The notes below the pieces were generated by a model, which was given only the letters and a program-made list of their open reading frames with translations, searched no databases and was not told where the DNA came from. Source: a virus. Taken from it: a DNA stretch of 41,581 nucleotides. Shown here in pieces: positions 1 through 41,581 of the stretch. The number at the start of each line of letters is the position of its first letter. Within the stretch, counting starts at the first letter, position 1. The stretch covers positions 1 to 41,581 of the IMG/VR virus record IMGVR_UViG_3300042541_002216, one strand, 5' to 3'. The position numbers and the translations under genes are program-made.

Positions 1-344
1 TTTGCTTGTACTTCTTTTAATTCAGACCAAGTACCTAAATATGTAATCGCACGTACCTTACGGTTATCAATCCAAACATATTCTTGTCCATCTTTACATC
101 TAGGTTTATCCATAACCAATCCATGGTATTTAAACCCATTGTCTTGTAACCATTTTTCAGTCACTTCTCTGTCTTTGCTTTCTCTAGCTGTAAAAAATGT
201 AACAATATTACCTTCATCATACCATTTGTTTATTATGGTTAATGAATCTGGAAAAAGATTTGCTGTTGAGAATAAATGCGATTCCTCATTTTTGATATCG
301 TCACAAACCGTGCCATCGATATCGATTAAAAAAACTCTATTCAT
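1..344 (-). CDS. HAD-family phosphatase, C-terminus cut off by the window edge
   Basis: The 114 visible residues open with a HAD motif I (FLIDIDGTVCD, about residues 5-15) and a motif II-like FFTARE (about 49-54). These fit a small HAD phosphatase acting on a nucleotide, a sugar phosphate or an RNA end; the substrate cannot be told. The reading frame is open to base 1, so the C-terminus lies outside the window. The ATG overlaps the stop codon of the upstream coaE gene (TAATG), so the two are probably co-transcribed. It is one of three HAD-type proteins here. Confidence 0.8.
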   Translation of the reverse strand, partial: MNRVFLIDIDGTVCDDIKNEESHLFSTANLFPDSLTIINKWYDEGNIVTFFTARESKDREVTEKWLQDNGFKYHGLVMDKPRCKDGQEYVWIDNRKVRAITYLGTWSELKEVQA

Positions 345-952
345 TATTTGTTTCTATTTTTAATTAACACTAATCTACATAATTGCATATGTATATCCAA
401 TACTTGTTCTTCCAAATCAATCGTTTCACCGTTGTTTTTAACCTCAAAATTTGAACGGTGTAACTTGTACTCATCAGAGTATTGGTTTTTTATCTTAGAT
501 ACCACAACTTCTTTAGATACGTCATCTCTTTCCATTGTACGTTCAATTTTTTTATCTTCATCAGCTGTAACTGTAATGATATAATCAAACTTTTTACCAC
601 TGCCAGTTTCAAATAAAATAGCAGATTCCAAAATAACATATGGTTGTTCTGAATTTGTAACACAAAACCCAGAAAAATCTTCACTAACAAATGGAACCAC
701 AACATTGTTTATTTGTTTTAACTTATCCGTATCATTGAATATGATTTCTCTCATCTTAGGTCTGTCTAATTTACCGTTGACAAATATATCATCACCTAAA
801 ATTCTTTTATATTCTGATTGTATACTAGCAAACCTTTCAGCATTTCTAGCAGACGTATCACTATTGAATGTAGGTACACCTAATCTTTTAAATAAATTGG
901 ATACTGTGGTTTTACCAACCGAAATACCACCCGTAATTGCTACTTTTATCAT
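344..952 (-). CDS. coaE: Dephospho-CoA kinase
   Basis: The enzyme performs the last step of coenzyme A synthesis, transferring phosphate from ATP to the ribose 3'-OH of dephospho-CoA in the cytosol. The 202-residue length matches the family. A P-loop GGISVGKT (8-15) is followed by LGVPTFNSDTSAR, the CoaE substrate-binding stretch, and later by the LFETG segment. A Bacteroidota-type promoter (TTTG-N20-TATATTTG) lies just upstream. Phage T4-type dNMP kinases share the fold, but the LGVP..SD..AR region favours CoaE. It may connect with the acyl-CoA thioesterase at 29.9-30.3 kb. Confidence 0.85.
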   Translation of the reverse strand: MIKVAITGGISVGKTTVSNLFKRLGVPTFNSDTSARNAERFASIQSEYKRILGDDIFVNGKLDRPKMREIIFNDTDKLKQINNVVVPFVSEDFSGFCVTNSEQPYVILESAILFETGSGKKFDYIITVTADEDKKIERTMERDDVSKEVVVSKIKNQYSDEYKLHRSNFEVKNNGETIDLEEQVLDIHMQLCRLVLIKNRNK

Positions 953-972
953 TCGTTTTTAATTTAGTTTCA

Positions 973-1004
973 CAAATATATGAAATCAATTCCATATAAA
1001 CAAA
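973..1004 (-). promoter_or_regulatory. Bacteroidota-type promoter of coaE
   Basis: On the minus strand TTTG is followed after exactly 20 bases by TATATTTG, about 20 bases before the coaE start. This is a full match to the -33/-7 consensus of the Bacteroidota primary sigma factor. Confidence 0.75.
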
Positions 1005-1706
1005 CTATTTTGAACTTTTTGGTGTATTATTTTCAATAATCAAATATTCACCAGTAGTACCTAGACAATCTATACCTATCACATTCTCAGTAATCGTTAA
1101 TTGTTTTAGTGTAGTATGACCAACAACAAACGTAAACCCAATCAATTTATCTTGAAACAAAGATGGTAATCTTACCCATAATGGTGATTGTGTTACATCA
1201 TCACCACTCTGACTATAGTTATACCCCATCTGGAAATAAAAAGCATATTTGTTGGTCTTAAACAATTCATTGATTGAGTCTTCCAACATGTTTGGTTGTC
1301 TATTTACATCATATGTCGCACACCATGTATTGGTTACACCAGCATGTGTGAATACATACTTATTATACACATAACACATTTGCATCAACCCTTCAGACAA
1401 TGCCGATTCTAACGCCTCATTAAAATTCTTTGACCAACTATGTTGATACCCAGAATAAGATTCATTCACACCACTTAAATAATGCATGTCATGATTACCA
1501 ACAAGAAGTATCACCTTATCAATATTGGCTTTCTTAAATGCAACTATATCATTGAAGTTAGATAATTGTTGTTCTGGTGTTTCATCATAATGAGTATCAA
1601 AATAATCACCAATAAATATAAATTTATCACTTGATTCTAGTTCTTTGGCTACTATATCTTTCCAATTAAGTCTTCCGTGGGTATCACCACAAGCCACTAT
1701 TTTCAT
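1005..1706 (-). CDS. Calcineurin-like metallophosphoesterase
   Basis: Metal-binding motifs of the superfamily appear in order: GDTHG (7-11), GDYFD (33-37), GNHDMHY (66-72), THAG (about 116-119) and GHTTL (about 197-201). The 233-residue size suits a stand-alone PPP-like or Ap4A-hydrolase-like phosphatase. The substrate may be protein phosphate, a dinucleoside polyphosphate or an RNA 2',3'-cyclic phosphate; the sequence does not decide. It lies just downstream of a 68-residue unknown gene and is one of four metallophosphoesterases in the window, which are too different to be recent copies. Confidence 0.85.
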   Translation of the reverse strand: MKIVACGDTHGRLNWKDIVAKELESSDKFIFIGDYFDTHYDETPEQQLSNFNDIVAFKKANIDKVILLVGNHDMHYLSGVNESYSGYQHSWSKNFNEALESALSEGLMQMCYVYNKYVFTHAGVTNTWCATYDVNRQPNMLEDSINELFKTNKYAFYFQMGYNYSQSGDDVTQSPLWVRLPSLFQDKLIGFTFVVGHTTLKQLTITENVIGIDCLGTTGEYLIIENNTPKSSK

Positions 1707-1711
1707 ATCAT

Positions 1712-1918
1712 TTATTTTTTAATTTTACTATGTGTTTTTGTTTTATCTCTTTCAGCGAATGTTTTTTCTAATTCTAGGTAATCAGTAATTAGTCTCCATT
1801 TATTTCTGTGGTACTTTTCCCAAGTAGTTTCATTTATTCTCCTATAAGCATTGTAATTTTCATTGTCATTTATGTATATGATATGATAATTATGTTCTTC
1901 AACCTTCAATAACGTCAC
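1712..1918 (-). CDS. Small hypothetical protein
   Basis: The 68-residue polar protein is rich in Asn, Tyr and Lys, with no membrane segment or known motif. It contains a WEKYHRNKWRLITDYLELEKTF stretch that may be helical. Its start overlaps the 3' end of the AAA+ gene by 20 bases, which supports translation coupled to that gene. Function unknown. Confidence 0.55.
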   Translation of the reverse strand: MTLLKVEEHNYHIIYINDNENYNAYRRINETTWEKYHRNKWRLITDYLELEKTFAERDKTKTHSKIKK

Positions 1919-2966
1919 ATTCTTTATGTAAAATTTCTATTATTTCTTCCGTTGTATGTGTTAACATCAATGACTTAACAAAAAATACTTTATCAGTTGT
2001 CATATCTTCAGTTATTTCAGCTAATTCAATATTACCATCTAATATTCGTAATCTATTTTCATAGTTTGGACCAGTTATTTCAGTCACAAACTTCATTCTA
2101 GATGGTCTTTCTTTGATTGAAGTATCTATTTTATCAATATCGTTGCATGTCATGAAGAAAACTACTTGATTGTATTCGTTATAAACACCATCTAACACAC
2201 TTAACAACGAATCAAATGTGAATTTAACTTCATTGTTCTTCATTATACACTCTCTTTTGTTGAAATAATTATCAAAATCTTCAAACAGCACAATACATTT
2301 CTCTGGAATATCATTAAACATAACTAATATATCCAAGTTATTATACTCTGGATTTAAAAATATGGAGTATATGGGTAGATTATACTTTAAAGAGAAGTAT
2401 TTTACTAGTCTAGTCTTACCAGTACCTGGTTTTCCGTACAACAATGCACTAGTTTTGCCTTTACCAGTAGTTAATATGTTTACTATATCTTCTTCTATAG
2501 GTTCATATTGTTCCTTGTTTATATATACGTTAGGTTTTTCAGCTGTAGAAAGCTGTCCTAGTTTATCGGAACCCCATGGAGCTAATGCCATTACGTTTAC
2601 ATATTCCTTGGCATTTACTATACCATTGATAAATGATTTAATCTTTTCACGATGCCATCTAAAGTAATATAGTTCAGATATTGTTTCTTTTGATTGCCAA
2701 CCAGCAGTTAATAATCTTTCACTTCTAGTGAAATAAACTAGCGTACCATTAAGAATAGCAAACGATGAATAAGTTGATGGATACTTTTTATTCACACTTA
2801 TTTCATTGTTTATCTCAAACTTATGCTTCGCATTCATTATCGATGGAATTAAACTCTTGCTCAAGTTATCATCCAATCGCATACTTTGCGATATAATATA
2901 CTTTAGGAAAGCCCATATAGATACTAGCAATCCACCTATAACCCCAATTAAACTCCAAACTCCCAT
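1899..2966 (-). CDS. Membrane-anchored BCS1-like AAA+ ATPase
   Basis: The 355-residue protein opens with a single hydrophobic segment (about residues 4-24), so it is probably anchored in the inner membrane with the ATPase in the cytoplasm. Walker A is GKPGTGKT (178-185), Walker B is VLFEDFD (226-232), a sensor-like MTCND follows, and an arginine-finger-like KERPSRMKF lies beyond it. This order, with an N-terminal membrane helix, is that of BCS1-type AAA+ proteins. Such ATPases remodel or move folded proteins; the phage client is unknown. A run of small membrane proteins lies immediately upstream. A second relative sits at 25.6-26.9 kb. Confidence 0.8.
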   Translation of the reverse strand: MGVWSLIGVIGGLLVSIWAFLKYIISQSMRLDDNLSKSLIPSIMNAKHKFEINNEISVNKKYPSTYSSFAILNGTLVYFTRSERLLTAGWQSKETISELYYFRWHREKIKSFINGIVNAKEYVNVMALAPWGSDKLGQLSTAEKPNVYINKEQYEPIEEDIVNILTTGKGKTSALLYGKPGTGKTRLVKYFSLKYNLPIYSIFLNPEYNNLDILVMFNDIPEKCIVLFEDFDNYFNKRECIMKNNEVKFTFDSLLSVLDGVYNEYNQVVFFMTCNDIDKIDTSIKERPSRMKFVTEITGPNYENRLRILDGNIELAEITEDMTTDKVFFVKSLMLTHTTEEIIEILHKECDVIEG

Positions 2967-2969
2967 CTT

Positions 2970-3176
2970 TTATAATTTTGATTTTACATGTTCAAAACTC
3001 TGAATGAACTTTTCATTTTCATCATTCAAAGTAACTATTATCTTACTGTTACCATCATAATCCCATCGAACTACAAACTCTCTCAGTTTTACAGCACCAC
3101 TTTTAGGTCCATCACTACACTCTGCTTCAGTGTAATTAGGTAGATTAAATTCATTACTCTTCTCCATCTTCTTCAT
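2970..3176 (-). CDS. Small hypothetical protein
   Basis: The 68-residue acidic/basic protein has no membrane segment. It contains KLREFVVRWDYDGNSKIIVTLNDENEK with alternating hydrophobic residues, suggesting a small beta-rich fold. It lies between the AAA+ gene and a small membrane protein gene, overlapping the latter by 23 bases. Function unknown. Confidence 0.5.
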   Translation of the reverse strand: MKKMEKSNEFNLPNYTEAECSDGPKSGAVKLREFVVRWDYDGNSKIIVTLNDENEKFIQSFEHVKSKL

Positions 3177-3354
3177 CTTTAAGTTCTTTTATTTTTAAGT
3201 GTGCACCCAATGCACCAGAAGCTAAACCAGAGGCACAAACCCATGCAATTGTAGCATCAATGTTTTCATTCTTGTAAGCAAAATATGTATTACCTAAACT
3301 AGAAAACATTGCTAACCCATACATAATAATTGAAACCTTGTTACTAATTTTCAT
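3154..3354 (-). CDS. Small two-helix membrane protein
   Basis: Read from MKISNKVS, this is 66 residues with two hydrophobic segments (about 7-26 and 34-51) and a charged KELKDEEDGEE tail. A longer reading beginning 33 bases upstream is possible, but it would overlap the upstream gene. The chosen ATG lies one base after that gene's TAA, as is usual in this window. It belongs to a block of small membrane proteins next to the membrane-anchored AAA+ ATPase and may be its partner; that link is inference. Confidence 0.55.
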   Translation of the reverse strand: MKISNKVSIIMYGLAMFSSLGNTYFAYKNENIDATIAWVCASGLASGALGAHLKIKELKDEEDGEE

Positions 3355-3355
3355 T

Positions 3356-3553
3356 TTAATCAAATTTATATATATAAACAGTATCAACGGTCTTTCCGTC
3401 TGTTACCAATTTTATTTGTGGTTTTATAGGTTTAGATACCTCAAACTCATCATCAATAAACACATAGTCAATCAATGAATACAACCCTACCATAAGCAAT
3501 AATCCAAATGATACTAACCCTATAACCAAAGCTGTGAATAATCCATCCATCAT
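3356..3553 (-). CDS. Small single-pass membrane protein
   Basis: The 65-residue protein has one long N-terminal hydrophobic helix (about 5-30) followed by an acidic segment and a beta-like KLVTDGKTVDTVYIYKFD tail. Its ATG overlaps the stop of the upstream gene by four bases. Function unknown; it is part of the membrane-protein block upstream of the AAA+ gene. Confidence 0.55.
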   Translation of the reverse strand: MMDGLFTALVIGLVSFGLLLMVGLYSLIDYVFIDDEFEVSKPIKPQIKLVTDGKTVDTVYIYKFD

Positions 3554-3900
3554 TTCTTATTAAAATATTTATCGACTCTTACCATAACAACACCATAAAT
3601 TGTTGCTAAACCTAAAGCACCCAATACCCACCATGGATTACTAGTTAATGCACCTATGATTGCTGGAATCACTATGATTGTTATTAATGTTGATATAACC
3701 ATAATGTTGAATGGTTTCTTATCCGTTCTCTCAATCCATACAAGGCGTTCTAACGCATCTTCCATGTCTTTGCCATACGCTGGCATTTCATGTTTTGTTC
3801 CATCTAATTCTAAGATGGTGAATTGGTACTTGAAATAACCTGGTGATGTTTTGCTCTCACCAATCAACCTACCTTCAATTGCTTTTCTTCTTTGTTTCAT
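3550..3900 (-). CDS. Two-pass membrane protein with soluble N-terminal domain
   Basis: The 116 residues divide into a polar N-terminal half of about 55 residues with beta-like alternation (YFKYQFTILELDGTKHEMPAYGKD) and two adjacent transmembrane helices (about 63-84 and 88-107), ending in a Lys-rich tail. No known family was recognised. The start overlaps the stop of the upstream 90-residue gene by one base, so they are co-expressed. Confidence 0.6.
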   Translation of the reverse strand: MKQRRKAIEGRLIGESKTSPGYFKYQFTILELDGTKHEMPAYGKDMEDALERLVWIERTDKKPFNIMVISTLITIIVIPAIIGALTSNPWWVLGALGLATIYGVVMVRVDKYFNKK

Positions 3901-4172
3901 TATTTGTTCTCAATAAATTTGTATATCACATCTAAATTAGGTCTCATACCTTGTGAATATGATGGGTAAATCATAACCTCATCTTTCGTGCTTGTTAATG
4001 TGGTAATCCCAATTACAAATTTTCGTAATTCTTCTTCAGATAAAACACCAATAGTTTTTTTATATTCGTCTACCATGTAAAACTCATCAACATTTTTATA
4101 AGCTGTTAATATGTTACCCTCTGAGTTCAACAACACAAGAGTAGGTAACTTTTTTAGTTCTTTTAACTTCAT
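3900..4172 (-). CDS. Hypothetical protein
   Basis: The 90-residue soluble protein begins MKLKELKKLPTLVLLNSEGN. Its pattern suggests a small alpha/beta fold: strands around TLVLLN and GNILTAYKN, then an EEELRKFVIG helix. A TATATTTG promoter -7 element lies about 20 bases upstream, so it heads the block of small membrane proteins. Function unknown. Confidence 0.55.
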   Translation of the reverse strand: MKLKELKKLPTLVLLNSEGNILTAYKNVDEFYMVDEYKKTIGVLSEEELRKFVIGITTLTSTKDEVMIYPSYSQGMRPNLDVIYKFIENK

Positions 4173-4188
4173 AATCCTAATATTTTTA

Positions 4189-4196
4189 CAAATATA
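4189..4196 (-). promoter_or_regulatory. Promoter -7 element (TATATTTG)
   Basis: TATATTTG on the minus strand lies about 17 bases before the start of the 90-residue gene. No clear TTTG is seen 20 bases further upstream, so this is weaker than the other promoters. Confidence 0.45.
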
Positions 4197-4883
4197 CTAT
4201 TTTTTTGTTATATAACCTAGCTCTAACGTAGAAATATTTCCATATTCTAGTGTTATTGGTCTATTTTGCATCTCATATCGTCTATTCAACACACTGGCAT
4301 TTAAAAATAACTGACCATCAACAAACGCATGATGACCATATGCTTCATGAATGTGACCAGCTGCGTGTATCTTTAAATCAGTAAACGTTGGTAGCTTCTC
4401 TCTCAAGTACTCACAACCAGTTCTAACACCTTCTAGTGTCATATCCAAATAACCGAATATAGGACCGTGTGTTATCAATATGTTTATGTCTAGAGGTATC
4501 TTATCCCAATGTTCATTGATAACCTCTCCAATGCGATTAAAAGCCCATCCATTGAAATATGGCTGGACTGGTGAACCCCATATCTTTATACCTTCTATCT
4601 CTACACCACTATCGTTTAGATATGTAATCTCTGGATACTTGGCCATCTTGGCATCAACTATATGTTTCGAAGCTTTTTCAAAAAACCAATCATGATTACC
4701 AGCAATTAGAATCTTATGAGTATATGGTAATTTACTATACCAATTCAAGAAAGCATTGATTTCATCTTCAGTGCCTCTTGATGATACATCACCAGAATGA
4801 ATAATCATATCCCCACCTTGCAAATACTCGGTAGGGATTAAATTATGTTTATTGTGTGTATCGCTAATAAACGTAATGTTCAC
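4197..4883 (-). CDS. Calcineurin-like metallophosphoesterase, MPPED/YfcE-like
   Basis: The 228-residue enzyme carries the full metal-binding set: SDTHNKH (7-13), HSGDVS (30-35), IAGNHDWFFE (59-68), ITHGPIFGYLD (about 135-145) and AGHIHEAYG (about 173-181). The short spacing and THGP form resemble MPPED1/239AB-like phosphodiesterases, known to act on cyclic nucleotides or nucleotide phosphodiesters. It lies between two unknown genes, with two bases to the upstream one. Cleavage of a host signalling nucleotide is possible but unproven. Confidence 0.85.
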   Translation of the reverse strand: MNITFISDTHNKHNLIPTEYLQGGDMIIHSGDVSSRGTEDEINAFLNWYSKLPYTHKILIAGNHDWFFEKASKHIVDAKMAKYPEITYLNDSGVEIEGIKIWGSPVQPYFNGWAFNRIGEVINEHWDKIPLDINILITHGPIFGYLDMTLEGVRTGCEYLREKLPTFTDLKIHAAGHIHEAYGHHAFVDGQLFLNASVLNRRYEMQNRPITLEYGNISTLELGYITKK

Positions 4884-4885
4884 GA

Positions 4886-5437
4886 TTAAAAGTTTTTATA
4901 AACATCAAATGATTTACCATCTGTGTCACCACCCCAATTATCTAGTTCTTCACCATCGTATAATACGTTGGAAATGATTTCACCATAGTAATAATCATCA
5001 TTAACTTCAACATCTGATATGATGATTTTTAATTTTGTTATATCAAACTCACCTTCCAATTCAACATACCCAATGAAAAAACTACCTTTCTCACCAGAAT
5101 AACAAACCAATAAGTCTTTTGATGCATCAATTTCTGGACACTCAGTTTCGAATAACTCAAAATCATCAGTGTCATACTTAAATTTTGTATCTTCATCAAC
5201 TTCATATAGTTCCTTACCTTCTTCATCTTCTACTGTTATTGTAAAAGGACTAGTCGCACCAAAACAATGGAATTGGTCATCAATTTCATTCCAACTACAA
5301 ATTTCTTCTAAGTCTTCGTTAACAAGTTCATAGATGTCTTTGTCTGGGTTTGAAAGGATTGCTTTCTCTTCTTCTGTGACAGCACCAATAGTTACCTCAC
5401 CGCCATATCCACGTATGGAAATCTTAAATTTACTCAT
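4886..5437 (-). CDS. Hypothetical acidic protein
   Basis: The 183-residue, strongly acidic protein (many Asp/Glu clusters) has predicted beta structure throughout, e.g. FKISIRGYGGEVTIGAVTEEE at the N-terminus. It has no membrane segment or known catalytic motif. Very acidic phage proteins sometimes mimic DNA to block host nucleases, but nothing specific supports that here. A TATATTTG element lies about 22 bases upstream. Confidence 0.55.
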   Translation of the reverse strand: MSKFKISIRGYGGEVTIGAVTEEEKAILSNPDKDIYELVNEDLEEICSWNEIDDQFHCFGATSPFTITVEDEEGKELYEVDEDTKFKYDTDDFELFETECPEIDASKDLLVCYSGEKGSFFIGYVELEGEFDITKLKIIISDVEVNDDYYYGEIISNVLYDGEELDNWGGDTDGKSFDVYKNF

Positions 5438-5458
5438 GATATTTATTTTTTATTTTTA

Positions 5459-5466
5459 CAAATATA
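5459..5466 (-). promoter_or_regulatory. Promoter -7 element (TATATTTG)
   Basis: TATATTTG lies about 22 bases before the acidic-protein gene. The usual TTTG 20 bases further upstream is missing, so only half the motif is present. Confidence 0.45.
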
Positions 5467-5493
5467 CTATTTAAAATCCAATTAATCTAATTT

Positions 5494-5820
5494 TTAAATA
5501 ACTTTTTTTACAATTACAACAATTTTCCCTATTTTATGGTTAGATATCTTATTGAATGATTCTTTGCTTAAATCAATATGTTTAAGACCACATCCATTTC
5601 TATCAGTTATTACTACCGTATCTATTAAACCATTTGTAATGTTTTTAACAACCAATCTAGTTCCTCTCTCATAATGGTTGAATGCAGCCGTGGAATACTC
5701 TCTACGGACTTTTCTGTGAGGTGTAGTGTCATACCATGTGGCTGTGCACTTATGCTCTTTTGTTTCTGATATTAATGATGTTAAAAACACCAACATTAAT
5801 AATGCTATTATTCTCTTCAT
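5494..5820 (-). CDS. Secreted RlpA-like double-psi beta-barrel protein
   Basis: An N-terminal signal peptide (Lys-Arg, then hydrophobic ALLMLVFLTSLI to about residue 17) precedes a compact domain reading ATWYD..., AAFNHYERGTRLVVKN (about 45-60), VITDRNGCG and IDLSKESFNKI. This is the RlpA-like double-psi beta-barrel pattern (usually A.WYG, AAHRTLPFGT..V.N, V.INDRGP, IDLS..A). RlpA proteins bind and can cleave peptidoglycan lacking stem peptides, in the periplasm. The usual G after WY is D, and the catalytic status is uncertain. In a phage it could act in lysis or envelope remodelling. TATATTTG lies five bases upstream of the start. Confidence 0.75.
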   Translation of the reverse strand: MKRIIALLMLVFLTSLISETKEHKCTATWYDTTPHRKVRREYSTAAFNHYERGTRLVVKNITNGLIDTVVITDRNGCGLKHIDLSKESFNKISNHKIGKIVVIVKKVI

Positions 5821-5858
5821 ATTACAAATATACTATAAATATTTAAAAAATAAAATGT

Positions 5859-6779
5859 TTACCAACCATTTTTCATATACTTATCAGATATCTCGATTAT
5901 CTTTTCAGAATACCAATCCTCATATCGTTGTCTAATATAGTTCTTACTATAAGTTTCCTCATATTTAAAATGATTTAACATCTTCTCTTCAGTTAATCTA
6001 CCATGACCAACCCATGTAACTAACCAATTGGTTGAACCCATCGTAACAATCAATTCATTGAAAAACGGTAATAACTTATCATTCAATATGTTAATGTGAT
6101 ACCAATCTTTTAATAGTTTAACAATTTGATATCTGTATGTTTCAGTTTCAGCTTCAATATCATATTTGAATTTTTCAATTAATTCATCAATCTTAATATC
6201 TTTATCAATATTAGTCAAATATTTATCAATTTCGTTGAGAATGAATTCATCGTATCTTATATCAAATGTCTTATTTATATCGTAATTAAACTCGTCAATA
6301 TCACCATCGAAATGTTTTTTAATTTCTTCAACCAACTTTTTACTTCCTTTGGTGTAATCTAATGTATCTAAGTAGTCTTGAACTTTAGTAATTAAATATT
6401 TATGTTTGTAATGCTCACCTATTTTAGTTCGTAAAAACGGTTTATTATAATCACTACCAAACTTACTAAAGGCTTCATTTAAAATTACACTAAACCCTTC
6501 TTTACCATCATATGACTCAATAAATTTGTTTAGTTCTTCACCAACAATCTTAGATTGTTCTATATACCAACGATATAATACATTGGTACTAGACTCACCA
6601 GTGTCGGTATCAAAATTACCAATTATTTTTTCAAATTCAAGCACCATATTATCACCGTATGTTGATTTATGTGGCAAAATTTTATTTGTCTCTAATTCAA
6701 CAAAAAGATAGTCACTTGAACCGATAGTTACTTTGTAACCATTATCTAGAAAATCATAAATAAACTTCTCATCTGTCAT
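5859..6779 (-). CDS. Hypothetical protein, Tyr- and Asp-rich
   Basis: The 306-residue protein is largely helical by pattern, with repeated DID/DKYLTNIDKDIKIDEL segments in the middle. It has no membrane segment and no motif that I recognise. It follows RNase R by one base, so it is co-translated with it and could be a partner; there is no other evidence for function. Confidence 0.6.
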   Translation of the reverse strand: MTDEKFIYDFLDNGYKVTIGSSDYLFVELETNKILPHKSTYGDNMVLEFEKIIGNFDTDTGESSTNVLYRWYIEQSKIVGEELNKFIESYDGKEGFSVILNEAFSKFGSDYNKPFLRTKIGEHYKHKYLITKVQDYLDTLDYTKGSKKLVEEIKKHFDGDIDEFNYDINKTFDIRYDEFILNEIDKYLTNIDKDIKIDELIEKFKYDIEAETETYRYQIVKLLKDWYHINILNDKLLPFFNELIVTMGSTNWLVTWVGHGRLTEEKMLNHFKYEETYSKNYIRQRYEDWYSEKIIEISDKYMKNGW

Positions 6780-6780
6780 A

Positions 6781-8760
6781 TTACAACCTTAATAATGTTA
6801 AATTTATGTTTTTCTTTTCAATATCAACAGATTTCACAACAACCATAACTTCATCACCCAATCTAATGTAACTACCAGTATTGTAACCTTTAACTCTATA
6901 GTTCTCAACATCAGCAATATATGTATCACCACCAATATCTGTTAGTCGAATCAATCCATCACATCCGTTCTCTTCAATTGTAACAAATAACCCATAGTCA
7001 GTTACGCTAGTAACCATACCTTTGTATACTTTACCAATATTATCACTCATGTATACGCATTGCATATATTTGATACTATCTCTTTCAGCTTTTTGAGCTT
7101 TCTTCTCTCTTTCAGACAAGTGACCACACTTAGCATCCAACTTGTTAAGATTTGGTAAATTCTTAGGTTTACCATCCAAGTATAATGCTAATAATCTATG
7201 CACCATAACATCTGGATATCTACGGATAGGACTAGTAAAGTGAGAATAGTTCTTGAACCCTAACCCATAGTGACCGATGTTCTTGGTCATATAGTTGGCT
7301 TTCTGCATAGTTCTAACCACCAAATTGCTAATCATTTCCTCTTCAGCTGTACCTCTAACATCCAATAATAGTTTATTCAATGTTTTAGTCGTTTCCTCTG
7401 GTGTATCAATCTTGATGTCATAACCAAATTGACTGATAAATGTTTTTAATTGCTCTAATTTTTCTTCATTAGGTTTCTCATGTGCTCTGTTTACCATTGG
7501 ATACTGACGACTATTAACATATTGTGCAACGTGTCTGTTAGCCAATAACATGTATTCCTCAATAAGTTTGTTTGAATCCTTACCAACCTTGAATATAATA
7601 TCAACTGGTTTATTATTTTCATCCAATTTGAAACGTACTTCATGTTTATCAAAAGATATAGAACCTTTTTGTAAACGAGTCTTACGCATCTTCTTCGCAA
7701 TCTTATCAAGATTCAATATTGCTTTACCTAATTCATTAACCAAAACTTTATCCTCAACACTACCTAAACCAGATAAATGATTATCTATCTCTATAGGGAA
7801 ATCAGTTTTTTTAGCAGATTCAATAATGTGTTGTGCTTCTTCATATGTAAACCTATGGTCAGAATTGATTACAGTTCTACCAAACCATTCATCCAATACA
7901 TGACCATTGTGGTCGATTTTAAACACCACTGAGAAGCAAAGCTTATCTTCGTGTGGTCTTAGTGAACAAAGTCCGTTAGATAAGTTCTCTGGAAGCATAG
8001 GGACACATCTATCAACAAGGTAAACACTAGTCCCTCTACCATAAGCTTCTCTATCCAATTCTGTGTCTGGTCGTAAATAATGTGACACATCAGCAATATG
8101 AACACCAACAAACAATTCACCATCTACCCATTCAACAGATAACGCATCGTCAAAGTCTTTTGCATCATGTGGGTCAATTGTAAATGTAAGTACATCACGC
8201 ATGTCTCTACGTTCATCTATTTCTGATTGTGAAATTTCTGTTGATATCGCTGAAGCTTCAGCCAATACATCTTCTGGGAAATCATATGGTAACCCGTATT
8301 CTTCTAAGATACTATGAATTTCAGTTTCATGTTCACCAGCATATCCAATAACTCTAACTATCTTACCGTTAGGGTTCTTAGCATCCTCTTTCCAATCAGT
8401 TAGTTTAGCAACAACCTTTTGGCCATCCAATGCTCCATTTATTTTATTCAATGGTATAAAGAAATCAACTGGTATTCTATTGCTATCTGGAACAAAGAAA
8501 GCATATTTTTCACTTAATTGAATGACACCAACAAATTCAGTTCTGAATCGTTCAACTATTTCAATCACCTCACCTTCAATGCTTCTACCATTACCATTGC
8601 CTTGAATAACACGTATCTTAACTGTGTCTAAATGCAAAGCTTTATTTGTATTGTTTTTACTTATGTAAATGTCTTTTGGTAAATCTTGGTTTACCAAGTA
8701 TGCAGTCCCACTGGTGGAAGATGAAATTTTACCTTCTAATATATCTCCTATCTTAATCAT
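6781..8760 (-). CDS. rnr: Ribonuclease R (RNB exoribonuclease with S1 domain)
   Basis: RNase R degrades RNA 3' to 5', including structured RNA. Read from MIKIGDILEG it has 659 residues: cold-shock-like OB domains (to about 150), an RNB domain with the metal-binding DPHDAKDFDDA (196-206) and VHIADVSHY, then a C-terminal S1 domain starting near GKVYKGMVTSV. Family members are usually 700-800 residues, so the N-terminal part is short. An in-frame ATG 18 bases upstream exists, but the chosen ATG lies one base after the previous stop. It could recycle host mRNA into nucleotides or clear stalled transcripts. Cellular-type RNase R is uncommon in phages. Confidence 0.93.
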   Translation of the reverse strand: MIKIGDILEGKISSSTSGTAYLVNQDLPKDIYISKNNTNKALHLDTVKIRVIQGNGNGRSIEGEVIEIVERFRTEFVGVIQLSEKYAFFVPDSNRIPVDFFIPLNKINGALDGQKVVAKLTDWKEDAKNPNGKIVRVIGYAGEHETEIHSILEEYGLPYDFPEDVLAEASAISTEISQSEIDERRDMRDVLTFTIDPHDAKDFDDALSVEWVDGELFVGVHIADVSHYLRPDTELDREAYGRGTSVYLVDRCVPMLPENLSNGLCSLRPHEDKLCFSVVFKIDHNGHVLDEWFGRTVINSDHRFTYEEAQHIIESAKKTDFPIEIDNHLSGLGSVEDKVLVNELGKAILNLDKIAKKMRKTRLQKGSISFDKHEVRFKLDENNKPVDIIFKVGKDSNKLIEEYMLLANRHVAQYVNSRQYPMVNRAHEKPNEEKLEQLKTFISQFGYDIKIDTPEETTKTLNKLLLDVRGTAEEEMISNLVVRTMQKANYMTKNIGHYGLGFKNYSHFTSPIRRYPDVMVHRLLALYLDGKPKNLPNLNKLDAKCGHLSEREKKAQKAERDSIKYMQCVYMSDNIGKVYKGMVTSVTDYGLFVTIEENGCDGLIRLTDIGGDTYIADVENYRVKGYNTGSYIRLGDEVMVVVKSVDIEKKNINLTLLRL

Positions 8761-8761
8761 C

Positions 8762-9277
8762 TTATAATTCTCCCACAAACTGTTCTAAATATTGTTTGTA
8801 TGTTTGTTCATTTGTTATTTTACCAAACATTTTTTTTGTTGTTTCAACATATCTATCTCTATTTGGTTTTAAGTTTAATTGTTGGGTAGCTTCCCTATTG
8901 AAATGGTGACCAGTTAATCTTTTAAAGATATGACAAACATATCTATCAGCAACAATTTCTTCATCTATTATATGGTCTGAATAAGTTTTAAAATCATCAT
9001 TTGATAACATTTTTAGCATATTATCCACACCCATTCTTTTAATCCTTTTTGCATGTGCTGTTTCATGTAAGATAACATAAGCAATAAATCTGTTATTAAA
9101 TCTTTTCTTTAATTCATCAATGTCTATATAAACACAATATATGGTAGCTATACCTAAATAACCATTTAAATTTTTATCAACATATTCAAAACCACTATTT
9201 TCCATATATTGGATTATTGGTTCTAGATTGAAACCATCGTTATAGTTTCTTAATTTTTCTTTTATTGATTCATTCAT
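8762..9277 (-). CDS. Putative zinc metallopeptidase (HExxH)
   Basis: The 171-residue protein has a helix AYVILHETAHAKR with the zinc motif HETAH (71-75) and, about 30 residues later, DEEIVADRYVC, which offers the third ligand Glu as in gluzincins (ImmA/IrrE- or M48-like). No membrane helix is visible. ImmA-type peptidases cleave phage repressors and SprT-type ones act on DNA-protein crosslinks; neither can be assigned. A complete promoter lies upstream, and the gene precedes RNase R by one base. Confidence 0.7.
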   Translation of the reverse strand: MNESIKEKLRNYNDGFNLEPIIQYMENSGFEYVDKNLNGYLGIATIYCVYIDIDELKKRFNNRFIAYVILHETAHAKRIKRMGVDNMLKMLSNDDFKTYSDHIIDEEIVADRYVCHIFKRLTGHHFNREATQQLNLKPNRDRYVETTKKMFGKITNEQTYKQYLEQFVGEL

Positions 9278-9281
9278 ATTA

Positions 9282-9312
9282 CAAATATACCACTTTATTT
9301 AGTTAGTTTCAA
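9282..9312 (-). promoter_or_regulatory. Bacteroidota-type promoter of the peptidase-RNase R operon
   Basis: TTG, 20 bases, TATATTTG on the minus strand, about five bases upstream of the peptidase ATG. It lies just past the terminator hairpin at 9326-9346, so the two separate transcription units. Confidence 0.7.
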
Positions 9313-9325
9313 CCACATAATGAAA

Positions 9326-9346
9326 AAACCCACATAATGTGGGTTT
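9326..9346 (-). terminator. Intrinsic terminator after the HAD gene
   Basis: On the minus strand AAACCCAC and GTGGGTTT form a perfect 8-bp stem around a 5-base loop, followed by a run of six T. It sits directly behind the stop of the HAD_SAK-like gene. The same hairpin would also work weakly on the plus strand. Confidence 0.75.
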
Positions 9347-9349
9347 ATT

Positions 9350-9877
9350 TTAATGTCGATTAGCTGGCACAAAATTAATACTAAAATCTTTTAGTCTACC
9401 ACTTAAGCATTGGTTTTTACCCCATTGTTCAAATATTGGTATATGTTCTAATCGGTCATCCCAAATTTCTATTTCATCAATATCTGGATATTTTTCTAAT
9501 AGAGCTTCCATTGTTCGCATCTTTTCAATCTCAGTACTACCACCACGATTATAGCAATATTCATCAAACTCGAAACCCTTTGCATCTAATATTTTCTTTA
9601 CATAATCAGCTAGTTTAAGTAAACGACCAGTTAACATAACCATAATGGTATTTGGTTTAGCTTTCTCACGATTGTAATCATCAACAACATCTTGTATTGT
9701 TTCCATATTAAATACTTCCATATCCAATGATTCATGTCTACCCCAATAACCTTCATGTGGCCATGGCATACCTTTTTTAGCCTCCCATTTTAACTTACCT
9801 TCTTCTGGTAATGGTGTGTTTATCAACGTACCATCAAAGTCCATGATGCAAAGCTTATTTTTCATCTCTTTATCCAT
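9350..9877 (-). CDS. HAD phosphatase of the Swiss-Army-Knife RNA-repair type
   Basis: The 175-residue HAD protein has motif I IMDFDGTLINTPLP (about 11-24), a W..H.GYWGRHESL insert, motif II MLTGR and a motif IV-like IWDDR. The combination of DGT..NTPLP, GYW...SL and LTGR is that of the HAD_SAK_1 family, named after fungal RNA-repair proteins in which it is fused to kinase and ligase domains. A 5'- or 3'-phosphatase role on RNA is therefore plausible beside the ligases at 39-41 kb. Its start overlaps the upstream gene by 16 bases, and a terminator follows. Confidence 0.7.
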   Translation of the reverse strand: MDKEMKNKLCIMDFDGTLINTPLPEEGKLKWEAKKGMPWPHEGYWGRHESLDMEVFNMETIQDVVDDYNREKAKPNTIMVMLTGRLLKLADYVKKILDAKGFEFDEYCYNRGGSTEIEKMRTMEALLEKYPDIDEIEIWDDRLEHIPIFEQWGKNQCLSGRLKDFSINFVPANRH

Positions 9878-10191
9878 TTTAAAATTCTTTTAATAAAACT
9901 TTCGTTTTTTGTATTATCTAACAATGCACCCCATATTCGTTTGGTCGCACTACCAATCAAAACTTTTGTAATTGGACCGTGCACATTTATCGCTTGTCTG
10001 AGACCACCATTTATTCTTTTGGTATCTAAAACTCTTTTTCTTTTTAACTTATCAATAGTTTCAAGGTTATCCTTTTCATATTGTTCGATATGTTTTAAGA
10101 TAATATCAATATTGGGTTCTTCTTGTTTTAACTCATATTTAATTTTATCTTTTAACCTACCATTTCTTGTTTTTAATATATTAAAACTCAT
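9862..10191 (-). CDS. Hypothetical basic protein
   Basis: The 109-residue basic, helical protein (MSFNILKTRNGRLKDKIKYEL...) has a likely coiled-coil stretch EQYEKDNLETIDKLKRKR. The C-terminal half contains INVHGPITKVLIGSATKRIWG. No family was recognised. A TATATTTG element lies about 13 bases upstream. Function unknown. Confidence 0.55.
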   Translation of the reverse strand: MSFNILKTRNGRLKDKIKYELKQEEPNIDIILKHIEQYEKDNLETIDKLKRKRVLDTKRINGGLRQAINVHGPITKVLIGSATKRIWGALLDNTKNESFIKRILKWIKR

Positions 10192-10204
10192 TATTTTCTT
10201 TTTA

Positions 10205-10212
10205 CAAATATA
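10205..10212 (-). promoter_or_regulatory. Promoter -7 element (TATATTTG)
   Basis: TATATTTG between infC and the 109-residue gene. No TTTG is seen at the usual distance upstream. Confidence 0.45.
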
Positions 10213-10242
10213 CCACTAATTTTTTAATTTGATATATAAACT

Positions 10243-10743
10243 CTATTTTTTAGGTTTAGGTTTGACAAATCCGATTAATTTTTTACCTTCCATACTTGGT
10301 AAACCTTCAGCAATACCATGTTCTTCAACAGCAACCATAAGTTTTAACATAAGTGCTTTACCTTTATCGATAAAAGCCATTTCACGACCTCTAAATTGCA
10401 AGGTAATTTTAATTCGATGTCCTTTCTCTAAGAATTCAATTATGTGTTTGGCACGATAACTTAAATCATTTTCAGCAGTGTTGGGTCCTAGCTTGATTTC
10501 TTTTATCTCTGGTGCTTTATTGTTAGCTTTTTTAGCTTTGTTTTGCTCATAGATAAACTTTTCATAGTTAAGTATTCGACAAATCGGTGGTGATGTTGTT
10601 TGGTTCATCATTACCAAATCCATTTCTTGTTCCTCAGCGATTCTTAATGCTTCGGATAATTTGATGATGCCTTCTTCTGGTAATCTAACTTCAGAAGCTT
10701 TAATTTCATCATTTAATAGGTGTTCTCTTTTCTTTTTAGCCAT
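10243..10743 (-). CDS. infC: Translation initiation factor IF-3
   Basis: The 166 residues cover the whole family from the N-domain (LLNDEIKASEVRLP, about 9-22; SEALRIAEEQEMDLVMMN) to the linker and C-domain (PEIKEIKLGPNTAENDLSYR, KGHRIKITLQFRGREMAF). IF-3 binds the 30S subunit, keeps subunits apart and selects the initiator tRNA and start codon. Cellular IF-3 is about 170-180 residues, so both domains are intact. This gene begins with ATG, unlike many cellular infC genes. A phage copy could redirect initiation to phage mRNAs or compensate for host ribosome changes. It has no ribosomal-protein neighbours, which argues against a host chromosome. Confidence 0.93.
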   Translation of the reverse strand: MAKKKREHLLNDEIKASEVRLPEEGIIKLSEALRIAEEQEMDLVMMNQTTSPPICRILNYEKFIYEQNKAKKANNKAPEIKEIKLGPNTAENDLSYRAKHIIEFLEKGHRIKITLQFRGREMAFIDKGKALMLKLMVAVEEHGIAEGLPSMEGKKLIGFVKPKPKK

Positions 10744-10754
10744 TAATTTGCTAC

Positions 10755-10922
10755 TTAATTTAAATTTATTTTAAAGTCATTATCATGTTCAGAATTGGTA
10801 ATGTTTATACTTTCAACAATCTCTTCTAATTCGTCTAACACAATCACATCCAATTCGCCATTTTCTTCATCATATTTTATCTCTATAATATATTCACCTA
10901 AATCAATACGTCTATTATTCAT
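10755..10922 (-). CDS. Small acidic hypothetical protein
   Basis: Read from MNNRRIDLG, the 55-residue protein is acidic and beta-rich (GEYIIEIKYDEENGELDVIVLDELEE). The chosen ATG overlaps the stop of the Smr-like gene (ATGA), which decides against the longer reading. It precedes infC by 11 bases. Function unknown. Confidence 0.5.
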   Translation of the reverse strand: MNNRRIDLGEYIIEIKYDEENGELDVIVLDELEEIVESINITNSEHDNDFKINLN

Positions 10923-11137
10923 ACCAATGTTATAGTTAAAACACCCCAATTCCAAAAGACTTCAGTACACACAAAACCATAATCTCTTACACATTCACGA
11001 ACAATGTTTTTCATTTCTTCTGAATTACCAGTAACAATATCAATGGAATGTTCTTTGCGTTGCATTGCCTCCCATATGAATTCATCAACATGTTTGGATA
11101 CATCCATATGTTTCATCCCGTGTAAGTCTAATTTCAT
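10919..11137 (-). CDS. Stand-alone Smr-domain protein
   Basis: The 72 residues correspond to one Smr domain: LDLHGMKHMDV at the N-terminus (the LDxHG signature), VDEFIWEA, and DIVTGNSEEMKNIVRECVRDYG, matching the IVTGxGxHS..G..L..V.. region with the final Gly-x-His lost. Smr domains of MutS2/SmrB bind or cleave nucleic acids; SmrB cuts mRNA between collided ribosomes. Here the usual TGxG motif reads TGNS, so nuclease activity is doubtful. Overlaps of 4 bases with both neighbours place it in one operon with the Nudix gene and infC. Confidence 0.65.
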   Translation of the reverse strand: MKLDLHGMKHMDVSKHVDEFIWEAMQRKEHSIDIVTGNSEEMKNIVRECVRDYGFVCTEVFWNWGVLTITLV

Positions 11138-11607
11138 TTTATTAAATTTTCAAATTTATTAATACACTCTGATTGTGTATAATGTAGTAATTTTTTAGCA
11201 TTCTCTAATGTGACCCATTTGTATAAATCCATTTCAGCAAAACCACCGCGTTCATCTGGTACGTTTGAATTACATTTGATTTCAACTTCAGACCATTTAA
11301 TATCTGAATGTTTCACTTCTTTAAAAACAAAAGATTTTAAATCTTTTCTCTTATGACTGTAATCTACCACATCCATTTCAAAGATATCAAAATTCTTATT
11401 AACTGATAACCTATCGTCATGGTGGAAATCAATATTTGTTTCTTCATATGTTTCACGCATTGCAGCATCCATCGCATCTTCACCATCTTCTATTTTACCT
11501 TTTGGTATACTCCATACATCGGTAGAATGGTTTGTTGGGTGACAAATCAATACCTTGTAATCTTTTCTAATGACAAATATACCAGCAGCGTGTATTTTCT
11601 TATTCAT
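11134..11607 (-). CDS. Nudix hydrolase
   Basis: The Nudix box is complete: GKIEDGEDAMDAAMRETYEETNI, about residues 37-59, with REx2EE as metal-binding core. The preceding WSIPKG is typical of Ap4A/NTP-type members. The 157-residue enzyme hydrolyses a nucleoside diphosphate linked to another group; the substrate (mutated dNTP, Ap4A, NADH, capped RNA) cannot be read from the sequence. It is the first gene of a run ending with infC, and overlaps the Smr gene by 4 bases. Confidence 0.85.
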   Translation of the reverse strand: MNKKIHAAGIFVIRKDYKVLICHPTNHSTDVWSIPKGKIEDGEDAMDAAMRETYEETNIDFHHDDRLSVNKNFDIFEMDVVDYSHKRKDLKSFVFKEVKHSDIKWSEVEIKCNSNVPDERGGFAEMDLYKWVTLENAKKLLHYTQSECINKFENLIK

Positions 11608-11639
11608 AATTAAACTATTTGTGTTATTAATAAATAGAA

Positions 11640-11807
11640 CTATATGTAAAATTCTTTTTCTAATATTGCAATTTGTTGCTCATTATTCTTTATCGCACTA
11701 GATATCATTGGTGAATCATTTGTTTGTGCAATCATTTTAAGGATATTTGTCGACTTAATTAAAGAATCTTTAAAGTCTTTTAATTGTCTTATTGTTAATT
11801 TATACAT
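11640..11807 (-). CDS. Small helical protein
   Basis: A 55-codon gene (MYKLTIRQLKDFKDSL...KEFYI) fills the space between the Nudix and oxygenase genes. It is helical with a hydrophobic heptad-like pattern, no membrane segment, and ends with TAG. The start is six bases after the oxygenase stop codon. Its codon use resembles its neighbours. Function unknown. Confidence 0.55.
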   Translation of the reverse strand: MYKLTIRQLKDFKDSLIKSTNILKMIAQTNDSPMISSAIKNNEQQIAILEKEFYI

Positions 11808-11813
11808 AATTTG

Positions 11814-12614
11814 TTATAAAGTTAAAGTTCTTTTATTTTTTTCAACCATTAGATTAGTTGCTTCTGAAGAACCAATTGGTCTTACGTAACCATAATTAAT
11901 TTTATCGCCTAATGAAACATAACCATCTTTAGGGTCTAAAACGTAATGATATGGTAGAAAATCAAAGTTTCTAACACCCAATAAAATTCTAGGTTTTATT
12001 AGTTTAGGGACTCTATGTTTGAATTTAATGTTATCAAAGATAAGTATTTCACCAACACCACATTCAGAATTTACCTCAACACCAGTAACGACATTTGTCA
12101 AAACGGCACCTTCAGATTCACCACCACCACTTAACGTTAGTAATGTAACAAATCTAGGTAGCAAGGCTTCATCAAAAAAATGATAATTATCTTTATCAAT
12201 AAAACCGTGAAGATACTCACCATCAAAATGTTCAAAAACTGGTTCAGTACCACCTAAATATTTTCTATAATTTATCATATATCTAGAATCACTAGGTACT
12301 GATATACCAGTAACTCGACTTAAAATATCATTATTATAGAGGATATATTTCTTAAATATTGGTCCTAAGTCAGATATAGATGGTAAAATAGTGTTTTCTT
12401 CTGGGCTAACCATGATAATAACTGATTTTTTATTAGCATGACCTTTTGATGGGTAGGTTATACCTTTTTCTTCAAACTCAACATTATTATATTTATCATG
12501 CAATTCTTCACACTCAGCAATCAATCCATTGACTTCTAAATCATTCATCAAACTAACTCTAGTATAACCTAAATCCATAAGTTCGATTAAATTTTTATTG
12601 GTAAAATTCTTCAT
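11814..12614 (-). CDS. 2OG-Fe(II) oxygenase-like protein
   Basis: Read from MKNFTNKNLIE, 266 residues. The iron-binding facial triad is visible as HFD (129-131) and KHRVPK (His at about 200), with KPRILLGVRNF supplying the 2-oxoglutarate-binding Arg. This is the double-stranded beta-helix pattern of prolyl-hydroxylase/PKHD-like enzymes. They hydroxylate proteins, nucleic-acid bases or small molecules; the target is unknown. A longer reading upstream would overlap the helicase gene in a different frame and is less likely. It lies just downstream of the helicase. Confidence 0.6.
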   Translation of the reverse strand: MKNFTNKNLIELMDLGYTRVSLMNDLEVNGLIAECEELHDKYNNVEFEEKGITYPSKGHANKKSVIIMVSPEENTILPSISDLGPIFKKYILYNNDILSRVTGISVPSDSRYMINYRKYLGGTEPVFEHFDGEYLHGFIDKDNYHFFDEALLPRFVTLLTLSGGGESEGAVLTNVVTGVEVNSECGVGEILIFDNIKFKHRVPKLIKPRILLGVRNFDFLPYHYVLDPKDGYVSLGDKINYGYVRPIGSSEATNLMVEKNKRTLTL

Positions 12615-12624
12615 AAGTTTTTTA

Positions 12625-14421
12625 TTAATAATTGTAACAAGATGTGTTTTTAATTTCAGCATCTTTATGTAATTCAATACCATCATCAATTCTATCAATA
12701 ATAAACAATTGTTTCAATTCATCATTGATTATGATACCTCTTTTGATTCTTAAACGTCTCTCATCGTTTGCCTCAGCTCTAAATCTGTGGAATCTATTAG
12801 CAAAAGTAAGTGTTCCATCAATACACTCACCCCAAATAGCATCAAAAATTTTAGGATGTTTCTTATATTTAGAACTTCTTTGTGTATTGATAGGGGTTTT
12901 GAATTTAGATTTATTACCACCTAAAATAGGTTTCATATCTTCATACACACCATATGTACTATCACCAAATAAATCCATCACTTTAGGTGATTTATTCAAT
13001 ACTTCATCAAAAGTAAAAGGACCATTGATTACAGTTTCATACTTCATAGTCACTCTACTCTTAGAAGCTTTCTTCAATTGAGTTGAGAAATCTAAACCAG
13101 AGTTAACTGTATCATTTATAAAGTCTTGATTTTGAATAATTTCAATGTCATTTTCCATCTCAACATAGTTTCTTAATATTTCAGTTGAAGCGATGATTCT
13201 AATGTCTCTATTGGTATGGTAACCACAGATACGACCAACCAACCCTTGTGAACCATTGGCAATCATTTTTCTTCTAGTTTCAACAACCAATCTAACATGT
13301 TGTTTCAATTCACCTAAATCTTTACCAGCTGATAATGCATTGATTACAATTAAAACTATTTTTTTGTTCTCATGTAAAATTGAATGTTCCCAAGAAAAAC
13401 TATCATTACCTAAAACACTTTTAATTGATGAAAACTTAACACCTACAGCAATAACTTCATACTCATCACTATAACCCTCAATCAATTGTTTAAGAGTTAC
13501 AGCATTTCTTCTACTTTCAGCTCTAACAATTGATAAACCACCTTCTTGTTTACCAATAAACCAATCCAAATCAGTCATAAACTCATTTGACAAAGTATGA
13601 GATGAATCCATCAATCGATATATTTTAGGGTTATCAATATCATTTGTGTAGTTATTGATATCGGTTACTAAATTTAAGTCTAACATAGAAGAAACACCAA
13701 AGTAATTGTGTGGTTTCTCTGCTTGAACAATTTCTGCATCTAATTCACCACTATATACCGCTTTTACAGCACAATATGGAGTTGCGGATATTAAGACTAA
13801 ATTAACATCTAACCTATTTTTACTAATAAGACTGAATAAATTTTTATTGAACACACTTCGTTTACCAGAACCATAATCACACTCATCAAAGATAACAGTT
13901 CTAACATTAAGTTTTCTTAAATAATCTAATGTGTTATCCCTAAAATCTGGTACCATCTTAGCAACGTAAGTAACTGACTTGTACCATTTACCATCTCTAT
14001 AGAATTTTTTATCCTCTAAAGCACTCTTGTTTTGAATAAGTAAAGCAGTATCACTCATACCAGTTAAAAACAATGTAGTCTCACCATCTTTATAATCCCT
14101 AGCCAATAAACCATTTGACAAATAATGAACAGTGGATGTTTTACCATACTGCATTGGTGCCATACCAATAACAATCTTTTTTCTAGTCAATGCATCATAT
14201 ATCCTTTCGGCAAAATCAATTGAGTTTGGGTAGATATCATTTGTTATATCATATTTAATATCGTACTCTTTGGTGATGCACAATGTAAACTCATCATCAC
14301 CATTTTGTGATAAGTTAAAATCGGTGTCTTCAATCCTAATTGTATCAACATTGTTGATGTCAATTTTACCAGCTTTTAAATTGTTAATCGCTTCGGTAAT
14401 ACTCTTAAAAAAATTTTTCAT
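12625..14421 (-). CDS. SF2 (DEAD/DEAH-type) helicase
   Basis: The 598 residues contain helicase motif I as APMQYGKTST (88-97), motif II as IFDECDYG (DECD at 179-182), motif III as ISATPY (211-216), and a motif VI-like LVGRICGYHTNRD in the second RecA-like domain. The motif I glutamine in place of the usual first Gly recalls Z1/Eco57I-type SF2 enzymes. A role in phage replication, recombination or RNA handling is likely, with no way to say which. A complete promoter lies upstream. The oxygenase follows by ten bases. Confidence 0.8.
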   Translation of the reverse strand: MKNFFKSITEAINNLKAGKIDINNVDTIRIEDTDFNLSQNGDDEFTLCITKEYDIKYDITNDIYPNSIDFAERIYDALTRKKIVIGMAPMQYGKTSTVHYLSNGLLARDYKDGETTLFLTGMSDTALLIQNKSALEDKKFYRDGKWYKSVTYVAKMVPDFRDNTLDYLRKLNVRTVIFDECDYGSGKRSVFNKNLFSLISKNRLDVNLVLISATPYCAVKAVYSGELDAEIVQAEKPHNYFGVSSMLDLNLVTDINNYTNDIDNPKIYRLMDSSHTLSNEFMTDLDWFIGKQEGGLSIVRAESRRNAVTLKQLIEGYSDEYEVIAVGVKFSSIKSVLGNDSFSWEHSILHENKKIVLIVINALSAGKDLGELKQHVRLVVETRRKMIANGSQGLVGRICGYHTNRDIRIIASTEILRNYVEMENDIEIIQNQDFINDTVNSGLDFSTQLKKASKSRVTMKYETVINGPFTFDEVLNKSPKVMDLFGDSTYGVYEDMKPILGGNKSKFKTPINTQRSSKYKKHPKIFDAIWGECIDGTLTFANRFHRFRAEANDERRLRIKRGIIINDELKQLFIIDRIDDGIELHKDAEIKNTSCYNY

Positions 14422-14446
14422 GATTAATTGTTTTAGTTATTTTTAA

Positions 14447-14478
14447 CAAATATACTAATTAAAATTGATTCCAACAAA
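14447..14478 (-). promoter_or_regulatory. Bacteroidota-type promoter of the helicase gene
   Basis: TTTG, 20 bases, TATATTTG on the minus strand, about 25 bases before the helicase ATG. Confidence 0.75.
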
Positions 14479-14499
14479 TATTTTGATAATAAATTAAAT

Positions 14500-16074
14500 T
14501 TATCTAATAGTAGTATATTCTAACCCATCTTTTGTTTTGAAAAACACAATGTGCTGAAACTTACCCAATCTATTTACTATTCCGTGAGCATTAACCCACC
14601 CACTAAATGATTTGTTGTAACCAACCCTTAAATGTGTACTCGTACCTACACTTACAGCACCACCAACCCGATTAATTGTATGTGAGTGACCAGTAACTGA
14701 TTTGGATGATAATCTACTATATTGTTGGATTGAACCTCTTGAACCATTAGCACCCATATGACCATGAACGCTCATCAAATATCCTTTAACCGTTACATTA
14801 CAATCATCAGTTAAACATTTAAATTTAGGGAAACGTTTATTAATCAAATATGGAACAACACCGTTGGGTGCCTCACCTTTAAGTTTTGCTGTTGCATACT
14901 CCATATAAGGCAACGCATTTTTAAATGTAACCATTTTACGCCAATCAGTTGACGCTAAAAATTGGTCAATATGTGTATCATGATTACTTTTAACAATATA
15001 CACGTTGTATTGTTTAATCTGTTCTAACCAATCAAGCATTTCTTCAACCTCATTTGATAAAGAATTTCTACCACTAACCTCTTGTTGATGTAAGATAAAT
15101 GGGTCTTTTAAGTTATGATGACTAATTGATTCAGAATCCATTATGTCATGAATAAAAAGTTTTTTAGGTTTCAACTTAGTAAATAAATCATTCAAAGTTA
15201 CATCAACAACTTCATGGTTTACATGTGCAACATGTATATCACCCATAGCACAAGCTTCAACATCTTTTTCAATATTTACCTTACCATCCTTAACATGATG
15301 GAATAAATCAATAAATTCTCCATTATCCTTAGCACCAACTTGTCTGAAAAAAAACACTTCTTCATCTTTGATTTCAACAATAGCAAAACCCAATGAATGA
15401 TGAAATTCACCCTTTTTACCAGCTTTAGATGATGTATAATTAGCGTTTGTACACGCACCAGTCGTAAACATTATTTTAGGTCGGCTACCTTCCATAACTG
15501 GAATAACTTTTAATTCCATTCTAGGGTGACCAACAACACATGAGTGGTCACCCGTCATACCTTCCAACCCTAACAATGGACTAGTAGCTGTCGGTTGAAT
15601 TGGAATGTCGGATAAGATACTTATACCATCATTTAAATCATGCCTATTTAACGTTAAGTATTTAACAATTTTAGAATCCCACCATTCTTTTTCTTCTTGT
15701 TCATTGGTGAAAACACTAGTAGGGTTTTTATATCTAAATGGTATAACTAAAATCTCAGCATCTAAAAACTCAGCATAAGCTTCCATTTCCATTAATAAAC
15801 CACCATTAACGGGTGTTGCTGATTGTGCTGATGTAATTAAAAATATTTTTTTATTACAATCATGTTTCTTAACCTTAGCTTCAGTGTATTGTTCTGGTTC
15901 TATCTCTGGTTTTTCTAAGATATCTAATTTCTTAGCCCAATTTCTAACTGTTCTTTCACCTTTACCTATCATTTTACCCAAAGAGAACATTCGTTCTTCC
16001 CATGTCAAATTTTTATCTCGGTAAATTTCCGTGAATATTTCTTTGTCTTTCTTTGTTAAATCTTTAAACTTCAT
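14500..16074 (-). CDS. HTH plus metallophosphoesterase protein, Mre11/T5 A1-like
   Basis: The N-terminus holds a helix-turn-helix-like stretch (LGKMIGKGERTVRNWAKKL, about 32-50). The rest carries metallophosphoesterase motifs in order: MGDIHVAH (277-284), HDIMDSES (309-316), SNHDTHID (363-370, SNHD in place of GNHD), SVHGHMG (435-441) and TGHSH (461-465). The 524-residue size and layout recall T5 protein A1, an Mre11-like nuclease thought to degrade host DNA; this comparison is from memory. It could act on host DNA or in recombination. A promoter variant (TAAATTTG) lies upstream, just inside the end of the sigma-factor gene. Confidence 0.7.
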   Translation of the reverse strand: MKFKDLTKKDKEIFTEIYRDKNLTWEERMFSLGKMIGKGERTVRNWAKKLDILEKPEIEPEQYTEAKVKKHDCNKKIFLITSAQSATPVNGGLLMEMEAYAEFLDAEILVIPFRYKNPTSVFTNEQEEKEWWDSKIVKYLTLNRHDLNDGISILSDIPIQPTATSPLLGLEGMTGDHSCVVGHPRMELKVIPVMEGSRPKIMFTTGACTNANYTSSKAGKKGEFHHSLGFAIVEIKDEEVFFFRQVGAKDNGEFIDLFHHVKDGKVNIEKDVEACAMGDIHVAHVNHEVVDVTLNDLFTKLKPKKLFIHDIMDSESISHHNLKDPFILHQQEVSGRNSLSNEVEEMLDWLEQIKQYNVYIVKSNHDTHIDQFLASTDWRKMVTFKNALPYMEYATAKLKGEAPNGVVPYLINKRFPKFKCLTDDCNVTVKGYLMSVHGHMGANGSRGSIQQYSRLSSKSVTGHSHTINRVGGAVSVGTSTHLRVGYNKSFSGWVNAHGIVNRLGKFQHIVFFKTKDGLEYTTIR

Positions 16075-16094
16075 CTATTGTTTTATTTTATGTA

Positions 16095-16125
16095 CAAATT
16101 TACTAATTTAAAAATTAGGTTTCAA
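16095..16125 (-). promoter_or_regulatory. Promoter of the A1-like gene
   Basis: TTG, 20 bases, TAAATTTG (TAnnTTTG) on the minus strand, about 20 bases upstream of the start. The -33 part lies inside the sigma-factor reading frame. Confidence 0.6.
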
Positions 16126-16644
16126 CTTTAATAATGAATTTTTCATCTTTTTTTTAGCCTTATATAGATTACTTTTAGATGTACCCTCATTTATACCTAA
16201 TATTTCACCAATCTCTTTATGTTGTTTTCCTTCAATATAATATAACTTAACAACATCACGATATTTTGGCGTTAAATCATTTATAACATTAGTTAAATCA
16301 CCATAGAAAACTGTATATATAGATGGTTCTTCAATTTCCTCACTGAAACCATCATAAAGTTCAACACATTGAGCTCTTTTTAAAGACCTATGATGGTCCA
16401 TGGCTTTATTTCTGGCGATTGTTAACAACCAGTTTCTAACTTTACCAATGGTTTTACCATCAAATTTATGTATATTTTTAAAACAACTAATGAAAGTCTC
16501 TTGACTTAGTTCATTTATTGTATCATCATCCATAGTATACTTACCACAAACCAATTTAACATTATTATAGAACATGTTAAACAATAACCTTTGCGATTTT
16601 GGGTCGTTACCAATACAACCTTCCATAATTAATTCTATACTCAT
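16108..16644 (-). CDS. ECF-type sigma factor
   Basis: The 178 residues have both ECF regions: sigma-2 (NELSQETFISCFKNIHKFDGK...VRNWLLTIARNKAMDHHR, about 43-87) and sigma-4 (LTPKYRDVVKLYYIEGKQHKEIGEILGINEGTSKSNLYKAKKKM, about 125-170) with its helix-turn-helix. There is no region 1 or 3. It should direct host RNA polymerase to a phage-specific promoter class different from TAnnTTTG. No anti-sigma domain gene is adjacent, but a 41-residue membrane protein lies upstream. It appears to share an operon with prs. Confidence 0.88.
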   Translation of the reverse strand: MSIELIMEGCIGNDPKSQRLLFNMFYNNVKLVCGKYTMDDDTINELSQETFISCFKNIHKFDGKTIGKVRNWLLTIARNKAMDHHRSLKRAQCVELYDGFSEEIEEPSIYTVFYGDLTNVINDLTPKYRDVVKLYYIEGKQHKEIGEILGINEGTSKSNLYKAKKKMKNSLLKLKPNF

Positions 16645-16692
16645 ATTATTTATTATTTAAAATTATCAACTCCGTAGACTTTTTCTTTCTTA

Positions 16693-16818
16693 TTACTCAT
16701 TGTCTAAACTAATAAATAAAATAAATACTAACCAACCCCAACCTTCTAATCCATTGGCCGCTAGGTATACAATACCACCCACTAGTGCTAATTGTAATAT
16801 TCTTAATGATGATATCAT
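16693..16818 (-). CDS. 41-residue membrane protein
   Basis: A short reading frame starts at an ATG overlapping the prs stop codon (ATGA). It encodes one long hydrophobic region (RILQLALVGGIVYLAANG and GWLVFILFISL) that forms one or two membrane helices, ending in DNE. The overlap supports translational coupling. It lies between prs and the ECF sigma factor, and a role as a membrane anchor or anti-sigma peptide is conceivable but unproven. Confidence 0.6.
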   Translation of the reverse strand: MISSLRILQLALVGGIVYLAANGLEGWGWLVFILFISLDNE

Positions 16819-17810
16819 ATGCTTTCTTTTTTAATTGATTTTAATGCATCATAGCTTAAACCTAAATTGTTAGCGGCTATTGCCATTCCAATTTGTTCAG
16901 ATACACTTATAACTACGATTTTCTCATGTACCATAGACTCTAATGAATCACTAATAACCAACTCAGTCAATAATGATTCATCAATACGATTATACGCTGG
17001 ACCAGATAACACACCATGACTAATGATTGCTCTAACACTTTTAGCCCCATTTTCGATAAGAACCTCAGCCGCTTTGCATAGAGTACCAGCAGTATCAACA
17101 ATATCATCCAATATAATAACATCTTTACCATTCACATCACCAATGATAACCATTTCATCAATTATATTGGCTTCTTTACGTGTCTTATCTAACATGACAT
17201 AATTAAACTCTAATCCATGTTTGTTAAACAATTGGTCTTTCATACGTTTAACACGTTTTCCACTACCAGCATCTGGACCGCATAAAATAATGTCATTTAA
17301 GCCACTATCTTTCAATAGATGGATATAGTCATCAAAAACATTTTTACCTTCGATGTGGGTCACTGGAATCTCAAAAAACCCTTGTATTTGGTCAGCATGT
17401 AAATCATAAGTTATAATACTAGTAGCACCCAACGCTTCAAGTTTCAAGGCCATAACCTTAGCACCTATTGGTCCACGCGATTGGTCTTTTTTATCACTTC
17501 TCTGATATGGGAAGTATGGTAGAATAACAATTATTTCTTGAGCGGCACCACGCTTAGCTGCATCAATAGCTAATTCCAATTTAATGATTTCATCAGATGT
17601 ATTCGGACTTGACAAGATGTATACACGTTTACCACGAACAGAATCAATAAAATCAACACATAATTCACCATCTGAAAACTTTTGGCTTCTTAGGTAACCC
17701 ATTTCTATGTCTTCTTCTGGTGATTTAAAGTTCCATGAATTTGTTGCTTTAATTATTTCTTTTGCGATGTGTTCTCGACCATCTAAGGAGAACAATAGTG
17801 AATTTATCAT
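16815..17810 (-). CDS. prs: Ribose-phosphate pyrophosphokinase (PRPP synthetase)
   Basis: Prs makes PRPP from ribose 5-phosphate and ATP. Motifs: the ATP loop YQRSDKKDQSRGPIGAK (102-118), the catalytic DLHADQIQGFF (136-146), CGPDAGSGKR and the PRPP loop LDDIVDTAGT (234-243). The 331-residue length is normal. PRPP would feed the nicotinamide phosphoribosyltransferase 4 kb downstream. Known phage NAD+ reconstitution systems include a Prs-like enzyme that pyrophosphorylates ADP-ribose instead (Adps of NARP1), which sequence alone does not exclude. The NMN adenylyltransferase favours the PRPP route. A TATCTTTG element lies upstream. Confidence 0.9.
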   Translation of the reverse strand: MINSLLFSLDGREHIAKEIIKATNSWNFKSPEEDIEMGYLRSQKFSDGELCVDFIDSVRGKRVYILSSPNTSDEIIKLELAIDAAKRGAAQEIIVILPYFPYQRSDKKDQSRGPIGAKVMALKLEALGATSIITYDLHADQIQGFFEIPVTHIEGKNVFDDYIHLLKDSGLNDIILCGPDAGSGKRVKRMKDQLFNKHGLEFNYVMLDKTRKEANIIDEMVIIGDVNGKDVIILDDIVDTAGTLCKAAEVLIENGAKSVRAIISHGVLSGPAYNRIDESLLTELVISDSLESMVHEKIVVISVSEQIGMAIAANNLGLSYDALKSIKKESI

Positions 17811-17825
17811 ATTTTTTAGTTTTTA

Positions 17826-17833
17826 CAAAGATA
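17826..17833 (-). promoter_or_regulatory. Promoter -7 element (TATCTTTG) before prs
   Basis: TATCTTTG fits TAnnTTTG about 16 bases before the prs start. The -33 element is poor, so activity is uncertain. Confidence 0.4.
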
Positions 17834-17864
17834 AATAAAATATTTGTTTATACCTAATAATTAA

Positions 17865-18008
17865 TTATTTATTTTTTTGTTTATAATGATAACCTATAAA
17901 CATAAATAATATTATCATTATTACAACAAATAAGAACTTAATAAATATAAATAACCCTAACAAAACTGATAGGGTTATAAAGATAAAGATAAGTTTAACC
18001 TTATCCAT
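17865..18008 (-). CDS. 47-residue membrane protein
   Basis: The frame begins at an ATG overlapping the stop of the upstream gene (TAATG) and encodes two closely spaced hydrophobic stretches (LIFIFITLSVLLGLFIFIKF and LFVVIMIILFMFIGY) with a HYKQKNK tail. It is probably a hairpin membrane protein. Function unknown. Confidence 0.6.
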   Translation of the reverse strand: MDKVKLIFIFITLSVLLGLFIFIKFLFVVIMIILFMFIGYHYKQKNK

Positions 18009-18373
18009 TACTTAGACTTTACTGCTCTCCAATTTCTATCGTGATACTGAGTAGCATAACTACCTAATTCAAAATTACCGTTGAACATAATAACATCCAA
18101 TGCCAAAGGTAATTCATTATATAGTTTATCCCACCCATCTTTTTGTTCTTTAGAATATTCAACTATTTCTTCCATATTGAAAGGGTCAAAATCTTCTGGC
18201 ATACCATTAAGGATAAGGTCAATGGCCTCATATAATGTATTCTCACCAAATGGTGCTGGGTCTTCTTCTTCGTTTTCTGTTCCAACGATAAAACCTTTAT
18301 CGTTCACACTCCATTTTAAGTGTTTTAACAACTTAATATGGTCTTCTGTTAATGTAATTCTTAAAACACTCAT
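18008..18373 (-). CDS. Hypothetical protein
   Basis: The 121-residue soluble acidic protein begins SVLRITLTEDHIKLLKHLKW, with GFIVGTENEEEDPAPFGENTLYEAIDLIL in the middle. No family was recognised with confidence. Overlaps of 1-4 bases tie it to the SET gene upstream and the small membrane protein downstream. Function unknown. Confidence 0.6.
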   Translation of the reverse strand: MSVLRITLTEDHIKLLKHLKWSVNDKGFIVGTENEEEDPAPFGENTLYEAIDLILNGMPEDFDPFNMEEIVEYSKEQKDGWDKLYNELPLALDVIMFNGNFELGSYATQYHDRNWRAVKSK

Positions 18374-18666
18374 AAATTAGGGTTATAAAATGTGTATTTA
18401 GCTGTTAATTCTTCATCAGCTTTTATATCTGTTATTGTTTTTAAATAAATGAAATCATCGGTATATATTACCTCACAATTAGGTGTTTCTGAATGGTTAA
18501 AGAACCCACCCAATGGTGTTCTAGAATAACCATTATCAAATCTATCATCCTTGATGTGAGTAACACCTAAAATTGTATTGTTAGGTATATTGGAAACAGA
18601 AAATAACCCTAAGCCATCAATATTTGATGACTTAATGGTTAATTCTGATGGTAAAGGTCTGTACAT
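18370..18666 (-). CDS. SET-domain protein (putative lysine methyltransferase)
   Basis: The 98 residues are little more than a minimal SET domain: DGLGLFSV (17-24) for the GxG motif, SRTPLGGFFNHSETPNC (48-64) including the NHS pseudo-knot residues, and DEELTAKYTFY (84-94) with the catalytic Tyr at 91. SET enzymes transfer methyl groups from SAM to lysine, mainly in eukaryotic histones; small prokaryotic and viral members are known. There is no pre- or post-SET cysteine cluster. The substrate may be a host or phage protein. It overlaps its downstream gene by 4 bases. Confidence 0.8.
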   Translation of the reverse strand: MYRPLPSELTIKSSNIDGLGLFSVSNIPNNTILGVTHIKDDRFDNGYSRTPLGGFFNHSETPNCEVIYTDDFIYLKTITDIKADEELTAKYTFYNPNL

Positions 18667-18674
18667 TCTGATAA

Positions 18675-19061
18675 TTAAAATGGTAAATCATCATCACTAT
18701 CATCAAATTGAGTGATTGTTGTTTTAGGTGCTGTTTTAGTAGCAGTTTTAGTTTCTTTAGTTTGTTTAGCTTCAAACTTCTTTTCTTCTTCAGCCGTAGC
18801 AATAGCAACACCTCTTAAATTAGTGAAGTACTTATCTTGCCATTCACTACCTTTTAATTGGAATAAGATTTTAACTCTATCCCCTTCACTGATTTCATCA
18901 AGTTTGTTTATCCCATTCTCATCAGTAAATTCAAACTTGATGTGTTCTGGATATTGTTCCTCAGTTGATACTACAATTTCTCTCTTCTTGAAATTGTTTT
19001 TAAATTCTTGTGTGTCAAAGATTACTTTAACCACACCTTCAAACGGTAAATACTTTTCCAT
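18675..19061 (-). CDS. DUF3127 protein, single-strand-binding-like
   Basis: The 128-residue protein has an OB-like N-terminal domain with KKREIVVSTEEQYPEHIKFEF (about 25-45) and GDRVKILFQLKGSEWQDKYFTNL (about 61-83), which are DUF3127 hallmarks. A Lys/Thr-rich linker (TKETKTATKTAPKT) and an acidic tip DDSDDDLPF follow, as in SSB proteins that recruit partners. It probably binds phage single-stranded DNA. DUF3127 is largely restricted to Bacteroidota and their phages, supporting the host assignment. A complete promoter precedes it. Confidence 0.8.
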   Translation of the reverse strand: MEKYLPFEGVVKVIFDTQEFKNNFKKREIVVSTEEQYPEHIKFEFTDENGINKLDEISEGDRVKILFQLKGSEWQDKYFTNLRGVAIATAEEEKKFEAKQTKETKTATKTAPKTTITQFDDSDDDLPF

Positions 19062-19082
19062 GTTTATTTATTTTAATTTTAA

Positions 19083-19113
19083 CAAATATACCACTTATTT
19101 TATTAATAAGCAA
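19083..19113 (-). promoter_or_regulatory. Bacteroidota-type promoter of the DUF3127 gene
   Basis: TTG, 20 bases, TATATTTG on the minus strand, about 22 bases before the start. Confidence 0.7.
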
Positions 19114-19124
19114 TATATTCTTAT

Positions 19125-19850
19125 TTAATTTGCTAATAATTCATCAACTATCTCAGTTACACCTTCAACAGCACTCTTCATAACGTATTCTACATTTAAC
19201 CCATAGTTATCTAAGTAACGCATTGGTACTGGGTCTATGTATATTATTCTGCATGGGTTAGATGTATCAGATACCGTTTGTCTAACATTGTTTAACATAT
19301 CCAAAGTGTAGCTTATCTGTAAACTAGTACCAACAATCAATAACACATCAGCATTATAAACAGCGTCATACGCTTCATCAACTCTATATGGTATCTCACC
19401 AAACCAAACAATATCTGGTCTTAATTGTGAATCCGTCTCAGGACACTTAACACCTAATTCAATATCATTGTAACCAATAGTGTATTTATTCTTCTTGGTC
19501 ATCACATCACAAGCTTTGGTTAATTCACCATGCAAGTGTATAATGTTTTTTGAACCACCTCTTTCCAATAAATCAGATACATTTTGTGTTACGTTAATAA
19601 CATCATATTTGTCTTCTAATTTACTTAAAGCGATATGTGCAGCATTAGGTTGAACCTCTGGCATTTGTTTTCTACGTTCATTGTAAAAATCCAATACTTT
19701 ACTTCGGTTTTTTCTCCATCCGTCTATGGTTGCAACCTCATCAACTTTGTAGTTATTCCATGTTGAATTAGAACCACCTCTAAATGTTTCAATGCCACTC
19801 TCAGCATCTAACCCAGCACCACTAAAAATAACAATTTTTTTCTTACTCAT
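19125..19850 (-). CDS. Sir2-family NAD+-dependent deacylase
   Basis: The 241 residues match CobB/SIRT5-type sirtuins: GAGLDAESGIETFRG (11-25), the acyl-specificity FYNERR (55-60), TQNVSDLLERGG (88-99), the catalytic HLHGEL (His 107), RPDIVWFGE and VGTSLQISY. The enzyme uses NAD+ to remove acyl groups and yields nicotinamide, the substrate of the salvage enzyme NadV at 21.4 kb. Unusually, the Asp of TQNxD is Ser 92, which could weaken deacylation or shift it towards NADase or ADP-ribosyl activity. Only two cysteines remain around the zinc site. Its start overlaps the upstream gene by 4 bases. Confidence 0.88.
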   Translation of the reverse strand: MSKKKIVIFSGAGLDAESGIETFRGGSNSTWNNYKVDEVATIDGWRKNRSKVLDFYNERRKQMPEVQPNAAHIALSKLEDKYDVINVTQNVSDLLERGGSKNIIHLHGELTKACDVMTKKNKYTIGYNDIELGVKCPETDSQLRPDIVWFGEIPYRVDEAYDAVYNADVLLIVGTSLQISYTLDMLNNVRQTVSDTSNPCRIIYIDPVPMRYLDNYGLNVEYVMKSAVEGVTEIVDELLAN

Positions 19851-20236
19851 AATCTATCTTTTATTTTTTTTAACTTTTCGTCAACACGTTTATTAACCTC
19901 TTCCTCAACTAATCTGGTTATTACTCTTTCTATAACTTTTTCACTTATCTGATTAAACTTGTCTTCAATAAAACCATTTAACCTATTTTCAAAAATTTCT
20001 AATTTTAATGTAACATCAGTATTGGTTTTCATTTTATAATTAACAACAATGTCATCTAAGTGTAAATCCAATTCATTAATGAATAATTCCCTAATAACCT
20101 TTTTAGCTTCACTAGGTCTCATAACAACCAAATCACCCTCTTTATTTTCGAAACTTAAAACATCTTCATCAATCTTTATTTCACTTAATGATTTTCGATA
20201 ATTATTAAATTCAGATAGGTTTATTATTTTACCCAT
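19847..20236 (-). CDS. Hypothetical helical/coiled-coil protein
   Basis: The 129-residue protein has a mixed N-terminal half (SEFNNYRKSLSEIK...GDLVVMRPSEAKKVI) and a long charged helix at the C-terminus (EDKFNQISEKVIERVITRL...KRVDEKLKKIKDRL) likely to form a coiled coil. It overlaps the sirtuin gene by 4 bases and the upstream HAD-like gene by 8. Function unknown. Confidence 0.55.
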   Translation of the reverse strand: MGKIINLSEFNNYRKSLSEIKIDEDVLSFENKEGDLVVMRPSEAKKVIRELFINELDLHLDDIVVNYKMKTNTDVTLKLEIFENRLNGFIEDKFNQISEKVIERVITRLVEEEVNKRVDEKLKKIKDRL

Positions 20237-20657
20237 GATTTATTAAATAATGATACACATCACTCCACTCAGATTCACCCAAAAAACCAGCTTTATCTTC
20301 AAACAAAACATTCATATATGGTTTTTTATCATAGTTACCATAACCTTCCATATTGGTAGGTATCTCTGGGTTTTCATTCACATAATCAAATCTAATACCA
20401 TTTAATTTAAAATATTCCAAATATAACTCAATTTCATGTGGGTGTGAGCATGTGTATAATATCATAACAACATCTTCCATACCACTTATAAATTGAAGGG
20501 TTGTTCTAGCAAATGGGTAAAAATCTTTAGGTATATTCCCAGATTCATAATTAGGTTTTAGTATCGTACCATGGATATCAAATGCAAAATACATTTTATC
20601 AAAACCCTTTTCTTCTTTTTGTTTATACGCTTTTTCTATAGCTTTTACTACACTCAT
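20229..20657 (-). CDS. HAD-like protein with a DxHGT motif
   Basis: The 142-residue protein has MYFAFDIHGTILKPNY (about 22-37), the HAD motif I with the second Asp replaced by His, then LYTCSHPHEIE in place of motif II and VLFEDKAG as a motif IV-like end. Loss of the general-acid Asp should reduce phosphatase activity, so it may be a phosphotransferase, a binding protein or an altered hydrolase. Similar DIHGT proteins are common in large phages (from memory). It lies between dCMP deaminase and an unknown gene. Confidence 0.65.
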   Translation of the reverse strand: MSVVKAIEKAYKQKEEKGFDKMYFAFDIHGTILKPNYESGNIPKDFYPFARTTLQFISGMEDVVMILYTCSHPHEIELYLEYFKLNGIRFDYVNENPEIPTNMEGYGNYDKKPYMNVLFEDKAGFLGESEWSDVYHYLINHG

Positions 20658-20662
20658 AATCT

Positions 20663-21097
20663 TTATATTAAACTTATTTCAACTTTAGCTTCTTCCAACA
20701 TACGTATCGCAGCCTTAAAATGTTCACCCCATTTTTCATGGTCAACATCTGGTGTTGGTGCAACGACTCTTTTTATACCACTCTGTATAATACCCCTAGC
20801 ACAATCAGAACAACAAAACATTGTAACATACATACTACAACCCTTAAGACTAACCCCATGTCTAGCAGCATGATACAAAGCATTTCTTTCAGCGTGCTCT
20901 GTATATAAGTATTTATGTGGTTTTTCATATCTACATTCAATCGAATCATCACACCCTCTAGGAAATCCATTATAACCCATTGATAATACAATATTGTCTT
21001 CATCAACAATTACAGCACCTACTTTTGTGTTGGTATCCTTGCTCCAGCTAGCAACCAAGTTTGACAATTCTATGAATTTATTATCCCAATTCCCCAT
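20663..21097 (-). CDS. dCMP deaminase
   Basis: dCMP deaminase converts dCMP to dUMP for thymidylate synthesis in phage infection. The 144-residue protein has the zinc site HAERNA (68-73; His 68, Glu 70 as proton shuttle) and CCSDCARGII (95-104; Cys 96 and Cys 99). The usual Pro before the first zinc Cys is Cys 95. GYNGFPRGCDDS after the N-terminal KVGAVIVD matches the ComEB/dCMP-deaminase family. Two bases separate it from the upstream gene. Confidence 0.9.
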   Translation of the reverse strand: MGNWDNKFIELSNLVASWSKDTNTKVGAVIVDEDNIVLSMGYNGFPRGCDDSIECRYEKPHKYLYTEHAERNALYHAARHGVSLKGCSMYVTMFCCSDCARGIIQSGIKRVVAPTPDVDHEKWGEHFKAAIRMLEEAKVEISLI

Positions 21098-21098
21098 T

Positions 21099-21356
21099 TT
21101 ACTTTCTCAAGAATTTATATTTAACAACTAACCCACTATGTACTTTATCTTTGTATGGTGAATCAAAGTACGTCTCAACATCATATAATATAACACCTTC
21201 AACATTATCATATCTAGGGTCGTTTAATAACATACCATTCTTACGGCTAATCCATTCTACCAATGTTTCTTCAACTTTAAGTGTTTCAGTTCTAATCGTG
21301 TAAACTGATGATGGAATTTTTAACGCATCTTCTAATTTTTCAAATACTACTTTCAT
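21099..21356 (-). CDS. Hypothetical protein
   Basis: Read from MKVVFEKLEDALKIP, 85 residues; a start 15 bases upstream would place the ATG inside the promoter region and is rejected. The sequence is mixed alpha/beta, with WISRKNGMLLNDPRYDNVEG and DVETYFDSPYKDKVHSGLVV. No family was recognised. It is first in a unit with dCMP deaminase. Confidence 0.55.
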   Translation of the reverse strand: MKVVFEKLEDALKIPSSVYTIRTETLKVEETLVEWISRKNGMLLNDPRYDNVEGVILYDVETYFDSPYKDKVHSGLVVKYKFLRK

Positions 21357-21360
21357 GTTA

Positions 21361-21391
21361 CAAATATACAATTATTTTTTTAAATAATCAA
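21361..21391 (-). promoter_or_regulatory. Bacteroidota-type promoter of the dCMP deaminase unit
   Basis: TTG, 20 bases, TATATTTG on the minus strand, five bases upstream of the ATG at 21356. Confidence 0.7.
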
Positions 21392-21442
21392 CGTTTTAAT
21401 GGGTTAAATTTAACTATGGTTACATCCTAACCTTCTAAATAC

Positions 21443-23029
21443 TTAAGCATGTTCAATTAATTTATTTATCTTTATCTTAGCTCTTTCTCTGATGTCTTCG
21501 AACGTATGGTCAACAAGGATTTCACCCATTCTAAACACTTCTACAAGCTCATCTTTAACATCGTTATAGTCAGCATCCATTGATGTTACTGTACGGTATG
21601 TACCATCGTCATTCTTAACCAATTTAAGCTTACCTTGTTTTGATTTCTTGAATGATTTTGTGATGTTACCATCAGCATCCATTTCTGTTGGTGACTTAAC
21701 AACATTTTTCTCTTCACCATCTAATATAGCATAAGATGCTTTGGTTGCAAAGTTATTTGTATCACGATTGATATCAGCTTGTAATAACTTACCACCCATA
21801 CCCAACGCTAAGTTCTCTGGAGATATTTTCTCTTCTTCTAAAAACGCATAGATTTCACCAATAGAATCCAAATTAACACCGTCACCTTGTATAACACGTA
21901 CTTGTGGTGGTAACACTTTATAACCGTTTTCATTTACTGTGTAACCAAATTTATCAAACAATATATTGAAAATTTCACGTAATGTGTTGATAACGTGACC
22001 AGAATCTGGTCTAATAACCAACTGATTACCTAGCTCTGCTGGACGAGATAATATAAGGTCACGTAATTCAGTGCCCCATTTTTCAGAACATGCTTTGAAA
22101 ATGTTGAATGAATCAGATACGCAAGCAACGATTCCAGTTGGGAAAAGAGTAAGTACTCGTTTCATCAATTCCAATTCACCTTCTTCACCTTTAAGTGTCA
22201 TGATTGAGTGTTCTGTTGCTGGAATGGATAAACCATAGATTGTTTCAGTATTATAAACATCTTTGATTAATTGAGATGCAACGATTGTATCAGAACCTCT
22301 AAAGTTAACTAAATGTGCTGACCCACCAATCTTAGCTGATTGTACAGATGATACACCTCTGAATCCGAAATCATTCAATACGAAGTCAACCAAGAAATCG
22401 ATTGTGGTCTCATCATATGTCGTACAGTTATGAAATGATTTGGTAACGATTTTACGAACTTCACGTGATAGCGTAGCCACAGTTATTGGATACCAAACTT
22501 GTAATAGAATTGACTCTAAGAAGTTTGTTAACCAAGCACAATTATCATCCAATGATTCAATTGTAAATAATACGTTTTTAGTTCCGATAACTGAACCCTC
22601 TGGAACTGCTTTGATACTGATAGGTAACTTACCATCGTATTTCTCAACGATATAATCGAATTTACTTCTATCGAATACATCATCACGACCAAACACACCA
22701 AGCTTAGTTCCAAGCAATTCATATGCTTCATCAACTTCTTCTTTGGTAATAGCAATACCTTCAAGATATTGTTTCAATACGATTTGAAGACCATAGAAAA
22801 CTGTCTCTGAAAACTTACCACCTCGTGATTCCAAATAAGAAATCATTTTGGTCATCTCAGCACCATAAAATTTGTGGTGAGAGAACTTGTAGGCATCAGT
22901 ACATAGAATAAGGTTATCTGGTTTTGTTAATACCTTTGTTAGATATTTTTGCATTTCTTCAATACTAGCCCAATCTTTAGTTGCAATTGCACGTTCTAGT
23001 TTTCTTGCTAAGTTTCTCTGTAAACTCAT
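21443..23029 (-). CDS. nadV: Nicotinamide phosphoribosyltransferase
   Basis: NadV (Nampt) joins nicotinamide and PRPP to give NMN. The 528 residues show CTDAYKFSHHKFYG (about 43-56), YLESRGGKF, DFGFRGVSSVQSAKIGGSAHLVNFRGSDT (about 223-251), the phosphate-binding RPDSGH (about 342), IQGDGVNLDS and GMGGKLLQADINRDTNNFATK. About 35 extra N-terminal residues form a charged helix not found in most homologues. It shares an operon with the SLOG gene and natV. In NARP1-type systems a related enzyme uses ADP-ribose pyrophosphate instead of PRPP; the adjacent NMN adenylyltransferase argues for NMN here. Confidence 0.92.
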   Translation of the reverse strand: MSLQRNLARKLERAIATKDWASIEEMQKYLTKVLTKPDNLILCTDAYKFSHHKFYGAEMTKMISYLESRGGKFSETVFYGLQIVLKQYLEGIAITKEEVDEAYELLGTKLGVFGRDDVFDRSKFDYIVEKYDGKLPISIKAVPEGSVIGTKNVLFTIESLDDNCAWLTNFLESILLQVWYPITVATLSREVRKIVTKSFHNCTTYDETTIDFLVDFVLNDFGFRGVSSVQSAKIGGSAHLVNFRGSDTIVASQLIKDVYNTETIYGLSIPATEHSIMTLKGEEGELELMKRVLTLFPTGIVACVSDSFNIFKACSEKWGTELRDLILSRPAELGNQLVIRPDSGHVINTLREIFNILFDKFGYTVNENGYKVLPPQVRVIQGDGVNLDSIGEIYAFLEEEKISPENLALGMGGKLLQADINRDTNNFATKASYAILDGEEKNVVKSPTEMDADGNITKSFKKSKQGKLKLVKNDDGTYRTVTSMDADYNDVKDELVEVFRMGEILVDHTFEDIRERAKIKINKLIEHA

Positions 23030-23042
23030 AATGTTTGATTTA

Positions 23043-23378
23043 TTATATTTTTATTATTATAACTTCCTTACCTAACTTTTCAGCTTTGGTAATACTATCT
23101 TTGGTGCCTCGACTCTCATTGTCCCAAAATGCTATGATAGTATCAGCATTGTTAACGATATCCGTATTTCTAAGAGGGCCAGCAGATGGTCCATATTTTT
23201 TCCAATCTGGTTTAAATATAAGTGTTTCAATGTTGTTTTCATTTGCGTACCGTTCACCTAACGAATCGGCACCTTTGGCACCTCCACTAACTAATAGTGT
23301 TATATCGATATTGGATAATGTTTCTTTAACCAATTCATAATCATCAAATGTTCTACTACCAATCACTGCTACTTTCAT
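23043..23378 (-). CDS. SLOG-superfamily protein (DUF2493/YspA-like)
   Basis: The 111-residue Rossmann-like protein begins MKVAVIGSRTFDDYE, with LLVSGGAKGADSLGERYA (about 28-45), PDWKKYGPSAGPLRNTDIV (about 58-76) and a C-terminal GKEVIII strand. GSR, SGGAKGAD and GPxRN mark the DUF2493 branch of SLOG, which binds nucleotides or their derivatives. It overlaps natV by 4 bases and precedes nadV by 13, so it is embedded in the NAD+ salvage operon. Binding or hydrolysis of ADP-ribose or an NAD-derived signal is plausible but not shown. Confidence 0.8.
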   Translation of the reverse strand: MKVAVIGSRTFDDYELVKETLSNIDITLLVSGGAKGADSLGERYANENNIETLIFKPDWKKYGPSAGPLRNTDIVNNADTIIAFWDNESRGTKDSITKAEKLGKEVIIIKI

Positions 23379-24340
23379 GCTATACTATTATCGTATTTAA
23401 CGTTAGCTTCTTCCAATATTTTATTTTTATCCATATAAACACATAAATTAGCGTACAAGTCTCTATGTTCAACCATAATATCTCTATCTACATTGATATC
23501 TTTAGGTTGAACCCAATGGAGACTTTCAATATCATCAGATGGTTCAATACGACCCCATAAGAATTTACCAATAAATAATGTGGTCATAATACCAGATTCT
23601 GTATTTGCATATCTCCAATCGTTTATAGCACCACTACAAACATATCTAACATCACCAATTTCAGCGTTACCACCAGTTTCTTCTCTAAACTCACGTTTTG
23701 CAGCTAACTCCCAATTCTCATCAGTTCTATCAACAAATCCACCTATGAATCGATAAAAATCCTCATTGGGTTTCTTAGCCAATAGAATCTGTCCTTTATC
23801 GTTATATACAGTGATATCTACTGTTGGGTATGTTACTGGTCTAGCAGCGTAGTTTGCGTGAATTACACCAGCTCTAAAGTCCTCAGAAGCTAATATTTCT
23901 TTGGATACTTGTTTCCGCATTTCAGTACCACTATAGATAATATCAGTTGTTAATTCAATCGTTGGGTATTTACCGTGGTAATAAGGTATGAATGATTCAC
24001 GACTACCATATAAAACAGCAGTTAAATCACCAAAAGGTGTTTTAATTTCAGTATCTAAGTTTTGTGACCATTTAATATCAGAACGATTATCTTTGTGTGG
24101 TAATACAATGATATTAGGATATTGCTCTTGTATCATTGCTTTTCTAGTGGCAAAATCCAATGGGTTTGATTTAGTATTACTCACAATAGGCACACCTAAA
24201 AAGATAATAACTTTCTTATGGTTAGAACAAACAGTATCAATAACCTTAATATGACCTTCATGTAATTTATGCACTTGAAAACGAGCCACTATAACCCCGA
24301 TTTGATATTGTGATGGGTCTAACTCTTGTTTAATTTCCAT
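23375..24340 (-). CDS. natV: Bifunctional NMN adenylyltransferase/Nudix hydrolase
   Basis: The 321 residues join two domains. The N-terminal nucleotidyltransferase (about 1-170) has VIVARFQVHKLHEGH (14-28), with the HxGH-like site, and YSGTEMRKQVS (about 131-141); it makes NAD+ from NMN and ATP. The C-terminal Nudix domain (about 185-310) has GGFVDRTDENWELAAKREFREETGG, one residue longer than the standard box before the first Glu. The same domain order is found in phage KVP40 NatV and the Slr0787 family, where the Nudix domain cleaves ADP-ribose. It is first in an operon with the SLOG and nadV genes, behind its own promoter. Confidence 0.92.
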   Translation of the reverse strand: MEIKQELDPSQYQIGVIVARFQVHKLHEGHIKVIDTVCSNHKKVIIFLGVPIVSNTKSNPLDFATRKAMIQEQYPNIIVLPHKDNRSDIKWSQNLDTEIKTPFGDLTAVLYGSRESFIPYYHGKYPTIELTTDIIYSGTEMRKQVSKEILASEDFRAGVIHANYAARPVTYPTVDITVYNDKGQILLAKKPNEDFYRFIGGFVDRTDENWELAAKREFREETGGNAEIGDVRYVCSGAINDWRYANTESGIMTTLFIGKFLWGRIEPSDDIESLHWVQPKDINVDRDIMVEHRDLYANLCVYMDKNKILEEANVKYDNSIA

Positions 24341-24359
24341 AATTTTTAATTTTATATTA

Positions 24360-24390
24360 CAAATATATACAAAAAATCCCAGTAATGCAA
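24360..24390 (-). promoter_or_regulatory. Bacteroidota-type promoter of the NAD+ salvage operon
   Basis: TTG, 20 bases, TATATTTG on the minus strand, about 19 bases before the natV ATG. The -33 TTG falls in the loop of the terminator hairpin at 24376-24401, so the promoter and the upstream terminator share bases. Confidence 0.7.
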
Positions 24391-24401
24391 CTTACTGGGA
24401 T
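24376..24401 (-). terminator. Intrinsic terminator, probably bidirectional
   Basis: ATCCCAGTAA and TTACTGGGAT form a perfect 10-bp stem around a 6-base loop. T runs flank it on both strands (six T on the minus strand, nine on the plus). It insulates the NAD+ operon from the endonuclease genes on the other strand. Confidence 0.8.
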
Positions 24402-24537
24402 AGTTTTTTTTTAATTAACTTTGAAACCCATTGTGCTTTTTTCTTTTTCTAATCAGCAAAATTATTAAATTATTTTTATAAAACCAAATCTTTTTCACTA
24501 TTTTATCATATTTATAAGTATAAACAACTTACAACTT

Positions 24538-24711
24538 ATGAAAAAAACAAGAGACAGGTCACTACATAATAAAAAAGAAAAAACTGATTCAATGACATTT
24601 AGAATTGAACCAGAATTAAAAAAAGAATATCTCGAATATTGTGAAAAAAATGGGTGTTCATATGGTAAGAAAATAAGATTATTAATTAAAAAAGAATTAG
24701 GGTATGAGTAA
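24538..24711 (+). CDS. Ribbon-helix-helix protein
   Basis: The 57-residue plus-strand protein has a basic N-terminus and then DSMTFRIEPELKKEYLEYCEKNGCSYGKKIRLLIKKEL, which fits a CopG/Arc-type ribbon-helix-helix: one strand then two helices. Such proteins are DNA-binding repressors. It overlaps the endonuclease gene by 8 bases and probably controls the element it belongs to. The gene is too short for many gene finders. Confidence 0.65.
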   Translation: MKKTRDRSLHNKKEKTDSMTFRIEPELKKEYLEYCEKNGCSYGKKIRLLIKKELGYE

Positions 24712-25639
24712 TAAAATAACAACCGAAGAATTTATTACTAAAGCTAAATTTATTCATGGTGATAAATACATTTATTCCTTATCATTATATACAACATCTA
24801 AAGATAAAATTAAAATCATATGCCCTATTCACGGTGAATTTGAACAAACACCTAACGCTCATTTAAGTCATAAAGGTTGTGTAGAGTGTGGGATTGAAAA
24901 TCGAAGCAATTCTAAAACTAAAACAAATGATAAATTCATAAATGAAGCTAAATTAGTTCATGGTGATAAATATGATTATTCATTATTAATTTATAAGACT
25001 GAAAAAACAAAAGTTAAAATCATATGTCCTATTCATGGCGAATTTGACCAAACACCTAAAGCACATTTATTGGGTGGGTGTCGTAAGTGTGGTAGAAAAA
25101 TATGTGGTGATAAATTACGTACAAATTACTCAGATTTTATCGACAAAGTACATAACATACATGGTAATAAATACGATTATTCATTGGTAAAATATAAAAA
25201 TATGGACACTAAAATTAATATTATTTGTCCTATCCATGGAATTTTTAAATGTACACCAAAACATCACATATATTCTAAATCTGGTTGTTCAATGTGTAAT
25301 GAATCTAAAGGTGAACGTGAAATTAGGGAGTTTCTAACAAAAAATAAAATTAGATTTACCTATCAACATAAATTTACCAATTGTAAAAACAAAAAAGAAC
25401 TACCATTTGATTTTTATTTACCAGATTACAATACATGTATAGAGTATAATGGAAAACAACACTACGAAATAAATCATTTCTTTGGTGAAGAAGCTTTTTT
25501 ATTAACTCAAAAAAACGATAAAATAAAAATGGAATATTGTCATGCTAACAACATTCCATTATTTATAATTAAATATGATGATGACGTTATCAATAAATTA
25601 TCAACTAACTTTAAAACCAAGACCACCCCTATCAACTGA
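24704..25639 (+). CDS. Putative homing endonuclease, three DUF723 repeats plus VSR-like domain
   Basis: The 311 residues contain three repeats of about 60 residues (near 18-62, 83-127 and 146-190), each with HG(D/N)KYxYSL, ICPIHGxF and a CxxC pair, the DUF723 zinc-binding DNA-recognition repeat. The C-terminus (about 200-300) has SKGEREIREFL, FDFYLPDYNTCIEYNGKQHY and a following K/E-rich helix, the EDxHD/VSR-type endonuclease pattern. Phages carry such enzymes as selfish homing genes. It is on the plus strand against its neighbours, and its 3' end overlaps the 3' end of the AAA+ gene by 39 bases. Confidence 0.8.
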   Translation: MSNKITTEEFITKAKFIHGDKYIYSLSLYTTSKDKIKIICPIHGEFEQTPNAHLSHKGCVECGIENRSNSKTKTNDKFINEAKLVHGDKYDYSLLIYKTEKTKVKIICPIHGEFDQTPKAHLLGGCRKCGRKICGDKLRTNYSDFIDKVHNIHGNKYDYSLVKYKNMDTKINIICPIHGIFKCTPKHHIYSKSGCSMCNESKGEREIREFLTKNKIRFTYQHKFTNCKNKKELPFDFYLPDYNTCIEYNGKQHYEINHFFGEEAFLLTQKNDKIKMEYCHANNIPLFIIKYDDDVINKLSTNFKTKTTPIN

Positions 25640-26941
25640 CACTTGTGAAGAATAAAAACCCTTGTAAGATTGTATAACTAAAGAAACGGTGTCAGTGATT
25701 GTCCATTCTTCATCATCTTCTGACATCTCTCGGATATTGTCACCTAAATTTGCAATGAACGCCCCAGTTATTTCTACTTTTTTACCATTTATTGTACTAA
25801 CCAATGCATCATACACTTCTTGTACTCTCCATTTCTCTGGTAAATGGATATTACACACTTTGATGATTTGCTCTTCATCTAAGAACGTATAATCCAATGT
25901 GAAATTAAAACGACCAGGACGTTCGGCAGCTTTATCAACCAATCCTTTATCATTGGTGGATGCCAAAAGGCTAATCTTACGTTTCTTAACACCATCAAAG
26001 AATGATAAGAATTGACCCAATAAACGAGTGTAGCTACCGTTGTCACGTGAACCTAAATATAAATCTATATCATCCATGATAATAACAGCGTTGTCAAATA
26101 TCTCACATGCTTCCATGATACTAGTTAAATCATCTGAAGTACTAAAGTCTGGTATGACAAATGTTACATTAGGTATCAATCTACGTGAAATCTCACGAAT
26201 TGATTCTGTTTTACCAGAACCTGGCTGACCATTCAACAAATACCTAGCACTTCCACCTCTAGACACACGATTAATGAAATGTTCAATGAATTTTGTTTGT
26301 GTATCATTAAGAATTAATTCGTTGCTTGATTCTTGAATGTCAATGATTTCAATACCTCTAAATCTACCTTCTCTTAATTTAACTTTGATACATTTACCTT
26401 TGTACTCAGAGTTATTGAAAGATACTGATTTTATTTTTTTTAAGATATCTTCGAAGTTTTTATACAAGATACCTTTCTTGGATGTAATATGTAATTGAGT
26501 TATTAACTCACTGCGATTATCCAAATATGATTTTGTTTGAATCATGTATTCATTATCATCACCTTCAATATTTGCCGAAAACCAATATGAACCAGTTATT
26601 TCAAACCCACCACCATAGTTTAATCGACCAATACTATCAACCCAACCATAACTATTAACTACGATATCTTTTTGTTTACCTTTATATGAATCATATAAAT
26701 ATGCATTTATAATTGCAAACTCAATAAAACTAATTTCTTCAGTAGCGTGTTGTGTTGGATAATCATCTTGTTCATCATCTTCATCACCATTACTAGAAGT
26801 GACACCATTCATAATATCATTAAATTCTGATGGTGATAAGTCAATTAATTCAATACTAGATATTGATTCATTGGAATAATTTGTCAATTCTTTAAGTCGT
26901 TCGACAGCTTTTCCTAAAGTGTCATTTTTTTTTCTACCCAT
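25601..26941 (-). CDS. BCS1-like AAA+ ATPase
   Basis: The 446-residue protein has a low-complexity acidic stretch (SNGDEDDEQDDYP, about 50-62), a beta-rich N-terminal half, then the AAA+ module: Walker A GQPGSGKT (238-245), Walker B VIIMDDID (286-293), sensor-1 LLASTND and a second-region arginine AAERPGRFNF. Unlike the first AAA+ protein it shows no membrane helix. It may be a soluble remodeller with the N-terminal domain binding a client. Its last 39 coding bases are shared antisense with the endonuclease gene. Confidence 0.8.
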   Translation of the reverse strand: MGRKKNDTLGKAVERLKELTNYSNESISSIELIDLSPSEFNDIMNGVTSSNGDEDDEQDDYPTQHATEEISFIEFAIINAYLYDSYKGKQKDIVVNSYGWVDSIGRLNYGGGFEITGSYWFSANIEGDDNEYMIQTKSYLDNRSELITQLHITSKKGILYKNFEDILKKIKSVSFNNSEYKGKCIKVKLREGRFRGIEIIDIQESSNELILNDTQTKFIEHFINRVSRGGSARYLLNGQPGSGKTESIREISRRLIPNVTFVIPDFSTSDDLTSIMEACEIFDNAVIIMDDIDLYLGSRDNGSYTRLLGQFLSFFDGVKKRKISLLASTNDKGLVDKAAERPGRFNFTLDYTFLDEEQIIKVCNIHLPEKWRVQEVYDALVSTINGKKVEITGAFIANLGDNIREMSEDDEEWTITDTVSLVIQSYKGFYSSQVSVDRGGLGFKVS

Positions 26942-26958
26942 TTGTTTTTGTTTTATGT

Positions 26959-27603
26959 TTATACTCTATCTTTTAAACTTTTAATTGGTATCACACCCAA
27001 TGTGTCCATAACAGTCTTATAACTAATTGGTGTGTAGTTATGCAACATACAACCAACATCCATTACTCTTCGACCTTCATAGTAACCACTTTCTTCACCA
27101 TGATATATGTTACCATGCGAGTGGCCGTGTATGTGGTACGAGCCATTATGTTTTTTATTCCACTCAAATATTGGATAATGCATACAACAAAAAAGTGTTT
27201 CTGTCACTTTTAACACACCAGTATTTGAGTCTGGAAACATATGTTTAACCCTTACCTCTAAATAATCGTTAACTGAAGCGAACTTACCAATCTTTTTTAT
27301 GTCAGCATATTTGTCGTGATTACCCATCACAAAATGGATAGTACCATTCAACCTATACATCATACCTTCAACAGACGGCTTATCATCACCTCTAGCGAAG
27401 TCTAAGTCACCTAAGTATATTACTATATCATTTGGTCCAACAACTTCATTCCAACGTTCTTCTAAAGCTATATGCATTTCATTAATATCTTCGAATGGTC
27501 TGTTATCAAATTTCAATACATTGTTATGGTACATGTGGAAATCTGACGTGAAGAACACATTTCTTTCTTCTTTGTCTTGTGTTAAGTTAATATCTAATCT
27601 CAT
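26959..27603 (-). CDS. Calcineurin-like metallophosphoesterase
   Basis: The 214 residues carry TSDFHMYHNNVL (19-30; F in place of the usual T), YLGDLDFARGD (63-73), VMGNHDKY (92-99), CMHYPIFEWNKKH (about 148-160) and HIHGHSHGNIYHG (about 164-176). This order resembles a family common in phages and bacteria without known substrate. A promoter element lies upstream. The first 22 coding bases are repeated exactly just upstream (27699-27720). Confidence 0.85.
   Translation of the reverse strand: MRLDINLTQDKEERNVFFTSDFHMYHNNVLKFDNRPFEDINEMHIALEERWNEVVGPNDIVIYLGDLDFARGDDKPSVEGMMYRLNGTIHFVMGNHDKYADIKKIGKFASVNDYLEVRVKHMFPDSNTGVLKVTETLFCCMHYPIFEWNKKHNGSYHIHGHSHGNIYHGEESGYYEGRRVMDVGCMLHNYTPISYKTVMDTLGVIPIKSLKDRV
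27582..27603. repeat. 22-bp direct repeat, copy 1 (start of the phosphoesterase gene)
   Basis: These 22 bases are the first codons of the metallophosphoesterase gene and recur exactly at 27699-27720, 117 bases away. Confidence 0.9.
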
Positions 27604-27647
27604 CTTGGTTTTTAATGTTAAAAAAAGTGTTTAATAATTTTATACTG

Positions 27648-27655
27648 CAAATATA
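27648..27655 (-). promoter_or_regulatory. Promoter -7 element (TATATTTG) in the inserted spacer
   Basis: TATATTTG on the minus strand lies about 45 bases before the phosphoesterase ATG, between the two repeat copies. A clear TTG at 20 bases upstream is absent. Confidence 0.45.
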
Positions 27656-27698
27656 CCACAATATTTCTAATAAAATTGTTTTTTTGTGATTTACATGA

Positions 27699-27720
27699 TT
27701 AAGTTAATATCTAATCTCAT
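27699..27720. repeat. 22-bp direct repeat, copy 2 (fossil start codon)
   Basis: This is an exact copy of the phosphoesterase start. Its ATG overlaps the stop of the 198-residue gene (ATGA), and the reading frame ends after nine codons. It looks like the former junction of the two genes, before about 95 bases with a promoter element came between. Confidence 0.85.
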
Positions 27721-28313
27721 TTCTCAGAACCTTCTAGCTTCGCTTTCAATGCTGCTAAAGCACTATTCGCATCACCTAATTGATACTTGGCCCTATTGTC
27801 GTTCTTATCTTCGATTCTTTGAGCTTTTGCTTTTACAGCTTCATTATTTGATTTATGACCTCTTTTAACCAATGTAGAATGATTGATTTTTCCGATTAAC
27901 CAATTAATATGTTTATCACCAGTCAAAGCTTTATTTGTTATCCAATTAATAAGTTCTCTAGCGACTGAGTATGATAACAATGTTGTTGTATCTTTACCAG
28001 TCACAGCAATTTGTTTATCACCAATCAATTGTTCAACAGCAGTGTTTTTATCAACATTCTCATCAAAAATAACCTTTAATGACTTAGTAAAGTTATCTTT
28101 AAACTCTTGTGTTTCCAAACCATCTAGGATTTCTTGTGTCGATATCAACTCATTTCTAGTGATAACACATTTGAAATCACCTTCTGGTTTTTCCGATACT
28201 TTTGTTATGTTTGATACTGGCATGTAAGATTTAACCAAGTGGTTCAAAAAATTCCTAGCCTTTTGGTTCTCTAACATATTGTCAAAATATGTGTGTATTT
28301 GTTCTTGTGTCAT
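27717..28313 (-). CDS. Hypothetical protein
   Basis: The 198-residue mostly helical protein has a Lys/Ala-rich C-terminus (NEAVKAKAQRIEDKNDNRAKYQLGDANSALAALKAKLEGSEK). The C-terminal helix resembles those of phage recombination or coat-associated proteins, but no family was recognised. Its stop codon lies in the 22-bp repeat. Function unknown. Confidence 0.6.
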   Translation of the reverse strand: MTQEQIHTYFDNMLENQKARNFLNHLVKSYMPVSNITKVSEKPEGDFKCVITRNELISTQEILDGLETQEFKDNFTKSLKVIFDENVDKNTAVEQLIGDKQIAVTGKDTTTLLSYSVARELINWITNKALTGDKHINWLIGKINHSTLVKRGHKSNNEAVKAKAQRIEDKNDNRAKYQLGDANSALAALKAKLEGSEK

Positions 28314-28364
28314 AATATTAATTTAAGATTAAATAATTATATGTTATAAATAAAAATATCCAAA

Positions 28365-28760
28365 TCATGCTAAAACTTCTTTAACGATTTTTGATACTAA
28401 TGCGTTATCTGCCTTACCTTTGTATACTTTGTTGAATTCACCCATCATTTGACCAACGTTGTTTAAACCATTAGCTTTATAGTCATGTAAAATTTCACGT
28501 ATTCTATCTTCACCCATCATGGTTGGCAAATATGGTTTGATATACTCTAACTCACCCAATGATTCATCTGTGTTGGTTTGTTTCAATGATTTTTCCATCT
28601 TCTTTAAAATACCCAAAACTGTCTCATCATCTTCTTTACCAGAACGACCAAATTCATTTTGGATTTCACTTTTTATCAAACCTAAAAAGTTTTTCTTATC
28701 CATGTCTTTAGCTTTGAAAGCTGTCATGAAATCTGCTTGTATTTGTTCTTTTAAACTCAT
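28365..28760 (-). CDS. YqeY/GatB-tail domain protein
   Basis: The 131 residues match YqeY: MSLKEQIQADFMTAFKAKDMDKKNFLGLIKSEIQNEF at the N-terminus, EYIKPYLPTMMGEDRIREIL in the middle, and NNVGQMMGEFNKVYKGKADNALVSKIVKEVL at the end. YqeY resembles the tail of GatB, which binds tRNA in the Gln/Asn amidotransferase, but acts alone and has no agreed function. It adds to the translation-related set. It sits 4 bases from the upstream gene. Confidence 0.88.
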   Translation of the reverse strand: MSLKEQIQADFMTAFKAKDMDKKNFLGLIKSEIQNEFGRSGKEDDETVLGILKKMEKSLKQTNTDESLGELEYIKPYLPTMMGEDRIREILHDYKANGLNNVGQMMGEFNKVYKGKADNALVSKIVKEVLA

Positions 28761-28764
28761 TTTT

Positions 28765-29076
28765 CTATTTTTTTAAAATTTGATAGTAATGATATCCGTT
28801 ATCATTATCTGTTGCGTAATACGCATATCTTAAGTCACCTTTTTTAACCTTATTGATTATATCAGCTCTTTCATCTTGTTTTGCATCTAAAGATATGCGT
28901 ACATATTTGTTTTCAGCTCTTTTAACCTTGGGTTTTTCTTCTTCAACCGCTTCTATTGGTTTCTCAACAACTTTAGCAATTGGTTTTGGTAATGATTCAG
29001 ATTGAGGGTTGACCCTTTGTTTTGGTTCAAGTTTTGTAATGGGTTTTAGTTCCGCTTTTTTTCTCTCTGTACTCAT
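28765..29076 (-). CDS. Hypothetical protein with Lys/Glu/Pro-rich N-terminus
   Basis: The first 55 of 103 residues are low-complexity and basic/proline-rich (KPITKLEPKQRVNPQSESLPKPIAK). The C-terminal half looks folded, with YVRISLDAKQDERADIINKVKKGDLRYAYYATDNDNGYHYYQILKK. A flexible arm with a small terminal domain is typical of nucleic-acid-binding or scaffold proteins, without further proof. A promoter of the TATCTTTG type lies upstream. Confidence 0.55.
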   Translation of the reverse strand: MSTERKKAELKPITKLEPKQRVNPQSESLPKPIAKVVEKPIEAVEEEKPKVKRAENKYVRISLDAKQDERADIINKVKKGDLRYAYYATDNDNGYHYYQILKK

Positions 29077-29094
29077 ATCTCACATATTATATGA

Positions 29095-29125
29095 CAAAGA
29101 TACTATATTGTTTTGGGTTATGCAA
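29095..29125 (-). promoter_or_regulatory. Promoter before the Pro-rich protein and yqeY
   Basis: TTG, 20 bases, TATCTTTG (TAnnTTTG) on the minus strand, about 19 bases before the start codon. Confidence 0.65.
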
Positions 29126-29161
29126 CTTTTTTGATATATTCTTTGAAATAAATCATCTCTT

Positions 29162-29240
29162 ATTGAGAAACCCATGGTTCTTTAGACCATGGGAGAATGT
29201 CATCAATAACCATATTGGTGGAAGCTGCTACTATGACACT
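29162..29240 (-). ncRNA. Hairpin cluster resembling an IS200/IS605- or IscB-type omega-RNA end
   Basis: Directly after the stop of the 63-residue gene, the minus strand forms three helices. An outer TGTCAT/ATGACA pair (29233-29238 with 29198-29203) encloses a CAATA/TATTG hairpin (29213-29217 with 29204-29208). A second, perfect 8-bp hairpin of CCCATGGT/ACCATGGG (29171-29193) has the loop CTAAAGA. The short strings GCAGCTTCCACC, TATGGTT and TTCTCCC...GGGTTTCTCA recall, from memory, the right ends or omega-RNAs of TnpB/IscB elements. No tnpB or iscB gene is present. A simple terminator is the less interesting alternative, as only a poor T run follows. Confidence 0.4.
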
Positions 29241-29430
29241 AATCATTTTCTTTGCGTATAATTTTACCGTCTTTCTCGGTGATTGACATATAAGTATGTT
29301 TATCATACGTAGCAACATCAAAAACAACTGAACGATTTTGGTTTAACCATCGTTTGAAGATTAACTCACCTTTGTTGTTGAATAGGTATAATTCGTTACC
29401 TACTATTTTCTTTTGAAACGTTCCTTCCAT
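29239..29430 (-). CDS. Small beta-rich hypothetical protein
   Basis: The 63-residue protein alternates strand-like segments (GTFQKKIVGNELYLFNNKGELIFKRWLNQ, SVVFDVATYDKHTYMSITEK) and has no membrane helix. Its start overlaps the upstream membrane protein gene by 28 bases. Function unknown. Confidence 0.5.
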   Translation of the reverse strand: MEGTFQKKIVGNELYLFNNKGELIFKRWLNQNRSVVFDVATYDKHTYMSITEKDGKIIRKEND

Positions 29431-29648
29431 AATGAAACTATTGGTTTATAAATGTAAATTAAATTAACTACGATAACCATAAAGTTTAAAAAAACCAATG
29501 GTATTCTCCCATGATGTATTGAATATATTAGAAATAATACACAACCTACCGTATTTAATAGCCTTAATAATATAACATCTTTAACTATAAAAGATATCAG
29601 TATAATCACTGAGGCACAATATGCCATTATTTCCATGTATTCGTTCAT
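29403..29648 (-). CDS. Small multi-pass membrane protein
   Basis: The 81 residues have three hydrophobic stretches (about 5-23, 25-44 and 50-70) and a basic C-terminus KERFKRK. The pattern VLLRLLNTVGCVLFLIYSIHHGRIPLVFLN resembles the YgjV/MtN3-like two-helix repeat, a weak similarity. It probably sits in the inner membrane; function unknown. Confidence 0.6.
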   Translation of the reverse strand: MNEYMEIMAYCASVIILISFIVKDVILLRLLNTVGCVLFLIYSIHHGRIPLVFLNFMVIVVNLIYIYKPIVSLWKERFKRK

Positions 29649-29666
29649 ATCTTATTCATTTAATTA

Positions 29667-29900
29667 TTATTCATTTAATGAATAAGTAAATAATATTTCA
29701 CACGCATCACAATATGATGGAGGTGTGTCACCTATTGGTGTTGTTATGTATTTAACACCATTTAAATCTCTAATTTCAGTTACTTTGCAGTTATCAATGT
29801 CATTATAACAATCAACATAACACATTATAGCAAAACATCTATTACACAATGCAATTGGTACACCATTATTGAATTGTATTAGTGGGTTTGGTTTTTTCAT
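29667..29900 (-). CDS. Small cysteine-rich (zinc-ribbon-like) protein
   Basis: Read from MKKPNPLIQF, 77 residues with ALCNRCF, MCYVDCYNDIDNCK and YCDACEILF: two CxxC pairs that could bind zinc, plus three other cysteines. A longer reading overlaps the thioesterase further and is less likely. It overlaps the upstream gene by 35 bases. Possible adaptor or nucleic-acid-binding role; no known family. Confidence 0.5.
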   Translation of the reverse strand: MKKPNPLIQFNNGVPIALCNRCFAIMCYVDCYNDIDNCKVTEIRDLNGVKYITTPIGDTPPSYCDACEILFTYSLNE

Positions 29901-30339
29901 CAGCTTCAAGTTTTTCCTCAATACTAAGCAAACCCTTACCAAACTTTTTCACCCTATCATTATATCTTGTTTTAACTCTTTCAGATATTGGTAAAGAATT
30001 ACCCTCATCATCAATCCTAACAAATTTAATTTCAGTGCTCGTAGATGTTTCTTGTTCACCAGTATAAACGTTATGTTTTCTTAATTCCATATAAAGTGTT
30101 ACGGATGTATTACCAAAATTTAGCACTTTTGCATATACTTTGATAATATTACCAACCTTGATTGGTTTTTTGAATAACATTTCACTAATCGATATTGTTA
30201 CCATTCTAGGTGTGTCGCAAATCTGAGAAGCATAAGCCCCACCACATTCATCAATTAACGATACGAGGTGACCACCAAACATATTACTATGAACACCAAT
30301 ATCACTAGTTTTACAGATATAAGTTGAAACTAATTCCAT
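29866..30339 (-). CDS. Acyl-CoA thioesterase-like hotdog protein
   Basis: The 157 residues match YciA/BFIT-type hotdog thioesterases: NMFGGHLVSLIDECGGAYASQICD (about 18-41, with the GG and the acidic residue of the active site), MVTISISEMLFKKPIKVGNIIKVYAKV, and GNTSVTLYMELRKHN. These enzymes release free CoA and fatty acid from acyl-CoA in the cytosol. They are rare in phages. CoaE at the other end of the window would also raise CoA, hinting at CoA or membrane-lipid control. The last 30 residues are Lys/Glu/Thr-rich and overlap the next gene. Confidence 0.8.
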   Translation of the reverse strand: MELVSTYICKTSDIGVHSNMFGGHLVSLIDECGGAYASQICDTPRMVTISISEMLFKKPIKVGNIIKVYAKVLNFGNTSVTLYMELRKHNVYTGEQETSTSTEIKFVRIDDEGNSLPISERVKTRYNDRVKKFGKGLLSIEEKLEADEKTKPTNTIQ

Positions 30340-30362
30340 ATCACATTTTAATAATAAATATC

Positions 30363-30674
30363 CTAAGATTCTTTAGTGTTTGACTCTTCACTAACTATTT
30401 TTTCACTATCTTCGTTTTCAATAGCGTCAGTCGTGTTTAATAATAAATTTAATTGTTCAATTGATGCATTTACAAACCCTTCTTTTGAACCATACCCATT
30501 TTGTGAAGCAACATGAATCAATTCACATAAACCTTCACATATACATGCAATGTCAATAGCTATCATTTCTTTAGCCTCTTCTTCATTTTTTGGTACTTCG
30601 GAATCTTGTCCTTTCCCAATCAATACTGGTCTATCTCTATCAGTATCGATGTCAATAAAAATTGTGTTTTTCAT
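30363..30674 (-). CDS. Hypothetical acidic protein
   Basis: The 103-residue acidic protein begins MKNTIFIDIDTDRDRPVLIGKGQD, followed by a helical region (ACICEGLCELIHVASQNGYG) and an acidic tail (EDSEKIVSEESNTKES). Similar small proteins are frequent in phage genomes, but function is unknown. A complete promoter precedes it. Confidence 0.6.
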   Translation of the reverse strand: MKNTIFIDIDTDRDRPVLIGKGQDSEVPKNEEEAKEMIAIDIACICEGLCELIHVASQNGYGSKEGFVNASIEQLNLLLNTTDAIENEDSEKIVSEESNTKES

Positions 30675-30688
30675 ATATTTATTTTTTA

Positions 30689-30719
30689 CAAATATACTAC
30701 TAATTATCTAATGATGCAA
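30689..30719 (-). promoter_or_regulatory. Bacteroidota-type promoter
   Basis: TTG, 20 bases, TATATTTG on the minus strand, about 15 bases upstream of the 103-residue gene. Confidence 0.7.
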
Positions 30720-30776
30720 GTACTTACGTAAAAATAAAAGATTAGGTATATAAGAATACTAAAAACAATAAGAAAA

Positions 30777-30805
30777 AATAAAGGAGCCATTTAGACTCCT
30801 TTATT
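30777..30805 (-). terminator. Intrinsic terminator of the structured RNA
   Basis: AATAAAGGAG and CTCCTTTATT form a perfect 10-bp stem with a 9-base loop, followed on the minus strand by TTTTTTCTT. It closes the RNA that begins near 31062. Confidence 0.85.
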
Positions 30806-31062
30806 GATATGGTATCGCTTACCATCTCGTGACTGATATCATTACATCACTTTGTATTTCTACAGCGATTTTTTGAGCAGATATTCAGAATTTAACTGAA
30901 ATCTCAAGCTTGGAAAGCTAGTATAATAAACATTTATACGATATCTGCATATTTCGAAGAAAGACAGTCACGGCCACCTCTAGGTTCTTTCTTCTATTGT
31001 TAATCATGGCAAAATGTGGCTCGACCCGAATTAACACATATTTTATTTTCTTACTTTAAATT
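30777..31062 (-). ncRNA. Novel structured non-coding RNA, about 285 nt
   Basis: No coding frame fills this interval. Perfect complementary segments abound on the minus strand: an 8-bp long-range CGTGACTG/CAGTCACG (30965-30972 with 30828-30835); GAAGAAAGA/TCTTTCTTC (30986-30994 with 30956-30964), whose loop includes one arm of the former and so makes a pseudoknot-like arrangement; GCAGATAT/ATATCTGC (30941-30948 with 30877-30884) enclosing three small hairpins; ATGGTA/TACCAT; and TGTTAAT/ATTAACA (31030-31036 with 30998-31004) near the 5' end. A TATATTTG promoter lies upstream and a terminator closes it. I see no tmRNA, RNase P, 6S or group I intron signature. Confidence 0.8.
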
Positions 31063-31069
31063 TATATTA

Positions 31070-31100
31070 CAAATATACTACTTAATCTTAAATAATCAAG
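31070..31100 (-). promoter_or_regulatory. Promoter of the structured RNA
   Basis: CTTG, then a 19-base spacer after TTG, then TATATTTG. It is the first TAnnTTTG upstream of the RNA and lies past the stop of the UVR gene. Transcription would start near 31060-31064. Confidence 0.75.
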
Positions 31101-31111
31101 TATTTTTGTAA

Positions 31112-31498
31112 TTATTTTTTATTTCTTTTCTCATTAGCAATCAAATCACGTAATATTGCAGCTTTTTCAAAATTTTCATCTACCACAGCATCATATAATT
31201 GTTCTTCTAGTGGTTTCTCTTCAAATGGTGGTATATTCAATGTTGGTTCATCAGATACTATTATTTTAACTATATCACCATGTTTTGTGTGCCAAGTTCT
31301 TTTCTCAAAGAAGAATATCCCTTCATTATAGAATTCAATTTTATCTGGTTTACCTAATTTATCTATATGTTCTTCCAATTTAATTGGGTCTGTTAACATA
31401 TCTTCAATGTCTGTTTTAGGTTTTCTTTTTCTTTTTACGGGTTGTTTATTATTCTTATTAAAGAATTCACCATAAAGCTCATCAAATGTTTTACCCAT
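31112..31498 (-). CDS. UVR-motif protein
   Basis: Read from MGKTFDELYGEFF, 128 residues; a TTG start 39 bases upstream is possible but less likely. The N-terminal part is basic (KQPVKRKRKPKTD), the middle has FYNEGIFFFEKRTWHTKHGDIVKIIV, and the C-terminus has PLEEQLYDAVVDENFEKAAILRDLIANE, a UVR motif as in UvrB/UvrC and in McsA/ClpC-type adaptors. The motif serves protein-protein contact. The partner is unknown, although a UvrB-like or Clp-like host protein is likely. Confidence 0.65.
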   Translation of the reverse strand: MGKTFDELYGEFFNKNNKQPVKRKRKPKTDIEDMLTDPIKLEEHIDKLGKPDKIEFYNEGIFFFEKRTWHTKHGDIVKIIVSDEPTLNIPPFEEKPLEEQLYDAVVDENFEKAAILRDLIANEKRNKK

Positions 31499-31514
31499 AT
31501 TACTAATTTTATGT

Positions 31515-31610
31515 CTATAAATATCTTCTAAATGCAAATATACGCCTTTTCTTTAAATAATTCAAATCATGGTCATTGGTATAAGCTTCTCTCTCAAATG
31601 ATATGTTCAT
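31515..31610 (-). pseudogene. Displaced C-terminal fragment of the HExxH peptidase gene
   Basis: A 31-codon frame ending in TAG reads FEREAYTNDHDLNYLKKRR and ends FRRYL. It matches the last third of the peptidase at 32472-32789 (FEREAYANDHDLTYLKKRK...FLRY) at most residues, including the Glu expected as the third zinc ligand. The nucleotide sequences have diverged clearly. The HNH gene lies between the two. Either a homing event replaced the peptidase's 3' end and pushed the old end aside, or it is a short paralogue. Its own promoter means it could be translated. Confidence 0.6.
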
Positions 31611-31621
31611 AATTTATAATA

Positions 31622-31652
31622 CAAATATACTCTTTATTTTTTAATTTACAAA
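31622..31652 (-). promoter_or_regulatory. Promoter before the displaced fragment and UVR gene
   Basis: TTTG, 19 bases, TATATTTG on the minus strand, about 12 bases before the fragment's ATG. Confidence 0.7.
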
Positions 31653-31721
31653 CTTTTATCAAAAACAATTTATAAATACTGTTACTTTTTGTAAAAACAT
31701 TATATTTATAGTAAAAACGAT

Positions 31722-32483
31722 ATGAATATAACTAAAACTTGTACTAAGTGTAATATTGAAAAATCACTATCTGAATTTAATAACGGTAAGAGTTATAAAG
31801 ATGGAAAAACACCATCTTGTAAACTTTGTATAAAAGAATCGAAACGACTATATTATTTAAAAAATAAAACAAAAATTAAAACATCAGTTAAAAAATACAC
31901 TGAAGGTAATAAAGATAAAATAAAAATTATAAAAGCAGAATATTATAACAATAATAAACTTAAAATTAACGAAAAAAATAAAACCTATAGGGAAAAAAAT
32001 AAAGATAATATATATAAAAATAGAGCTATATGGTATCAAAACAATAAAGAAAAAGCAAAAGAACTATCAAAACAATGGTTAAACAATAATAAAGATAAAC
32101 AAAGAATGATTAAACAAAAATATGTAAAAAAAAGAAAAGAAATAGACCCATTATTTAAACTAACCGAAAACGTTAGGTGTATGATATCTAATTCTTTATC
32201 TAAGCAAAACTACACTAAAAAATCTAGAACATATGAAATACTTGGTTGTTCATTTGATGAATTTAAGTCTTATTTAGAATCTAAATTTGAATCATGGATG
32301 AATTGGGAAAACCGTGGTTTATATAACGGTACCAATAATTATGGTTGGGATATTGACCATATAATACCGTTATCAAGTGCTACTACAGAAGAAGAATTAC
32401 TTAAATTAAATCATTTCAGTAATCTTCAACCATTATGTAGTTATATTAATCGAGTAATTAAAAAAAATAACCTAATACCTTAA
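31722..32483 (+). CDS. HNH homing endonuclease
   Basis: The 253-residue plus-strand protein has an N-terminal zinc finger CTKCNIEKSLSEFNN...CKLC (about 6-37), a very Lys/Asn-rich helical linker with repeats of the KNKxK(I/E)K type (about 40-145), and a C-terminal HNH domain: WDIDHIIPLSSA (about 209-220) and NHFSNLQPLCSYINR (about 230-244). It is of the kind that phages carry as selfish genes. Its 3' end overlaps the end of the peptidase gene by 12 bases, and a second copy of that gene's tail lies on its other side. Confidence 0.88.
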   Translation: MNITKTCTKCNIEKSLSEFNNGKSYKDGKTPSCKLCIKESKRLYYLKNKTKIKTSVKKYTEGNKDKIKIIKAEYYNNNKLKINEKNKTYREKNKDNIYKNRAIWYQNNKEKAKELSKQWLNNNKDKQRMIKQKYVKKRKEIDPLFKLTENVRCMISNSLSKQNYTKKSRTYEILGCSFDEFKSYLESKFESWMNWENRGLYNGTNNYGWDIDHIIPLSSATTEEELLKLNHFSNLQPLCSYINRVIKKNNLIP

Positions 32484-32789
32484 AAAAGAAAAAAATTTTC
32501 TTTTTTTAAGATATGTTAAATCATGGTCATTTGCATATGCCTCACGCTCAAATTTATTATCCCAGTATCCTTTGGTGTATAACTCAATCAAATACCATAC
32601 ATAAAAAGGTATTATCAACATCTCAATTTGTTGTCTTAAATGAATCCTTTCATGGTTTATCAATTCATCATCGATTATTGTTTTAGATGATATGAATATA
32701 AATGGCCAGAACGCTAACCCTCTTATACCATCACTACCACCAAAAAACAACCCAAAGAATTTTAACGCTCTATCGCTTACTATTATCAT
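32472..32789 (-). CDS. Putative HExxH metallopeptidase
   Basis: The 105 residues hold NHERIHLRQQ (about 45-54), a zinc motif HExxH with Arg and Ile between, and FEREAYANDHD (about 80-90), whose first or second Glu could be the third ligand. A hydrophobic segment IEMLIIPFYVWYLIEL (about 55-70) suggests membrane association. The family resembles short Bacteroidota proteins of unknown function. Its C-terminus exists in a second, diverged copy at 31515-31610. Confidence 0.6.
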   Translation of the reverse strand: MIIVSDRALKFFGLFFGGSDGIRGLAFWPFIFISSKTIIDDELINHERIHLRQQIEMLIIPFYVWYLIELYTKGYWDNKFEREAYANDHDLTYLKKRKFFSFLRY

Positions 32790-32981
32790 TATGATTATTA
32801 TTTTATATTGATGAACATTTTATTCTTTCTCCATTTTAAAACCATCCACTTATGTTATACAAAATAAGTTTAAAAACAAACATCAAAAAAAGAATATTAA
32901 TTAATTTTAAGTTTAAGTTGGGGCTGAAAGTTTAACCCTCCAGACTACCACCACTTTGTTTTACTAAACAAAGAAAAATTG
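32790..32981. other. Non-coding stretch behind the tRNAs
   Basis: No reading frame of note was found in this interval. It holds a perfect 8-bp hairpin CTTTGTTT/AAACAAAG (32954-32961 with 32966-32973) just 3' of the second tRNA, and a weaker GGGTT/AGCCC helix around 32930. Neither has a T run on the right side to be a clear terminator for the tRNA unit. Confidence 0.5.
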
Positions 32982-33105
32982 CCGAGGAGATTGGACTCGA
33001 ACCAATAAATAACAGTTCCCAAACGTAGATTTATGCTGAACATAATCTTATACAGATTAACTTTTTTTTACATACTGCCGCCTTTACCAATTTGGCCACT
33101 CCCCG
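32982..33105 (-). tRNA. tRNA with a 50-base insertion in the anticodon loop, probably Pro(UGG)
   Basis: A complete cloverleaf is present: 7-bp acceptor CGGGGAG/CTCCTCG (one G-U), D-arm GCC...GGC with TTGGTAA, T-arm ATTGG-TTCGAGT-CCAAT, and anticodon stem GCAGT/ACTGT (33074-33078 with 33012-33016). The bases between the anticodon stem strands number 57 instead of 7. Nearest the 3' strand, TTTGGGA (33017-33023) is the normal loop of tRNA-Pro(UGG); C1-G72 and a 5-base variable loop fit Pro. Without the 50 extra bases the tRNA is 74 nt. ATGTAAA at the other end would give Tyr(GUA), but the short variable loop argues against it. No CCA is encoded; the discriminator is G, unusual for Pro. Confidence 0.65.
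33024..33073 (-). other. 50-base insertion inside the tRNA anticodon loop
   Basis: The inserted bases separate the 5' strand of the anticodon stem from the TTTGGGA loop. They begin with ATGT and eight A, and contain a hairpin GATTATG/CATAAATC with a TTCAG loop and a smaller TAATC/GATTA alternative. It is far too short for a group I intron and has no visible bulge-helix-bulge. The exact ends shift by one or two bases because of repeats at the borders. Confidence 0.55.
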
Positions 33106-33133
33106 AATTTCTAGTCTTTCCTAACGTCAACAG

Positions 33134-33207
33134 TGGGTCAGCATGGGCTCGAACCATGGACTTCAACATTATGAGTGTTGCACTCTAACCAACTGAGTTA
33201 CAGACCC
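33134..33207 (-). tRNA. tRNA-Met (CAT anticodon), elongator type
   Basis: The 74-nt cloverleaf has acceptor GGGTCTG/CTGACCC with one U-U mismatch at pair 6-67, D-arm ACTC-AGTTGGTTA-GAGT, anticodon arm CAACA-CTCATAA-TGTTG, and T-arm CATGG-TTCGAGC-CCATG. The anticodon is CAT. A normal G1-C72 pair rules out initiator tRNA; tRNA-Ile2 (CAU, lysidine) remains possible, but loop and stem fit elongator Met. The discriminator is A; CCA is not encoded. Confidence 0.88.
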
Positions 33208-33247
33208 TTAGTGCTTTCCAATATATCAATGAACTTTATTTATATCA

Positions 33248-33279
33248 CAAATATACTATTAATTTTTTAATCTTGCAAG
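33248..33279 (-). promoter_or_regulatory. Promoter of the tRNA unit
   Basis: CTTG with 20 bases to TATATTTG on the minus strand, about 40 bases upstream of tRNA-Met. Confidence 0.7.
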
Positions 33280-33327
33280 TACTTTTGTTTTTTTTTATTA
33301 TAATCTAAATATTTATCTAAAAAAGCC

Positions 33328-33654
33328 ATGGATAAAATATTTAAAAAATACCCAAAAAATTATTCTTCATTTAGAAGAAAATGGGCTAACCTTTATAGAC
33401 CCATGAAAAAACCTAATTTTTTACAACCAACTGTTATTATTATGTTTGTTTTATTTATATTAAGTTTCATTGGTTTTATGTTAGATGTGCCATACCACAC
33501 AACACCATTTATTGGTGGATTTTTATTTGTTCTTGTTTCGATATACTATTTCAGATTGTTCCCACTTACATGGGATGAGATGTATGAATACGAAAAAAAA
33601 TATTATAGAGAACTTTGGGGATTTCCAACAGATTGGAACCCTCAATCTAAATAA
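33328..33654 (+). CDS. Two-pass membrane protein
   Basis: The 108-residue plus-strand protein has a basic, aromatic N-terminus, two hydrophobic helices (about 37-53 and 61-80: VIIMFVLFILSFIGFML and IGGFLFVLVSIYYF), and an aromatic/acidic C-terminus (WDEMYEYEKKYYRELWGFPTDWNP). Its start lies next to the tRNA promoter in divergent orientation. The last 13 bases overlap the next minus-strand gene. No family was recognised. Confidence 0.6.
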   Translation: MDKIFKKYPKNYSSFRRKWANLYRPMKKPNFLQPTVIIMFVLFILSFIGFMLDVPYHTTPFIGGFLFVLVSIYYFRLFPLTWDEMYEYEKKYYRELWGFPTDWNPQSK

Positions 33655-33791
33655 ATACCATGCAATTGTATTGCGTATGCGTTTAGCATAGCACCTAATT
33701 CATAATAGTAATAAAACATTGGTTCACTAGGAGCATATTCACATGCTTTACCAATAAAATTTGCGATTGTTTGTAATATGTATCTTTTCAT
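33642..33791 (-). CDS. Small hypothetical protein, 49 residues
   Basis: A minus-strand frame MKRYILQTIANFIGKACEYAP... ends with TGA. It is helical and Tyr-rich (MFYYYYELGAML), without a clear membrane helix. A promoter with TTG-N20-TATATTAG lies five bases upstream, supporting its expression. It is convergent with the membrane protein gene. Confidence 0.55.
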   Translation of the reverse strand: MKRYILQTIANFIGKACEYAPSEPMFYYYYELGAMLNAYAIQLHGIYLD

Positions 33792-33795
33792 AATG

Positions 33796-33826
33796 CTAAT
33801 ATACGACTTTATTCTGAGTCTGTCAA
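33796..33826 (-). promoter_or_regulatory. Promoter variant (TATATTAG)
   Basis: TTG, 20 bases, TATATTAG on the minus strand: one base from the usual -7 element, with the spacing kept. Confidence 0.5.
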
Positions 33827-34015
33827 GTTTTTACCCAAATCTTCTCTTAAGTTTTTATTACCTTTGTTATACATTGGGTCAAAAGGGCAATGTCTACATG
33901 GTTTATCACCACTACCACAACACGTACCTCTACGTTTAAGGTATTGTTCAGTATAAATGATTTTACCATTCTCTAAGTAATAATCTTTACCTTCATCAAA
34001 TTTAAATTTTTCCAT
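33809..34015 (-). CDS. DUF5522-like cysteine protein
   Basis: The 68 residues match the small Bacteroidota family with YYLENGKIIYTEQYLKRRGTCCGSGDKPCRHCPFDP (about 12-47): a CCGSG and CRHCPF cluster of four cysteines and one His that may bind zinc or iron. DUF5522 is frequent in Bacteroidota hosts; function unknown. Confidence 0.7.
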   Translation of the reverse strand: MEKFKFDEGKDYYLENGKIIYTEQYLKRRGTCCGSGDKPCRHCPFDPMYNKGNKNLREDLGKNLTDSE

Positions 34016-34021
34016 TCTATT

Positions 34022-34507
34022 TTATCTTTTTATTTTTTTAAGTGCTGGCGAATCAAAATAATCAGCTATTTCATAACCTTTAGATGCCAATTCACTCTTC
34101 TTTTTATCTAGGAACTCAAAATAGATATTATCTTTTTGACCATCTTTACTTTGTCTATCAGAACCTTTTAAGTCAACATACTCTGGTTGTTTTTCACCTA
34201 AGAATTGCATCAACGCTTCACTAACTGTTGCTATTATTCTAAAGTAATGTCTGACATTGGTTTTTGTTTTACCTATGGTATCACCGTCAATGGAATAACC
34301 AAAACTATATTGATTTGGATGATTAGGTATTGCGTATATACCAATATGCACAAAATCCTCACCAAGTTCATCTTTAAAGAAAGTTTCGAACCCACCTTCA
34401 CCCATTGGATGGAAATGGAAACTACCTTGTCTAACATATGGATTTGTTAAATCACCTACTTCTGATATTAAAGTTTCCCTTAATAATTGTTTGATAAAAG
34501 TTTTCAT
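34022..34507 (-). CDS. Hypothetical protein
   Basis: The 161-residue protein begins MKTFIKQLLRETLISE, a short amphipathic N-terminal helix seen on many phage proteins, then a mixed alpha/beta body with SFHFHPMGEGGFETFFKDELGEDFVHIGIYAIP. No catalytic motif was recognised. Function unknown. Confidence 0.6.
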   Translation of the reverse strand: MKTFIKQLLRETLISEVGDLTNPYVRQGSFHFHPMGEGGFETFFKDELGEDFVHIGIYAIPNHPNQYSFGYSIDGDTIGKTKTNVRHYFRIIATVSEALMQFLGEKQPEYVDLKGSDRQSKDGQKDNIYFEFLDKKKSELASKGYEIADYFDSPALKKIKR

Positions 34508-34565
34508 ATTAATAAATATATTGATATTATTTACAAGTTAAGGTGTTATAACTATTATTGATATT

Positions 34566-34892
34566 ATGGGTATAGTTTATCTACTGCTGAGTGTTGATAT
34601 TATGGGTAATGAAGTATATAAAGTAGGTGTTACAAAAAACACCACTAGTAAACGTATATCACAACTTTCAACTGGTAATTCAGATAAAATTCAACTCCTT
34701 AAACAATATGAATCAGAAAACTATAAAAAAGTAGAAAAGATGATGCATGTTAAATACGCACCTTATAAGACTGAGGCCAACAATGAATGGTTTTCTTTGA
34801 AAGCTGAGTATGTATTATCATTCTTAGAGGATTGTAGGAAAGCTGACGAAAACATCAGCTTTCTAATTGAAAACAATCCATTTTATAAATGA
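34566..34892 (+). CDS. GIY-YIG-superfamily protein (T5orf172/MUG113-like)
   Basis: The 108-residue plus-strand protein begins GIVYLLLSVD...YKVGVTKNTTSKRISQLSTGNSDKIQLLKQYES (about 2-50) with the GIVYL strand, the YKVGVTK helix start and the R..QLSTGN signature. EKMMHVKYAPYKTEANNEWFSL follows. This is the T5orf172/MUG113 branch of GIY-YIG-type nucleases. Such small genes are often mobile in phages. It stops one base from the convergent MORN gene. Confidence 0.75.
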   Translation: MGIVYLLLSVDIMGNEVYKVGVTKNTTSKRISQLSTGNSDKIQLLKQYESENYKKVEKMMHVKYAPYKTEANNEWFSLKAEYVLSFLEDCRKADENISFLIENNPFYK

Positions 34893-35270
34893 TTAGTATT
34901 TTCTGATAGTTTCACAGATTAAGTGTTCTTCAGAATCCCAAATTCTGTAATCAATCAAACGACCTTTTTCGTCCCATTGTTTACCTTTACGTTTTTTACC
35001 GTTTACATATTCAACTTTAAATGTTATACGACCATTATCACCATACATACGCCATGTACCATCTTTTTTGCCGTTTTTATATTCCATTACGGAAACGACA
35101 GCACCTTTATCGTTATATGCAATCCAAACTGATTCTTTTTCGTTATCCTCATTTAAGAATCCTCTTTCCATGATGTTACCGCTACTATCCTTCACGATAA
35201 CTTCTGTTGTTTGTGCATTAAGTGTTAAACTTAATAACACACAAACTGCTAATGTAATTACTGTTTTCAT
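34893..35270 (-). CDS. Secreted MORN-variant repeat protein
   Basis: A signal peptide (MKTVITLAVCVLLSLTLNAQ, cleavage near Ala-Gln at 19-20, as in many Bacteroidota) precedes MORN_2-like repeats: ESVWIAYNDKGAVVSVMEYKNGKKDG, TWRMYGDNGRITFKVEYVNGKKRKG and KQWDEKGRLIDYRIWD. Such YwqK-like repeats are beta-hairpin scaffolds in exported Bacteroidota proteins of unknown role. In a phage it could alter the cell envelope. Confidence 0.75.
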   Translation of the reverse strand: MKTVITLAVCVLLSLTLNAQTTEVIVKDSSGNIMERGFLNEDNEKESVWIAYNDKGAVVSVMEYKNGKKDGTWRMYGDNGRITFKVEYVNGKKRKGKQWDEKGRLIDYRIWDSEEHLICETIRKY

Positions 35271-35383
35271 ATGTTACCTTTATATTAAATATATTGCTAT
35301 ATGTTAAATTTACGTTAAATTTTTCAAAAAAACAAGTTTTGCCTTAAAATTTAATATTGGAATTATAAAAACATTAAAAAACC

Positions 35384-36565
35384 TTATAAATTATAGAATT
35401 CTTTTCTTATTTTAATCAAAAGATTGTTAACTAATTCTGGGTCAATACTCTTAGGTAAATCAGACTCTTCGAATATTTTATCCATCTCTTTTATTTCGGC
35501 TTCAGCGGTTTCAATAAGTGTTTCTAAATCAACTTCACCACGTCTAATCGCTAACAATTCATTGGCATCTTTTCTGCGAACTTGTATACCTTCACCTCTA
35601 CCAATCTCTTTTGACATCCTAATAAGTCTCATACAATGCATCATATTTTTTGAATCCACAGTTTGACCTTCTTTAGTTGTTTGCACATACCTATCCTCGT
35701 TTCTGTTGGTTAACCATTCTTTGTATTCTTTGTAATCCTTACAATGTGTTGAATAACCATCTTTATTATAACTAATTATTGCTATTGGTGTTTCACCTTT
35801 TGGAATGCTAGATAGTCGTAATTGATTAGATTCAGCAACATTTTCGCCCTCATCTTTTTTAACCAACCCTTTATACCCAAATCCTAAATGTAGGTTTGAT
35901 TCACACCTTAAATATTTTGTATATTCTCTAAAGTCTTCTCGTATAGAATCACTGAAACAGCTATTGGCAATCTTATCAAAATAAACAGCATATAAATCTC
36001 TAGCATTTGGTATGTTTGCAACACCACAAAACTTTTCATCATAACCCATAGGTTTATTCCATACCTTCCATGAAATAGATTTATCACCTTCAATAACATA
36101 AACAAAATCTAACACATCTTTACGAGTCATTTTCTTCACCTCCCAATTCTGTTTTTTATTAAGTCCTTTGGCTTTTTGTATTTGTTGTAAAGCATACCCA
36201 GAGAATGAATTTTTAGCTGATTTAGAAATTAAATTAGCTCTATTTTCTATTAGGATATCAAATAAAGGGTTTTTGTATTTAATACAGTCTTCTGGTGTGT
36301 TTAACAACTCTAAGATATTAGGGTTATTTGACCCAACCAAGGTTAGAAAACGACCTAACTCATAATAAGTGGTATCATTTGTTTTATCAGATATTTGTTC
36401 TGGGTATCTACTATTTAATATGTCATCTAATTCAGCAATATAAACTCCACGTATGTCAATATCGGAAGTTGGTGTGTTTGTGCCATAAGCAACAGAACCA
36501 CTAATAGATTCAAAAAGGATTAACCCTTTTTCTTTTATATATTCTAATGTATATTTATTCTCCAT
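35384..36565 (-). CDS. RlaP-like nucleotidyltransferase
   Basis: The 393-residue protein has SISGSVAYGTNTPTSDIDIRGVY (19-41), the active site of the DNA-polymerase-beta-type nucleotidyltransferases (GS followed by DxD at 34 and 36), in the form of the RlaP family. Later segments hold MTRKDVLDFVYVIEGDKS and MMHCMRLIRMSKEIGRG, also typical. RlaP proteins occur with RNA ligases and are thought to add nucleotides to RNA ends before ligation. The two RNA ligases lie 3-5 kb away on the same strand. Confidence 0.8.
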   Translation of the reverse strand: MENKYTLEYIKEKGLILFESISGSVAYGTNTPTSDIDIRGVYIAELDDILNSRYPEQISDKTNDTTYYELGRFLTLVGSNNPNILELLNTPEDCIKYKNPLFDILIENRANLISKSAKNSFSGYALQQIQKAKGLNKKQNWEVKKMTRKDVLDFVYVIEGDKSISWKVWNKPMGYDEKFCGVANIPNARDLYAVYFDKIANSCFSDSIREDFREYTKYLRCESNLHLGFGYKGLVKKDEGENVAESNQLRLSSIPKGETPIAIISYNKDGYSTHCKDYKEYKEWLTNRNEDRYVQTTKEGQTVDSKNMMHCMRLIRMSKEIGRGEGIQVRRKDANELLAIRRGEVDLETLIETAEAEIKEMDKIFEESDLPKSIDPELVNNLLIKIRKEFYNL

Positions 36566-36576
36566 TTATTTTATTT

Positions 36577-37191
36577 TTAATCCCACCATTTTTCTAAGTT
36601 ATCTTGTAGGATTCTATGTAAAAGTTTTCTACATCTTTCTTGGTTTTCATGTGCAATTTCCATGGCAACCAACTTATCATCTTTTTCACTTATGTCTCTT
36701 TCATAAATGTTTAATTCACCATTCAATACTCGTTTATGTTGTATTGGGTATTTTGCAAAGTATTCATCAAAACGTTCGTTTTTAGAATCAATATCTACAC
36801 TATATAATTCTTCACCGTTTTTTTCATTTGGTAATAGACTAAATAATAGTTTGCTATCATGATAATCCATGTATTCCATAACATATGTCTCATCTTGACA
36901 ATTTTGAATAAGTTTGGTAACCAACATCATTATTTCTGCATCACGTTTAGCTCTAGTATGACGATTATGACCACCAATATACTTGGATTGATTGGTTATT
37001 TTAACCTTCAATATTTCGTATATGAAATGTGAATCCCAATCACGGTCTTTCCATATTGTTGGAAACCATTTCCAAAGATTTTTAACCCCAGTTATAAATT
37101 CTTTAGGGTAATGTTTAACATCTTGTAACCGCCATTTAAATTTTTCTAGTAATGTTGGTTTTTCGTCCCAATTAAATTCTGTCTTTTCCAT
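36577..37191 (-). CDS. Hypothetical protein
   Basis: Read from MEKTEFNWDEK, 204 residues; the longer reading starts inside the promoter. It has a tryptophan-rich N-terminal half (KWRLQDVKHYPKEFITGVKNLWKWFPTIWKDRDWDSHFIYEILKVK) and an acidic, helical C-terminus. Similar sequences occur in large phages (from memory), without function. A complete promoter precedes it. Confidence 0.65.
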   Translation of the reverse strand: MEKTEFNWDEKPTLLEKFKWRLQDVKHYPKEFITGVKNLWKWFPTIWKDRDWDSHFIYEILKVKITNQSKYIGGHNRHTRAKRDAEIMMLVTKLIQNCQDETYVMEYMDYHDSKLLFSLLPNEKNGEELYSVDIDSKNERFDEYFAKYPIQHKRVLNGELNIYERDISEKDDKLVAMEIAHENQERCRKLLHRILQDNLEKWWD

Positions 37192-37210
37192 TATTTTTAA
37201 GTTTATACAG

Positions 37211-37242
37211 CAAATATACAGATACAATTTTAATTACACAAA
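37211..37242 (-). promoter_or_regulatory. Bacteroidota-type promoter
   Basis: TTTG, 20 bases, TATATTTG on the minus strand, about 20 bases before the 204-residue gene. Confidence 0.75.
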
Positions 37243-37243
37243 T

Positions 37244-37774
37244 TTATTTGTAAATAAATCCGTTTTTAATACAATCATGTATGTATTTTGAGTGTTCTTG
37301 GTGTACTATACCGTCTCTAACCCTACCAATACTCATGTGCAACCCGAAATGTGGCCTACCTAACCCTATTTCAGCTCTGATGCTTTGTAGCAACTCTCTT
37401 TCATCTTGTGGTACATTCATCCACCAATGCTCATCGTTTGTTTTTGGCGATAGTTCTAAAGCAATAGATATTTCTTTTCCATCCCATCTTTGTTTACAAT
37501 CTTCCCAATTGATTAACACTTGTTCTTCTGTTATTAACCCATTTTGTGTTAAATCTTTCATACTATCATTTATGAAAGATACGTGAGCACCTCTTAGTGG
37601 TTTATTTAAAATGATGTTGTATCTTCTTTGTAGAAACCATGAATAATATTCACACACATCGCCATCAATAAACACCATTGCAACCTTCTTCCATGAAGAT
37701 TGGTTTTTTTGTTTACGTGTATAATCTTCTGGCTCGAACCCAATCTTGCCAGATAGGGTTATTGTTTCTTTCAT
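37244..37774 (-). CDS. 2H phosphoesterase-like protein
   Basis: The 176 residues have two HxS motifs, AHVSFI (His 64) and LHMSIG (His 146), 82 residues apart, each on a strand-like segment, as in the 2H phosphoesterases (LigT, CPDase, Acb1). These cleave 2',5'- or cyclic phosphodiesters. Ser replaces the more usual Thr at both sites, which is tolerated in the superfamily. In an RNA-repair region it may open 2',3'-cyclic phosphates; phage Acb1 proteins of this fold destroy CBASS signals. Neither can be chosen by eye. Confidence 0.65.
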   Translation of the reverse strand: MKETITLSGKIGFEPEDYTRKQKNQSSWKKVAMVFIDGDVCEYYSWFLQRRYNIILNKPLRGAHVSFINDSMKDLTQNGLITEEQVLINWEDCKQRWDGKEISIALELSPKTNDEHWWMNVPQDERELLQSIRAEIGLGRPHFGLHMSIGRVRDGIVHQEHSKYIHDCIKNGFIYK

Positions 37775-38294
37775 TTTCTATTTGTTTACGTTTAATTGAC
37801 CTAATTTTTTTGGTTGGTGTAAATGTCGTTAGGTCATATGTTATTTGCTCATCTAATTCATAACCAATACATTTAATAACACCTAATAGCTCGTTAGTAT
37901 TATTAATTTTACCCATATTTCTTAATTCATCAATGATTTTCGTGTCAATTTCTTTAGCTAATTGTTCAGACAATATGGTTATTAATACTTGTTCAACATC
38001 CAACCCATTCTGCATCAAATCATTTGATATGTCTAGATTGATTTCAGCTCTTAATGTTCTAGACCCTAACGCTTTTATAAACTCTTCTTCATTTAAACCA
38101 TTGTTATATGACCAATATTTTAATGTTTCTAAACTATATTCATTTGAAATACTGAATACAATACACAACGTGTTTATTATATCATCACCCCATTCAGTAT
38201 CCTCATAATACCTAACAATAAACTCACCATCAATAATAGTGTAGTTTTTATCTAAATACTTGATTAATTCCTCTTTTTTAATATCATAATCCAT
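37713..38294 (-). CDS. Hypothetical protein
   Basis: The 193 residues are helical and acidic, with IDTKIIDELRNMGKINNTNELLGVIKCIGYELDEQITYDLTTFTPTKKIRSIKRKQIENE near the C-terminus. This part overlaps the 2H gene by 62 bases. No motif was recognised. Function unknown. Confidence 0.6.
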   Translation of the reverse strand: MDYDIKKEELIKYLDKNYTIIDGEFIVRYYEDTEWGDDIINTLCIVFSISNEYSLETLKYWSYNNGLNEEEFIKALGSRTLRAEINLDISNDLMQNGLDVEQVLITILSEQLAKEIDTKIIDELRNMGKINNTNELLGVIKCIGYELDEQITYDLTTFTPTKKIRSIKRKQIENERNNNPIWQDWVRARRLYT

Positions 38295-38333
38295 ATAACT
38301 AAATATATAGACCTTGATACTAAAAGTGAATAG

Positions 38334-39050
38334 TTACGCCAATCTAAGATTTTTTAGATAACCTTTTAAAAACGCATTTGTTTCACCACCAACTTTATCG
38401 AGCCAATGCTTATAATTAGAAGCATTTTTCTCTTCTAATTGAGATATAGCTTTCTCTGATGGTTTTCTTTTACCCCATGGTAACGTTTCTGGATTAAAAT
38501 CCTCATATAACTCACGGTTCCATACTCGTTCATCTACCAAGAAAACAAACGCTGTTAATTGGTCACCTAAATCTGGCTCATGGAACTCTTGCAAAAACAC
38601 ACCATTATCACGCATTATTTGCATGTGTTTATTAAGACTACCTAACCTTTCTGGGTTGTTATTGGTTGTACCACCATTTAGAATGATAAAGGTTTTATCC
38701 TCATCAGCCCATTTTTTATATATGTCTTCATTAGGTTTTAACCCTTCAACAGCTCTACTGTAATCAACAACAGCATGACCAAATTGAATTGCAGCGTGTA
38801 TACTTCCAGATAATTGATAATTTACAAGACCATACATACGATATTCTAAATACATTTCAGTTTTACGAGGCATAGAATCAGTTTTAATTCTACATAACGC
38901 AATACGTCTATAGAATTCTTGTAAATCAATTTTTTCTTTGTAGTATGATTCTTCATAAAAGTCTTCTTGAGTGTCCCATGAAGATATATCTAATATCCTC
39001 ATGTTACCATCCAAGCACCATTCATAACCACTTTTTAACACTTTTTCCAT
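38334..39050 (-). CDS. Peptidyl-tRNA hydrolase 2-like protein
   Basis: The central part of the 238 residues shows a PTH2-like core: YGLVNYQLSGSIHAAIQFGHAVVDYSRA (about 73-100; KGKxAAQCAHA in PTH2), KTFIILNGGTTN, LNKHMQIMRDNGVFLQEFHEPDLGDQLTAFVFL (about 139-171; compare the EPDL/..LTA end of PTH2). PTH2 enzymes free peptides from tRNA after translation aborts. About 70 extra residues precede the core and about 60 follow it. I am only moderately sure of the family. Confidence 0.55.
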   Translation of the reverse strand: MEKVLKSGYEWCLDGNMRILDISSWDTQEDFYEESYYKEKIDLQEFYRRIALCRIKTDSMPRKTEMYLEYRMYGLVNYQLSGSIHAAIQFGHAVVDYSRAVEGLKPNEDIYKKWADEDKTFIILNGGTTNNNPERLGSLNKHMQIMRDNGVFLQEFHEPDLGDQLTAFVFLVDERVWNRELYEDFNPETLPWGKRKPSEKAISQLEEKNASNYKHWLDKVGGETNAFLKGYLKNLRLA

Positions 39051-39061
39051 TTTATATTTTT

Positions 39062-39190
39062 TTAAAACCCTTCGTAGTCTTGATGTACATTACAAAATAA
39101 ATGTTCCTTACACCATTCTTTAAGACTAACCCTTAAAACATTTACCCATAGTCTAACGTTCCAAATTATTTTACCAATTTTTAGTCGCAT
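39062..39190 (-). CDS. Small hypothetical protein, 42 residues
   Basis: An ATG inside the end of the upstream gene opens MRLKIGKIIWNVRLWVNVLRVSLKEWCKEHLFCNVHQDYEGF, ending in TAA. It is amphipathic with one Trp-rich helix and a terminal HQDYEGF. Overlap of 20 bases with the previous gene fits the operon. It fills an otherwise empty 120-base gap, but may not be real. Confidence 0.4.
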   Translation of the reverse strand: MRLKIGKIIWNVRLWVNVLRVSLKEWCKEHLFCNVHQDYEGF

Positions 39191-39374
39191 CATCAAATAA
39201 TTCTGGGTTATTAACTATCCAATTGTAAAATGTTGGTTGTAAGTTTGGTGGGACCATGTACCCATTAATATACAGAACATCATTTACAATTTCGATTTCT
39301 TGCCCTGCTGGTAATGGCATATCTTTGCCAACTTCAGCAGCTTCTTTAAGCTTATATACTCTGTTTGTTATCAT
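39171..39374 (-). CDS. Small hypothetical protein
   Basis: The 67 residues hold LPAGQEIEIVNDVLYINGYMVPPNLQPTFYNWI, a beta-type segment with a repeated hydrophobic pattern. Such small proteins are common next to phage RNA-ligase genes, but the function is unknown. It lies 11 bases downstream of the ligase gene. Confidence 0.6.
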   Translation of the reverse strand: MITNRVYKLKEAAEVGKDMPLPAGQEIEIVNDVLYINGYMVPPNLQPTFYNWIVNNPELFDDATKNW

Positions 39375-39385
39375 CTTATTTTATA

Positions 39386-40438
39386 TTAAATTGTTACAGT
39401 TAATTTAAAAAACATTTCTCTCGCTTTTGCTGAAATATATTTATTAACCTCTTTTGGTTCAATTTTGTTTTCAACCATAGTGTCCATTTCCTCTTTTATA
39501 ACATCATTTACAACCCATCTAATGACATCACCCAACTTTTTGGTATCAATGGGTTCTTGGTTAGGGAATACGTTCTCAATAGCTTGGTTGAATCTATTTT
39601 CTGTCACAGCATACTCAACAAACTTTTGAATGCTTTCTAACTTTTCAACATCAACACTTGCTAGTGTTTTAACCTTAGAACTAGAGTGTTTTTCACCCTT
39701 GGATTTGAATTTATACGCAACACCTTTATAGTCAGCACTAAAAACAATACCTTCACCAATAGTATTTGGAAAACCAAAAGCTTTAGCGACTGGACATTCT
39801 TCCTCAACAGCAATAGTCATAGCAATTAAATCATTTTGGACCAATTGTGGCATGTTGAAATCGATATCAATATAATATGTTGTATAATCCTCTATATTAT
39901 AGATACCTTTATCATTATCACGTAAATAAGAACTATCCACCCAATATGCTGGGTTGGCTCTTAATTCTTCTTCTGTTTCTGTATGTGGTGTAATCTTAAC
40001 ACCGAAAATAAAGAAAGACTTAGGTATGTTGGTAATACCGACACCTTTCTGTATAGATTTACCAGCCCATTCCCCGTAGATAGAAATTGTATTTTTATGT
40101 AAGTCAATATTTTCTTTAGCAGCAACATCAAAAAATAATCTTAATAATTCTGTTTCGTGAGAATACGCAAAGAATGCGAACCCAGCGTTATCTTTTTCTG
40201 GTGTAATTATATTCTCACGTGATTGAGCCCACATACCACTAAGTGCATTGTGAGACACACATCCATTTGTTCCGTGTAATTTTACAGTTCCTTTAAACGT
40301 AATCACTGGTTTAGGTAAAGTAGGGTCATAGATTGCATCACCATTTTCATCCAAACCAACAAAATTAAAATGCCTATTAACATTAGAAACAATATTTCTA
40401 AATTGTTCAATAGACGGATACTTTATCATCTTTTTCAT
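39386..40438 (-). CDS. RNA ligase, Rnl2-like
   Basis: The 350-residue protein has nucleotidyltransferase motif I KLHGTNG (lysine 53, the AMP acceptor), motif III-like IYGEWAGKSIQKGVGI (120-135), motif IV EGIVF (229-233) and motif V YKFKSKGEKH (242-251). The set is that of Rnl2-type RNA ligases, which seal nicked double-stranded RNA or repair cut tRNA. A C-terminal helical domain (about 255-350) follows. It is preceded by a full promoter. Together with RlaP, 2H and HAD phosphatases it may reverse tRNA cleavage by host anticodon nucleases. Confidence 0.9.
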   Translation of the reverse strand: MKKMIKYPSIEQFRNIVSNVNRHFNFVGLDENGDAIYDPTLPKPVITFKGTVKLHGTNGCVSHNALSGMWAQSRENIITPEKDNAGFAFFAYSHETELLRLFFDVAAKENIDLHKNTISIYGEWAGKSIQKGVGITNIPKSFFIFGVKITPHTETEEELRANPAYWVDSSYLRDNDKGIYNIEDYTTYYIDIDFNMPQLVQNDLIAMTIAVEEECPVAKAFGFPNTIGEGIVFSADYKGVAYKFKSKGEKHSSSKVKTLASVDVEKLESIQKFVEYAVTENRFNQAIENVFPNQEPIDTKKLGDVIRWVVNDVIKEEMDTMVENKIEPKEVNKYISAKAREMFFKLTVTI

Positions 40439-40460
40439 AATATATTAATTTTAAGTTTTA

Positions 40461-40492
40461 CAAATATACTAATTTAATTTTAAATAAACAAA
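40461..40492 (-). promoter_or_regulatory. Bacteroidota-type promoter of the Rnl2-like ligase
   Basis: TTTG, 20 bases, TATATTTG on the minus strand, about 22 bases before the ligase ATG. Confidence 0.75.
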
Positions 40493-40495
40493 CTT

Positions 40496-40867
40496 TTATT
40501 TTAAAAAGTGTTTTCTTTCTTCTGCGTGTACATCACATAGTGTTTTTATCCAACCATCATTTCTTCTACTACCTTCAACACCACATCTCTCACAAATAGT
40601 GTATGACATTTGTTCATATGTAATTATAACCTCTTGCATCTCTGTAGTTGGTTCTTTTATATAGAAATTAAGACCACCAAACTTCTCTTTTGATAAAATC
40701 ATATGTCTATCCCAACCCAACGATATGAGTTCGTCTATAAGGTTCTTTAACAACTCAAACCAACCTTCACCAACACCAAACATGAATGGATTGGTATCAT
40801 TAACACCTTTCCAGTTATAAACCCCACCAATGGATATTAGATATTGTTCAAATTCTTCTCTAGTCAT
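40496..40867 (-). CDS. Hypothetical protein with a zinc-ribbon-like end
   Basis: The 123 residues start MTREEFEQYLISIGGVYNW and contain GVGEGWFELLKNLIDELISLGWDRHMILSKEKFGGLNFY, then a C-terminal CERCGVEGSRRNDGWIKTLCDVH cluster (about 91-113) whose three Cys and one His could bind zinc. Similar proteins are known in phages (from memory). It sits between the two RNA ligase genes, two bases from the upstream one, so a role in RNA repair is possible. Confidence 0.65.
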   Translation of the reverse strand: MTREEFEQYLISIGGVYNWKGVNDTNPFMFGVGEGWFELLKNLIDELISLGWDRHMILSKEKFGGLNFYIKEPTTEMQEVIITYEQMSYTICERCGVEGSRRNDGWIKTLCDVHAEERKHFLK

Positions 40868-40869
40868 AC

Positions 40870-41581
40870 CTACAATAGTTTATATAAGGTTTTGTCATCA
40901 TAGTTAAACATATAGTCTTTAATCGATTCCACTTTACCATCAACCAACCCAAAATACAACGCAGTAAACATTTTTAAATCGTGTTTAGCGGTTGTTTCCA
41001 TTAATGACATAGCAAACCTTTTTCTTTCACCAGAAGATGAATCAGATGGTTTTATTTTATCAAGTTCAGACCATATTGATTCCAATTTATCAACCAATGC
41101 ATCATACCCTTCTTTAAGACGATATAGTTCTTCTGTTCTTTCTGGGAAAGTGGTAGCAAACTCTTCAATCTCGTTCGTTTTAACGATAGTCAATATGTTG
41201 TGTTCAGCAGTTTTACCTTTTAAGTGGTGAACCGCAACATATGCTGGGTTTTTAACCTTAACCCTATTGAAATTAGAATCTACAACTACGTAACCCTCTG
41301 AATACCATGGCATTCCTTCAAATGTTTTCAACAAGTGACCAACATTCTTTGCATTTAAATCAAAAGACTTTACCAATGGTATACCTATTGATATGGCAAC
41401 CATTTCCAAGTCTCTCCCAGACAGCTCAATAAGTGTTTCTCTATTTCTAACCGCTAACAATGTTGCTGATGATTCACCATGTGGTTTTACTACTATATTA
41501 TATGGTGTAGTCAACTCAAAGACATATATAAGGTCTTTATTCAACAAACATTCATTGAATGTGTATTTATTGTTCACAGTA
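40870..41581 (-). CDS. RNA ligase, Rnl1-like, N-terminus outside the window
   Basis: The frame is open to the right edge, so at least 236 residues of a longer protein are seen. YVFELTTPYNIVVKPHGESSATLLAVRNRET (about 17-48 of the visible part) is a motif IIIa-type segment, EGYVVVDSNFNRVKVKNPAYVAVHHLKG (about 93-120) carries motifs IV and V, and a helical C-terminal domain follows. This is the T4 Rnl1-type ligase arrangement. The catalytic KxxG must lie beyond base 41581. T4 Rnl1 seals tRNA cut by host PrrC. Confidence 0.8.
   Translation of the reverse strand, partial: TVNNKYTFNECLLNKDLIYVFELTTPYNIVVKPHGESSATLLAVRNRETLIELSGRDLEMVAISIGIPLVKSFDLNAKNVGHLLKTFEGMPWYSEGYVVVDSNFNRVKVKNPAYVAVHHLKGKTAEHNILTIVKTNEIEEFATTFPERTEELYRLKEGYDALVDKLESIWSELDKIKPSDSSSGERKRFAMSLMETTAKHDLKMFTALYFGLVDGKVESIKDYMFNYDDKTLYKLL

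Follow-up and report, generated by a model that had tools for sequence, protein, structure and literature searches.

The nicotinamide salvage pathway of phage KVP40 has been shown to be functional (Lee et al. 2017, as cited in PMC13282480), and the phage pathways NARP1 and NARP2 are reported to act against the depletion of NAD+ by Thoeris (reviewed in PMC12043709). In NARP1, Adps pyrophosphorylates ADP-ribose and Namat then makes NAD+ directly; the ICP1 proteins NrsA and NrsB have been equated with Adps and Namat (PMC11559045), and GSxxxxxTRD has been described as the selectivity (clamp) motif of Namat (PMC12774641). NARP2, defined here from reviews, and the NadV/NatV pair of KVP40 combine a Nampt-type NadV with an NMN adenylyltransferase/Nudix protein. 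Jumbo phages also carry NAD+/ADP-ribose networks with SLOG, SIR2, NADAR, Macro, Nudix and NadM/NadV, and NADAR has been described in the NadM/NadV neighbourhoods of large phages (PMC7824862, PMC9503650). The core of NAD+ salvage is already known in phages, and most of the domains that neighbour it are known or predicted (Iyer 2021, 2022).

The locus described here lies in a window of 41,581 nucleotides, the whole stretch of DNA analysed (positions 1-41,581 of IMG/VR record IMGVR_UViG_3300042541_002216). Like KVP40 and NARP2, it encodes a Nampt-type NadV, about 38-40% identical to that of KVP40, together with an NMN adenylyltransferase/Nudix protein. The KVP40 genes, however, are unclustered, with SLOG near 90 kb, NadV near 138 kb and the sirtuin near 23 kb of the record, and no Prs was found there using the window Prs as query. 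The features of the locus are as follows.

24360-24390, minus strand: promoter-like site TTG-N20-TATATTTG, 20 bases 5' of the nadM start
23375-24340, minus strand: NadM, fusion of NMN adenylyltransferase and Nudix, 321 aa (profile match, motifs, model, dN/dS)
23043-23378, minus strand: SLOG protein of the YspA/YAcAr family, 111 aa (PF10686, fold match, dN/dS)
21443-23029, minus strand: NadV, nicotinamide phosphoribosyltransferase of the Nampt type, 528 aa (PRK09198, match to PDB Nampt, motifs)
21361-21391, minus strand: promoter-like site of the same form, after nadV and before the run of genes from orf90 to the sirtuin
21099-21371, minus strand: small ORF 3' of NadV, function unassigned, probable start at the ATG at 21356
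20663-21097, minus strand: dCMP deaminase (PF00383, E 1.2e-25; phrog_174, E 9.8e-49)
20229-20657, minus strand: HAD-like protein, BT0820-like (NF046079, E 5.9e-7, below cut-off; phrog_1238, E 4.2e-11)
19847-20236, minus strand: conserved ORF, function unassigned, overlapping the sirtuin start by 4 bases, with homologues at the same place in relatives
19125-19850, minus strand: sirtuin, CobB-like, with exchanged Ser/Asp, GAGLD ... TQNVS (PF02146, CobB 1s5p, motifs)
16815-17810, minus strand: Prs, ribose-phosphate pyrophosphokinase with the ATP-loop variant FPYQRSDKKD (TIGR01251, DDIVDTAGT)

NadM, SLOG, NadV, the sirtuin and Prs are all encoded on the minus strand, and purifying selection acts on all five genes (dN/dS of 0.05-0.23 against relatives). 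The ORF positions agree with the first-pass annotation in placing the SLOG gene between nadM (there called natV) and nadV, and the sirtuin gene between nadV and prs. The single operon proposed at the same time holds in part. As the reading frames of NadM and SLOG overlap by four bases (ATGA), 13 bases separate SLOG from NadV, and the two promoter-like sites stand before nadM and after nadV, the NadM, SLOG and NadV genes probably form one transcript. The sirtuin, which lies behind the second site, and Prs, which is preceded by a gap of 197 bases, are probably on others. The minus strand has 17 sites of the form TTG-N18..20-TA[TA][AT]TTTG, where shuffled sequences give an expectation of 1.4, and the plus strand has one. 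Most relatives have similar sites near NadM, and several have one immediately 5' of Prs. The site resembles the Bacteroidota promoter (-33 TTTG, -7 TAnnTTTG).

The nearest DNA and proteins come from uncultured huge phages (LR756504, 636 kb; LR756502, 642 kb; IMG/VR contigs of up to 369 kb), and the window is a member of this huge-phage lineage. Its host probably belongs to the Bacteroidota: in the tree, the sirtuins of the phages group as a single clade (100/99) that falls among those of Bacteroidota, the 80 closest cellular loci are almost all from Bacteroidota, and the promoter has the form given above. The small ORF at 21099-21371 had no match in the family-profile searches and has a distant homologue in the relative L016, and the HAD-like gene is conserved throughout the lineage. 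Other neighbours include a DUF3127 protein matching a phage single-strand DNA-binding family and further nucleotide-metabolism genes. The window also has an RNA ligase, at 39386-40438. PADLOC matched none of NadV, SLOG and the sirtuin; its weak matches elsewhere (Prs to PsyrT, E 5.6e-6; the dCMP deaminase to dCTPase; the AAA protein to IetA) were set aside as common domains only.

When searched as a single sequence, NadM gives weak Pfam matches (CTP_transf_like, E 1.4e-3, under the cut-off; NUDIX, E 2.1e-12). A family profile of 46 viral relatives matches over the full length two structures of bifunctional NMN adenylyltransferase/Nudix proteins, 2qjt (E 4e-49) and 2qjo (E 4e-48). The sequence contains the motifs HEGH and SGTxxR and the Nudix motif REFREETGG, the AlphaFold2 model has a pLDDT of 92.7, and dN/dS is 0.10-0.16. 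The NMN adenylyltransferase that characterises NARP2 is, by profile, present in this phage in the form of NadM.

NadV belongs to the family PRK09198 (E 4.6e-154; NAMPT_N, E 4.9e-28) and matches the PDB Nampt 6tac with E 1.5e-120; its N-terminal extension of 37 aa is common to its clade. It keeps the phospho-His motif PATEHS, IRPDSG and DFGFRGVSS. At the position of the Namat motif it has GMGGKLLQADINRD (GMGGKLLQ...NRD), whereas the homologues from ICP1, FBKp34 and Sf13 have GS...TRD. Prs matches TIGR01251 (E 1.7e-78) and solved Prs chains (E 2.9e-60). Its ribose-5-phosphate/PRPP loop, DDxxDTxGT, is kept as DDIVDTAGT, along with DLHADQIQGFF; at these positions the Adps homologues of the same three phages read DDI(A/C)DG and D(P/T)HS. 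In trees that took in ICP1 NrsA/NrsB and the homologues of both from phages Sf13 and FBKp34, the Adps and Namat groups each have 100/100 support and stand apart from the window proteins. The three Adps branches in the Prs tree are long, and the motifs, which are independent evidence, therefore carry more weight. The window Prs groups with other huge-phage Prs, apart from the bacterial copies included, and the window NadV falls among phage NadVs, including that of KVP40, in a tree that contains phage sequences and no cellular NadV.

Judged by these motifs and tree positions, NadV is a Nampt rather than a Namat, and Prs belongs to the ribose-5-phosphate type rather than to Adps. The DTAGT loop, the missing Namat motif and the trees together point to a route that runs from Prs through Nampt to NMN adenylyltransferase. 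The complete three-enzyme route from nicotinamide to NAD+ proposed in the first-pass annotation is thus supported by families, motifs and trees. Its suggestion that Prs might be of the Adps type, using ADP-ribose, is contradicted by the loop, by the trees it had called for and by the lack of a Namat signature in NadV. NARP1 does share with the window homologous enzyme folds and paired genes, as the relatives of Prs and NadV are likewise paired in ICP1 and felixounavirus-like phages. The substrate-specificity motifs differ in both proteins, however, and the window has NadM, which NARP1 does not need, so that a NARP1 pathway here is very improbable and was rejected. A host housekeeping origin, named at the outset as an objection along with substitutions in active sites, is opposed in part by the grouping of Prs with phage Prs and, in the tree just described, of NadV with phage NadVs.

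The ATP loop of Prs reads FPYQRSDKKD, with QRS in place of ARQ (consensus (F/Y)xYARQD). ARQD is kept in all nine lineage relatives compared, including L015, whose Prs is 96% identical. Six of the nine bases differ, and among the five genes only Prs has such a private change. The gene-wide dN/dS of 0.08-0.23 speaks for maintenance of the Prs gene. The copy in the window may itself be impaired, or the variant bases may be an assembly fault.

The SLOG protein matches YAcAr (PF10686, E 1.3e-16) with 60.6 bits against a cut-off of 28.2. A single-sequence search against solved structures found nothing, and a profile search gave weak matches to DprA. The AlphaFold2 model (pLDDT 97.5) matches YpsA (Z 13.5), DprA (Z 13.0), the ThsA structure 6lhx (Z 12.0), LOG with AMP (Z 10.3) and the 3'cADPR-bound SLOG domain of ThsA, 7uxs (Z 9.6). 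The fold, established by comparison of the model, is that of the SLOG domain in the Thoeris effector ThsA (Z 9.6-12.0 over 109-111 residues), but the window protein is 14-15% identical to it and has no SIR2 fusion, and the fold does not imply the choice of ligand. Viral SLOG domains have been proposed to act on cADPR-type signals or to counter cADPR (Iyer et al., PMC9503650), and the window protein is a reasonable candidate for acting on such signals.

In the lineage, the usual gene order is AAA, NadM, (SLOG), NadV, (NADAR, Macro), (dCMP deaminase), HAD, SIR2, Prs; the island in the window lacks NADAR and Macro. Among 78 viral NadV loci, a count that includes near-copies and loci cut at contig ends, the genes found nearby are NadM (66), Macro (28), SIR2 (21), Prs (20), NADAR (18) and SLOG (14). 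When the loci whose NadV is 60% identical or more are reduced to 23 non-redundant ones, SLOG occupies the NadM-NadV interval in 10, and the rest have a P-loop ATPase, unrelated genes or nothing there. Outside the lineage the same position may hold a Macro domain (L150, L151, L153, L155 and L161). The NadM-NadV junction thus behaves as a cargo slot in which SLOG is an optional partner of the salvage genes. Genes at the slot have also been exchanged. The window NadV is closer to that of L003 (87% identical) than to that of L016 (65%), while NadM (66% and 79%) and SLOG (66% and 83%) show the reverse; given these opposite patterns, NadV has been exchanged independently of NadM and SLOG.

The exact position of SLOG, called new in the first-pass annotation, was not found in the literature searched, although SLOG, SIR2, NADAR, Macro and NAD+ salvage had already been described in jumbo phages (PMC7824862, PMC9503650). 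The text of these two papers, figures excluded, mentions neither a SLOG between NadM and NadV nor a variable slot there. We could find no earlier description of the NadV recombination pattern, nor, in the open-access literature, of the cargo slot or the exchanged sirtuin residues discussed below.

The relative L015 (14.7 kb) shares 94-97% identity with the window across most of these genes. In it NadM is followed directly by the dCMP deaminase; no fragments remain of SLOG, NadV or the small ORF, and SIR2 and Prs are kept. The phage can therefore live without the pathway, unless NadV lies elsewhere in the L015 genome.

The best explanation of the locus, to which a probability of about 0.8 is assigned, is that the phage encodes a nicotinamide salvage pathway of the NARP2/KVP40 type, Prs included. 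Prs would make PRPP from ribose 5-phosphate and ATP, NadV would use PRPP and nicotinamide to form NMN, and the adenylyltransferase half of NadM would convert NMN and ATP into NAD+; the Nudix half may cleave molecules resembling ADP-ribose. The most likely use would be the upkeep of NAD+ during infection, including when NADase defences of the host free nicotinamide and ADP-ribose. The cotranscribed SLOG would probably bind or hydrolyse a host-made derivative of ADP-ribose, as an optional add-on in the slot of an island where relatives have Macro and NADAR. The sequence itself shows which genes these are, their Nampt and Prs types, the layout of the operon and its conservation; the enzyme activities, the part played against host defence and the SLOG ligand are inferred. 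The QRS substitution in Prs and the loss of SLOG and NadV from L015 count against this explanation, as does the fact that a need for NAD+ in replication would account for these genes with no host defence involved.

It is possible, though on balance unlikely, that the genes are plain metabolic support, providing extra NAD+ to phage replication and ligation and playing no part against defence. The dCMP deaminase, the DUF3127 protein and the other nucleotide-metabolism genes alongside would suit such a role, and reviews read the NAD+ genes of jumbo phages in the same way, but the islands of relatives add Macro, NADAR and SLOG, which are expected to act on ADP-ribose derivatives and not on NAD+ supply. 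An NAD+-dependent repair of RNA, in which RNA ends would be cleaned by the sirtuin and HAD/Macro proteins, with salvage replenishing the NAD+ spent, appears improbable. Sirtuin-based RNA repair beside Swiss-army-knife HAD phosphatases has been proposed (Iyer 2022), a HAD_SAK_2-type or similar protein is present in L002, L003 and L016, and Thg1-like proteins occur in the region; the interval in the window, however, has no SAK-type HAD, its RNA ligase is 15 kb distant, and the sirtuin groups with CobB-like deacylases of Bacteroidota. No 2H or cREC protein was recognised nearby in the general annotation of the genes.

There is a real, if lesser, chance that SLOG is unrelated to NAD+, being a common phage gene that landed in the slot by accident. 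A SLOG relative is contained in 849 phage records, and NadV or NadM lies within about 8 kb in 10 of 80 relatives, all 10 in the NadM-SLOG-NadV arrangement; the next-closest SLOGs, 66-69% identical (L170-L176), sit elsewhere, and its presence changes 5 times on the NadV tree and 4 times on the NadM tree. A general co-occurrence of SLOG with NadV that would indicate a functional link was looked for, and none was seen outside this lineage. As SLOG is found in part of the lineage only and its next-closest homologues lie elsewhere, membership in the operon is weak evidence of joint function. Against an accidental arrival stand its recurrence in the slot, its overlapping frame, its dN/dS of 0.10-0.20, and the use of the same slot in other phages by Macro, another family that binds ADP-ribose. 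The junction repeatedly gains ADP-ribose-related genes, SLOG or Macro, and so provides a short list of candidate anti-Thoeris or anti-NADase proteins. The salvage genes place the full route from PRPP to NAD+ in a huge-phage lineage.

The sirtuin (PF02146, E 2.3e-36) has E. coli CobB as its nearest solved structure (1s5p, E 7.2e-40), and keeps GAG, TQN and the catalytic His (HxHG) in HLHGEL. With GAGLD and TQNVS it lacks the canonical Ser of GAGxS and Asp of QNxD. GAGLD with TQNV(S/T) is found in 12 of 28 viral rows (the window and 11 others), and GAGxS with TQNxD in the other 16 and in each of the 75 cellular relatives examined; neither position was ever seen to change without the other. The relative from L104, about 70% identical to the window sirtuin, has the canonical pair. 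The exchange requires at least two changes on the sirtuin tree, which included both exchanged columns and in which recombination among phages could mimic independent origins. In SpySirTM, Asp120, equivalent to the exchanged Asp, contacts the amide of nicotinamide (PMC4518038), and the exchange therefore falls in the nicotinamide pocket. By its profile the protein is a sirtuin homologue, of which only the canonical pocket is altered. Class M sirtuins (SirTM), which have a Macro protein in their operon, are comparable in that the sirtuin lies near a Macro gene in the relatives of the window, but they have QG at the catalytic His motif where the window sirtuin has HG, and the Ser/Asp exchange is not among the SirTM traits found in that source. 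A more speculative and rather unlikely extension is that the phage variant handles nicotinamide differently, the exchange having arisen at least two independent times, and forms with NadV, SLOG, Macro and NADAR one closed, phage-tuned NAD+/ADP-ribose cycle, within which NadV would take nicotinamide away. The exchanged pair in any case poses a clean two-residue question about sirtuin catalysis.

The space between the genes for NadM (the NMN adenylyltransferase/Nudix protein) and NadV (the nicotinamide phosphoribosyltransferase) differs in content among the related viral loci. In L015, a contig nearly identical to the window elsewhere, the SLOG gene, NadV and the small ORF downstream of NadV are cleanly missing (L015:6000-6030). 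A Macro-domain gene lies between NadM and NadV in L150, L151, L153, L155 and L161, occupying the same slot as SLOG in the window's lineage. The NadM-SLOG interval itself carries an inserted glutamate-synthase-like (FMN) gene in L004 (8087-9583) and in L118.

The neighboring AAA-NadM interval contains a DUF723 ORF, which is present in some relatives (L007, L013 and L015) and missing from others. It looks like a mobile gene, and its product is possibly endonuclease-like. This ORF and other genes near the module are:

24704-25639, plus strand (opposite to the salvage genes), DUF723 ORF with repeated motifs
18370-18666, small SET-domain protein in the sirtuin/Prs region (PF00856, E 1.9e-9)
16108-16644, sigma-70-like factor
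14500-16074, downstream of the sigma-70-like gene, protein of 524 aa with a match at E 3.8e-139 to phrog_1745, a family whose annotation is DNA transfer protein

The sirtuin (19125-19850) shows a reciprocal Ser/Asp exchange, in which GAGLD is paired with TQNVS/T. The same pairing occurs in L002, L006, L015, L016, L090, L096, L166, L244 and L254, and in none of the 75 cellular relatives; on the tree the exchange requires at least two changes. The ATP loop of Prs, the ribose-phosphate pyrophosphokinase, reads FPYQRSDKKD in the window (17482-17511, minus strand, codons 100-109), whereas nine relatives have ARQD there. Six of the nine bases in the three variant loop codons differ between the window and L015.

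The motif TTG-N18..20-TATATTTG, which resembles a promoter of the Bacteroidota form, is strongly enriched on the minus strand of the window, with 17 sites between 973 and 40491 against 1.4 expected.

Follow-up and report, generated by a model that had tools for sequence, protein, structure and literature searches.

The minus-strand transcription unit and its tRNA

The window, that is, the entire stretch of viral DNA analyzed here (41,581 nucleotides), contains at positions 30777-31062 a locus that, judging from its sequence, is a real phage transcription unit on the minus strand, with genes for a tRNA-Gly(UCC) and for a small structured RNA not described before. Transcription of this unit of ~286 nt is predicted to run from ~31062 to 30777. 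Bacteroidota promoters have the form TTTG-N~19-TAnnTTTG, and we take the TTG-N19-TATATTTG element read at 31099-31070 on the minus strand (TTG at 31099-31097, a 19-nt gap, and TATATTTG at 31077-31070) to fit this known form; a sigma-70 scan also reported a site at 31099-31072 on the same strand. The promoter-like stretch was found again at seven other sites in the window (33233-33288, 40445-40491, 31611-31645, 24320-24367, 21320-21391, 9272-9298, and 5816-5860), one of them right before a tRNA-Met gene, and these recurring stretches likely make up a phage regulon. At the opposite end of the unit, an intrinsic terminator (30805-30777, minus strand) consists of a 12-bp stem followed by the T run TTTTTTCTT; two terminator-like sites were found, against 0.7 expected in shuffled sequences. 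No open reading frame of at least 60 amino acids covers the interval, and the minus strand of the complete 286 nt folds at -67.3 kcal/mol (z = -3.0, with none of 200 dinucleotide shuffles as good). For the plus strand, the z-score against dinucleotide shuffles was -3.3; this reading was rejected because the promoter, the terminator, and the G.U bias of the stems all indicate the minus strand.

The preliminary description had presented the interval as a gene-free stretch of about 285 bases holding one unrecognized, strongly structured RNA that has a promoter and a terminator of its own. The lack of genes, both signals, and the strong structure were confirmed, and a new RNA family is indeed included, but the unit would give two products, an RNA of ~91 nt and tRNA-Gly(UCC), and only the first of these is unrecognized. 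An Rfam search of 30600-33400 yielded no match at E ≤ 10 over 31039-30949, in agreement with the earlier statement that tmRNA, RNase P, 6S, SRP, and group I signatures are missing, whereas 73 nt of the interval matched the tRNA family RF00005 (51.8 bits, E = 1.4e-9, cut-off 29).

This putative tRNA-Gly (30948-30876, minus strand; anticodon UCC) starts 0 nt after the new RNA. ARAGORN does not call a tRNA at this position of the window; the assignment as tRNA-Gly(UCC) draws support from five related contigs (L012, L018, L025, L028, and L041), in which ARAGORN predicts a tRNA-Gly(TCC) at the corresponding place. The T loop reads TTAAATT and the D loop AAATGTTT, compared with TTCGATT and AATGGTTT in the relatives, and the gene has lost the conserved elbow bases G19 and C56 that the relatives keep. 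The two changes may be paired, with U19 and A56 replacing the original elbow contact. Given the off-consensus loops and the rejection by ARAGORN, it is uncertain whether 30948-30876 works as a tRNA, and the window copy, with its own promoter and degenerate tRNA-Gly, may represent a decaying array.

Fold and covariation of the new RNA family

The protein encoded at 30363-30674, used as bait, led to the first contig with a homolog, L009, and to L010, a contig without the RNA; the other neighbor protein (31112-31537) found no relatives. The L009 copy (429-517) is 85% identical to the window RNA over 91 nt (E = 6e-23) and lies within an array of nine tRNAs. Through pattern scans of IMG/VR, one with both loops fixed and a later one with the kissing positions left free, the homologs came to 60 viral contigs besides the window, together with which they comprise 36 distinct sequences. 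All 60 contigs were confirmed by a covariance model (50-99 bits), as were all but two of the 54 stretches returned by the last scan; as the first of those stretches served to build the model, the scores are partly a product of construction, and the conserved pairing is the independent evidence. The window copy scores 93-97 bits as part of the model's own alignment, yet it served as the query that found the others. Three contigs (L262, L264, and L213) matched the pattern and not the model and were not counted as members.

The 91-nt family core (31039-30949, minus strand), located directly 5' of the tRNA-Gly, contains two hairpins. Hairpin P1 (31036-30998; arms 31036-31025 and 31009-30998) shows double-sided changes in all eight outer pairs, with 92.7% of alignment cells paired; hairpin P2 (30994-30956; arms 30994-30986 and 30964-30956) shows them in all seven pairs (93.6% of cells paired) and contains an inner 2-bp stem, 30981-30980 with 30967-30966, that is invariant. 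For both hairpins together, 94.6% of cells are paired and 16 of the 19 pairs carry double-sided changes, the stem sequences varying freely across the family while pairing is kept. The covariation score was 0.70, compared with 0.20 (sd 0.016) in shuffles, none of 500 reaching that value, and at most 0.14 when the alignment was slid. With 35 G.U pairs against two A.C mismatches in the stems, the minus strand of the window is identified as the RNA strand.

The two loops are complementary to each other. The loop 1 strand CG(A)GCCAC (31023-31016), with a bulged A at 31021, pairs with GTGGCCG in loop 2 (30977-30971), yielding a kissing helix of 7 bp with one bulged base; in family numbering, C17 G18 (W19) G20 C21 C22 A23 C24 face G63 U64 G65 G66 C67 C68 G69, the bulged W19 being A or U. 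All seven pairs form in 36 of the 36 distinct sequences, and four of the seven show double-sided changes. Seven loop types occur, all complementary (CGGCCAC/GUGGCCG, CGGCCAG/CUGGCCG, CGGCCAU/AUGGCCG, CGGCCGC/GCGGCCG, CGGCCGU/ACGGCCG, CGGCUAC/GUAGCCG, and CGACCAC/GUGGUCG), and on a tree built without the kissing columns they are explained by 10 parsimony changes, each double-sided. The loop-loop pseudoknot is thus supported by direct covariation, and the crossing arrangement proposed in the preliminary description proved to be real. The window copy forms all seven kissing pairs, so that it shares the features that define the family: P1, P2, and the 7-bp helix with its bulged W.

Coding sequence, a DNA-level palindrome, or chance pairing could be invoked instead, given that palindromic binding sites could account for the two hairpins and that the advantage of the 91-nt core over its shuffles, when it is folded by itself, is only modest (z = -1.2). 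Loop-loop covariation, the G.U bias, indels of 1-2 nt, and the absence of an ORF all speak against this, and covariation refutes it for practical purposes, leaving it a negligible probability. The covariation test among the collected homologs, which the first description had proposed as a check, was decisive in favor of a structured RNA family. Because base changes in other phage contigs preserve the folding, the new RNA is, on this comparative evidence, a real and previously undescribed family of phage RNA that is absent from Rfam; in the part of the literature covered, no description of it was found.

Covariation cannot separate intramolecular from intermolecular pairing, and the loops could instead pair between molecules, giving dimers or larger closed assemblies as in GOLLD and ROOL. 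These phage RNAs, often found near tRNA islands, multimerize via conserved kissing loops into large RNA-only assemblies, and ribosome binding has been reported for GOLLD (PMC12286853). We consider self-assembly of the new RNA unlikely. A coarse rigid-body closure test found intramolecular kissing geometrically feasible; the kissing helix is then placed across the two stem tips, although several linkers are almost fully stretched. The spacing of the kissing strands varies by only a few nucleotides among the members, as a length-matched intramolecular contact requires.

In the window, a hairpin-forming tail of 70 nt (30875-30806, minus strand) follows the tRNA-Gly. It folds slightly better than its shuffles (z = -1.9, 9 of 200 as good) and is window-specific, being without counterpart in the relatives: it is unaligned in L009 and L010 and different in L012, L018, and L025. 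Two 8-bp long-range pairs had been proposed earlier, CGTGACTG with CAGTCACG across ~130 nt and TATCGCTT with AAGCGATA across ~60 nt; since both lie in or reach into this tail, they are left unsupported, and the former would compete with the conserved kissing helix. Pairing of the tail with loop 2 was considered and rejected: a match of 8 nt would arise by chance several percent of the time, by our own estimate, and this one is not conserved.

Phage tRNA islands and distribution of the family

Among 59 tabulated copies of the new RNA, 51 have a tRNA on the same strand at a distance of at most 10 nt, and 56 have one at most 100 nt away; the window tRNA-Gly detected by Rfam is included in these counts. 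The RNA often exactly abuts the co-oriented tRNAs, with few or no spacer bases, and in the other phages it looks like any regular member of the array. Its left neighbors include tRNAs for Thr, Met, Asp, Ser, Arg, Ala, and Gly, and on the right, downstream side stands a tRNA for Gly, Thr, Met, or Ala, or none; because this downstream neighbor varies, the RNA is not tied to one tRNA. The arrays comprise up to more than 20 tRNAs and sometimes a tmRNA, and a single copy of the new RNA was found in each of four larger viral records searched whole.

The constant co-orientation and frequent exact abutment would also be expected of an element that acts in cis on the tRNA precursor, as a processing signal or a spacer, and has no independent life. 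This reading appears improbable, slightly more so than self-assembly, considering that an array of up to more than 20 tRNAs holds a single copy, that the neighbors vary on both sides, and that the strict loop sequence and the loop-loop covariation exceed the needs of a spacer.

Other RNAs were observed in islands of the same type. These include tmRNA genes (L217:11914-12299, Rfam 60.7 bits; ARAGORN predictions in L055 and L083) and the Rfam sRNA freshwater-1 (RF02979), which resembles the new RNA in its presence in such an array (L060:4340-4401) but is a separate 62-nt element elsewhere in that array and does not match it. An RNA-like element of ~130 nt (L012, ~8687-8816) is conserved among the arrays of L012, L018, and L025; it has tRNA-like ends (GGGGGTG...CCGCCCCCA) and a T-arm-like hairpin, and the L012 and L018 copies have no Rfam match. 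In L076, a contig with 56% GC, a group I intron (3158-3621, minus strand; 69 bits) is located downstream of the new RNA.

Outside these viral contigs, the RNA was found neither by the model, used with strict filters, nor by the pattern in 395 Bacteroidota genomes; the same pattern recovers it in a viral record known to carry it. With a loose pattern applied to bacterial genomes, none of the loci inspected among the matches listed showed the new RNA. Searches by blastn produced no homolog among 50,697 phage records (several members as queries) or 72,556 plasmids (one member), and no match was obtained in the LR745206, Lak-B4, Cellulophaga, Maribacter, Zuri, phiA8-29, DSS3_VP1, and XacN1 phages, in SCTP-2, MIJ3, KVP40, Felix O1, and T4, or in two large uncultured phages with NAMPT relatives. 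Two weak model matches of 17 bits each were taken as chance, the one in CcrColossus being antisense within a coding gene and the one in Atu_ph07 missing most of loop 1, both with no tRNA nearby. As far as tested, the new RNA belongs to phages, and all its known carriers are uncultured viruses.

The closest cultured relatives of one window protein are encoded by Maribacter and Cellulophaga phages, which suggests that the window phage probably infects Bacteroidota. One L076 protein is closest to those of Pseudomonas, Aeromonas, and other proteobacterial phages, so that the phages carrying the RNA probably infect hosts from more than one phylum.

Relation to known RNAs and possible role

That the RNA is a known class (tmRNA, RNase P, 6S, SRP, T4 rnaC/rnaD, GOLLD, ROOL, or a riboswitch) in strongly diverged form is very improbable: Rfam gave no match over the new RNA up to E = 10, either in the window or in twelve member loci. 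In favor of this reading, the tRNA cluster of T4 likewise ends with two stable RNAs of unknown function. Like the new RNA, rnaC and rnaD (species 1 and 2 RNA) are small and located within a phage tRNA cluster, but they are 139 and 119 nt long and stand at the cluster end, and an exhaustive model search of T4 70000-73500 gave a best score of 9.1 bits, outside rnaC/rnaD, which is background. Purine riboswitch aptamers consist of two parallel hairpins joined by loop-loop pairing; the analogy is one of fold only, as the new RNA has no enclosing stem, junction, or expression platform, resides in tRNA arrays, and is without an Rfam match. The phage tRNA-Gly(UCC), of which 30948-30876 is an example, is a neighbor of the new RNA and not the RNA itself.

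GOLLD and ROOL are, like the new RNA, structured RNAs of phages or prophages that lie near tRNA genes, have conserved kissing loops, and are of unknown function (PMC12286853). They are several hundred nucleotides long, however, whereas the new RNA has ~91 nt and two hairpins only, and neither covariance model matched it in the window or the twelve member loci. According to two studies (PMC10264068, PMC11555353), phage tRNAs evade host systems that attack tRNAs, and phage tRNA islands are increasingly regarded as counter-defense gear against tRNA-destroying hosts. By analogy, the new RNA may work like GOLLD and ROOL or like these defense-evading tRNAs while belonging to neither family.

The scheme we favor, with reasonable though limited confidence, is that of a stable trans-acting RNA cut from tRNA precursors that acts on translation or on tRNA-directed host factors. 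As the RNA abuts tRNAs in the arrays, the enzymes that process tRNAs would generate its ends, through RNase P at the tRNA that follows and 3' processing at the one that precedes, with a stable tRNA-sized RNA acting in trans as the presumed product. Covariation shows P1 and P2 to be neighboring hairpins with loops joined by the 7-bp kissing helix and its one bulged base; this helix would hold a rigid two-helix bundle that presents conserved unpaired bases to a partner, namely, U16 and RUUNUG of loop 1 and AG and UGA of loop 2. Because the RNA occurs only together with the tRNA and tmRNA sets of phages, its location suggests as the most likely partner either a component of the translation or tRNA apparatus or a tRNA-attacking host factor, in which case translation would be retuned or shielded during infection. 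More tentatively, we propose a class of small RNAs that large uncultured phages keep in their tRNA islands as they would a tRNA and that could serve in trans as a decoy or inhibitor of host translation or of tRNA-directed immunity, or else self-assemble through the kissing loops. A conserved non-tRNA RNA, present once per island where tested and kept through many rearrangements of its neighbors, implies that these islands carry more than tRNAs. Together, the covariance model and the compensatory loop pairs make up a ready set for testing structure and function, and they allow metatranscriptomes to be searched.

Several other features of the window were noted. A tRNA-like gene with the anticodon GUA (Tyr) at 33105-32982 (minus strand; Rfam 44.3 bits) has ~52 extra nucleotides in the anticodon loop and no Rfam match to a group I intron; either it contains a very small intron, or it is a gene in decay or an RNA of an unusual kind. 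The plus strand carries a gene for a T5orf172/MUG113 domain protein (34566-34892) and, opposite in strand to the two tRNA-bearing loci and located between them, a 253-aa ORF without assignment (31722-32483); the products are possible homing endonucleases splitting the array. The minus strand also encodes an RlaP family protein of an RNA-repair pathway (35384-36565, identified by Pfam) and, at 21443-23029, a protein that most resembles nicotinamide phosphoribosyltransferases of phages, both possible counter-defense genes.
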